36,563 nt of DNA from a virus. Each line of letters starts with the position of its first letter. Within the stretch, counting starts at the first letter, position 1. The notes under the pieces were generated by a model that made no database searches, had not been told where the DNA came from, and worked only from the letters and a program-made list of their open reading frames with translations. The stretch spans positions 1 through 36,563 of IMG/VR virus record IMGVR_UViG_3300048586_000929. One strand, written 5' to 3'. The translations under genes and the position numbers were made by a program. Shown piece by piece: positions 1-36,563 of the stretch.

Positions 1-699
1 TCATGCGGCCTCCGTGAGTGCGGCGATGGCGGATTGCAGGTTGGCGGATGCGACCGCGACCAGGTTGGCGGCGGACTGAACCTCGCGCGCGGCGCGCAGG
101 GCGGGGGCGAGATCGGGCAGGGGGGCGGGCACGGCGGGCGCCTCGGCCGCGGCGAAGGCCTCGAGGAGCTGGTCGCCGGAGATCGTCTTGCGGATCCCGC
201 GCAGGCGGCCGGCGCCGTCGGTGCGCCAGACGGGGATGCGATCGCCGTTGGCGCTGTAGTCGCCGGTGCGGAAGAGGTTCATCTCGGCCGTGCGGCGGGG
301 CTTGATCTCGATCGGCTTGAGCCAGCCCATGAAATGGCGCGCGGCGTCGGGGTCGCCGGCGTTGATCGCGGCGGTCAGGCGGGCGCGCCCGATGCCGCCG
401 GTGTTGAGGTCGAAGCTCACCAGCGCGTCGAACTGGTGCTGCAGGAGGGGGACCTTGATCGCGGCGGCGACGCGGGCGGCGTAGCGCGGCACGTCTATGC
501 GGAACTGGCGGATCGCGGCGAGGATCGTGGCGTCGAGGTCGGCCGGCATGGCGCGGGGCATGCGCGCGGGATCGGGGTCGCCGGCGGCGGCGGTGTGGCC
601 GATGCCCCATGTCCAGACGCCCACGCTGTCGAGGTAGGGCGCGGGCACGATGCCCTCGTGCTCTGCGATCTCGAGGAGGCCGCGATCGGAAACCTGCAT
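1..699 (-). CDS. Endolysin, GH24 (T4-type) lysozyme
   Basis: Muramidase of 232 aa that cuts the MurNAc-GlcNAc backbone of peptidoglycan at lysis. The N-terminal half has the T4-lysozyme triad in exact spacing: Glu15 followed by Gly, Asp24 and Thr30 (E+9=D, D+6=T, as E11/D20/T26 in T4), in the motif YLDSVGVWTWGIGHT. The C-terminal ~60 residues are Ala-rich and helical, of unknown role. No signal peptide or SAR helix is visible, so release would need a holin, and a holin-like gene lies just upstream. The start ATG at 699 is preceded by GAGGAG. A longer reading frame extends upstream to 1128, but its extra part is out-of-frame holin sequence. The gene ends exactly at the window edge with TGA. 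Confidence 0.9.
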   Translation of the reverse strand: MQVSDRGLLEIAEHEGIVPAPYLDSVGVWTWGIGHTAAAGDPDPARMPRAMPADLDATILAAIRQFRIDVPRYAARVAAAIKVPLLQHQFDALVSFDLNTGGIGRARLTAAINAGDPDAARHFMGWLKPIEIKPRRTAEMNLFRTGDYSANGDRIPVWRTDGAGRLRGIRKTISGDQLLEAFAAAEAPAVPAPLPDLAPALRAAREVQSAANLVAVASANLQSAIAALTEAA

Positions 700-709
700 G
701 GCTGTCTCC

Positions 710-1138
710 TCACACTTCCGGGCGGGGCGGCTGGTCGCCGCCGGGCTTCTTGTCGGGCAGGATCCGGTCGACGGCATGGTCGGCGATATCGTCGACGCGC
801 TCGTCGACCAGGCCGCCCACGCGCATGAGGATCCGCACGATGATCCGGCTGAAGAACCCCGCGGCGGCCATGACGGCCTGCATGGGCAGCTGCGGGGCGT
901 AACCCTGCGCCACCGCCCAGGTGAAGGCCATGCTGGCGAAGTGGGCGGACAGGAACGCGCCCAGCATGACAAGCCAGAGCTCGCGCTTGTCCTGTTCGGG
1001 GTCGAGGCGCATGGCGAGCGCCGCGCCGGCGAAGGCGAGGAACATGCCGCCGATCCATTCGTGCGGGGCGAAGGTGACACCCAGCCCCGCAAGGGCGAGC
1101 GTGAGCCAATCCTTGGCGTGGTCGGCAACCTGGTTCAT
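710..1138 (-). CDS. Holin-like membrane protein
   Basis: A 142-aa protein with about three hydrophobic helices (roughly residues 10-27, 29-45 and 53-75, with a further amphipathic stretch near 85-105) and a charged C-terminus rich in D, R and K. I infer a holin that would open the inner membrane for the lysozyme encoded 10 nt downstream. No specific holin family is recognised. The start ATG at 1138 has AAAAGGA upstream. A second in-frame ATG at 1192 has its own GAGG and would add 18 basic residues (160 aa), so two products are possible. It could instead be another small lysis-associated membrane protein. Confidence 0.65.
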   Translation of the reverse strand: MNQVADHAKDWLTLALAGLGVTFAPHEWIGGMFLAFAGAALAMRLDPEQDKRELWLVMLGAFLSAHFASMAFTWAVAQGYAPQLPMQAVMAAAGFFSRIIVRILMRVGGLVDERVDDIADHAVDRILPDKKPGGDQPPRPEV

Positions 1139-1241
1139 GACGGGTCCTTTTCTGGCTGGGGGACGGCGGGAGGCGGAGGGGGAGTTGATCATGGGGACCT
1201 CGTGATATTGGAAAGGTCGGGGGCGCGGGAGGGGAGCGGCA

Positions 1242-3746
1242 TCAGTCACGCACCCCGAACATGGCCATCGCGTTGGGGAGGCGCTCAGGGAGGACTTCGC
1301 CCGAACGCCACACGGGCTCATTGCCGTACGACCTGGTGCGACTGTCGTCCCGGCGGCCGAGATAATTCTGGGCTTCAGGATCAAGGAGCCAGATGAGCTG
1401 GTCGATGACCATACGCTCGTAGGCGGTCCGAGCGTACCAGGCGCTGGACAGGAAGGGTGTGTTGTAGCGAAAGAAGTTTGCCGCCTCCCGGCCGGGGCGG
1501 AAGGTTTCGTCGTTGAAGATCGATGAGACGCCGCGCGCAGCTACACCGATCACGTCGGAGGCAGCTCCCACGACAGGCCCTGCAATGGTTTCAGCAAGAC
1601 CGCCACCGGTGCGGCTGGTCTCGGACGAAAAGAAGTCACCAAAGATGCCAAGCCCACCAGACTGAAAGATTGCGGCGAGGAGAAACTTTGTGTCGAGGGG
1701 CCGGGGATCCCTACCTTTGGCGATTTCCTTCAGCTGAATAGCCACCCCGCCTAGGACGATCAGGCCTGCACCCAGGCGTGCGGCATATCCCCAGCGGTTC
1801 ATACCGTCGGGCAGATTGTTGAACCGCCGCACCTGGTTGAGCGTGAACGATAGCGTAAAGCCCTTGTACATGGCGACAGATCGCAGCAGTTCGCCCGAAA
1901 TGGTGCCCGCACGTGTTTGGCCCAGCGTGCGGGCGCGCCCCTCAAGACTGGCCGTTGGGATCGCGATTTCGAGCTGCTCGTCCATCATCATCTGGATGCG
2001 GAAGGCGAGATCCTGCGCATCGGCACGCGCCATGTTGGTCTGGTGCTCTAGCCAATAGGTCGGGGACAGAAACAGCGCCTCACCCTCGGGGCGGAAGAGC
2101 CCGACGTCGGCACGGCGGAAGTTATCCCAGTCCAGCTCTGATATCCCGCGGGCAGCCATGACGCGTCGCAGGTGCGGGTTGATATTGGCAAAGGATTTCT
2201 TGGCCTCCTGGCCAAGCATGGCTGCGAATTCGCCCATGAAGGCGAGGCGGGTCATGTCAGTCCAATACGTCTGACCGGTCCACCGCATCGTCGCCGACGA
2301 CAGAAACTGGGCAAATTCCGGTGCCACCATTTCGCCGAAGTAACGACTGTGTGCTGCGCCGGCATCCGCGAGGCTGTCCGCGACATATCCTTGCGATGCA
2401 AGAAATTGGCGCTCTTCACCGGTTGCAATCCGTGTCATGCGCGAAAAGACATTATCGGGGTTCATACCCAGGACGCGGGAGGCGGCACGGATGGTCGCGA
2501 TGTCGGTGACCGAAGAGATCACGGAAGAGCCAAGCTGGGCCGAGGTCAATACCGCGCGGGTACCGCTGAGGAAGGAGGCCCAATAGGCGTCGATCGGGGC
2601 GTTGGCGGATCCGTCCGCGTGGAACATCATCGTCTGCGCCAAGCTGGCCCGGCGGCGCACCCTGTCCTCGATGTTCTGGTCAAGCGAAGTCGCTGCGCGC
2701 TTGGTTTCAACTTGCACGGCAAATTCGAGCCCGGCGCGTGGGTTGGAGCCGAACCGACGCATCATGGCGACGTCCGTAGCCAGACGATGAAGGTGATCGG
2801 TCATGGCGGAGAACGGGTCAGACACGCCAAACTTCCGGTTGTAGGCAAGCCAGTCCTTCGACGTGTTGAAGTGCAGGACACGGTGCTCACCCAGCCGGGC
2901 ATAAAGGGCACGAGAGCCGGGGCGGGATGACGGTTCCCGGTTCTGCCAGCCCCGCGTCGTGATCTCATCGTAGACGCGCTTCATAAAGGCATCAGCTGCA
3001 GCCCTGTTGGGCCGGGCGCCAGCGTCGGCAACAAAGGCCTTTCCAGTGCCATGATCGACGATGCGGTGCCAGGCTACCTTGTCGAAGATCTCGTCTCGCC
3101 ACGCCGCGAAGCCGGCCGATCGGAGACGCTGGGCATCGTGTCGGTGCGGCAGACCGTGGTCGTCCAGCTTTCCGATATCTGCGCCAAGAGCGTTGGCCAT
3201 CTGGCGCAGCTCTTCCTTCGCCTCCATGACGGGGCGGGCAATGGCTTTGGCCGCAGCGTTGCCGCTGTCCTCGCCGTGGAGTTCCGCCACCCAGTCATCC
3301 ATAAGCGCCGGGTTGAGGGATGCCCCTTTCCAGTCGGGCCCCAACTCCTGCAATGTACGCCGGATTTTGCCATTGATGTATCGGACCAGGCCGTCACGGA
3401 AGCCCCGGAAACTCTCGCCTTTCCAGTTGGTGCTGTGGGCCGTGTCGTTGAACTCCATCAAAAGCGGCAAGCCATCACCGGCTTGGCTCGTGGCAAGAAG
3501 GTCGTTCTTGATGCGGCGGAAGGCCTGAAGGTCTGCAACGGCCCGCCGGGCTCTGGCGGCCGTTTCCTTTTGCGTAGACGCCATCAGATCTTCGCCCGCC
3601 AAGCGAGCCGCCTCTTCTTCCGGAAGCCCTTCGCTGCGGCGAGCCTCCAGCCGGGATCGGTATTCGGCTTGTGCCGCGCGCCCCTGGTCGCCTGTGATCT
3701 TGCGGGCGTTCATCGCCGTTTGCAGGCATTCGTCCATGCTGGGCAT
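1242..3746 (-). CDS. Large virion-associated or polyvalent-type protein, function unknown
   Basis: A protein of 834 aa in the place where T7-like phages carry the tail fibre gene, but it does not look like a fibre: it has no Gly-rich repeats or trimeric beta regions. The N-terminal ~100 residues are Ala/Arg/Glu-rich and helical. The middle is globular with Trp- and Met-rich stretches. Hydrophobic segments lie near residues 395-425 and 645-670. The last ~100 residues hold a conserved-looking pattern with the pieces FLSSAWYARTAYERMVIDQL, LDPEAQNYLGRR and VWRSGEVLPERLPN. I recall similar tails in large injected podophage proteins and LPD-type polyvalent proteins, but this is memory, not a search. 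ATG 3746 overlaps the stop of the upstream gene as ATGA and has AAGGGGG before it; a GTG one codon earlier is less likely. GC is visibly lower than in the lysis genes. Confidence 0.7.
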   Translation of the reverse strand: MPSMDECLQTAMNARKITGDQGRAAQAEYRSRLEARRSEGLPEEEAARLAGEDLMASTQKETAARARRAVADLQAFRRIKNDLLATSQAGDGLPLLMEFNDTAHSTNWKGESFRGFRDGLVRYINGKIRRTLQELGPDWKGASLNPALMDDWVAELHGEDSGNAAAKAIARPVMEAKEELRQMANALGADIGKLDDHGLPHRHDAQRLRSAGFAAWRDEIFDKVAWHRIVDHGTGKAFVADAGARPNRAAADAFMKRVYDEITTRGWQNREPSSRPGSRALYARLGEHRVLHFNTSKDWLAYNRKFGVSDPFSAMTDHLHRLATDVAMMRRFGSNPRAGLEFAVQVETKRAATSLDQNIEDRVRRRASLAQTMMFHADGSANAPIDAYWASFLSGTRAVLTSAQLGSSVISSVTDIATIRAASRVLGMNPDNVFSRMTRIATGEERQFLASQGYVADSLADAGAAHSRYFGEMVAPEFAQFLSSATMRWTGQTYWTDMTRLAFMGEFAAMLGQEAKKSFANINPHLRRVMAARGISELDWDNFRRADVGLFRPEGEALFLSPTYWLEHQTNMARADAQDLAFRIQMMMDEQLEIAIPTASLEGRARTLGQTRAGTISGELLRSVAMYKGFTLSFTLNQVRRFNNLPDGMNRWGYAARLGAGLIVLGGVAIQLKEIAKGRDPRPLDTKFLLAAIFQSGGLGIFGDFFSSETSRTGGGLAETIAGPVVGAASDVIGVAARGVSSIFNDETFRPGREAANFFRYNTPFLSSAWYARTAYERMVIDQLIWLLDPEAQNYLGRRDDSRTRSYGNEPVWRSGEVLPERLPNAMAMFGVRD

Positions 3747-6586
3747 CACACCACCCCCTTGATAAGGCAGCTGGTCACCGCCTGGATCAGCATCTCGTCA
3801 TCGTTGATGTCGGCGATGAGATCGCGGATTGTGGCACCGCTTTTACCGTCAAGCGCATCGTCCAGCATGTCCGCATAGTCGTCGGCCAGGATGCGCGGGC
3901 GATCGTCCGGCACGACGCCAGTTTCATCGGATGTGGGGGGCGACTTTGCCGGCGCCGGATTGGCCAGCTCGGCAATCCGTGCGCGGTCGAGCGCAACGAC
4001 GTCCGGGTTGTCAGTACCGTCGGCCCAACGCTCGAGGGCTTCGCGGTTGATGACGATCGATGGCGGCGCGGGAGGCGGACGGACCGGCGTGCCGATTTCG
4101 GTCAGGCTGCCAAAGGTTGCGCGGTCAATGGATTGCAGCACGTCCAGCGGACCAGAGGCAAAGGGATCTCCAACGCGCCCGGAGACAGATGCCTCGTCGG
4201 CATATCGGATGAGGAAGCGGGAGATGGTGTCGGCGGACGCCTGCTTTCCGGCTGGCGCCATGAAGCGGACAAGGGCCTTGGTGAGCGGCGCAAAAGCGCG
4301 ACCGAACAGGTCCGGGTCGGTAATCAGATCCTCAAGGACCTGCTTGACCGTCGAGCCTTCCTTTGCCGCCATGTCCCGTGCTCGGGCGATCAGATAGGCT
4401 GCATCGGTCACGAAGTCTGTGATGTCCATCTCGGGCAAGATCTGGCCCGCGTCGATGCCGGCACGGAACTTCGCCCAATAGGGCGCGGCATCTGCGAGCG
4501 CGTCGAGGAGGGACCGAAACTCGCCAGGCTGACCTTCGATGAACCGCTCGAGCAGGCCGGCCTCGTCCCATGCACGGGCAAAGAATGCGTCGCGCATCGA
4601 ACGCGCGCCTTCGGCGGCGAGCGTGCCGTCGTTTGCGATGAGTGCGCCTTGCTGCGACTTTGGATAGGCCGCGATCCAGCGACGGGCAAAGTCGGCGTTT
4701 CCGGCTGCCCGGAAAGACTGCGCTGGATCGAACCGATCAAGCGCCTGGAGTGTCAGGGCAGAGCGGCCGACGCGGGCACGCTCTGGCGCGGTCATGTTGG
4801 CCGTCCCGCCGTCTTGCGCGAGGGTTGTGAATTCGACCCTTTGATCGGGCTCTAAGGGCGTTTTGCGCCGTGCGACGAGGACTGGCTCACTCACATCAGG
4901 CGGAATGGCAAAGCCAGCACGCTCTATCTGGGCGCGATAGGCATCGCCTCGATCGGGGAACAATTCATAGGACCGCCGTATGGCGAGGACGCGACCATTG
5001 CCGCTCTCGATGATGTCGTCGGGCCCGACGACGGGCGGGCCACGATCGGCTGTAGGGCCCGGCATGAGGAGTGCCGGGTCAAGGCCCGCCGCTGTGGCTG
5101 CAACCCAGTCGTCCGACCGCGCCTGGCTGCGGTCCCGCGGCTGAAGTTCTGGCGGCGCGGGCAGCAGGAGCCGCGCGTCGACGACTTCGTATTCGACATC
5201 GATGCGGCGATCGTCGCCATAGCGGATCTGGCCGTCGGACGTGTAACCACGTGAGGTCCAGCCTCCTGGCCGTTGCTCTGTCGCAGTCGCACGCGCGCTT
5301 GACGGTGCCGGCGTGAACGTTTCACGCGGACCACGATAGCCCACCCATGCTCCGGTCCCTTGAGTGTTGAGGATATAGACACCAAGCCGGTCTTGCAGTT
5401 CAGGGGTCATCAGCTCGTCGCCCCGCAGGCGCAGTCCTGCCTTGGCGTCGCGCAGGGTAGTTCCCACAATCTGGTATGCGCCCATCGGCGTCGCGACGCG
5501 GCCGATTTGCCCGTTTACCCATCGAGCATAGGGTCCAGAAGGATCCGAGAATGCGATAGCTTCATCGACCGTCATTTCTGTCAGGCGGACATTCGACCAT
5601 TGGCCGCCTGGCCGATTTGAGAAGCCGAAGAGCGCGTTATAGTCGCCACCGCTCTCGCCTGCAAAAATTCCATTGCGGATTTGGAACCAATCGACGGGCG
5701 CGCCTTCAGGGATTGTGTCCGGCGGAGCAATCGTTTCGGCCGTCCCCTGCACGGTGATGGGGCGGCCCGCTTCCATCTCGGCCCGCGCGCGTTCGATCTG
5801 GTTGAACCCGTCGGCCAGGCCAATGCTTTCGGGTATTGCTTCGGCCTCGCCGGCCTCACGTTCTCCGCGCACGGCAACATACCGGTCGTGCGCAAAGCGC
5901 AGCGCGCGAGCCCCGCCGGCAAGGGCTCCGCCAGTTGCCGCTCCGACGCCGACGGCCATGGCAATCTGTTCCCAGGCGACGGGATCATCCAGGTCCAGAG
6001 CTTCAGCCATCGTGTATTGCCGCGGCAATGAGAGAGCCTCGCCAGCGCCAGCCAAGGCACCCTCGGCAATGGCGATGCGCGCGACGCCGCCAGCACCAAA
6101 GCCCAGCGGCATCATTGCTACGTTAACGTCAGACGTGACGCCGGCATACAGACTGCCCAAAAGCTCGGCGCTGCCGACGCCGTCAACTGGGCCCAGAGTG
6201 CGCACCTCATTCAACTCTTCCATCTGGCGCTGTGCCTCTCGGTCGAGCCAGTCTTCGAGCTCAAGGGCGCTGCGCGGCAGGTTGCCCAGAGGAGACATGG
6301 GATCTGGCTCGACCGATTGGACCCGCTCCCAAAGCCGCGCTTCCGCCATGGCCATGCGACCTGCCATCGGCCCGAATGTCGGGATATCTGCCGGCGTCGG
6401 GTCAGGACCGAGAGCCTCAGCAATTTGCTGGCGGATCTCGAAAGCTCGCCGTTCCCGCCGGGCCCAATCGTCAGACTGGATGCGCGCGGCCTCTGCCGCC
6501 GCGCTGAAGCGCTCATTGAAACGCGAGACAGGGCGGGCTTCGGGCGCCCAATGCACGGGGTTATCGGTTTGAGGGAGGCCGAACAT
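3746..6586 (-). CDS. Internal virion protein (gp16-like) with muramidase-like and DdrB-type ParB domains
   Basis: Protein of 946 aa in the position of T7 gp16, the ejected core protein that opens the cell wall during DNA entry. Residues 1-130 are helical. Residues 140-230 contain Gly/Ala-rich hydrophobic stretches suited to membrane insertion. Residues 303-420 look like a lysozyme/transglycosylase fold, with GESGGDYNALFG (candidate catalytic Glu311) and PMGAYQIV. Residues ~484-580 match the DdrB-like ParB domain known from polyvalent phage and plasmid proteins such as P1 DdrB/DarB: RDRSQAR, then PPVVGPDDIIESGNGRVLAIRR. The region to ~720 continues this helical domain. The rest is Pro/Asp-rich. 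The start is the ATGA overlap at 6586. Injection with the genome, and thus early action in the cell, is inference from family and position. Confidence 0.82.
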   Translation of the reverse strand: MFGLPQTDNPVHWAPEARPVSRFNERFSAAAEAARIQSDDWARRERRAFEIRQQIAEALGPDPTPADIPTFGPMAGRMAMAEARLWERVQSVEPDPMSPLGNLPRSALELEDWLDREAQRQMEELNEVRTLGPVDGVGSAELLGSLYAGVTSDVNVAMMPLGFGAGGVARIAIAEGALAGAGEALSLPRQYTMAEALDLDDPVAWEQIAMAVGVGAATGGALAGGARALRFAHDRYVAVRGEREAGEAEAIPESIGLADGFNQIERARAEMEAGRPITVQGTAETIAPPDTIPEGAPVDWFQIRNGIFAGESGGDYNALFGFSNRPGGQWSNVRLTEMTVDEAIAFSDPSGPYARWVNGQIGRVATPMGAYQIVGTTLRDAKAGLRLRGDELMTPELQDRLGVYILNTQGTGAWVGYRGPRETFTPAPSSARATATEQRPGGWTSRGYTSDGQIRYGDDRRIDVEYEVVDARLLLPAPPELQPRDRSQARSDDWVAATAAGLDPALLMPGPTADRGPPVVGPDDIIESGNGRVLAIRRSYELFPDRGDAYRAQIERAGFAIPPDVSEPVLVARRKTPLEPDQRVEFTTLAQDGGTANMTAPERARVGRSALTLQALDRFDPAQSFRAAGNADFARRWIAAYPKSQQGALIANDGTLAAEGARSMRDAFFARAWDEAGLLERFIEGQPGEFRSLLDALADAAPYWAKFRAGIDAGQILPEMDITDFVTDAAYLIARARDMAAKEGSTVKQVLEDLITDPDLFGRAFAPLTKALVRFMAPAGKQASADTISRFLIRYADEASVSGRVGDPFASGPLDVLQSIDRATFGSLTEIGTPVRPPPAPPSIVINREALERWADGTDNPDVVALDRARIAELANPAPAKSPPTSDETGVVPDDRPRILADDYADMLDDALDGKSGATIRDLIADINDDEMLIQAVTSCLIKGVV

Positions 6587-8736
6587 CAGGGGCCCGCCTC
6601 TGCCAGCAGACGGGTCATGTCGAAACGCCACGGCTCACCGTCGGCACCATAGAACACGGCAAAGTCGCCGTTGGCGTCGTATCGGCCAAGTTCGTACAGA
6701 GTGGACTGGAAAGTTTCTGACGGGACCGCGCGCACAACGTAAGCCCCTGTGGAAAGGTCGGAACGGAAGCGGGGATCCATAGCTTCGCGGGGCGGCTGGC
6801 CTGAGGGTGAAAGGCGCGCGAGACGGTCGCGAACAATGACGGCGGCGTCTGCGCGGTTGGCGGCACTGTAGATGTCAAGGGCGGGCGAGGTGTCACGAAC
6901 CGCAACAGTGTACAGCGCTTCCGTCACATCCTGCGCGCGAATGCCTGGCGGCAGGATTGTCGACCGCCCGTTGACGTCCTGGATGCCGCCGCGCGCATTG
7001 GCACTATCGAAGGTCCCGGTACCGCCCAGGACAGAGTGCATGGCCTGTCGATAAGCGCGCGTGTCGATATCGCCAGTCCAGTTGGCTGCGCGATCAGGAT
7101 TGGCACCCCATCGTTCAAGGGCATAGAGCGCATTGGTTGCGAGGATTGTCGCCTCAGCTGCTGCCGGGCCGCCCTCAAGGTCCGCGAAAACTGTTCCGAG
7201 CGTCAGGCCGGCCGGGCCGAGCTGGTCGGTTCGGGCGGGCATGTCGATGCCTTGCGCCTCAAGCACTTCCTGCCCGCGGAAAACGCGAACCGCAACGTCT
7301 TGCGCATTGGCGGCACCTGCGAAGATCTGGCTGCCCATGTAGCGGGTGACTGGGTCATCAAAGATCTGATCGGCGGTATCGGCCCCGGTGCTGCGCAGGG
7401 CGCTGTAGGCGGCTGCAACAACGGCGACACGCTGCTCGGCCGGCTGACCGATGGCGGCCATTCCGCGCAGCTGCTCGCGCTCTGCCACCGTCAGGGCGAC
7501 GGTGTTGGCTTCGGTCCTGTACCCCTCCTCGATCAATTGCTGGGCAAAGGCCTGCCGCTGTCCCAGCTGGCTTTGAAGCTGTTCGAAGGAGGCCCCCTGC
7601 AGCTCGAGAGGAGGGACGGGCAGGCCAACCTCTTGGGCGTATGCGATCGGGTCAGTGGTCCAGCCTTGGCGGGCCGCGTCCCGCGTAGCGGTCAGCAGGT
7701 CAAGCTCCTCGGCTTCCCAGGCCGAAGCCATGGGCGTTTGGCGCCGCTCTTCGATCATCCGGTCAAGCTCGGACAGCGGCAGTTGACGCCATGAAGGCGC
7801 GGCTTCGGCAAGGCTCAGCGCGGCCATGGCCTCGCGATACTCGGGCAGCGTCTGAAACGCGGGATCGTCGATCCAACGGAGGTTGGCCGGTACACCGCCC
7901 TTGCCCACGATGCTGATCACCTCGGTGAGCGTTGCGGCGTTCTGGCGATCCCGCTCTTCGATGGATTGCCGGTTGAGGCGGTCCGCCTCTTCTTGCCGCG
8001 CGGCAATGATGTTGTTCGCCTGGACGGCGGCGGCGGCCCTTGCGCCGGGACCAAGATTGGGGAAGCCACCGTTGTCGAGGAACTCCCGCGCCGCCTCGGG
8101 ATCGACGTCCAACAGTGCAGTGAGGCGCGCGTCATCGTCACCCGCGCGAGCGCGCATCATGCGATCATTGGCTTCTTCGGGGGTGAAGATGCCGGTGGCG
8201 ACGCCTTCGTCCAGCTGGGTCTGGTAGATATCCCAAAAGACTTGCGCGTCTTCAGGCGCCAGAGTGGGCGAGGCGACGGCAATCTCCTGCTCGAGAGTGT
8301 CGAGCGTCGCCCGGCGCTGGGACTGGCGCAGCTCAAGCGCGCGGGCGCCGATCGTAAAGGCGGAGCGGCTGGCCATTTCGTCGAAGGCGAGGTTGAACCG
8401 CTCGAGGTTCTGCGGGTCGACGCGGGGACGGCCGTCCTCGCCGGCGGCCGCGGTATAGGCCTCGCGCAGCTGCTGTGACCGCTGCGTCCAGGTCTGGTCG
8501 AGCGTGTCAGGATCTCCGATCGACTGCAGCTCGAGCGACAGGTTGTTGAAGTCGCGCATCATGTCGACCTGCAGGCGGTTCGCCTGGCGGGACAGGCGGT
8601 CCTCCTCGAGGCCGAGGCCGATCGAGGTCAGGCGGTTTGCGAACTCGGCGACGATCTCGCCGGTCTGGTTCGGCGCGGCGACGATGTTGGCTGAGCGTCC
8701 GGCGATACTGCCGGCGCGGGGGACCGTGAGCGTCAT
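6586..8736 (-). CDS. Internal virion core protein, gp15-like
   Basis: A protein of 716 aa (T7 gp15 is 747 aa), made mostly of Glu/Gln/Arg/Ala-rich helices with no membrane segment. It sits between the gp14-like and gp16-like genes, as in T7-type virions. There gp14, gp15 and gp16 form the core inside the capsid and are ejected to make a trans-envelope channel. The assignment rests on order, length and composition; no diagnostic motif is seen. ATG 8736 overlaps the upstream stop as ATGA, and its own stop overlaps the next ATG, so translation of the three core proteins appears coupled. Confidence 0.78.
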   Translation of the reverse strand: MTLTVPRAGSIAGRSANIVAAPNQTGEIVAEFANRLTSIGLGLEEDRLSRQANRLQVDMMRDFNNLSLELQSIGDPDTLDQTWTQRSQQLREAYTAAAGEDGRPRVDPQNLERFNLAFDEMASRSAFTIGARALELRQSQRRATLDTLEQEIAVASPTLAPEDAQVFWDIYQTQLDEGVATGIFTPEEANDRMMRARAGDDDARLTALLDVDPEAAREFLDNGGFPNLGPGARAAAAVQANNIIAARQEEADRLNRQSIEERDRQNAATLTEVISIVGKGGVPANLRWIDDPAFQTLPEYREAMAALSLAEAAPSWRQLPLSELDRMIEERRQTPMASAWEAEELDLLTATRDAARQGWTTDPIAYAQEVGLPVPPLELQGASFEQLQSQLGQRQAFAQQLIEEGYRTEANTVALTVAEREQLRGMAAIGQPAEQRVAVVAAAYSALRSTGADTADQIFDDPVTRYMGSQIFAGAANAQDVAVRVFRGQEVLEAQGIDMPARTDQLGPAGLTLGTVFADLEGGPAAAEATILATNALYALERWGANPDRAANWTGDIDTRAYRQAMHSVLGGTGTFDSANARGGIQDVNGRSTILPPGIRAQDVTEALYTVAVRDTSPALDIYSAANRADAAVIVRDRLARLSPSGQPPREAMDPRFRSDLSTGAYVVRAVPSETFQSTLYELGRYDANGDFAVFYGADGEPWRFDMTRLLAEAGP

Positions 8737-9269
8737 GCGAGGAGCTCCGGCCAGACCTTCGGCGCGGCGGTCAGGAAGGTGCCGGCGCCGGACAGGACGC
8801 CGGACAACAGCGCCTGGTTGCCCTGCGCGACGTAAAGCCGTTCCTGCGCGGTCAGCTCCTGCTGGGTTGCGGCGCCAGCTGACCGGATTGCCTGCGACTG
8901 AAACGACAGCTCTTGCCCTGCGGTCTGGCCAAGGAGGACGGCCGTTGGGCTGTCAAGCGATACGCCACGGGCGGCAAGCTCGGCCGTCTGCTGGCGGATC
9001 TGGGAGCGGAAGGCTTCGGTCTCACGCTGGTCCTGCGTCGCGGTGAGCGCGGCCTCGGTGGCGGCACGATCGCGCACGGCCTTGGCGTTGGCACGCGCCG
9101 TCTGACGGCCAGTGATGCCGCTGTAGATTGAGGCCCCTAGGCTGGTGATCGCACCCAGTCCGGCGAGTGTGGATCCGATGGTTGCCGCGCCGGCGGTGGC
9201 GCCGGCGGCGGTGGCGGCGGTTGCGCCCGTGGCGAGGGTCGCAAGGCTTGCTATCGCGGGGACGCACAT
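8733..9269 (-). CDS. Internal virion protein, gp14-like
   Basis: 178 aa. The N-terminal ~55 residues are a Gly/Ala/Thr-rich hydrophobic stretch (ATLATGATAATAAGATAG and following), then a Gln/Arg/Ala-rich helical region and a hydrophobic end. A small hydrophobic head with a helical body is typical of T7 gp14 (196 aa) and podophage equivalents, which insert in the outer membrane during ejection. The start ATG 9269 (protein begins MCVPAIA) has GGAGG upstream and lies 1 nt after the preceding stop. An in-frame ATG eight codons earlier would overlap the preceding gene and has no better ribosome site. Confidence 0.75.
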   Translation of the reverse strand: MCVPAIASLATLATGATAATAAGATAGAATIGSTLAGLGAITSLGASIYSGITGRQTARANAKAVRDRAATEAALTATQDQRETEAFRSQIRQQTAELAARGVSLDSPTAVLLGQTAGQELSFQSQAIRSAGAATQQELTAQERLYVAQGNQALLSGVLSGAGTFLTAAPKVWPELLA

Positions 9270-9270
9270 G

Positions 9271-11490
9271 TCAGCCTCCGACCTCTTCGACACGCGGCAC
9301 GACGGCCAAAACCGTCATTGGCTTGGCTCCGTCGGGCTGGAATTCGATGCTGATGTTGCGGGCGTTGTCGCCGGTGATGTCGACCTGGACATTCCCCGAA
9401 AGTGCAACGGTGGGCTCGGTCCCGACGGCCAGTTGGATCAGCTGTTCCCAGGCGGAAGACCGAACGGGCTGGCCGACATCCCGCATGTTCGCCCGGACGC
9501 GCCCCCCGCTCGTCTTGTGCAGCGCAATGCCGGACCCTTTCTGGAGCTTCTTGCGGCGGCCAAGGGTCAACCCGTCGCGGCCAGGCGCGGGGATGTCGAG
9601 GAGCTCGGTCATGTGGCCTGAATGTGAGAGGCCGATGATCGCGTGCGACACCGGGAAATCGATCGTTACGGCACCGTCTGCCGCGACCGTCACCGGCCCG
9701 AATTGCCCGACTTCTGTCCAGACCAGAACATCTTCTCCGGCCAGGTGCGGGACGGTAAACGTTGCGGTTGGACTGCCGGGCTCGAAACGCAGGGCCGAAA
9801 ACAGGTGATTTGCCTCGTAGATCGGATCGTCACTGACGATCACGCCATAGGCATCGGCAAACTCCTCAATGCAGCGGACCGTCGCCCCGTCGATCGTACG
9901 GCGGACGCACATCATCAGAACATCGGCACCGCCGTCGGCCGACGGGGTAACCGCCATGGTTTCGACGACGCCGCGAATGGTATGCCGGCCCCAGCCAAGG
10001 ACATCCTCGGTCGGGTCATAGACCATGACGGCAAGATCGCCGCCGCCCCGCCGAACCCAGCACAGGCGCAAAGGCGACGACTGCCAGACCATGTCGAGGA
10101 AGTTGCGTTGGCCCAGATGCTCGCTCGCGAGCGACAGCTCGCGCGGCTCGTTGGCATCCGTCTCGAACGCATATGCCAGCTCGAGGATCCGCTTGCGGTC
10201 GCGGCTGATGAAGATCGGCTTGCCGTCGGGCGCAATAGGCTGCTGCGCGACACTGCCATAGGAACTGTCGAAGCCGAACGTCGCCATGGTCGGGCCAATG
10301 GCGACGCCACTTGTGGCTGACCGGCTGGAGAATTCTTCGCCCAGCCCGCCGATGTGCAGCGCGCGCTTGCCGGCGCAAAGCCAAAGGATGCGGTTGACCG
10401 ACGACTTGCCCGCGATGGCATAGGCAAAGGACCCGTCGGCGAAGGTCGATGGAGCGAAGTCCTCGAAATCGCCAATGGCGGAGAACCACACCGTGCGGGG
10501 ATCTGCCGCGGTCGATGCCGCGCAAAGGCGCTGATCGTAGATCTCGATCGCTGCCGGATAGCCGTTGCGCTCCGACCAGGCGCCGAGTGACCAGCGATAG
10601 GTCGGGTCCGTCACGACAGGCGACGGCAGTCGCTTTACCACGTCTGCTGTCACGCTGTTCGAATGGGTATAGGCCGTGATCTTTGCGATGCCGACGCCGT
10701 CGGACAGGAACCGCCAGCTGGTGTTGTCGACCCCGTCGTACTTATGAACCCCTTCGGTATGGGTCGGCGGGTTGACCCCTGAATTGGTCCCTGCCGTGAG
10801 CTCATAGATGTTGCCGTCATACCGCCGGATGTCGCCGACCGTGAGGGCCTGATTGCCGACCCAGAGCGCGATATCGGCGAATTCCTTGGGCTCGAGGCGC
10901 AAGAGACTTCCGACCATGTTGGCGGCAAAGGGATTGCCGACGCCCGTCAGGATAATGCCTGCCCCGGTGGCGGCCGACGCCTGGATGGTCACGGCGGTAT
11001 CGAGGTTCTGCACTTGGAATGGTCCACCGCTGAACCTGGCATCGACGATCGTCCAGTTGTCGAGAGCGAAGCGGCTGAGCTTCTTGATCGGTCGGGTGCC
11101 GGAGGCGATGTAGAGCACATCGGCAGACTGCACCCACTGGAGCTTTGGCAGCTCGGCCTCGGAGAAAGGCGTATTGAGCTCGTAGGGAATGCCGCCGGAC
11201 AAGATGAGCGCGCCATAGCGCCAGACACGCATCCGGTTGTTCGTAAATTCGAGGACACAGGCATCGTTGTCGGCAAACACGAAAGGGATGAGCCGCGACG
11301 TCAGGTTGCTGCGCGACTGGCCGCGGTACCAGGTGCCTGGCGCACGGGTGAAACCGCCTTGCCGCAGGGGGATGAAGCCGACGCAGGCCGCCAGGCCGGA
11401 CTGATAGCGCTGATAATCCCAGCGCGCGGCGAGGAGCGGCGAGATTTCGCCCGACGAAAAGCTGAGCTGGCCGGGGCTGGACCGTGTCAA
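9271..11490 (-). CDS. Tail tubular protein B / nozzle, gp12-like
   Basis: A protein of 739 aa, comparable to T7 gp12 (794 aa), which forms the nozzle of the short tail. The N-terminus carries the typical signature of this group, FSSGEISPLLAARWDYQRY followed by RQGGFTRAPGTWY, then alternating beta-rich segments. The product should bind the gp11-like ring encoded just upstream. The start is an unusual TTG at 11490. It overlaps the upstream stop as TTGA, is preceded by GGAGG at good spacing, and no in-frame ATG exists before the conserved N-terminal motif. Confidence 0.87.
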   Translation of the reverse strand: MTRSSPGQLSFSSGEISPLLAARWDYQRYQSGLAACVGFIPLRQGGFTRAPGTWYRGQSRSNLTSRLIPFVFADNDACVLEFTNNRMRVWRYGALILSGGIPYELNTPFSEAELPKLQWVQSADVLYIASGTRPIKKLSRFALDNWTIVDARFSGGPFQVQNLDTAVTIQASAATGAGIILTGVGNPFAANMVGSLLRLEPKEFADIALWVGNQALTVGDIRRYDGNIYELTAGTNSGVNPPTHTEGVHKYDGVDNTSWRFLSDGVGIAKITAYTHSNSVTADVVKRLPSPVVTDPTYRWSLGAWSERNGYPAAIEIYDQRLCAASTAADPRTVWFSAIGDFEDFAPSTFADGSFAYAIAGKSSVNRILWLCAGKRALHIGGLGEEFSSRSATSGVAIGPTMATFGFDSSYGSVAQQPIAPDGKPIFISRDRKRILELAYAFETDANEPRELSLASEHLGQRNFLDMVWQSSPLRLCWVRRGGGDLAVMVYDPTEDVLGWGRHTIRGVVETMAVTPSADGGADVLMMCVRRTIDGATVRCIEEFADAYGVIVSDDPIYEANHLFSALRFEPGSPTATFTVPHLAGEDVLVWTEVGQFGPVTVAADGAVTIDFPVSHAIIGLSHSGHMTELLDIPAPGRDGLTLGRRKKLQKGSGIALHKTSGGRVRANMRDVGQPVRSSAWEQLIQLAVGTEPTVALSGNVQVDITGDNARNISIEFQPDGAKPMTVLAVVPRVEEVGG

Positions 11491-12077
11491 AGGGTTGCCT
11501 CCGAGGCCCAGTCCGTGCCGCTGCTTCCCTCATGCCAGGGCAACGGCGAGGCCGTCCGTGCATCGGTTCGCGACGCAACACGAATGGCCTCGCCCAGTTG
11601 CTGCTGCAGCCGGTCAATTTTGCCCTGCTGCTCGACAAATGTCGGGGCGAGGATCACCGCCAGCTGCAGTGCAACAGCTTGGCGGAATGTGGCAGGGAGC
11701 TTTTCTTCGTCCGTAATCTTGGCGGAGTACCGGATGACGATCGGACCCTCGACATCGGCGCGCAGGACTTCCTTGTCGCGGCGCCATGCGAGATCCTCGG
11801 TCAGGACTTCGCGCAGGATGAGGCAGTCGCCCGGCAAGGCGAAGCCGTAGGGAAGAACCTCGTCGGGCGGTATCTCGCTCTCGATCGGCGCAAGGGAAGC
11901 GGTGGTGCTGCAAAAGCCCCAGTCGATCGCCTCGAGGCAGACACACAGGGCCTCGTCATATTGCTCGGCCGCTGCGATGGCCTGGTCGCTGTCGTCAGCA
12001 AAGGACGACGGCGGGCGCAAGCCCATGTGCCGGAAGGCGGTCTGGACGATCTTCGACGTGGCGATGGCGACTGTCAT
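11487..12077 (-). CDS. Tail tubular protein A / adaptor, gp11-like
   Basis: 196 aa, the same length as T7 gp11, the dodecameric ring joining portal to nozzle. The N-terminal half is helical (IVQTAFRHMGLRPPSSFADD, then AAAEQYDEALCVCLEAIDW), followed by a beta region with LPYGFALPGDCLILREVL, as expected for the gatekeeper group. It lies directly upstream of the gp12-like gene and downstream of the capsid genes, the usual order. ATG 12077 has AGAGG upstream. The stop overlaps the TTG of the next gene. Confidence 0.83.
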   Translation of the reverse strand: MTVAIATSKIVQTAFRHMGLRPPSSFADDSDQAIAAAEQYDEALCVCLEAIDWGFCSTTASLAPIESEIPPDEVLPYGFALPGDCLILREVLTEDLAWRRDKEVLRADVEGPIVIRYSAKITDEEKLPATFRQAVALQLAVILAPTFVEQQGKIDRLQQQLGEAIRVASRTDARTASPLPWHEGSSGTDWASEATL

Positions 12078-12103
12078 CCGATGGCCTCTGGGGCGGGGAA
12101 GAA

Positions 12104-12126
12104 CGGGCCGTCTTTTGGACGGCCCG
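12104..12126 (-). terminator. Strong intercistronic hairpin (processing site or partial terminator)
   Basis: A perfect 9-bp stem, CGGGCCGTC with GACGGCCCG, and a 5-nt loop, between the 151-aa gene and the gp11-like gene. Read on the - strand it is followed by TTCTTCCCC, too poor in T for a classical terminator. I infer attenuation or mRNA end protection that sets relative amounts of capsid and tail mRNA. Confidence 0.55.
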
Positions 12127-12147
12127 GATCATCAACGGACGCGGCCG

Positions 12148-12603
12148 TCAGTGCTGGGTCGTGACGAACTTGAACGGCATCGACCCGGCGCCGGTCGCGT
12201 CGGCGATGGCGTGGGCATAGATCCCGATGTAACCGCCGGGGTTGGCGGCGAGGCCGAGGATCTCCCAGAGGCGCTTGCCATGGTTGGCGTCGCCGAACGC
12301 ACGCGGGCGGTGGGTGGCCGCGGCGGACTTCAGGACGGAGACCAGCGCGTCGACGTCGGACTTGGTCCCGATGCGCACGGCCGCAAAGCCCCAGTTTTCG
12401 ACGTCGAACGCGGTGTCCTCGTCGATGAGACAGTCCGAAGGCAGGTCGCACATGTGGTAGGACGAGCCGCTGTTGTCGGCCGCGGCGTTGGTGATGGTGC
12501 CGGTCGCGGTGACCGTGCGACCCTTGATGAGAACGGGATCGACCACGTCGCCCATTGCCTGGGCATCGCGGAAGAGGTTGGACTTCAGGTTGACCACAGC
12601 CAT
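12148..12603 (-). CDS. Probable capsid-associated (decoration or minor head) protein
   Basis: 151 aa, directly downstream of the major capsid gene. It is beta-rich with no cysteine-rich or catalytic motif; recognisable pieces are TATGTITNAAADNSGSSYHM and GYIGIYAHAIADATG. Small genes at this position in podophages often encode head decoration proteins, and I infer that role only from position and composition. It starts at ATG 12603 with AAAGGAAC upstream. Hairpins lie on both sides (12104-12126 and 12644-12662), suggesting the mRNA for this protein is kept at a distinct level. Confidence 0.7.
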   Translation of the reverse strand: MAVVNLKSNLFRDAQAMGDVVDPVLIKGRTVTATGTITNAAADNSGSSYHMCDLPSDCLIDEDTAFDVENWGFAAVRIGTKSDVDALVSVLKSAAATHRPRAFGDANHGKRLWEILGLAANPGGYIGIYAHAIADATGAGSMPFKFVTTQH

Positions 12604-12643
12604 GGGTCAGGTTCCTTTCGGGAAAGTTGGACAAAAGGACGGG

Positions 12644-12662
12644 ACCGGGCGCGAGGCCCGGT
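12644..12662 (-). terminator. Hairpin after the capsid gene, weak terminator
   Basis: Stem ACCGGGC/GCCCGGT of 7 bp with a 5-nt loop, just downstream of the major capsid stop. On the - strand it is followed by CCCGTCCTTTTG, a short T-containing tail. It may end part of the capsid transcripts, giving more capsid than tail mRNA. Confidence 0.5.
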
Positions 12663-12668
12663 GCCGGA

Positions 12669-13598
12669 TCACTCGTTGCAGATGATGACGTGGACGCCGC
12701 GGTCCTGGACCCGCACCGCGTCGACGAAGGCCTGGACGCGGGCATAGGGCTGGTAGTCGGCGTGGGTGTCGTTCCACATCTCGCCCTGGATGTCCTGCCA
12801 GACGCCCATGACGATGTTCTTCTTCGACCAGATCGGGCAGTATCGATCGCCGTCCACCAAGGGCAGGCGGTTGGTGACGATCCACGTCATGCCGAGAAGC
12901 GTCGTGGGCTTGCCGCTTTGCAGCTGGAGCTGCTGGAACGCGTTGAGGCTTGCGCCGTCGCCATCTGCAATGGTCAGAAGGTCGGTCACCTGCTTCGGCG
13001 TGATCGCGCAGTAGAGCACGTCATCATCGTCGACGCCGAACTCGTCCTTGTTGAGCCGCTCCTTGGCCTCCATCAGCTTTGGAAGCGTCAGACCGGTGCC
13101 ACCGACCAGCGTGTAGCAAGCGGACGGCAGGGACGACGTTCCGGCGCCGGGGTTCTTGCCGACCACTGCCGCGCCAAGGATGCCGCCCGTGCTGATGCTG
13201 AAGGAGCCTTCGTCGCCTTCGATGATCCCCAGCGCGATGTCGTCGATCTCGCGGACGACGGCGGCGGTGTGGGCCTGGACATAGGTCGAGGTCGGGTCCA
13301 TCGCGCGCTGCAGCTTTTCGGCGGTCGAAATGTACTGGCCGGACTTGACCGGGTTCGGGAAGACGAGCCAGCGCCGCGAATTCTCGGGCACGTTCTCGAC
13401 GTTGCGCCGCTCGGTCGGGCTCACGCGGCTGGCGCGGACGCGGCCGACGAGGTCGGACGCGGCGACGGCCTCGCCCGATGCGGGCACGTCGGTGATGGCA
13501 GGGCGGATGCGCCCCCTCATTTGCTGCGCGACCATGAGGACATTGTCGCGATAGGTCTGGATGTGGTGCGCCTCGGCGCGTGCGTGCAGGGACGTCAT
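12669..13598 (-). CDS. Major capsid protein
   Basis: A protein of 309 aa matching the podophage capsid group I know as Phage_capsid_2. The helical start has YRDNVLMVAQQMRGRIRPAI; later come ENSRRWLVFPNPVKSGQYI, LMEAKERLNKDEFGVDDDD and a C-terminal segment with the pieces IVTNRLP and YCPIWSKKNIVMGVWQD. It should form the head with the scaffold encoded upstream. A strong AGGAGG precedes ATG 13598, as expected for a highly made protein. In contrast to the tightly packed neighbours, ~390 nt of non-coding DNA lie upstream, presumably holding its own leader or promoter next to the inserted regulatory cassette. Confidence 0.87.
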   Translation of the reverse strand: MTSLHARAEAHHIQTYRDNVLMVAQQMRGRIRPAITDVPASGEAVAASDLVGRVRASRVSPTERRNVENVPENSRRWLVFPNPVKSGQYISTAEKLQRAMDPTSTYVQAHTAAVVREIDDIALGIIEGDEGSFSISTGGILGAAVVGKNPGAGTSSLPSACYTLVGGTGLTLPKLMEAKERLNKDEFGVDDDDVLYCAITPKQVTDLLTIADGDGASLNAFQQLQLQSGKPTTLLGMTWIVTNRLPLVDGDRYCPIWSKKNIVMGVWQDIQGEMWNDTHADYQPYARVQAFVDAVRVQDRGVHVIICNE

Positions 13599-13991
13599 GA
13601 CCCCTCCTGTGAAAACTGACGATCGATTGTGAGTTTTCGAAGGGGCTGCCCGCGATGCGGACCCGATCTGACCTTAGCGGGGCCTATGCGCCAGAAGTAT
13701 GCCTGGATCAACCGGACCCGGCTTGCCGGGCTACCCAATATGTGGATGTCATCCGCATTTCCGGCACAAAGTCAAGTGGGCTGCAAACGCGAAACCAGAA
13801 CGGCGGGTGGGGGCCTGCTGTACACCCCCAATGTTGCTCCGGTTGCCCGTGCCACGGTTAGCAGGATATCACCGCGTCCCCCGCCGCTTGGTTCTTCAAG
13901 TGTGGCCACCGCGAGGTTCAGTCGCGGTGGCCGTAGGCTTCGTAGGCTACAGAAGGTTGTCAGTCAGGAAGCTCCAGATTAGGACCGGACC
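13599..13991. other. Non-coding spacer with hairpins between antirepressor cassette and capsid gene
   Basis: No convincing gene: the + strand reading frame at 13629-13982 lacks a ribosome site and has low-complexity Arg/Gly-rich translation. It contains a perfect 11-bp stem, GGCCACCGCGA (13904-13914) with TCGCGGTGGCC (13922-13932), loop 7 nt, and a smaller CCCGGC/GCCGGG stem at 13717-13730. Neither has a T run on either strand, so they are not classical terminators. It probably holds the 5' leader of the capsid mRNA and the end of the cassette transcript. No promoter could be named. Confidence 0.5.
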
Positions 13992-14222
13992 CTAATGCAG
14001 GCAAGCCTCTTTGGTCAGCCGCTCGGCATGCGCCACCGCATTGGCGCGGAACAGACGCTGTGCCTCGACCACGGCATAGACCGCGCCCTGCACATGCATC
14101 GGGGCGGTGGCCAGCGCCGTATCGAGCAACTCCATCAGCGCCGCGTCGCAACCTTCCATGTAGTGCAGCTGCTGCGCGATCTCCTCGCCCCGGTCAAAGA
14201 CCACTTGCGCAAAGTCAGGCAT
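13992..14222 (-). CDS. Small hypothetical protein downstream of the antirepressor
   Basis: A 76-aa acidic, helical protein with no recognised motif. ATG 14222 has GGAGG upstream and overlaps the end of the antirepressor gene by 8 nt, so it is co-translated with it. It could be a partner or modulator of the antirepressor, but nothing in its sequence shows this. It is the last gene of the leftward cassette transcript. Confidence 0.65.
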   Translation of the reverse strand: MPDFAQVVFDRGEEIAQQLHYMEGCDAALMELLDTALATAPMHVQGAVYAVVEAQRLFRANAVAHAERLTKEACLH

Positions 14223-15078
14223 GCGCAGCCTCCGCGATCAGAGCCTCGGGGATGACGACACCACGGCAGGCGACGCCGCCCAGCGTGAAGACAGCGTTGG
14301 ACGTGGCCGCGCCGGGCAGCGCCAGCAGGGCGTCACGGTGCCGCCCGTTGGCCCAGTCCGTGCCGACGAAAAGCGACACGATCCCCGGATGATTGCCGTT
14401 GGCGACAAACAGCCCGCCGGGCTTGACCCGCAACCCGACGGTGGCCAGCGTGGCATAGGCGCTTTCGCTGCCGCCGAACGCGGCGGCGATGTAGGTCGCC
14501 ACACTGTCATGCGCCATCAGATGCGCCAGACAGGCCCGGCCTTCCTCGGGGTCCACCGCCTGCGCGACCGGGGCCGCAAAAAGCGGAGGCAAGGGCGACC
14601 GCGCCCACATCCGCCGCCCGGCGGTGATGCCGCCAAGGATGCGCGCCTCACGGATCAGGTTCAGCCAGTCGCGCGGGTTCAGGCTGTCGTCGGCAGGCGG
14701 CTCTGGCGGTGGGCCGCTGCGGTCGGGCATCTGGTAGACGCCGCGCTTGCGCAGGGCGGGCAGGACCTCGGCCGTGATCCATTTGCGGAAGCGGCGTGCT
14801 TCGGGTTTCCGGCTGGTCAGGACGAGGGCATAGAGGCCGCTCTCGGAGATGGCGGTCAGTCTGTTGGATCGACCGACGGTATCATTAGTAATGATACCGT
14901 CTCGCTCGTCGTCGTCGAGGCGGGACACCGCCTGAGCCGTATTGCCGAGTTCGAGCACGCGGCATACGTCCGCCGCGATGAACCACGGATCTCCGTCGCG
15001 CATGACGACGCGCACGGCTTGTTCTTCAAAATCGAATGGAATGATGTCCACGGATGGGGTATCGTCATCGTTGTTCAT
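14215..15078 (-). CDS. BRO-N domain antirepressor (ant-like)
   Basis: 287 aa. Residues ~10-115 are a typical BRO-N/antirepressor DNA-binding domain: VVMRDGDPWFIAADVCRVLE, then GLYALVLTSRKPEARRFRKW and ITAEVLPALRKRGVYQMP. Proteins with this domain commonly bind and inactivate phage repressors or act on promoters. The C-terminal ~150 residues belong to no family I recognise; one stretch reads GTDWANGRHRDALLALPGAA. The start ATG 15078 overlaps the stop of the Arc-like gene as ATGA with GGAGG upstream, so synthesis is coupled to its repressor, the same arrangement as arc-ant in P22. The likely role is to relieve repression by the cI-like protein; this is inference. Confidence 0.82.
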   Translation of the reverse strand: MNNDDDTPSVDIIPFDFEEQAVRVVMRDGDPWFIAADVCRVLELGNTAQAVSRLDDDERDGIITNDTVGRSNRLTAISESGLYALVLTSRKPEARRFRKWITAEVLPALRKRGVYQMPDRSGPPPEPPADDSLNPRDWLNLIREARILGGITAGRRMWARSPLPPLFAAPVAQAVDPEEGRACLAHLMAHDSVATYIAAAFGGSESAYATLATVGLRVKPGGLFVANGNHPGIVSLFVGTDWANGRHRDALLALPGAATSNAVFTLGGVACRGVVIPEALIAEAAHA

Positions 15079-15278
15079 TCAGAGGCCTCCGGTTTCTGTA
15101 TGTTGCCTTCGGCAGCGGGGGCGGGACCGCCAAGTACGGCCTCCGCTGCCATCCTCTCCTGCAGGATGAGAACGATCAGGTTGTTCATAGACCGATGTTC
15201 TGCCTGCGCCTTAGATTTCACCCACGCTTGCAGCTCCTCAGTCATCCGAAGGCCAAAGGGGGCTCGTTGCTGTTTCAT
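15075..15278 (-). CDS. Arc-like ribbon-helix-helix repressor
   Basis: 67 aa. Its core APFGLRMTEELQAWVKSKAQ followed by AEHRSMNNLIVLILQER matches the Arc/Mnt fold: a beta strand with ...GLRM, then two helices with the RSxN turn. The C-terminal ~20 residues are a Pro/Ala/Glu tail. It is expected to bind the palindromic repeats just upstream and limit transcription of its own operon (arc-ant). The start ATG 15278 is preceded by GAGGAA. Its stop overlaps the antirepressor start. Confidence 0.82.
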   Translation of the reverse strand: MKQQRAPFGLRMTEELQAWVKSKAQAEHRSMNNLIVLILQERMAAEAVLGGPAPAAEGNIQKPEASE

Positions 15279-15289
15279 TGATTCCTCAC

Positions 15290-15323
15290 TTAGTTTCCAA
15301 TGGTCGTTAGCTTCCAGTGGAAG
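15290..15323. promoter_or_regulatory. Tandem operator repeats between the divergent Arc-like and Mnt-like genes
   Basis: Two direct 14-bp repeats, TTAGTTTCCAATGG (15290-15303) and TTAGCTTCCAGTGG (15307-15320), differ at two positions and have a 17-bp period. The second lies in a perfect palindrome, CTTCCA-G-TGGAAG (15311-15323); the first keeps the inner CCA-A-TGG. This fits cooperative binding of ribbon-helix-helix dimers. A perfect -35 TTGACA for the - strand lies at 15332-15337, so a bound dimer would sit between -35 and the start of arc. The matching -10 is weak. Confidence 0.65.
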
Positions 15324-15366
15324 GTATTCCCTGTCAAGCGGTTTCTAGCTACCCTTGGCAACTATC

Positions 15367-15651
15367 ATGGCAGACCCAAGTAAGTACCCTACTCGCATCC
15401 CCCCGTATGGCCTTAGGATGCCTCCTGAGTTGAAAGATCGCATTCAGGCCGCTGCTGATGCCAACAATCGCTCATTGAACGCTGAGATTGTTGCCGCGCT
15501 GGAGAGAGCTTATCCGCGAGCAGACCCCGTCCTAGAGATGATCGAGAAGGTGACGGCAGGGATGACGATGGAGGAAAAGGCTCAGTTGCACCGGCAGGCA
15601 GAGGTCTTCAGGCGAATGGTCAATCAGATCCATGACCGAAAAGCGGGCTGA
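15367..15651 (+). CDS. Mnt-like ribbon-helix-helix repressor
   Basis: A 94-aa Arc/Mnt-family protein: PPYGLRMPPELKDRIQAAAD followed by ANNRSLNAEIVAALERAY gives the strand and two helices. The extra C-terminal helix (residues ~55-90, PVLEMIEKVTAGMTMEEKAQ and on) resembles the longer C-terminal part of P22 Mnt, which makes tetramers. Transcribed divergently from the Arc-like gene, it probably represses that operon during lysogeny. I start it at ATG 15367; a TTG at 15355 is also in frame. No strong ribosome site is seen before either, and a leaderless or weakly translated message is possible. Confidence 0.78.
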   Translation: MADPSKYPTRIPPYGLRMPPELKDRIQAAADANNRSLNAEIVAALERAYPRADPVLEMIEKVTAGMTMEEKAQLHRQAEVFRRMVNQIHDRKAG

Positions 15652-15654
15652 AAG

Positions 15655-15984
15655 ATGGCAGAACTGCTGGGCGTAATGTTTGCGCTGGCCACCAGCGAGG
15701 TGGGTCTTGTCGGTTTTGTCGCTGTCCTGCTGTTACTGACCCAACCACTTCGACGTTTTTGGATTGGCGTCGTCGGCACTGCGGTAGTCGCGGGCATGGT
15801 CACGACGGCCACAGCTAACGCCGATTTCGTGGACAACGAGGCACTGTTCTTTTTCACGGCCAGTTGTATGTACCTGATCCTATTCGGTGTGTTTGGCGCG
15901 TTGGCGATAGGCGCTAAGCGGGTGGTTCAAGCACCATCTGAGCCTAAGTCTGGGCTGGGCGGGGGCGGGCAGCAAGACGATTAG
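15655..15984 (+). CDS. Small three-helix membrane protein, possible superinfection exclusion
   Basis: A 109-aa protein with hydrophobic helices near residues 5-30, 36-54 and 64-88, and a Gly/Gln/Asp tail. It begins 3 nt after the Mnt-like stop and is certainly in the same transcript, so it should be made by a lysogen. In P22 the corresponding region carries sieA, a membrane protein that blocks superinfecting DNA; I see no sequence similarity, only shared context and topology. Its stop overlaps the stop of the convergent gene on the - strand. Base composition is less GC-rich than in the head genes. Confidence 0.65.
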   Translation: MAELLGVMFALATSEVGLVGFVAVLLLLTQPLRRFWIGVVGTAVVAGMVTTATANADFVDNEALFFFTASCMYLILFGVFGALAIGAKRVVQAPSEPKSGLGGGGQQDD

Positions 15985-16187
15985 CTCCGACCAAACACCC
16001 TCGCCAGCCAGCGCCACGGCCCGAATGGAAGTGCGACCGTTGCCACCACCTCCCCGTCCAGCACTGCGGTGGCCATCTGGCGGAGACGCAACTGCGCTTC
16101 CGCTTCTGACGCCGCTGGGATCGTGAAGGAATAGCGATCCCCATGGAAGTGGTAGCTGAACAGCCACTTACGGACTTCCTTGGCCAT
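15981..16187 (-). CDS. Small hypothetical protein next to the scaffold gene
   Basis: 68 aa, basic and aromatic (KEVRKWLFSYHFHGDRYSFT), with no transmembrane segment clear enough to call. It starts at ATG 16187, 5 nt after the scaffold stop, with a G-run as a weak ribosome site. It belongs to the head operon rather than to the + strand cassette, with which it converges. The N-terminal strands and Ala/Glu-rich helix suggest a small alpha/beta domain. No function recognised. Confidence 0.6.
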   Translation of the reverse strand: MAKEVRKWLFSYHFHGDRYSFTIPAASEAEAQLRLRQMATAVLDGEVVATVALPFGPWRWLARVFGRS

Positions 16188-16192
16188 GGCGC

Positions 16193-17146
16193 TTACCCCC
16201 CCGCCGCGATCTTCGTCAGCCGATCGATCTCCGGCTGCAGGCGCGCCATCTCGGCCCGGTTGCCCGCCGCGTAGGCCTTGCCATAGGCCCCCTCGGGCGA
16301 GCGCATCTCGGAGATCTTGGCCTTCGCATCGGCCGGCGTCATGCCAAGCGCGCCGTCGCCCTTGCCGATGCCGATGCCGGTGTCGCTGGCCATCATGTCG
16401 CCGATGAGGTCGAAGAGGCGCAACACGCCGGCGTCGCCCGTCTTAGGCGCGAGGGACTGCACCAGGGACAGGATCCCGTTCTGGTCGAGGCCGAGCTTTT
16501 CACCCACGACGCTGGCCGCCTGCTGTGCCCGGGCGATCTTGGCGTCGATCTGGCCACCCCAGTCCTTCTCGAGCTCTGCCATCATAGCCGTCCGGGCGCT
16601 GTCGAGGTCGGCCTGCGCGCTTTCCATGAGGCGGCCGACGGCACCGGCATAGACGTCGGTCAGGCGCTGCAGGGCCCGCGGGGGCAGGCCTTCCTCGTGC
16701 GCGACCTTGCGGGCGTGGGCCTCGAGCGCCTCGTCCCACTTCGCGTCCTTGGGCCAGCCATCGGGCCGCTTGACATCGTACTTTTCTGGGGCCTCGGGGA
16801 TCCCGAAGAGCGCGGCGTTCTCGCGCATCCATGCGGCGACGTCCTGATCCTTTTTCGGCCGCTCGATCAGGTTGTCGGCGGGTTTGCCGAGTTTCTTTTC
16901 GGCATTGGCGTGCATCTCGACGGCGCGTGAGATCGCCTCGAGCGGATCGTCGATCGCCAGCCCGCGGGCCGTGATCGCGGAGCGCATCGGCTCGTCAAAG
17001 CGCTTGTCTTCGTACCATTTGGGCGCGGGCCGATCGCCGGCGCCGGCGGCGGGATCGCCCCCTTCGCCGGTAGCGGCGGCACCTGCACCGTCGTCGGGGC
17101 GGAACAAGCGGCGGTCGGCGAGCATGCGGGCAAGGAAATCAGTCAT
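16193..17146 (-). CDS. Head scaffolding protein
   Basis: 317 aa, rich in Ala, Asp, Glu and Lys, without hydrophobic core segments, largely predicted helical and low in Cys. A flexible Gly/Ala/Pro N-terminus precedes the segment PAPKWYEDKRFDEPMRSAI. Its position between portal and capsid genes, its length and its composition are those of podophage scaffolds, which assemble the procapsid and leave it before packaging. The start ATG overlaps the upstream stop by 8 nt. In this phage the capsid gene follows only after the regulatory cassette. Confidence 0.78.
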   Translation of the reverse strand: MTDFLARMLADRRLFRPDDGAGAAATGEGGDPAAGAGDRPAPKWYEDKRFDEPMRSAITARGLAIDDPLEAISRAVEMHANAEKKLGKPADNLIERPKKDQDVAAWMRENAALFGIPEAPEKYDVKRPDGWPKDAKWDEALEAHARKVAHEEGLPPRALQRLTDVYAGAVGRLMESAQADLDSARTAMMAELEKDWGGQIDAKIARAQQAASVVGEKLGLDQNGILSLVQSLAPKTGDAGVLRLFDLIGDMMASDTGIGIGKGDGALGMTPADAKAKISEMRSPEGAYGKAYAAGNRAEMARLQPEIDRLTKIAAGG

Positions 17147-17465
17147 TGTCGGGCTCCAGGAGCTGGTTGAGCTGGTACTGGCCGATGTTTCCCGCGGCCA
17201 GGAGTTTCAAGGCGAGGTCGCGGCGGCCGGCCTCGTAGGCCAGGCGCAGCGGGTCGATCGGGTCGGCCTGCTCCACCCCGTCGACAAAGCGGGCGGGGAT
17301 CGTGCTGGCCACGCCGCCGATGCGGACAAGGTCGGATGCCAGCTCGGGTTCGGCGCGGAAGGCGCGGGTCCAGCGCAGGGCGACCTCGCCCGCGTCCTTG
17401 GGCGTGGACGTGAAGCTGCGCAGGAACGCCATGGGCGACCAGCGGGGGCGGGAGCGGAGGGTCAT
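17139..17465 (-). CDS. Bbp19-like small phage protein
   Basis: 108 aa. Central FLRSFTSTPKDAGEVALRWT and C-terminal DPLRLAYEAGRRDLALKLL recall the Bbp19 group of small podophage proteins coded near the portal; the function of that group is not known. It has a highly charged, helical C-terminus. ATG 17465 overlaps the stop of the upstream 80-aa gene as ATGA and has AAGG upstream. The longer frame reaching 17879 is an out-of-frame read of the portal gene. Confidence 0.65.
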   Translation of the reverse strand: MTLRSRPRWSPMAFLRSFTSTPKDAGEVALRWTRAFRAEPELASDLVRIGGVASTIPARFVDGVEQADPIDPLRLAYEAGRRDLALKLLAAGNIGQYQLNQLLEPDND

Positions 17466-17704
17466 GGCGCGACCTTGGGGATTGGCTTTTGCGTCATCAG
17501 TTCCAGCGAAATGCCAGCAACCGTGATGCCATAGCGGGACTGATGACCAGGCATGCGATAGGCGCCCCACTGTCGCTGCCCACTTTCGGGACGAGCCTTG
17601 GTGAGCGTCAGACTGTGGGTCCAAGTCCACGACCAGCGGGGATGACGGCCCCAGATAAACAAGGTCCATTCGTTTCCGCCATCCGGGTAGCGTTGCAGTC
17701 TCAT
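17462..17704 (-). CDS. Small hypothetical protein downstream of portal
   Basis: 80 aa, Trp- and Arg-rich (NEWTLFIWGRHPRWSWTWTH), with beta character. It is joined by ATGA overlaps to both the portal gene and the next gene, so it is surely translated with them. The frame extends far upstream as an Arg/Pro-rich artefact inside the portal gene; ATG 17704 at the portal stop is the natural start. No family recognised. Confidence 0.65.
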   Translation of the reverse strand: MRLQRYPDGGNEWTLFIWGRHPRWSWTWTHSLTLTKARPESGQRQWGAYRMPGHQSRYGITVAGISLELMTQKPIPKVAP

Positions 17705-19365
17705 TGCCCCACCATCCCGGCCGTCGCGGCCGCGCTGGCAAGGTCGTTGACCACGCCGCCGGCGGCCTGTGCCATCTGCATCTGCTGGGCCTGCTGTTCC
17801 ATCGTGGCGCGGTCCTTGGCGATCTTGTCCGTCGCCTCGCGCGATCGCAGCATTCCGGCTGGCGCGCCGCGGGCGGCATGGAGCGCCTCGAGGAGCTCGT
17901 CTTCGTCGATGCGCTCGAGGAGGCGGGGCTTCACCTGGGCGAGGGGGGCGATGTCCTCGAGGATGCGGATGATGCTGGCGCCCTCGATCGACTTCTGCGC
18001 CATCGCCGCGGCCGAGAGGTATTCGACCTCGAGGGGCGCGCCCTCGAGCTCTTTCGGCGGGGGCGGGATCTGGCCAGCGCGATAGAGCATCTGGAAGCGG
18101 CGGGCGACCTTGGGGCCGAGGAATTCGTGCTGCACCCGGCCCATGTGGGGGGCCATGAGGCGCTGGCGTTCCTCCTGGATGGTCATCACCTCGGTCGCGG
18201 TCATGCCGGTGCGGCCGGCGAGGTTCATGAGCGACCAGTTGAAGGCGTCCTTGATCTCGTCGACCAGCTGCTGCTTCTCCTGCAGGGTCAGCTGGATCCC
18301 GTTGTGGGTCTCCATGTTCCGGATCATCGGCTGGCCTTGCATGTTGACCCCGCCATAGACGACGGTTCCGGGCCGGATCGTGCCGTTGAGCGGCCAGGCG
18401 TCGCGATCGGGGGCGAGCTTGGCCGGGTCGGCGGCGAACTGGGCGGCGCGGATGGTCGCGTCGTGCATGCGGTGGACGGTGCGGGCCGAGGCGAGCGCGA
18501 TGAAACCGGGGCCGGTGCCGCAGGTGAAGCCGCTTTCGACCTCCCACCGGGCGACGTCGAAGGGCATTTCGTCGAAACCCTTCACGCGCACCAGAGCGCA
18601 GTCGATGTCGCAGGCATAGACGGACAGCCAGCGCTTGCCCTTTGGGCCGAGCTTGCCTTTCACATAGGCGTCGTTCGGCTGGACGTGGTGCCAGAACCAG
18701 ACTTTGCCCTGATCGCCCTTGTCGGCCATCTCGTGCAGCTTAGGCGGCAGGTTGTCGGCCCCGAAGAGCTTGATAGCCACCCGCGCCTTCAGCCCGAACT
18801 TGCGCACCACCTCGCACACCCGGCCGAAGGCGTCGATATCCCAGACGACCTCGGCCAGGGACAGGGTGACGTCCATGATCTTGCGCTCTTCGAGGATGAC
18901 CTCGTCGTACATCACCATGTTGCCGAAGGCGCAGATGTCGGACAGCGCCTGGATCGAGGCGTTGTAGAAGCCCGATACCGACGGCTGGAAGCTGGCGAGC
19001 ACGCGGGTCGCGGCGACGTCGAGCCATTTGCGGACGACATGGGCATCGTTCAGGTCGGGGTCGGGCGTTTTCAGGCCCATCCAGCGGTTGGCGGGGTTGG
19101 TCAGCGTGCCGTAGAGGCCCGATGCGAGGTTCGACTGCGCGATGATCGCGGCCGAGGAGAGCGGTTTTTCCATTTTCCGGGTCGACACGTCGGACAGCAT
19201 GAAGCCGCCGCGCTGGGGGCGGATCAGGCGGGCGATGTCTTCCCAGTCCTGTTCAAACTGGGACCGGTCGGATTTCAGGTCGAGCCAGCGCTGCATGGCA
19301 TCCTTGGCCGCGGGGTGATCCTTGACCGCGCCGGTGCCGTGGAAGGATGAGGACATGAGGGTCAT
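17701..19365 (-). CDS. Portal (head-to-tail connector) protein
   Basis: A 554-aa podophage portal of the Head-tail_con group. The dodecameric ring is the DNA gate at one capsid vertex. Signature pieces: WEDIARLIRPQRGGF near residue 40, SNLASGLYGTLTNPANRWMG, CAFGNMVMYDEV, GFDEMPFDVARWEVESG and a late helical segment LINLAGRTG-like (here LMNLAGRTGMTATEVM) before EERQRLMAPHMGRVQHEFLG. The C-terminal barrel is Gln/Ala/Met-rich. ATG 19365 overlaps the previous stop as ATGA; a second ATG three codons in is possible. Confidence 0.92.
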   Translation of the reverse strand: MTLMSSSFHGTGAVKDHPAAKDAMQRWLDLKSDRSQFEQDWEDIARLIRPQRGGFMLSDVSTRKMEKPLSSAAIIAQSNLASGLYGTLTNPANRWMGLKTPDPDLNDAHVVRKWLDVAATRVLASFQPSVSGFYNASIQALSDICAFGNMVMYDEVILEERKIMDVTLSLAEVVWDIDAFGRVCEVVRKFGLKARVAIKLFGADNLPPKLHEMADKGDQGKVWFWHHVQPNDAYVKGKLGPKGKRWLSVYACDIDCALVRVKGFDEMPFDVARWEVESGFTCGTGPGFIALASARTVHRMHDATIRAAQFAADPAKLAPDRDAWPLNGTIRPGTVVYGGVNMQGQPMIRNMETHNGIQLTLQEKQQLVDEIKDAFNWSLMNLAGRTGMTATEVMTIQEERQRLMAPHMGRVQHEFLGPKVARRFQMLYRAGQIPPPPKELEGAPLEVEYLSAAAMAQKSIEGASIIRILEDIAPLAQVKPRLLERIDEDELLEALHAARGAPAGMLRSREATDKIAKDRATMEQQAQQMQMAQAAGGVVNDLASAAATAGMVGQ

Positions 19366-19580
19366 TTGCGCTGGCTCCTGCGCTGGCGACGGGCGGCCTT
19401 GACCTTGTCGCGGTTAAAAGGCTTCGAGGACACCATCTGCAGCCGCCCGGACGTTGGGTGGTCAGCCCACTTCGGCGTCTTGATCCAGATGTCCGCATTC
19501 TTGTCGATCGGGATGGCGGGCAGAGGGGAGGCCATGCCGATGGCCCCGATCATGGCCGCGTATTTGCCGAGAGAGATCAC
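19362..19580 (-). CDS. Small basic hypothetical protein
   Basis: 72 aa, starting with GTG at 19580 that overlaps the upstream stop as GTGA. It begins VISLGKYAAMIGAIGMASP and ends in a strongly basic tail KAARRQRRSQRK. The middle, IPIDKNADIWIKTPKWADHP, is unlike any family I know. The basic tail suggests nucleic acid or capsid contact, but this is only composition. The alternative ATG at residue 10 would leave a gap to the upstream gene. Confidence 0.6.
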   Translation of the reverse strand: MISLGKYAAMIGAIGMASPLPAIPIDKNADIWIKTPKWADHPTSGRLQMVSSKPFNRDKVKAARRQRRSQRK

Positions 19581-19768
19581 GCTGCCATCCCCCCGAGCTT
19601 GCGGGTCGCGGGGATCCCGACGGGCGAGGTCAGGATGTTGGCGGCCGCGCCGGCGCGGCGGCGGCGCAGGGCGGCTTCGATCTCGCCCTGCTGGATGGCT
19701 TCGGAGTTGTCCGGCGCCGCGATGAGCGGGGCCGCGATGGTCGGCATCTTCGGTCGGGCGACACACAT
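19577..19768 (-). CDS. Small hypothetical protein
   Basis: 63 aa with an Ala/Pro-rich start and an Arg-rich helix, GEIEAALRRRRAGAAANILT. ATG 19768 has AGGAGA upstream. Short proteins with this look (acid helix, RRRRAGA, then TSPxG) recur before portal genes in podophage head operons, to my memory; function unknown. It is coupled by GTGA to the next gene. Confidence 0.68.
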   Translation of the reverse strand: MCVARPKMPTIAAPLIAAPDNSEAIQQGEIEAALRRRRAGAAANILTSPVGIPATRKLGGMAA

Positions 19769-19771
19769 GGG

Positions 19772-20284
19772 TCAGGTCTCCTGTTGGGGGGCGAGGAAGG
19801 CGAACTGGATGAAGTCGGCGCGGCCGTCCTGCCCGAAACCGGGCATGACGCATTCGAACCGGAAACCGACGCGGTCGAGGAAGCGCCGCGCGGTGGGATG
19901 CTGGGCCCAGCAACGCGCCTCGATGCGGTGGATCCCGCGGTCGGCGCAGAAGCGGGGCAGGTGGGCGCGGATGAGGGCGCCCGCGCGGGCGATGGACAGG
20001 CGGTGCCGGGCATGGTGGCGGGCAAGGAAGGCTGCCTGCGCCACGCCTGCCTGCCCGGTGGAGGCAATGGCGAGCACAGCGAAGGGCGTGCCCCCCGCCG
20101 CGCGCGTGGTCAGGACGTGCCCCGCCACCCAGGCGGGGCGCATGCTGCGCCATTCGGCAAACAGCCCCAGATGCGTCACGTCCGCCCCACGCACCAGCAT
20201 GGCCTCGCGCAGGTCGTTGCTGTCGAGATCGCGGAACACCGCCATCGCGCCGTGATCGTCATAGGGCTGGACGCCGATCGGCAT
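19772..20284 (-). CDS. GNAT-like protein, T7 gp13 type
   Basis: 170 aa. Layout and motifs resemble the acetyltransferase-like proteins grouped with T7 gp13: RDLDSNDLREAMLVRGADV near the start, strands around FAVLAIASTGQAGVAQAAFL, and a C-terminal RIEARCWAQHPTARRFLDRV followed by GFRFECVMPGFG. That last part is the GNAT beta4-alpha4-beta5 end (position-dependent residue, then A..F..k.GF). No clear acetyl-CoA loop Q/RxxGxG/A is seen, so catalysis is uncertain. T7 gp13 is needed for virion maturation. Here the gene lies upstream of portal instead of after gp12. Confidence 0.72.
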   Translation of the reverse strand: MPIGVQPYDDHGAMAVFRDLDSNDLREAMLVRGADVTHLGLFAEWRSMRPAWVAGHVLTTRAAGGTPFAVLAIASTGQAGVAQAAFLARHHARHRLSIARAGALIRAHLPRFCADRGIHRIEARCWAQHPTARRFLDRVGFRFECVMPGFGQDGRADFIQFAFLAPQQET

Positions 20285-20287
20285 GGG

Positions 20288-20575
20288 TCAGGCTGCCGCG
20301 TTTGCCGCGACGGGCGAGATCTCGACCCAGTCCTCGGCCAGCATGTCGGTTTGGCTGGCGAGCCAAGGGACAACTTTGCCCTCGGCGTCCTTCATGTCGA
20401 TGTGCGGACGATAGGTGGCCAGCGCACCCTCGCCCATGATCGACAGCAGCGGCTCGCGGTTCACGACGAAGTTGCTGCCGTTGACCAGGAACAGGAACAT
20501 TCCCTTGCCGTTCCAGCCTTCGCGGGCCACACAACGCCCTTCCTTGAGGGCCTGCAGTGCTTTTCCGAAGTCCAT
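20288..20575 (-). CDS. tad2: Tad2-like (DUF2829) anti-Thoeris protein
   Basis: 95 aa and a full-length match to the DUF2829 pattern: MDFGKALQALKEGRCVAREG followed by WNGKGMFLFLV, then HIDMKDAEGKVVPWLASQTD and MLAEDW. Proteins of this family (Tad2) sequester the cyclic ADP-ribose signal made by TIR proteins of the Thoeris defence, and some homologues also bind CBASS signals. The conserved WNGKGM and PW.ASQTDMLAEDW segments form the ligand pocket in known members. ATG 20575 has AAAGGA upstream. It sits alone among head genes, so expression would be with the morphogenesis operon unless a local promoter exists. DUF2829 members may have other ligands. Confidence 0.88.
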   Translation of the reverse strand: MDFGKALQALKEGRCVAREGWNGKGMFLFLVNGSNFVVNREPLLSIMGEGALATYRPHIDMKDAEGKVVPWLASQTDMLAEDWVEISPVAANAAA

Positions 20576-20601
20576 AGGTGATCCTTTCAGGGTTTGTGCG
20601 G

Positions 20602-21003
20602 TCAGGCCGCCAGCTGGTTCAGGGCGCGGCGTGCAGCGTTGCCCCAGTTGATCAGGGCTTCGCGTTCGCTGCCGCGGCTGCCGGCCTCGATGCCCGCCAT
20701 CCGGGCATAGGTGCGACCTTCCGACGTTTTGCGGAACTTCAGCCTGTGGTCTTTGGTCAGGCGTTCGACCAGCAGGTCGAAATGTGCCTGCCGCACGCCG
20801 ATGTTGTCGGCCACGTCGGCGGCGAGGCGCGCGATGAGGTCGCGGTCAAGGGCGGGGGCCGGCTTGCCGGCCTTCGGGGCCGCCTGCTTCTCGGCCGAGG
20901 CCTTTTCTGTGTCGGCCTTGGCGGCCTCCGCTGCAGCGGCCTTTGCGGCTTCATCGTCGGCCGGGGGCGGCGTGGTCTGGGTGGTGTCGGACATGTCGGT
21001 CAT
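20602..21003 (-). CDS. Small hypothetical protein downstream of TerL
   Basis: 133 aa. The first ~50 residues are low-complexity Ala/Lys/Glu/Pro. The C-terminal half is a compact helical domain (RDLIARLAADVADNIGVRQA, then EREALINWGNAARRALNQLA). ATG 21003 overlaps the TerL stop as ATGA. It could be a packaging accessory or head protein; no family recognised. Confidence 0.65.
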   Translation of the reverse strand: MTDMSDTTQTTPPPADDEAAKAAAAEAAKADTEKASAEKQAAPKAGKPAPALDRDLIARLAADVADNIGVRQAHFDLLVERLTKDHRLKFRKTSEGRTYARMAGIEAGSRGSEREALINWGNAARRALNQLAA

Positions 21004-22766
21004 TCTCCGTAGGGGTTGAGGACGTCGTAGGCGGACTGCAGGCCCCGGGGTTGTCCCGGCATGGGGGGCCTGCCGGGATCATCGGCGCTGCCGCGCCGCT
21101 GGCCGGGAAAGCTGAAGGGGTGGGAGCCGTCGCCGCGCACCTCGGACAGCATGAGGTATTGCGTGGCGTCGATGACGTTGGCCTCGGTGAAGCTTTTGTC
21201 GGGGATCTTGCGCTTGTCGCCGGAGGCGTTGACCTCCTCGGTCCAGACGTAGCGGGCCTCGAGGCCGCGGTTGAGGAACTTGCAGGACGGGTCAATGACC
21301 AGTCCGGGCTGGCCGGCCTCGAGGAACTCGAGCGCGGCGCGCATAGCCTCGAGGCGGGGCTGGATCCGGTTGGTGCCGATGCGCTGGGGGCGCACCAGGA
21401 TGCCCGCCGCCTCGGCGACAAGGCGGTTCCAGCTGGCGTTTTCTTCGGCCGCCTGGCTGGCGCCGTGTTCACCCGCCATGTCGCCCCAGGCGGCCTGCAC
21501 CCGGAAGCCGCGGAAGCGGTCGGACTGCAGGAGGTCGGCCAGGCGCAGGCCGAAGGTGCGGGCAAGGAGCCGTTCCTCGGGGAAGTGCAGCTCGGCATAG
21601 ATGCGCCAGTGGAAGGGGCGGATGAACTGGCCGATGACGGCCGCACCCTTGAAGCCCTGGTCGAGGCCGATGCGCAGCGGTTCGCCGTGTACCAGCTCGA
21701 GCGGCTGGTCGGAGACGTGGACGCGGCGGTTGAACTCGCGCCGGAAGACGGGGTCGCCCGCGCGCAGGTAAACGACCCTGTTGAAGACCAGGCGGTCGAT
21801 CATGTCGCCCCGGCCGGCGAGCTTCATCGCGGCCACCTGGCGGGCGTAGTAGGCGGGGCCGAGGTTCTGGAGGTTTTCGCACCCGGGCTGGCCGTAGCCG
21901 GGCTGGTTGAAGAAGCTGATGCGGATGGGGCGCGCGCCTTCGGGCAGGCTGGCCGACAGTTGCGAGGCGATGCGGTTGCGCTCTTCCTCGTCGTGGAAGA
22001 CGCGGAAGGTCCAGTTGTCCTCGTCCGGCGCGTTGAAGTCGCAATCGATCTGGCCGTAGGAGCGCAGCTCGGCCGGGAGGCCGGTGAAGTGCGACCGGGC
22101 GGGCCAGCGGTCGATCCGGCCGATGCCGACGGTCAGGATGTCGACGGGCATGGTGTCGGCTTCGTTCAGGTCGATGTCGGTGGCCTGCACCCCGCGCATG
22201 GAGGCGATGATGTCATCACCAAAGGCCATGAACTCGGCCGTGAAGTGGATGGGGCCGTGCTCGTCTTCGAACTGGATCTTGTGCGTGACGGGGTCGCCGC
22301 GGCCGCCGGACCATTCGCCCAGGGATTTGGGGAAGGTCTCGAGGTAGGACGGGATCGTGGTCGACCAGAGCTGGCGATAGGTCTGGCGGATGAACAGGAC
22401 CTTGTAATCCCGCACCCCGGTGAGCACCGACTGGGGCATCTCGATCGCGCGGCGGAGCTTGCGGCGCATCTTGGTCGTGGTTTTGCCGGACCCGACCGGG
22501 CCCTGGATGCCGACGATGTCGTCATCGGACCAGTAATAGGCCTCGGCGATCGGGCCCGGAAATGTGGGGGCGTCGAGATCTGGGAGCTTGTCAGCCTCGT
22601 GGGCGAGGGATAGGCTCGCGATTGCCTCGTTCGCGTTCATGCCAGACAGCGCAGCCGCCTGATCGTCGGTCAACACCGGCGCAGCACCCCCCGCGCCCCG
22701 GATCGCATCCGGTGGCAGGCGCAGAGCCCCCCCACCCCCCTCCCGCCGACCAAGGTTCACGCCCAT
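21000..22766 (-). CDS. terL: Terminase large subunit
   Basis: A 588-aa packaging motor. ATPase: Walker A GPVGSGKTT at residues 89-97, Walker B ending DIDLNEAD at ~197-204 with catalytic Glu202, coupling motif near 229 (FTGLP). RNase H-like nuclease: Asp369 in RIGLDQG, Asp429 in AAWGDMAG, Asp533 in VIDATQY. This podophage TerL group has the motor packaging DNA into the procapsid through the portal. The start ATG 22766 has GGAGG. The stop is coupled to the next gene by ATGA. Confidence 0.93.
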   Translation of the reverse strand: MGVNLGRREGGGGALRLPPDAIRGAGGAAPVLTDDQAAALSGMNANEAIASLSLAHEADKLPDLDAPTFPGPIAEAYYWSDDDIVGIQGPVGSGKTTTKMRRKLRRAIEMPQSVLTGVRDYKVLFIRQTYRQLWSTTIPSYLETFPKSLGEWSGGRGDPVTHKIQFEDEHGPIHFTAEFMAFGDDIIASMRGVQATDIDLNEADTMPVDILTVGIGRIDRWPARSHFTGLPAELRSYGQIDCDFNAPDEDNWTFRVFHDEEERNRIASQLSASLPEGARPIRISFFNQPGYGQPGCENLQNLGPAYYARQVAAMKLAGRGDMIDRLVFNRVVYLRAGDPVFRREFNRRVHVSDQPLELVHGEPLRIGLDQGFKGAAVIGQFIRPFHWRIYAELHFPEERLLARTFGLRLADLLQSDRFRGFRVQAAWGDMAGEHGASQAAEENASWNRLVAEAAGILVRPQRIGTNRIQPRLEAMRAALEFLEAGQPGLVIDPSCKFLNRGLEARYVWTEEVNASGDKRKIPDKSFTEANVIDATQYLMLSEVRGDGSHPFSFPGQRRGSADDPGRPPMPGQPRGLQSAYDVLNPYGE

Positions 22767-22984
22767 GCCAGACCTCCGAAGGGGCCTGAAAGGCTGTATG
22801 GGGTCACAGTCAGGGGCAGAGAGACTGGCGCGGGGGTGGCCCCCCCCCTGGTCGCGCCGGCCCGGATCGCCCGCCAGGGCGCGAGGGCGAGCCCGCCGGC
22901 GAAGGCTGCGCGCGGGGCCCGGGCGAGGTGGCGCGCCTGATTTTCAATCAGTGCGGCGAGGCACATTTTGCGTTGCGATTTCAA
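22757..22984 (-). CDS. Small hypothetical protein between terminase genes
   Basis: 75 aa from a TTG at 22984 that overlaps the preceding stop as TTGA and has GAGG seven nt upstream. The stop overlaps the TerL start by 10 nt. These joins and the lack of any other explanation for 22767-22980 support it. The sequence is Ala/Arg-rich (LARAPRAAFAGGLALAPWRA), ending in PYSLSGPFGGLAWA. No motif recognised. An ATG at 22966 is a possible start but has no ribosome site. It might be non-coding GC-rich spacer. Confidence 0.5.
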   Translation of the reverse strand: MKSQRKMCLAALIENQARHLARAPRAAFAGGLALAPWRAIRAGATRGGATPAPVSLPLTVTPYSLSGPFGGLAWA

Positions 22985-23640
22985 CGGCTTGCCTCATCTG
23001 TCCGACTGGCCGTGTCCGACTGCGACGGAAGCGCGTCTGCAACCTGTTGATTTTGCTGCATTTCCCGACGCAGGTTCGCGGGCATCATCCGACCTCCAAT
23101 CCGCACCGGCTGGGGCGTCACGTCGCGGGCCGACATGGCCGGATCGAGGGGCTGCTGCGGCGCGACCGGCACCATGATCGGCACCACGGGCAGCGTCGTG
23201 GCGTCGGGCGTGACCTTGCCGAGGCCGTAGGGCAGGAGCGCCTCGGCCGCGCGCAGCTGGGCCGTGAAGACGAACTGGAACGTGGCCAGCCGCTGGGCCG
23301 TGCTGGGTGCCACGGGCGAGCCCTTGTAGCCGGTGGCACCGGCCTGCGCCCAGGCGAGGATCTGCTCGGTCCGCGCCATCGCGGCGAGGAAGGCGTCCTG
23401 CGACGTGGCGAGGCCGGCCATCTCGGCCAGGACGTCCTCGGGCAGGCGGAAGCCGCGCACCTTCAGGAACTCGCGCAGCTGGCTGGTGACCTTGCCCTTG
23501 CCGCGCCGGGCGCGATCGTCATCCGTCGGGGCGGCCTCGTCCGGCAGCAGGTTCAGCTGCTCACCGGCCTCGTGGGCCAGCTTGACGTTGCGGGCGGCGT
23601 CCCGCGCCAGCTGCTCGAAATTCGACTGGGGACCAGGCAT
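22981..23640 (-). CDS. Probable terminase small subunit
   Basis: 219 aa. It is helical and charged in residues 1-90 (FEQLARDAARNVKLAHEAGE, TSQLREFLKVRGFRLPEDV), then an Ala-rich helical middle and a Pro-rich tail, VPIMVPVAPQQPLDPAM. The position one small gene before TerL is the basis for calling TerS; no HTH can be named with confidence. TerS binds the packaging site, and the adjacent repeat array (23684-23944) is a candidate for it. ATG 23640 overlaps the preceding stop as ATGA with a G-run ribosome site; the TTG one codon earlier is less likely. Confidence 0.6.
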   Translation of the reverse strand: MPGPQSNFEQLARDAARNVKLAHEAGEQLNLLPDEAAPTDDDRARRGKGKVTSQLREFLKVRGFRLPEDVLAEMAGLATSQDAFLAAMARTEQILAWAQAGATGYKGSPVAPSTAQRLATFQFVFTAQLRAAEALLPYGLGKVTPDATTLPVVPIMVPVAPQQPLDPAMSARDVTPQPVRIGGRMMPANLRREMQQNQQVADALPSQSDTASRTDEASR

Positions 23641-24056
23641 CAAAATCCCCCCTTTTCAATGATATCAATGGCTTGAGCCTTGCCCGCTACACTTGAGGCC
23701 CACTGTAGCGGGGGTGTAGCGGGGTCTGTACCATATCTTTTCTCAATCTTTTCAGAGAGATAAGAGGTGGGCGCTACACCGCTACAGGGAAAAGCATGGT
23801 GCCTCGCATGATCGCGCACGCACATGCGCATGCATATGTGAGAGGCGTTTTGCTGTAGCGGTGTAGCGGGTAGGGTATAAACCCTTGATTTGCCGCCGTT
23901 TTCACCCGCTACACTACCCGCTACAGACCCGCTACACTGTAGCGCCCCCGAACCCCTGCCCGAAAGAGGTGCTCGCGTGCGAATATAGGCCATCGCCTTG
24001 GGTGCGGGAAGGCCGAAAGAAACACGCCGGACCAATGGGTTAGCCTTTAGTCGCAT
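23640..24056 (-). CDS. Doubtful ORF over the repeat array
   Basis: 138 aa from ATG 24056, one base after the stop of the replication ATPase gene; its stop overlaps the next start as ATGA. The translation is dominated by the underlying DNA repeats (CSGSVAGSVAGENGG, PATPLQQ) and has no recognisable domain. Purifying selection may be acting on the DNA repeats rather than on the protein. It may still be translated to couple the genes on either side. The best-looking part is the N-terminus, MRLKANPLVRRVSFGLPAPK. Confidence 0.4.
   Translation of the reverse strand: MRLKANPLVRRVSFGLPAPKAMAYIRTRAPLSGRGSGALQCSGSVAGSVAGENGGKSRVYTLPATPLQQNASHICMRMCVRDHARHHAFPCSGVAPTSYLSEKIEKRYGTDPATPPLQWASSVAGKAQAIDIIEKGGF
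23684..23944. repeat. Array of CCGCTACA / TGTAGCGG octamers in both orientations
   Basis: Full octamers CCGCTACA at 23684, 23779, 23906, 23918 and 23929; TGTAGCGG at 23704, 23715, 23854 and 23862; partial copies CGCTACA at 23772 and TGTAGCG at 23938. So there are eleven copies in 260 bp, grouped in three clusters with inverted pairs, and an A/T-richer stretch (23735-23765) between two of them. Spacing inside clusters is short: 7 (23772 to 23779), 8 (23854 to 23862), and 11 (23704 to 23715; 23918 to 23929) or 12 bp (23906 to 23918). This suggests a protein-binding array, such as an origin or a packaging site. Confidence 0.75.
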
Positions 24057-24057
24057 G

Positions 24058-25995
24058 TCAGGCGAAGTCCTCTTCGGAGTATACGGGACGCTGGAGATCT
24101 GATGGCGCTACAGGTCGATCGGTCTGGAAGTCCGAAAGCCCCGCGATCGAGGGGAGCGGGACATAGAAGCCCCGCGTCTGGATGCCGGCGAGACGCAAGG
24201 GCCCAGCGGGCTCCGCCTCGTTCAACCGTCGCGCCGCCTGCGCCCAGACACCATCGGCCCAGGGCGTGCCCTCGAAGAGCGCACAGAGCCCGGGGATGGC
24301 CTTGTTGGGAAGGAACAGCGCCGCATCCTTGCCGAGGCCACGCACGCGCAGCCCGATCTTGGCGAGCTTCTCGTTCGCGGCCGCTGCCGCGTCCTGCTGG
24401 TCGACTTCGCTTTGCGTGGGGTTGTACAGGTCCCGCGGCGCGCCCTTCATCCGGGCGGCCGCCATGACCCACTGCGCGATCGTGTACTGTTCGCCGCGCC
24501 GGTAGACGTCATAGGACTTGCCCATGAGCGTCATGACCATGTCCTCGGCGTTGGAGCCGATCTCCTGGCTTTCCTCGGTGATCGACCGGCCGAGCTTCTT
24601 GGCCCAGTTGTCCATCGTCTCGGCCGAGGGCAGGTCGGCATGCAACGCCATGTCTGCCAGCGCCAGGACGGTTCCATAGTTGTCGGCACCGCGCCCTGTC
24701 TGCCCGTGGATCGCCAGCGCCCCGCGCCAGAGCTCGAGCCGCTCGGGCCACGTCGCCCAGCCCTCGAGGATCCTGCGGCGCAGCTGCTGGCCAATGGCGC
24801 GCAATCGTCGCGGATCGTTCTTCAGCTTGGGGAGGTCGGGAGGCAGGCGGTTGAGGTCGAGGATGATCATCCGGCTGCGGTCCTGCGCCGGCATGGGCGG
24901 GATCAGGATCGAGGAGAACAGGAAGCACGAATAGGCGTTCGACTGGTGACCGGTCTGGTCCGATGATCCGCGGAAGATCTGCGCGCCTGACGCCGCGCGC
25001 CTGGCGAGCTCCACCACGGCCTTGACCTTCTGGGGGCGGTCGACGTCTGGCTCGAGCTCGTCGATCGCCACGGGCAGCGAGGAGAAGCCCACGACAGAGC
25101 GGATCCCGGCCTCGGTTGCATCGGCGGCCTGCAGGAGGCCCGCCTCGCCGCCGTGGACGTGGAGGAGAAGGCTCTGGAATGTGCTCTTGCCGGTGGCCGC
25201 GTCGCCCGTCAGCCAGCCCACCGGGCGCCAGTCCAGCGCCCCGCCCAGCATCTGCGCGCACATCAGGCCCACCGCCAGGACGGGATCGATGTCGGGCCTT
25301 CGCCATGACCAGGTCTCGACCAGGCGCAACAGCTCCGCGCCAGAGTCGCCGCGCGTCTCGGCCTTGGCCGGGCGGGGGACGGGGTCGGCTGCGGCATAGA
25401 CCTTGCCGCCATAGACCCCGGGCGGCCGCCAGTCGTTGCCGATGAGGACACCGTCGCCGCTGTGGATGATCAGGCCACCGTCGTCGTCGACCCAGCATCC
25501 GGGCCCGCGCACGCGGCCTGTCGGTTTCCAGACGCCGCGCTCGGCCGAGGCCGCGACCATCGCCGCGGCGGCTGACGCCTGGTCGAACTTGCCGGGGCGG
25601 GGACAGCCGTCCTTGTCGTATTGCGGGAAGTGCATCGACAGGAGGCGGATGTCGCCCAGGAAGACATGCCGGATCTTGTCGAGGCTGTGGTTGTCGATCG
25701 CGCGCAGCTCGCCCAGGCGGTTGAGATAGAAGCACACGTCGCCGTGCACGCCCAGGGGCACCACGGGGCAACCGTCGAAGATCTCGCCGCGCGGACGGCC
25801 GCGCGGATCGCCGCCACGGCCGCCGTCGTCGGGCGAGGGGCCGGGGTCGCCATCGTCGCGAGGATCCGCGCCGGCGTCGTCCGGATCGGGCGCCAGCGGG
25901 GCATTGGCCAGCTCGTCGCGCAGGCGCACCACGTTGACCGGCGTGTCGCGCAGCCAGCTGTCGACGGGCTCGTCGGGGAGGCCGTCGATACTCAT
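24058..25995 (-). CDS. P-loop replication ATPase/helicase
   Basis: 645 aa. Residues 1-70 are Asp/Pro/Gly-rich and disordered. Residues ~70-200 form an N-terminal domain (LNRLGELRAIDNHSLDKIRH). The ATPase domain has Walker A GDAATGKS at 264-271, Walker B VAIDELE at 309-315 and a likely arginine finger in QDRSRMIILDLN near 371-382. This order resembles DUF927/SF3-type helicase modules of phage and plasmid replication proteins. A role in origin melting or fork unwinding with the Toprim primase encoded upstream is inferred. ATG 25995 overlaps the previous stop as ATGA with GAGG upstream. Confidence 0.75.
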   Translation of the reverse strand: MSIDGLPDEPVDSWLRDTPVNVVRLRDELANAPLAPDPDDAGADPRDDGDPGPSPDDGGRGGDPRGRPRGEIFDGCPVVPLGVHGDVCFYLNRLGELRAIDNHSLDKIRHVFLGDIRLLSMHFPQYDKDGCPRPGKFDQASAAAAMVAASAERGVWKPTGRVRGPGCWVDDDGGLIIHSGDGVLIGNDWRPPGVYGGKVYAAADPVPRPAKAETRGDSGAELLRLVETWSWRRPDIDPVLAVGLMCAQMLGGALDWRPVGWLTGDAATGKSTFQSLLLHVHGGEAGLLQAADATEAGIRSVVGFSSLPVAIDELEPDVDRPQKVKAVVELARRAASGAQIFRGSSDQTGHQSNAYSCFLFSSILIPPMPAQDRSRMIILDLNRLPPDLPKLKNDPRRLRAIGQQLRRRILEGWATWPERLELWRGALAIHGQTGRGADNYGTVLALADMALHADLPSAETMDNWAKKLGRSITEESQEIGSNAEDMVMTLMGKSYDVYRRGEQYTIAQWVMAAARMKGAPRDLYNPTQSEVDQQDAAAAANEKLAKIGLRVRGLGKDAALFLPNKAIPGLCALFEGTPWADGVWAQAARRLNEAEPAGPLRLAGIQTRGFYVPLPSIAGLSDFQTDRPVAPSDLQRPVYSEEDFA

Positions 25996-26174
25996 GCCGC
26001 CTCGCCGGGGATGCAGTCGATTGCGACCATAAGCGCGAGCCCTTGACCGATCAGGTCCTTGGCCATGGCCTCGCCCGCGAACATGCAGGCCTCGAGGCTG
26101 ACCATCTCGCCGACGGGTGCGCGCACGGTTTGGCCGGGCGGAAGGGTGAGGGTGAGGACGAGGAGCCAGGTCAT
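25992..26174 (-). CDS. Small protein with hydrophobic N-terminus
   Basis: 60 aa: MTWLLVLTLTLPPGQTV looks like a signal sequence or membrane anchor, followed by VSLEACMFAGEAMAKDLIGQ and VAIDCIPGEAA with two cysteines (residues ~30 and 55). It starts at ATG 26174 with GAGGTGG upstream; GTGs at 26180 and 26183 are also in frame. It is the first gene of the replication-packaging transcript and lies divergent from the + strand cassette. A small exported or envelope protein is likely; function unknown. Confidence 0.6.
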   Translation of the reverse strand: MTWLLVLTLTLPPGQTVRAPVGEMVSLEACMFAGEAMAKDLIGQGLALMVAIDCIPGEAA

Positions 26175-26207
26175 CAGCACCACCTCGCGTTCTGTTGAAA
26201 AAGGGGA

Positions 26208-26236
26208 TTGACAATAGCGCCAATGGCGCTATTTTG
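26208..26236 (+). promoter_or_regulatory. Promoter with a 21-bp perfect palindrome as operator
   Basis: A consensus -35 TTGACA at 26208-26213 is followed after 16 bp by TATTTT (-10 like). The spacer is filled by the palindrome AATAGCGCCA-A-TGGCGCTATT (26213-26233), two 10-bp arms around one base. A dimeric repressor bound here would cover both promoter elements. The HTH protein encoded last in the operon (27143-27352) is the natural candidate. The region also lies between two divergent transcripts and could affect the leftward replication genes. Confidence 0.75.
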
Positions 26237-26284
26237 GGTCATGTCACGAGAGCAATGAAGCTCGCCTGTTTGGGAGATGACACG

Positions 26285-26860
26285 ATGCAATCCCGCGAAT
26301 TCTATATCCCTGCCCGGTCGCGCAAGGTCGCGATGAAGGACGGCGGCGCCGTCTTCTACCTCTACGAGAACGGACAGAGGCAGCCGGCCGCCGTCTGCTT
26401 CATCGGCAAGGCACAGAAGCCCAGCTGGCATTTCCGGTTCGCCAGCCCCGCCCAGCGGGAACGCCGCATCGCCTCGACGATCGAGCGTGTCCAGGCCCAT
26501 CAGGCCCGACGCGCGGAAGAGCGGGCCCGGAAGGCGGCCGAGGCGGCCAAGGGCCACGGCTGGGAGCCCGGCCTGATCCTCGTCTCGAGCTGGGGCTATG
26601 AACAGACCAACGTCGACTTCTACGAGGTCGTCGAAGTCATCGGCAAGACGATGGTCCGGATCGAGAAGATCGGCAGCCAGAGCGCCACGGACGCCGGCGA
26701 GGGTTTTTCGAGCATGTCCGACCACGTCGTCCCGAACCTCGAGGCGCGGTCTGGCGAGTTCCGCCGCTGCAAGGTCACGTCCGGCCACATCAGGCTGGCC
26801 AGCTACTGCAGCGCCAGCCTCTGGGACGGACGGCCCCGGTACTGCAGCTGGTACGCCTGA
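26285..26860 (+). CDS. Conserved-looking hypothetical protein, first gene of HTH cassette
   Basis: 191 aa. N-terminal FYIPARSRKVAMKDGGAVFY, an Ala/Arg/Glu-rich helix at ~75-105 (ARRAEERARKAAEAAKG), then a distinctive domain with WGYEQTNVDFYEVVEVIGKT, RIEKIGSQ and a C-terminal ASYCSASLWDGRPRYCSWYA with three cysteines. Such proteins occur on alphaproteobacterial plasmids and phages, to my memory, without known function. ATG 26285 has GGGAG nearby; an upstream ATG at 26255 would add ten residues. It is driven by the palindrome-containing promoter. Confidence 0.75.
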   Translation: MQSREFYIPARSRKVAMKDGGAVFYLYENGQRQPAAVCFIGKAQKPSWHFRFASPAQRERRIASTIERVQAHQARRAEERARKAAEAAKGHGWEPGLILVSSWGYEQTNVDFYEVVEVIGKTMVRIEKIGSQSATDAGEGFSSMSDHVVPNLEARSGEFRRCKVTSGHIRLASYCSASLWDGRPRYCSWYA

Positions 26861-26920
26861 CCGATCGGTGTGCCGCCCCGGTGGGGCGGACATCCCATCT
26901 GCCAGACGAAAGGAGACAGC

Positions 26921-27130
26921 ATGAACCTGATCGACAACCCGCGCGCCGCCTGGGCGCACATCTACCGGCGCGCCCGGCTGAACCGCTACAACCCGAAGGG
27001 CCGCGTCGCGGTCTTGGCGATCGCTGACGATCGCGCGCGCGCCCTCGGCCTGTCCTCGGTCCGGTTCCGCGTTGCGCCGGGCGTCTTTCAATTGCTGCCC
27101 CGGCGTGATCAAGTCCGCCTGATCAGCTGA
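26921..27130 (+). CDS. Small hypothetical protein, middle gene of HTH cassette
   Basis: 69 aa, Arg-rich (IYRRARLNRYNPKGRVAVLA), with a C-terminal FRVAPGVFQLLPRRDQVRLI. ATG 26921 has a clear AGGAGA. It lies between the 191-aa gene and the HTH gene, all on one transcript. The frame opens earlier (26870), but that part precedes the ribosome site. No family recognised; a small basic nucleic-acid-related protein is plausible. Confidence 0.7.
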   Translation: MNLIDNPRAAWAHIYRRARLNRYNPKGRVAVLAIADDRARALGLSSVRFRVAPGVFQLLPRRDQVRLIS

Positions 27131-27142
27131 CAGGGGACCGCG

Positions 27143-27352
27143 ATGACACCCGAAGAATTCAAGGCCGGGCGCAAGCGGCTCGGCCTCACAGTGGCCGAAC
27201 TGGGGCGCATCCTCGACACCCTGCCGCAGACCATCCGCAAATGGGAAAGCCCCGAAGAGGCGAGCACCTCGCGCAGCGTCAACCCGGTGGCCGCGCAAGT
27301 GATGCGCTGGATGTTGGCCGGGTTCCGTCCGCCGGAGTTTCCGAAAGACTGA
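27143..27352 (+). CDS. XRE-family HTH regulator
   Basis: 69 aa, nearly all one helix-turn-helix: FKAGRKRLGLTVAELGRILD followed by TLPQTIRKWES is the classical Cro/C1 pattern (LTVAELGRIL turn, TIRKWE recognition). It has AGGGGA upstream. As the last gene of the cassette it probably binds the palindrome at 26213-26233 and represses its own operon. It converges with the - strand 110-aa gene, the two stops being 2 nt apart. Confidence 0.8.
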   Translation: MTPEEFKAGRKRLGLTVAELGRILDTLPQTIRKWESPEEASTSRSVNPVAAQVMRWMLAGFRPPEFPKD

Positions 27353-27354
27353 CG

Positions 27355-27687
27355 TCATGGACGCGCCCCTCGTCTCCAGAACATCCACCACGGCCGACTT
27401 TTCGGTGGGGCCGGCGGGCGGCAAGCAAGATCTGCGAACCAGTCCGGAAGCTCGGCCATGGTGCCGATCTCTCCGTCCTCCACGAGATACCCGTCCTCGT
27501 TTCGTATTTCCCAGCGCTCGTTGACGATCGCCCGGTGGGCAGCACTGGCACCATTCGGCCCAATGAAATCGCAGTTGATCGCCTTGAAGTTGAGCACGTT
27601 GTTTTTATCGACATGAAGCGCCAAGCGCCCTTTTGGTCCCACGACCACGATCGACCCCGGTGGAAGGTCAAAGATCTCTCTGGTCAC
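27355..27687 (-). CDS. Hypothetical protein at the end of the primase operon
   Basis: 110 aa beginning with GTG at 27687, overlapping the primase stop as GTGA, with a G-run upstream. It is beta-rich with DLPPGSIVVVGPKGRLALHV, then MAELPDWFADL and a basic, aromatic end PWWMFWRRGARP. The start of the domain resembles small nucleotide- or membrane-surface proteins only in a general way; no family recognised. Confidence 0.65.
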   Translation of the reverse strand: MTREIFDLPPGSIVVVGPKGRLALHVDKNNVLNFKAINCDFIGPNGASAAHRAIVNERWEIRNEDGYLVEDGEIGTMAELPDWFADLACRPPAPPKSRPWWMFWRRGARP

Positions 27688-28826
27688 GCCGCCCCCCTTT
27701 CCGCTGCCAGCGCGGTGCGCAAGGCGTCGTTGAGGTCCTTGCCGCCTGACTGGTTTTGCCAGAGGCGCACGCGCCGTCCTGCGGCCCGGTGCGCGGCGAT
27801 GGCGCGCTGCAGGGCGGCGCGGGCCTCGGCCCCTTCGTCCTGGTCGGCGATGAGCACGATTTCGGCCACGGCGGGCGGCAACTTCAGCTCGCCCAGGTTC
27901 GACAGGCTGATGCCGGCGATGACGCGCGCCTCGGGCATGAGGATGACGGCCGAGAGCGCGTCCTCGATGCCCTCGGTGATGTGCAGGACAGTGCCCTCGG
28001 GCGCCTGCGTCAGCGGCACGCCCTTGCCGCCTTGCGGGCCGATGCCGGTCCAGATGTTGATCCAGGCACCGGCGTATTCGGCCAGCACCTTCTTGGGCTT
28101 GGGGACGGGGGCCTTGTCCCACCGGCCGTCCGGCCCGATGGCAAGCCATGTGCGATGGCAGGCGACGGCGTTGCCCTTGGCGTCGTTGACGATCGCGACC
28201 ATGGCGGGGAACTCGCCCTCGATGATCTCGCCCGTCTTACGGTCCATGTGCTTGTAGCGGCACGCCTCGAGATAGCGCAGCGCACGCGGCTGCCGCCCGA
28301 TGCGGGCGAGATCGATGCCGCGCCGGTCGCGCAGGTAGAATTCCACGGGCGTGCCGCGCAGGCTTTCGCGGCCGGACAGCCAGAGGGCGTGCGCGGCCCG
28401 GCGATAGCGTTCCCGGTCCTCGGCCTCGCGCCGCATCGCCTCTTGCCGCTGCGCCTTGGCCCGCCGGGCCGCGTCCTCGCGCCGGCGAAGATCTTCGGGG
28501 CTGGCGGACTGAAGGCCAAGGTATGCGCGCGCCTCGCGCACGGCGTCTGACAGGTTGCAGCCCAGGTTGAGCGCGATGAGGTCGAGGATGTCGCCGTGCT
28601 GGCCGGTGGCGAAGTCGTTCCACTTGCCGGCCTTCGACCCGGTGAGCGTAACGACGAAGGACCCGACGCTGCGGTCGGGCCGTCCGGGGTTGAGCGTGAA
28701 GTACTTGCCCTTGTCCTGGTAGGATTCCTGCACCGCCGGCGCATAGTGATAGACCACGTTCTCGACCTGGCCGAGAAGCATGTCCTTGATCTCGTCAAGG
28801 CTGTAGGTCTGGCGGTCGGCGGGCAT
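27684..28826 (-). CDS. DNA primase, Toprim type
   Basis: 380 aa. The N-terminal part (1-100) has GKWNDFATGQHGDILDLIAL, typical of the phage primase N-terminal domain that normally follows a zinc ribbon; no zinc cysteines are visible here. An Arg/Glu coiled coil spans 105-150. Toprim fold: Glu285 in ITEGIEDAL (283-291), Asp328 and Asp330 in LIADQDEG, then GGKDLNDAL at 361-369. It synthesises primers for phage replication, probably with the P-loop ATPase encoded downstream. ATG 28826 is the start before the conserved YSLDEIKDML; a longer frame upstream runs into the neighbouring gene. Confidence 0.85.
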   Translation of the reverse strand: MPADRQTYSLDEIKDMLLGQVENVVYHYAPAVQESYQDKGKYFTLNPGRPDRSVGSFVVTLTGSKAGKWNDFATGQHGDILDLIALNLGCNLSDAVREARAYLGLQSASPEDLRRREDAARRAKAQRQEAMRREAEDRERYRRAAHALWLSGRESLRGTPVEFYLRDRRGIDLARIGRQPRALRYLEACRYKHMDRKTGEIIEGEFPAMVAIVNDAKGNAVACHRTWLAIGPDGRWDKAPVPKPKKVLAEYAGAWINIWTGIGPQGGKGVPLTQAPEGTVLHITEGIEDALSAVILMPEARVIAGISLSNLGELKLPPAVAEIVLIADQDEGAEARAALQRAIAAHRAAGRRVRLWQNQSGGKDLNDALRTALAAERGAA

Positions 28827-28831
28827 GGCGG

Positions 28832-29230
28832 TCAGAGGCGCTCGAAAGCGTCGATGCGCTCGTCGATCGCGGCGATCATTGACTGGATCACCTCGAGCTT
28901 GCGGACAGCCGCAACGGCAAGGCCATCTTCCCAAGCGAGAGTGCGGTGGTGTGTCGCCATTTCGCCTGCGGACCGTTGCGGTCCGAGATACCGATCGGCG
29001 AGCATGGTCAGCCGGTCATGGCTCGCCTGCATTCTCTTGATCAACTCGTCGCTGATCTCGAGGAGAGCGGCGATCGGAGGCTGGCCCTGCACGGTGGGGG
29101 TAGGCACGCTTGCACCGCTGTCGCTTCGGTCCACGCGCCGGATGAACGCTGGCATTTCATGCGGGGGCGGCATCGTGTGTCCGCTGCCCTGCTGGGCGAG
29201 CGCGGGCATGGTGTCGTAACGTCCGATCAT
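28832..29230 (-). CDS. Small hypothetical protein, helical C-terminus
   Basis: 132 aa. The N-terminal ~50 residues are Pro/Met/His-rich and probably disordered. The rest is helical with ISDELIKRMQASHDRLTMLA and VIQSMIAAIDERIDAFERL, which could form a coiled coil. ATG 29230 has a strong AAGGAGA. It lies 5 nt before the primase gene. No function recognised. Confidence 0.65.
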   Translation of the reverse strand: MIGRYDTMPALAQQGSGHTMPPPHEMPAFIRRVDRSDSGASVPTPTVQGQPPIAALLEISDELIKRMQASHDRLTMLADRYLGPQRSAGEMATHHRTLAWEDGLAVAAVRKLEVIQSMIAAIDERIDAFERL

Positions 29231-29252
29231 GTCGGGATCTCCTTGGGTGAAG

Positions 29253-30443
29253 TCAGGCGACGCGGCGCGTGGCGGCTGCGGCGCGTTCGGTGAGGGCCTT
29301 GAGGACGGCGGCCTGCTGTTCGACGGTCCGGTCGGGGACCAGCTCGGCGTAGCGCTTCTTGCAGGCGGCTGCGTCGAAGCCGATGTCGAGCGCGACCTCG
29401 GCCAGCTTGCTGCCGCGCGTGAGGCCGGCGACCAGGGCGAGGTCCATCTTGGCAGTCCAGCCGCCCCAAGGGCGCAGGCGGTCAAGCCGGGCGTGCTCCG
29501 CGCCAGACAGCGTTGCCCCCAGCGGGGGCGCGTCGACGGCATTGGCGGTGGGCTGGTCGGTGGGCGCGAATTCGTGGACCGTCTGCATCGCGGGGGCCGA
29601 GGTGGCCTCGCGCTGCAGCTGGGCGCGCAGCTCCTCGCTGCGGGCGTTCAGCACGCGCTTCACCTGGTGGTAGAAGCCGCGCGGGTCCCGGTTCAGCGCT
29701 TTCGCGATAGCACCCTGCGTCTCGTTGGCATCCCACATGCGCAGGATCGTGGCGCGGTCCTCGTCGGTCAGCGGATGGCTGGCCGGGATCATGCCGGCGT
29801 AAGGATCGACAGGCGCGGTAGCGGAGGAGGTCACCGCCTCCTCCGCCGCCGCGTGCGCCTCGTTCCCGCCGGCGGTTGTCTCCGCCGGCGTCGCGGCTTC
29901 GCGCACCCCGTCTTCCGCGGGCACGCGAACTGGGTCCGTCTCGTCCCAGTCGTCGGACAGGGGCGGGACGGGAATGGCATTGTCGGCGTCGATGAGGCTG
30001 GGCTCGGCCAACGCGGCGTCGATCGCGTGGTCGACGATCTGCGCGCCGGCTTGCCGCATGACTTCATCCATGAAGGCGGGCGAGACTGCATCGATGCTGT
30101 CAACGAGCGCGTTGAAACGGGGCGTGCTGCTGTGCCGGGCTTCGTGCTCTGCGCGCATTCGCGCAAGCACCATGTCCGATGTCGCGATCGGCACGACCTC
30201 GGCCGTCGGCACCGGCACCAGAACGTCACGCACGCGGGGGGCGCGGCTGGTCAGGTCGATGCTGATGTCGATCACCGCGTCCAGGCCGTTGCCGTACACG
30301 GTCACGGAATGCCGGACGTCCCAGACGTCCAGCGCCTCGCTCATGCTCTGCACCCTGTCGACGACCGAGGACAGGATGTCGGCCGCGTCGGCGATTTCTT
30401 TCAGCTGTCCGTCAAGGCGGGCAAGATCTTGCACCCCGGTCAT
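29253..30443 (-). CDS. Protein with two HTH-like segments, putative regulator
   Basis: 396 aa. Residues 1-210 are acidic with short helices and no known domain. Residues ~226-265 (DEDRATILRMWDANETQGAI, then AKALNRDPRGFYHQVKRVL) form a Sigma-70-region-4 or GcrA-like HTH, and residues ~329-368 (WTAKMDLALVAGLTRGSKLA) form a second Myb/HTH-like segment with KKRYAEL. The pattern of two spaced HTHs suggests a DNA-binding regulator or an origin protein. ATG 30443 overlaps the previous stop as ATGA. It is the largest early gene before the primase, so early-to-late control is a fair guess. Confidence 0.62.
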   Translation of the reverse strand: MTGVQDLARLDGQLKEIADAADILSSVVDRVQSMSEALDVWDVRHSVTVYGNGLDAVIDISIDLTSRAPRVRDVLVPVPTAEVVPIATSDMVLARMRAEHEARHSSTPRFNALVDSIDAVSPAFMDEVMRQAGAQIVDHAIDAALAEPSLIDADNAIPVPPLSDDWDETDPVRVPAEDGVREAATPAETTAGGNEAHAAAEEAVTSSATAPVDPYAGMIPASHPLTDEDRATILRMWDANETQGAIAKALNRDPRGFYHQVKRVLNARSEELRAQLQREATSAPAMQTVHEFAPTDQPTANAVDAPPLGATLSGAEHARLDRLRPWGGWTAKMDLALVAGLTRGSKLAEVALDIGFDAAACKKRYAELVPDRTVEQQAAVLKALTERAAAATRRVA

Positions 30444-30784
30444 GTCGGCTCTCCATGCTTGGCGCGATGTTCCTGCAGCGCGACACCCATCCGCCACCGG
30501 GCGAGCTGGTGCAGAGCGCGCTGGAGGTCCCACATCGCGGCTTGGTGGGCGAACTTCTCGGCAGATTTCAGACGCGCGTCGCCCGATGGCGCATCGATGA
30601 GGATCCGCAGCGCGTCGATGACGGGCTGCATGAAAGGGTTGTCGGGGTTTCCCTTGCCGATCACCTCCTCGATCACTTCGCAGACCATGCGGTGATCGGG
30701 ATCGGGCCGCACGATCGGCAGCGTCAGGCACATCGCCGCGTTGATCAGGATCTGGTCGGCCCAGGCGAGGCGCATGTCAGCCAT
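30440..30784 (-). CDS. Early hypothetical protein
   Basis: 114 aa, all-helical (DQILINAAMCLTLPIVRPDP, EKFAHQAAMWDLQRALHQLA). The start overlaps the preceding gene by 8 nt and the stop is coupled by ATGA to the next. No family recognised. Confidence 0.68.
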   Translation of the reverse strand: MADMRLAWADQILINAAMCLTLPIVRPDPDHRMVCEVIEEVIGKGNPDNPFMQPVIDALRILIDAPSGDARLKSAEKFAHQAAMWDLQRALHQLARWRMGVALQEHRAKHGEPT

Positions 30785-31055
30785 GGATGTCAGCCCTCTG
30801 CATGCCGGGCGGATCGGGGCGCAGCGCCAGCTCGAGCTTTTCGTGCAGGCGGTGGCCGATCGCGCGCAGCTGGGCGGGGTCGGCGATCTCGGCCTGCACC
30901 ATCGCCTCGTTGACGGCGAGGAAGAGCGGATCGGAGACCGGCAACCGCTCGGCCCGGGCGTGCAGCTCGGCCAGCGTCATTTCGTCCAGCTCGCCGTTCT
31001 TCAGCTGCAGGGACAGGGTGAGGCAGGCCATGCCCAGGGCGACACGTTCAGACAT
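30777..31055 (-). CDS. Early hypothetical protein
   Basis: 92 aa, helical and Leu/Ala/Glu-rich, with MTLAELHARAERLPVSDPLF. GGAGG precedes ATG 31055. It overlaps both neighbours by 8 nt, and its length and composition resemble small early phage proteins of unknown function. Confidence 0.68.
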   Translation of the reverse strand: MSERVALGMACLTLSLQLKNGELDEMTLAELHARAERLPVSDPLFLAVNEAMVQAEIADPAQLRAIGHRLHEKLELALRPDPPGMQRADIHG

Positions 31056-31251
31056 GGCGCGCCTCCGGCGTGGCCGGCGGACGGCGTGTCAGGGATCCAC
31101 ACCGTCCGCGCTGGCGCGGCACCACGACAGCCGCGCCTCCGCCGGGTTGCTGCCACGCACCGGCGAAGAGGAAGAGAAAGGCGACGCCACGGGGAGGCGC
31201 GGCGCCGCAGGCCCGGGCACGCGAGGCAGTCAGCGCGCCCGATCGGGTCAT
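31048..31251 (-). CDS. Small hypothetical ORF after the cro-like gene
   Basis: 67 aa, coupled by ATGA to the cro-like gene and overlapping the next start by 8 nt. It has one hydrophobic stretch, GVAFLFLFAGAW, in an Arg/Gly-rich surround. Real use is suggested by the joins at both ends; the composition is poor evidence. It may be a single-pass membrane peptide. Confidence 0.5.
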   Translation of the reverse strand: MTRSGALTASRARACGAAPPRGVAFLFLFAGAWQQPGGGAAVVVPRQRGRCGSLTRRPPATPEARHV

Positions 31252-31568
31252 GCCGCCACCGCCTGGCCGTCGATCGGCGCTTGGCTGGGGGCGGCGATGG
31301 GGTTGCGGGCGGCGAGGATGGAGGCAACCTCCTCCTCCGTCGCGCCCTCGACCAGGTGGCGGGCCGTGAGGCCGAGGCCACGGCCTTTCGAGATCTGCAG
31401 CACGCGCCGCATGATCTTGGCGGAGGGCAGGTCGCCGGCGTCGCGCTTGTCGCTGGCGTGACGCCAGTTGTAGGGCGCCTTCTCGGAATAACCGAGATCG
31501 AGCGCCAAGGCCTCGAGCGAGCCGAAGAGCCGGCGGCACACTTCCAATGGGGTCAGGTGAGCGTTCAT
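31248..31568 (-). CDS. Cro-like DNA-binding protein
   Basis: 106 aa. N-terminal LTPLEVCRRLFGSLEALALD, LGYSEKAPYNWRH and LPSAKIMRRVLQIS form a Cro/YdaS-type helix-turn-helix. The Ala-rich C-terminus is EEEVASILAARNPIAAPSQA. It is the first gene of the leftward early operon and diverges from the cI-like gene, the classical cro place. It probably represses the cI promoter and permits lytic growth. ATG 31568 has GTGGGG nearby; the frame extends to 31643 across the operators, which is not coding. The shared operator region is listed separately. Confidence 0.75.
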   Translation of the reverse strand: MNAHLTPLEVCRRLFGSLEALALDLGYSEKAPYNWRHASDKRDAGDLPSAKIMRRVLQISKGRGLGLTARHLVEGATEEEVASILAARNPIAAPSQAPIDGQAVAA

Positions 31569-31590
31569 GACCCCACATATAGACCGCACG

Positions 31591-31638
31591 TTCGAACATT
31601 GACAAGAACAATGTTTCACAATCGAACATGCATGTTCG
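31591..31638. promoter_or_regulatory. cI/cro operator region
   Basis: Repeated GAACA half-sites: at 31594, then GAACA-A-TGTTT (31606-31616), and the perfect 16-bp palindrome CGAACATGCATGTTCG (31623-31638). A TTGACA (-35, + strand) lies at 31599-31604, and TTGTCA is its - strand counterpart, so both divergent promoters lie within the repeats. No good + strand -10 is visible. The same GAACA..TGTTC element recurs at 32833-32843. Confidence 0.7.
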
Positions 31639-31662
31639 GTCATGACTGCTTACTTCTCGCGC

Positions 31663-32271
31663 ATGGATGAGAAGTGGTTCAGAGACCGCAAGCGCCAGCT
31701 CGGCGTGACGGACATCGACATCGCCCAGCGGATGGGCCGGAGCCGCTCGGCAATCCCCAAGATCGCATCCGGTCAGCAGAAGATGAGCATCGAATGGGCG
31801 CAGGCCTTTGCAGATGTACTGCAAGTGCCGGTGTCAGAGATCCTGCAACGGGCCGGAGTGATAACGGCTTCCGTCGCCAAGACCGTGATCCCCGGCATGT
31901 CGGAAGGCGACGCAGCGCCGTGGATCCCCGCGCCGGACACTCGCGAGGTTCCATCGATAGCGGAGGCATTTGGCGCGCGCCCAGGCGTTGATGTGTGGCA
32001 GATCAAGACTGCCGCGATGGCGTTAGCCGGCTATTTACCAGGCGACTACATGATGGTGGACACGCATCAGGCCGAGCGGGTGAAAGCTGGCGACGTGGTT
32101 GTTGCGCAGGTTTACACTCGGCAAGGAACGGCGAAGTCGGTACTTAGGAGGTGGATGCCGCCTGTCCTCGTCCCTGCGGCGGCACCCACAGAGCAAGAGC
32201 CAGTGTACCTTGTTGACGGTGAGAACGTGCTGATAAGGGGAAAGGTCATTGCATGCTGGCGCACAAGCTAA
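31663..32271 (+). CDS. cI-like repressor with degenerate S24/LexA-type C-terminal domain
   Basis: 202 aa. N-terminal HTH: DEKWFRDRKRQLGVTDIDIA, then RMGRSRSAIPKIASGQQKMS. C-terminal domain: VWQIKTAAMALAGYLPGDYM, then VKAGDVVVAQV and YLVDGENVLIRGKVIACW, the LexA/CI fold. Against E. coli LexA (KGMSMKDIGIMDGD... EVTVKRL) the catalytic Ser position is Ala118 and the Lys position seems to be Leu161, so self-cleavage looks lost. I use ATG 31663, where the domain begins; ATG 31642 in the same frame adds seven residues. Neither has a clear ribosome site, and a leaderless message is possible. It is expected to maintain lysogeny. Confidence 0.82.
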   Translation: MDEKWFRDRKRQLGVTDIDIAQRMGRSRSAIPKIASGQQKMSIEWAQAFADVLQVPVSEILQRAGVITASVAKTVIPGMSEGDAAPWIPAPDTREVPSIAEAFGARPGVDVWQIKTAAMALAGYLPGDYMMVDTHQAERVKAGDVVVAQVYTRQGTAKSVLRRWMPPVLVPAAAPTEQEPVYLVDGENVLIRGKVIACWRTS

Positions 32272-32819
32272 GCCGTTGTTTTGTCTTGGTCGTGGCTGCT
32301 CTGTTGTCTTCCGCCGAAACGCTGAGTGCGCAGGAGAAATCGCCCGAGGACTTCATCTTCCACTGGTTCAAAGCTCGCTGCATGAACTCGGAGGCATCCG
32401 ATCATCGTATTGAAGAAACGTTGATCACAACAGAGATCGCGCCGCTTTCAATAGAAGAGCTGCGTTCATTCTCCCTGCCGGGCCTGTTCTCAAGCGTTGG
32501 TCAAGGCTGGAGCTTCCGCAACGAACGGCTATTTGTAGAAGGGCATCTGGTCTTGGGCAACGACGCAGGTGCGTTTGGCGCGCCGATCCCCGCGCGGTGC
32601 GCGATCCAAGTGTCGAACGCAGATGCGATTGCCATCAGCCGACTGTTCAACAGGGACCCGGAATTTCGGCTAACTGAAAGCGTTGCCTACAGCGAGCTTG
32701 AGTTCGAAGAGATCTACGAGACACCCAACCTGCCCGGCTTTCGTGCGACCCTTACATATCGCTCGTTCGATTTTTGGGGCAGCACCACGGCAATCATCAG
32801 CACCTACGTCCCATCCTAG
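32253..32819 (+). CDS. Exported protein in the repressor operon
   Basis: 188 aa with a clear Sec signal: basic HKLSR, hydrophobic CFVLVVAALLSSAET, cleavage near SAQ-EKSP (residue ~27). The mature part is mixed alpha/beta with no family I recognise, with cysteines in FKARCMNSE and PARCAIQ. It overlaps the end of the repressor gene by 19 nt, so lysogens should make it. The base composition is less GC-rich than most of the window, as for acquired lysogenic-conversion genes. A periplasmic or secreted role is inferred. Confidence 0.72.
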   Translation: MLAHKLSRCFVLVVAALLSSAETLSAQEKSPEDFIFHWFKARCMNSEASDHRIEETLITTEIAPLSIEELRSFSLPGLFSSVGQGWSFRNERLFVEGHLVLGNDAGAFGAPIPARCAIQVSNADAIAISRLFNRDPEFRLTESVAYSELEFEEIYETPNLPGFRATLTYRSFDFWGSTTAIISTYVPS

Positions 32820-32822
32820 TGG

Positions 32823-32849
32823 TTCGAAAATCGAACATTGTTCTTGACA
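32823..32849 (+). promoter_or_regulatory. Promoter and operator of the rightward small-gene/integrase operon
   Basis: TTCGA-AAA-TCGAA (32823-32835) and a perfect GAACA-T-TGTTC (32833-32843) directly precede the -35 TTGACA at 32844-32849. The -10 is weak (TAACTT, 18 bp on). The half-site is shared with the cI/cro region, so the same repressor should act here. Confidence 0.65.
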
Positions 32850-32903
32850 GTCATGAGTTCTGACACCTAACTTCTGTGCATATGCCACGCACAGGAGACT
32901 GGA

Positions 32904-33152
32904 ATGTCACTCCCACTTCGTCACGACGCGATCGCCAAGGCCGAGGCCGGCGTGATCGATGACCGCACCGCCACCTATGTCCGCGACCGCGCCTGGGATC
33001 TGCGCGCGGGCACGATCGAGGAAGGGGACGGCCTGCTGGTCATCCTCTGCATCGGGCCGCTGCTTGACGAGCTGCTCGACTATCGCCGCCGCGCGGCCGA
33101 GGGGATCGAGATCGCGGCCGACAATGTCCTGCAGTTCCCGGTGAAGTCATGA
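32904..33152 (+). CDS. Small hypothetical protein, first gene of the integrase operon
   Basis: 82 aa, helical and acidic (IDDRTATYVRDRAWDLRAGT, PLLDELLDYRRRAAEGIEIA). AGGAGA precedes ATG 32904. Its stop is coupled by ATGA to the next gene. No family recognised; its position after the repressed promoter makes it an early protein. Confidence 0.72.
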   Translation: MSLPLRHDAIAKAEAGVIDDRTATYVRDRAWDLRAGTIEEGDGLLVILCIGPLLDELLDYRRRAAEGIEIAADNVLQFPVKS

Positions 33153-33421
33153 CGCTGATCGGGAACCTCGAGGCGGCCGTGCGGGCCGAGGCGGCGCACA
33201 TGCTGCGCCGGGGCGACATCAACCTCGCCGACTTGTTGGGCGACATGATCCATGTGCCGGGCAGGCTCGACAACTATGCGATCATCGACGCCGCCACCGC
33301 CCGGGCGCGGGACTGGGAAGGTCCCTACCGCGCGCGGCTTACCGGCTTCCTGAACAATCTCGCCACCGATCTCGCGCTGATCGACCTCGAGAACGATGCC
33401 GCCGTGCGGAGGGCATACTGA
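33149..33421 (+). CDS. Small hypothetical protein
   Basis: 90 aa, helical, with RRGDINLADLLGDMIHVPGR and FLNNLATDLALIDLENDAAV. The start overlaps the previous stop (ATGA), and the stop shares a base with the next start (TGATG). No function recognised. Confidence 0.7.
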   Translation: MTLIGNLEAAVRAEAAHMLRRGDINLADLLGDMIHVPGRLDNYAIIDAATARARDWEGPYRARLTGFLNNLATDLALIDLENDAAVRRAY

Positions 33422-33678
33422 TGCCCATCGATCCGCTCACCTACATGACCGAAGCCGAACGCCGGGGCGCGATGCTCGCGCTTGCCCATGTTCGCACGCA
33501 TGCCGCCCGCCTGCGCCACCATGCCGAGGGGCCGCGCAAGGATCTGCTGGTCGAGGCCGATCGCCGGATGCTCGCCCATTCCGCCCGGGCGGTGGAGCTG
33601 GCGGTCGACCTGACCGGCCGCGCCATCGCCACGCCGGCGCGGGGCCCGCGCGCCTCGGCCGCGCTGATGGGCGACTAG
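33421..33678 (+). CDS. Small hypothetical protein
   Basis: 85 aa, His/Arg/Ala-rich and helical (GAMLALAHVRTHAARLRHHA, MLAHSARAVELAVDLTGRAI). It shares the A of the preceding TGA with its ATG. No function recognised. It is followed by ~100 nt of GC-rich spacer without a gene. Confidence 0.68.
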   Translation: MPIDPLTYMTEAERRGAMLALAHVRTHAARLRHHAEGPRKDLLVEADRRMLAHSARAVELAVDLTGRAIATPARGPRASAALMGD

Positions 33679-33777
33679 TTTGCCAGAGGGCGGCGCCCCG
33701 GTGGACTGCTCGCCACCGGCCCGCAACCGCCCTGCCGGACCGGGCGTCACGCCGGCGGGGCCACAAAGGAGAAGACG

Positions 33778-33978
33778 ATGTTGGGGACAGTGATGACGGG
33801 AGTGATGGTCACGCTTGGGATCGTGGCGGGGGTAGCGATCATCGCGCACCTCGCGCGCCGCGGGACGGATCGCTTGGCCAAACACATGCTGGCACGGTGG
33901 CAGGCTTGGGATGACGAGATTTTCGAGCGCGGATCGCGCGACCAGCGGACGGGGGTGGACGATGAAGAGCTTCGTTGA
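33778..33978 (+). CDS. Small single-pass membrane protein
   Basis: 66 aa with one hydrophobic helix (residues ~5-25, TVMTGVMVTLGIVAGVAIIA) and a charged C-terminal tail. A strong AAAGGAGAAG precedes ATG 33778. It overlaps the next gene by 17 nt. It could act at the membrane in exclusion or regulation; nothing more can be said. Confidence 0.68.
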   Translation: MLGTVMTGVMVTLGIVAGVAIIAHLARRGTDRLAKHMLARWQAWDDEIFERGSRDQRTGVDDEELR

Positions 33979-34234
33979 CGCCACCGCCGTCGCCACGATC
34001 TGTGGCTTCGCCGACCGTGCGGCCTTCCTGCGCGCGCGCAACCGCCTCGAGGAGCATGAGGGTTTCCCCTTGCCGATGCCGTCGCTGCGCCGCCCGCTCC
34101 TCTGGCGCGCCGACCAGGTGCACGCATGGGTCGACCGTGTCGGCCTGCCGCGCGCCGCCGTCGATCCGGTCGAGGTTGATCGTGTCATGCTGCCGCCGAA
34201 CGTGGTTCTGATGGCGGAGGCTCGGCGGGCATGA
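33962..34234 (+). CDS. Excisionase-like or AlpA-like DNA-binding protein
   Basis: 90 aa. The pattern DATAVATICGFADRAAFLRA, then LPMPSLRRPLLWRADQVHAW fits the winged-helix HTH_17/AlpA/Xis type (first HTH, a Pro-rich wing, then W...V..W). Carried two genes upstream of the integrase, it is the best candidate for excision or directional control. ATG 33962; a longer frame at 33911 starts inside the previous gene. It is coupled to the next gene by ATGA. Confidence 0.65.
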   Translation: MKSFVDATAVATICGFADRAAFLRARNRLEEHEGFPLPMPSLRRPLLWRADQVHAWVDRVGLPRAAVDPVEVDRVMLPPNVVLMAEARRA

Positions 34235-34659
34235 ATGAGCCAACAGAACTCAGTGTTCTCCCCTCCATTGCCTTGTCGATCCGACAGCCTTGGGCCTGGG
34301 CGATCCTGCACGCGGGGAAGGACATCGAGAACCGTGAGTGGTCAACCAGATATCGCGGCCCGATCTGCATTCACGCAGGCAAAGGAATGACGCGGGGCGA
34401 GTTTCAGGCCTTTGTCGATCTCGCCCGCGTCATGGAGCGCCACGGGCAATGGCCCGATAATGCATGGATCCCGGAACCCGACGAACTCGCGCGCGGCGCA
34501 ATAGTTGGCACGGCCGAGATGGTCGACTGCGTGAAGTCTAGCGCCTCACCTTGGTTTTTCGGTTCTTTCGGATTTGTCCTGCGCAATGTCCGACCAGTAC
34601 GTCCTATCCCCTGTCGCGGCGCGCTTGGCTTTTTTCGCTGGGAATTGGCCGATGCCTGA
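34231..34659 (+). CDS. ASCH-domain protein
   Basis: 142 aa. LSIRQPWAWAILHAGKDIEN followed by REWSTRYRGPICIHAGKGMT is the ASCH (ASC-1 homology, PUA-like) signature, with the GKDIENR motif, and it ends PCRGALGFFRWELADA. The domain binds nucleic acid or modified bases in related proteins; some ASCH proteins are nucleoside-modifying hydrolases. The start is coupled by ATGA to the upstream DNA-binding gene, and its end overlaps a 38-aa peptide gene by 8 nt. A role in RNA or nucleotide handling is likely, but the exact job is open. Confidence 0.82.
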   Translation: MNEPTELSVLPSIALSIRQPWAWAILHAGKDIENREWSTRYRGPICIHAGKGMTRGEFQAFVDLARVMERHGQWPDNAWIPEPDELARGAIVGTAEMVDCVKSSASPWFFGSFGFVLRNVRPVRPIPCRGALGFFRWELADA

Positions 34660-34768
34660 CCGCCGCCCCGTCAACTGGCCGGGCGTCGCCTTCCTCCTCG
34701 CATGCATGGCCTCGGCCGTCTTCACGGTCTGGGCTGTCGCGCACCTTCTGCTCTGGATCCTCACATGA
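34652..34768 (+). CDS. Very small single-pass membrane peptide
   Basis: 38 aa: MPDRRPVNWPG, then a hydrophobic helix VAFLLACMASAVFTVWAVAH followed by LLLWILT. It overlaps the ASCH gene end by 8 nt and joins the integrase start by ATGA. The tight joins on both sides suggest real translation. No function known. Confidence 0.6.
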   Translation: MPDRRPVNWPGVAFLLACMASAVFTVWAVAHLLLWILT

Positions 34769-35922
34769 CCCGCAAGCTGATCGAAGATGCCATCCCCCGC
34801 CTGCGCCAGCGCCAGCGCGCTGACGGCACCTGGCGGCTGTGGTGGGAACCGGAGACGGCCGTGCGGGCAATGGGGTTCGAACCGGTCGAGCTCGACGCCG
34901 GCAAGGTGACATGGTCGGTGCGCGAGGCGGGCAAGCTGAACGGCGAGGTCGAAAAGGCCCGCGCCGCCGGCGGGCGGATCATCCCCAAAGCCGGGGGCCG
35001 GACGATGTCGGCGTTGATCGCCGAATACCAGCGGTCGGAAATGTTCCGCAGGCTCGCGCCCAAGACGCAGACCGACTATCGCGGCCGCATGCTGGTGATC
35101 GACCGCAAGTGGGGGCCGCACCTGGTGCAGTCCTTCTCCAAGCCGGTGATGCGCGAGTGGTATGAAACCCTGCACCGCGCCTCGGGCGAGTGGCAGGCGG
35201 TGGCGCAGCTGCGGATCATGTCGCTCCTCTTCAGCTACGCCGAGCTGAAGGGCTGGCGGGCGGAGGACAGCAATCCCTGCCGGCGGCTGAAGATGTCGCT
35301 GCCGCAGGGGCGCGACCGCGTGGCCGGCTGGGCCGAGTATGACGCGCTGATCGCCGCGGCCGAGGATCTCGGCTGGCCGGTGATGGCCTGCGCGATCGCG
35401 CTGGCCGCGATGCAAGGCCAGCGCCAGACGGACATTCGCGAGGCGCGGGTTGACGCCTTCCAGGAGGCGACGATCGACGGCCGCAAGATGCTAGTCTGGC
35501 GGTTCCGCCGGTCGAAGCGCAAGAACCTTGGCATCATGCCGGTGCACCCCGATGCCGTCGGCCGTGTCCGCGCGCTGCTGGCTGCGGCGGTGCCCGGGCA
35601 GGAGCTGCTGCTGATCGACAGCGCAACCGGACGGCCGCTGTCGGAGAGCCTGTTCCAGGACCGCTGGACCGCGGTGCGCGACCGGGCGGCGAAGACGGTG
35701 CCGACGGTGGCGACGCTGCAGTTCCGCGACCTGCGCCGGACGTTCGGCGTCTGGAGCCGCGCCGGCGGGGCCGGGAAGGATGACGTGGGCAACGTGCTGG
35801 GCAACAGCGCCGCGAACAACCCGCGCCTCGAGGAGATCTACATGCCGCCGTCCTTCAGCACGACGTCCCGCGCGATCGGCGCGGTGAAGCGTCCGGTGGC
35901 AAAGGACCGGAAGGCGGGGTAG
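34765..35922 (+). CDS. int: Tyrosine recombinase integrase
   Basis: 385 aa. N-terminal arm-type and core-binding region (residues ~1-180, with PKTQTDYRGRMLVIDRKWGP), then the catalytic domain: Arg220 in MQGQRQTDI, Lys251/253 in FRRSKRKNLGI, the second box FRDLRRTFGVW with Arg324, and Tyr359 in EEIYMPP. The histidine positions are unusual: the residue before DLRRT is Arg321 instead of His, and the HxxR-like third box reads LGNSAANNP with Asn347 instead of His/Trp. The ATG 34765 overlaps the preceding stop as ATGA; the longer frame from 34702 is inside the 38-aa gene. It should catalyse integration at an attachment site near this end. Confidence 0.88.
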   Translation: MTRKLIEDAIPRLRQRQRADGTWRLWWEPETAVRAMGFEPVELDAGKVTWSVREAGKLNGEVEKARAAGGRIIPKAGGRTMSALIAEYQRSEMFRRLAPKTQTDYRGRMLVIDRKWGPHLVQSFSKPVMREWYETLHRASGEWQAVAQLRIMSLLFSYAELKGWRAEDSNPCRRLKMSLPQGRDRVAGWAEYDALIAAAEDLGWPVMACAIALAAMQGQRQTDIREARVDAFQEATIDGRKMLVWRFRRSKRKNLGIMPVHPDAVGRVRALLAAAVPGQELLLIDSATGRPLSESLFQDRWTAVRDRAAKTVPTVATLQFRDLRRTFGVWSRAGGAGKDDVGNVLGNSAANNPRLEEIYMPPSFSTTSRAIGAVKRPVAKDRKAG

Positions 35923-36063
35923 GGACGTAGAACACAGCGGGAACGCCTGCTGTAGACTCTGACGGCATGACGAAATAAGCTTATCTAGCGAGCGATTCAC
36001 CGACCGCCCCTAGCCCTAGCCTGAAACGGGCGGGCAACGGCCCGGGAAAGGAGGTGATGGACA

Positions 36064-36186
36064 ATGTCGAAAGGCACTCGCAAGATCGGGCGGAACGCCG
36101 GCAACGGTCAGTTCACGACGGTCAAGAAGGCGCAACAGGCACCGAAGACGCATGTTGTGGAGACGATCAAAAAGCCTAGCAAGTAA
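36064..36186 (+). CDS. Small basic protein with a strong ribosome site
   Basis: 40 aa, too short for ordinary ORF lists: MSKGTRKIGRNAGNGQFTTV, then KKAQQAPKTHVVETIKKPSK. AAGGAGGTGA precedes ATG 36064 by six nt, an almost perfect Shine-Dalgarno. It resembles the small GxF-TxK...VVET proteins found near phage attachment sites and in plasmids (inference from memory). A terminator follows directly. It may belong to the phage or to the host side of the junction. Confidence 0.65.
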   Translation: MSKGTRKIGRNAGNGQFTTVKKAQQAPKTHVVETIKKPSK

Positions 36187-36194
36187 CTAGGTTT

Positions 36195-36240
36195 CAACGC
36201 GGTCCGTTCTCTGCCCAGGGGATGGCCGCGTTGTTTCTTT
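36195..36240 (+). terminator. Rho-independent terminator after the small basic gene
   Basis: Perfect 8-bp stem CAACGCGG (36195-36202) with CCGCGTTG (36226-36233), followed by TTTCTTTT. The loop is long (23 nt) and may fold further. It ends transcription coming from the integrase/small-gene side. Confidence 0.75.
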
Positions 36241-36302
36241 TGTGAATCATCTCTTTGGTGCTGTCTATAGGAAACCATATCTGAATACCGCCTGTCGGCA
36301 GT

Positions 36303-36563
36303 CTATTCCGGCACGCCCCGCGGCACCTTAAGGACATGGTCCGACCACTTCGTCCTGATCGCCTCGCGCGCCTTGTGCAGCCCCTCGTTGAGATCCTGCG
36401 CATAGCCCCGATCGCTCGGACAGGTCCACGTATACCATGTGAAGGGCGGGACGCCGGTGGGTGGCGACGGGTGCACGCGCCCGACCTCTTGGCCGTTCCG
36501 AAGGATCGTGAAATCCCCCTCGGCCGTCCTGCCGCCGATCAATGTGCGCCGCCGTGTCCACAT
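36303..36563 (-). CDS. Hypothetical protein at the right edge, possibly partial
   Basis: 86 aa from the ATG at the last base of the window; the true start could lie beyond. It reads MWTRRRTLIGGRTAEGDFTI, then PSDRGYAQDLNEGLHKAREA. The beta N-terminus with ILRNGQEVGRV and the helical end look like a small compact protein, without a family I can name. It converges with the 40-aa gene beyond the terminator, so it may be host DNA next to the integration site. Confidence 0.6.
   Translation of the reverse strand: MWTRRRTLIGGRTAEGDFTILRNGQEVGRVHPSPPTGVPPFTWYTWTCPSDRGYAQDLNEGLHKAREAIRTKWSDHVLKVPRGVPE

Follow-up and report, generated by a model that had tools for sequence, protein, structure and literature searches.

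A cassette of five genes lies between a putative scaffold gene and the major capsid gene of a temperate podovirus (Table 1). On the minus strand, an Arc-like repressor gene is followed by a Bro-N antirepressor gene, whose start overlaps it by four bases (ATGA, 15075-15078), and by a gene for a protein of 76 amino acids. A Mnt-like repressor gene and a gene for a small membrane protein are divergent from these, on the plus strand. The window, by which we mean the whole stretch of DNA analysed, is IMG/VR record IMGVR_UViG_3300048586_000929 in its complete extent (positions 1-36,563). This 36.6-kb phage encodes an integrase, a capsid protein of the HTVC010P kind (24-31% identity to capsids of Pelagibacter and other marine phages), a head-tail connector, and T7-type tail-tube and internal virion proteins. 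Its head operon is on the minus strand. The scaffold gene is named from its position between portal and capsid, as phrog_3742 carries no function. An earlier, sequence-only reading of this DNA had proposed both the overlapping Arc-like and BRO-N genes and the divergent Mnt-like and membrane genes, and had placed them between scaffold and capsid; profile searches, hydropathy and the flanking genes bear this out.

Table 1. Positions of the cassette, its flanking genes and related features in the window
Feature	Position	Strand	Basis or remark
Major capsid protein (flank)	12669-13598	-	PF19821 1.5e-27, phrog_3437
Conserved structured capsid leader	13629-13740	-	Covariance model matches in all 14 records tested
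11-bp hairpin after cassette	13904-13932	-	L003 also has a hairpin after the small head-operon gene
Inserted cassette, ~2.0 kb	13967-15984		Missing from sister phage L003
76-aa gene, downstream of and overlapping antirepressor	13992-14222	-	phmmer
Bro-N antirepressor	14215-15078	-	PF02498 E=3.9e-22; PHROG anti-repressor Ant families down to 3.7e-44
Shared C-terminus, antirepressor	14218-14460	-	
Arc-like ribbon-helix-helix repressor	15075-15278	-	PF03869 29.7 bits (cut-off 20.4)
Shared regulatory region of divergent repressor genes	15279-15366		Intergenic, 88 nt, operator-like repeats
Two tandem operator-like boxes CCAYTGGAARCTAA, 17 nt apart	15290-15320	-	2/300 shuffles as good
Candidate -35 TTGACA of putative arc-ant promoter	15332-15337	-	Inferred from sequence and position
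Mnt-like ribbon-helix-helix repressor, divergent	15367-15651	+	PF03869 36.6 bits (cut-off 20.4)
Small membrane protein, three hydrophobic segments	15655-15984	+	Hydropathy; relative position of P22 sieA
Small head-operon gene adjoining insertion	15981-16187	-	phrog_2920
Putative scaffold gene (flank)	16193-17146	-	phrog_3742 and position between portal and capsid
Helicase/primase-like protein	24058-26223	-	C-terminus homologous to antirepressor C-terminus
Shared C-terminus, helicase/primase-like protein	24142-24381	-	
cI-like repressor	31642-32271	+	S24-like C-terminus without catalytic Ser and Lys; presumed antirepressor target

Insertion in the head operon

Phage L003, a close relative of the window (capsid 88% and scaffold 78% identical), has the order scaffold, small gene, hairpin, promoter-like sequence, leader and capsid, and carries no cassette. 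A DNA alignment of the two phages loses homology where the small gene 15981-16187 ends and regains it at ~13967. Since L003 does not have it, the cassette is a clean 2.0-kb insertion between putative scaffold and capsid. The small gene is part of the head operon and not of the cassette, and its C-terminus is shorter than that of its L003 counterpart. All five cassette reading frames are intact and overlap in the fashion of an operon.

Two closely similar phages, L019 and L020, differ in the small genes that fill their scaffold-capsid gap (2.4 and 3.8 kb), which makes this slot an insertion hot spot; a recombinase-like gene lies within the L019 gap. PADLOC returned no match for the four cassette proteins tested, and we therefore rejected a reading of the cassette as a toxin-antitoxin or defence unit. 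The membrane protein corresponds to no known family in profile searches, has no homologue in IMG/VR or phage records, and shows no detectable similarity to P22 SieA. Its putative role is assigned by position only.

Capsid expression

According to the sequence-only reading, the cassette splits scaffold from capsid. This is correct as to position, but the capsid gene need not lose expression, as it keeps its own conserved TTGAC-type promoter-like sequence and a conserved structured leader downstream of the insertion. The leader, of ~115 nucleotides, is found in the window, L003-L007, L010, L019-L022, L024, G006 and G012, and is single-copy in nearly every record. Double changes occur in 10 of its 20 predicted pairs. 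The model also matches records outside its training set (G006, G012 and L012), and the leader has no match in Rfam. A GGGYRN-type box occurs in it twice, with copies that agree within each phage and differ between phages. In L012 (7092-7204) this leader directly follows the antirepressor and its 76-amino-acid partner, and the gene after it is tail-fibre-like rather than a capsid gene.

The two repressors and their shared regulatory region

Both small proteins score above the PF03869 cut-off, in keeping with the proposal that each is a ribbon-helix-helix protein, and the best solved relatives of the Mnt-like protein are Arc and Mnt (including 1mnt; E ~5e-5). PDB matches of the Arc-like protein to RecA fusion chains, returned by phmmer, were discarded as an artefact of repeated weak hits in long chains. 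The start of the Mnt-like gene is best read as the ATG at 15367 rather than an upstream TTG. The predicted contact strand is P-x-G-x-R in both window proteins, compared with Q-x-N-x-R in P22 Arc and H-x-N-x-R in P22 Mnt. As the two strands are the same, known Arc and Mnt structures suggest that both proteins may read one site.

Operator repeats had also been proposed between the two repressor genes. A 14-nucleotide tandem repeat with a palindrome is indeed present, but as two boxes rather than many. The two copies are identical at 12 of 14 positions, and the left CCAYTGGAARCTAA copy sits inside a 6-1-6 palindrome, CTTCCACTGGAAG. A sister pair of repressor genes in L107, which occurs there without an antirepressor, has a repeat of the same 17-nucleotide period (1/300 shuffles). 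The L107 Arc-like protein is 73% identical to that of the window over 40 residues, and common descent can account for part of the similarity of the repeats. The predicted arc-ant promoter has a poor -10 element and was not listed by a generic promoter scan.

The antirepressor and its presumed target

Family assignment places the antirepressor with Bro-N proteins. Comparison of P22_AR_N/C with Bro-N detects no relationship to P22 Ant (hhalign probability 0.05%), and the claim that the antirepressor is of a type unrelated to P22 Ant thus holds. Homology (hhalign E 2e-16) links its last ~90 residues with the C-terminal part of the phage's own helicase/primase-like protein, leaving room for a second role of the antirepressor. 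In L011 and L014, the antirepressor gene adjoins a helicase/primase gene. In an AlphaFold model, the C-terminus is predicted confidently and the Bro-N part only at low confidence (mean pLDDT 66); fold searches with it gave no significant PDB match and, in a viral library, mainly Bro-N proteins. Neither the model nor these searches are used as evidence here.

Among 14 records searched, 12 (the window being one of them) encode the cI-like repressor or an orthologue of it. Its C-terminus resembles that of LexA/S24 proteins. With residues assigned by motif (AMALAGYLPGD versus SM...GD of LexA), the position of the catalytic Ser is Ala in 12 of 13 aligned sequences, including that of the window, and there is no conserved Lys. 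A repressor without the S24 Ser/Lys dyad fits induction by antirepression. In Gifsy phages, such repressors have been tied to antirepressor-driven induction (PMC3121763), and the antirepressors are also encoded away from the immunity region. However, Gifsy antirepressors are under LexA control (PMC3121763), whereas a LexA-type box of the GTTC-N7-GTTC form is missing at the arc-ant promoter.

Related antirepressors are associated with C4 RNAs

Scans of IMG/VR and of species genomes yielded 14 loci with a full-length relative of the antirepressor (48-58% identity). Most of these also have the 76-amino-acid gene, relatives of which lie directly downstream of a Bro-N gene in at least 12 loci (phmmer). 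Among 395 genomes of the Oceaniglobus family surveyed, five close antirepressors were found. The antirepressor and 76-amino-acid gene occupy the same scaffold-capsid slot in L005 as in the window, lie between portal and scaffold in L006, L007, L010 and the Oceaniglobus prophage L024, and are elsewhere in other loci. A PF03869 gene is present only in the window among the 17 records tested.

An alignment of upstream regions revealed a strong promoter-like sequence and a structured leader before the relatives' antirepressor genes. Matches to the C4 antisense RNA (RF01695) above the gathering score are located just upstream in 13 of the 14 closest loci (L004-L012, L014 and L024-L026, but not L013); L004 and L005 look like one phage in two samples. 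In the window, there is no RF01695 match even at an E-value of 5, and none with our own C4 model. Across a larger set, our model places a C4 RNA just upstream in 28 of 97 Bro-N loci, with rough E-values.

A segment of 7-9 nucleotides in the C4 loop is exactly complementary to the phage's own Shine-Dalgarno region in 11 of 12 distinct C4 loci; the twelfth, L005, allows a reading of ten pairs, one of them G-U. Between phages, complementarity averages 4.7 nucleotides, and none of 5000 permutations reached the observed sum. The complementary loop and ribosome-site sequences vary from phage to phage, and such self-matching is what a working C4 switch would be expected to show. L006 and L007 have nearly identical antirepressors, yet different, self-matched loop and ribosome-site sequences, reminiscent of the heteroimmune pair P1 and P7. 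Small membrane or lipoprotein-like genes are divergent to the C4-antirepressor unit, upstream of C4, in L007, L008, L010 and L011. They occupy the position of the window's membrane gene, and its protein gave no significant score against theirs.

In a tree of antirepressors, the window is sister to the C4-controlled L004 (98/97) and lies inside the C4-controlled set, although most inner branches are weak (1 of 17 starred). Most likely, the 5' end of this antirepressor operon exchanged a C4 switch for an Arc/Mnt two-repressor switch. That the exchange ran from C4 to Arc/Mnt is likely, not proven, and is argued from the nesting of the window among C4-controlled antirepressors and from C4 being the majority state. 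In the open-licence papers searched, which is not proof of priority, we found no description of such an exchange before orthologous antirepressors.

Comparison with known immunity regions

The sequence-only reading described P22 immI as having mnt, arc, ant and sieA in the late region, with Arc and Mnt controlling the antirepressor. In the P22 genome (NC_002371), sieA and mnt indeed share one strand and arc and ant the opposite one, flanked by late genes 16 and 9. Like P22 immI (sieA, mnt / arc, sar, ant), the cassette has divergent Mnt-like and Arc-like ribbon-helix-helix repressors, an antirepressor gene downstream of arc, a membrane gene on the mnt strand, and a late-operon location in which arc and ant are co-directional with the late genes. 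It differs in having a Bro-N rather than a P22_AR antirepressor, in occupying a scaffold-capsid slot rather than that between genes 16 and 9, in the overlap of arc with the antirepressor start, and in a membrane gene unrelated to sieA by sequence. No sar-like RNA was identified in the window. The sister phages resemble instead the immI regions of P1 and P7, where a C4 antisense RNA precedes ant: their C4 RNAs stand before an orthologous antirepressor and match its own ribosome-binding site, whereas the window is without C4 and has repressor proteins in its place.

In P22-like phages, the late operon harbours an 'ant moron' that varies greatly (PMC2629481; PMC8022706), and Villafane et al. noted members with an antirepressor but without arc, for which some other control was inferred (PMC2629481). 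Arc/Mnt pairs with other antirepressor types recur inside late operons and have been described as the 'ant moron' (PMC2629481). The arrangement is not novel as such, and the cassette is a variant of this kind rather than a kind of its own. Edwardsiella phage Edno5, Erwinia phage Midgardsormr38, Acinetobacter phage TCUAN1 and Paracoccus phage Pyei1 likewise have a Mnt-like gene divergent from an Arc-like gene and an antirepressor gene in late or tail operons, with an unnamed small gene in the Arc-like position in TCUAN1. In these phages, by contrast, the antirepressors are annotated as Ant-like, KilAC/Rha or unspecified, and none of the slots is scaffold-capsid.

Beside Bro-N genes, Arc/Mnt pairs occur in the window, in L033 (Polaromonas) and in L105/L106, of which the window alone combines them with this antirepressor subfamily. 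The L105/L106 locus is between internal-protein-like and tailspike-like genes, as in P22, these two names being our reading of the sequences and not a profile result. The same gene order was therefore found in P22-like, tail-operon and Polaromonas prophage loci, but it is not an obligate unit, as sister phages have the antirepressor and the gene downstream of it under a C4 RNA, with no Arc/Mnt pair.

Possible functions of the cassette

The cassette probably serves as a secondary lysis-lysogeny control locus, an 'ant moron' like P22 immI, where a pair of repressors has come to control a Bro-N antirepressor operon in place of an antisense RNA. DNA binding, repression, antirepression of cI and superinfection exclusion are activities that we infer. 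In a lysogen, the Mnt-like protein, perhaps together with the Arc-like protein, would keep the antirepressor off by binding both tandem boxes that overlie the arc-ant promoter, and superinfecting phages may be kept out by the co-expressed membrane protein. When a repressor-free cell is infected, the arc-ant promoter would fire, and the Arc-like protein, encoded on the same transcript just ahead of the antirepressor, would then limit the burst. If repression fails, the antirepressor would inactivate the cI-like repressor, which is probably not inducible by RecA-stimulated cleavage since the residues for self-cleavage have been lost.

The homology of the antirepressor's C-terminus to ORF 24058-26223 and its relatives, and the helicase/primase neighbours in L011 and L014, would also suit a replication or late-phase DNA-binding regulator that is not a cI antirepressor. 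We consider this unlikely, because the protein is assigned to the Bro-N/Ant family with antirepressor PHROGs, its relatives are under a C4 RNA, known from antirepressor genes, and the same genomes encode a non-cleavable cI-like repressor. Rather improbable is a scheme in which the antirepressor would couple induction to replication, acting on the repressor side through its Bro-N part and on the origin or replication machinery through its C-terminus, such that the exchange of C4 for Arc/Mnt would alter immunity specificity and leave the payload unchanged.

The pair without an antirepressor in L107 indicates that Arc/Mnt genes move on their own, and the antirepressor is co-directional with the head operon. 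The repressor pair and membrane gene could therefore be a separate lysogenic-conversion or addiction unit that landed beside the antirepressor, which would be controlled by late-operon read-through. The four-base overlap of the Arc-like and antirepressor genes, behind one promoter region with tandem boxes, and the recurrence of closely coupled Arc-like and Bro-N genes in L033 and L105 lead us to give this little credence. Degraded ant morons are frequent in P22-like phages (PMC2629481), and L003 has a longer version of the adjoining gene 15981-16187, as might be expected of a decaying moron without function; such decay is very improbable given five intact frames, operon-fashion overlaps, and boxes preserved at the same period as in L107.

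The preferred reading, a two-repressor switch in the place of an antisense-RNA switch, has consequences for this group of phages. The lack of a cleavage dyad in its cI-like repressors suggests that their main route of induction is antirepression, not self-cleavage. The antirepressor payload and its switch are separable modules: one orthologous antirepressor follows a C4 RNA in sister phages but a pair of repressor genes in the window, so that the replacement of RNA control by protein control is directly testable in one genetic background.
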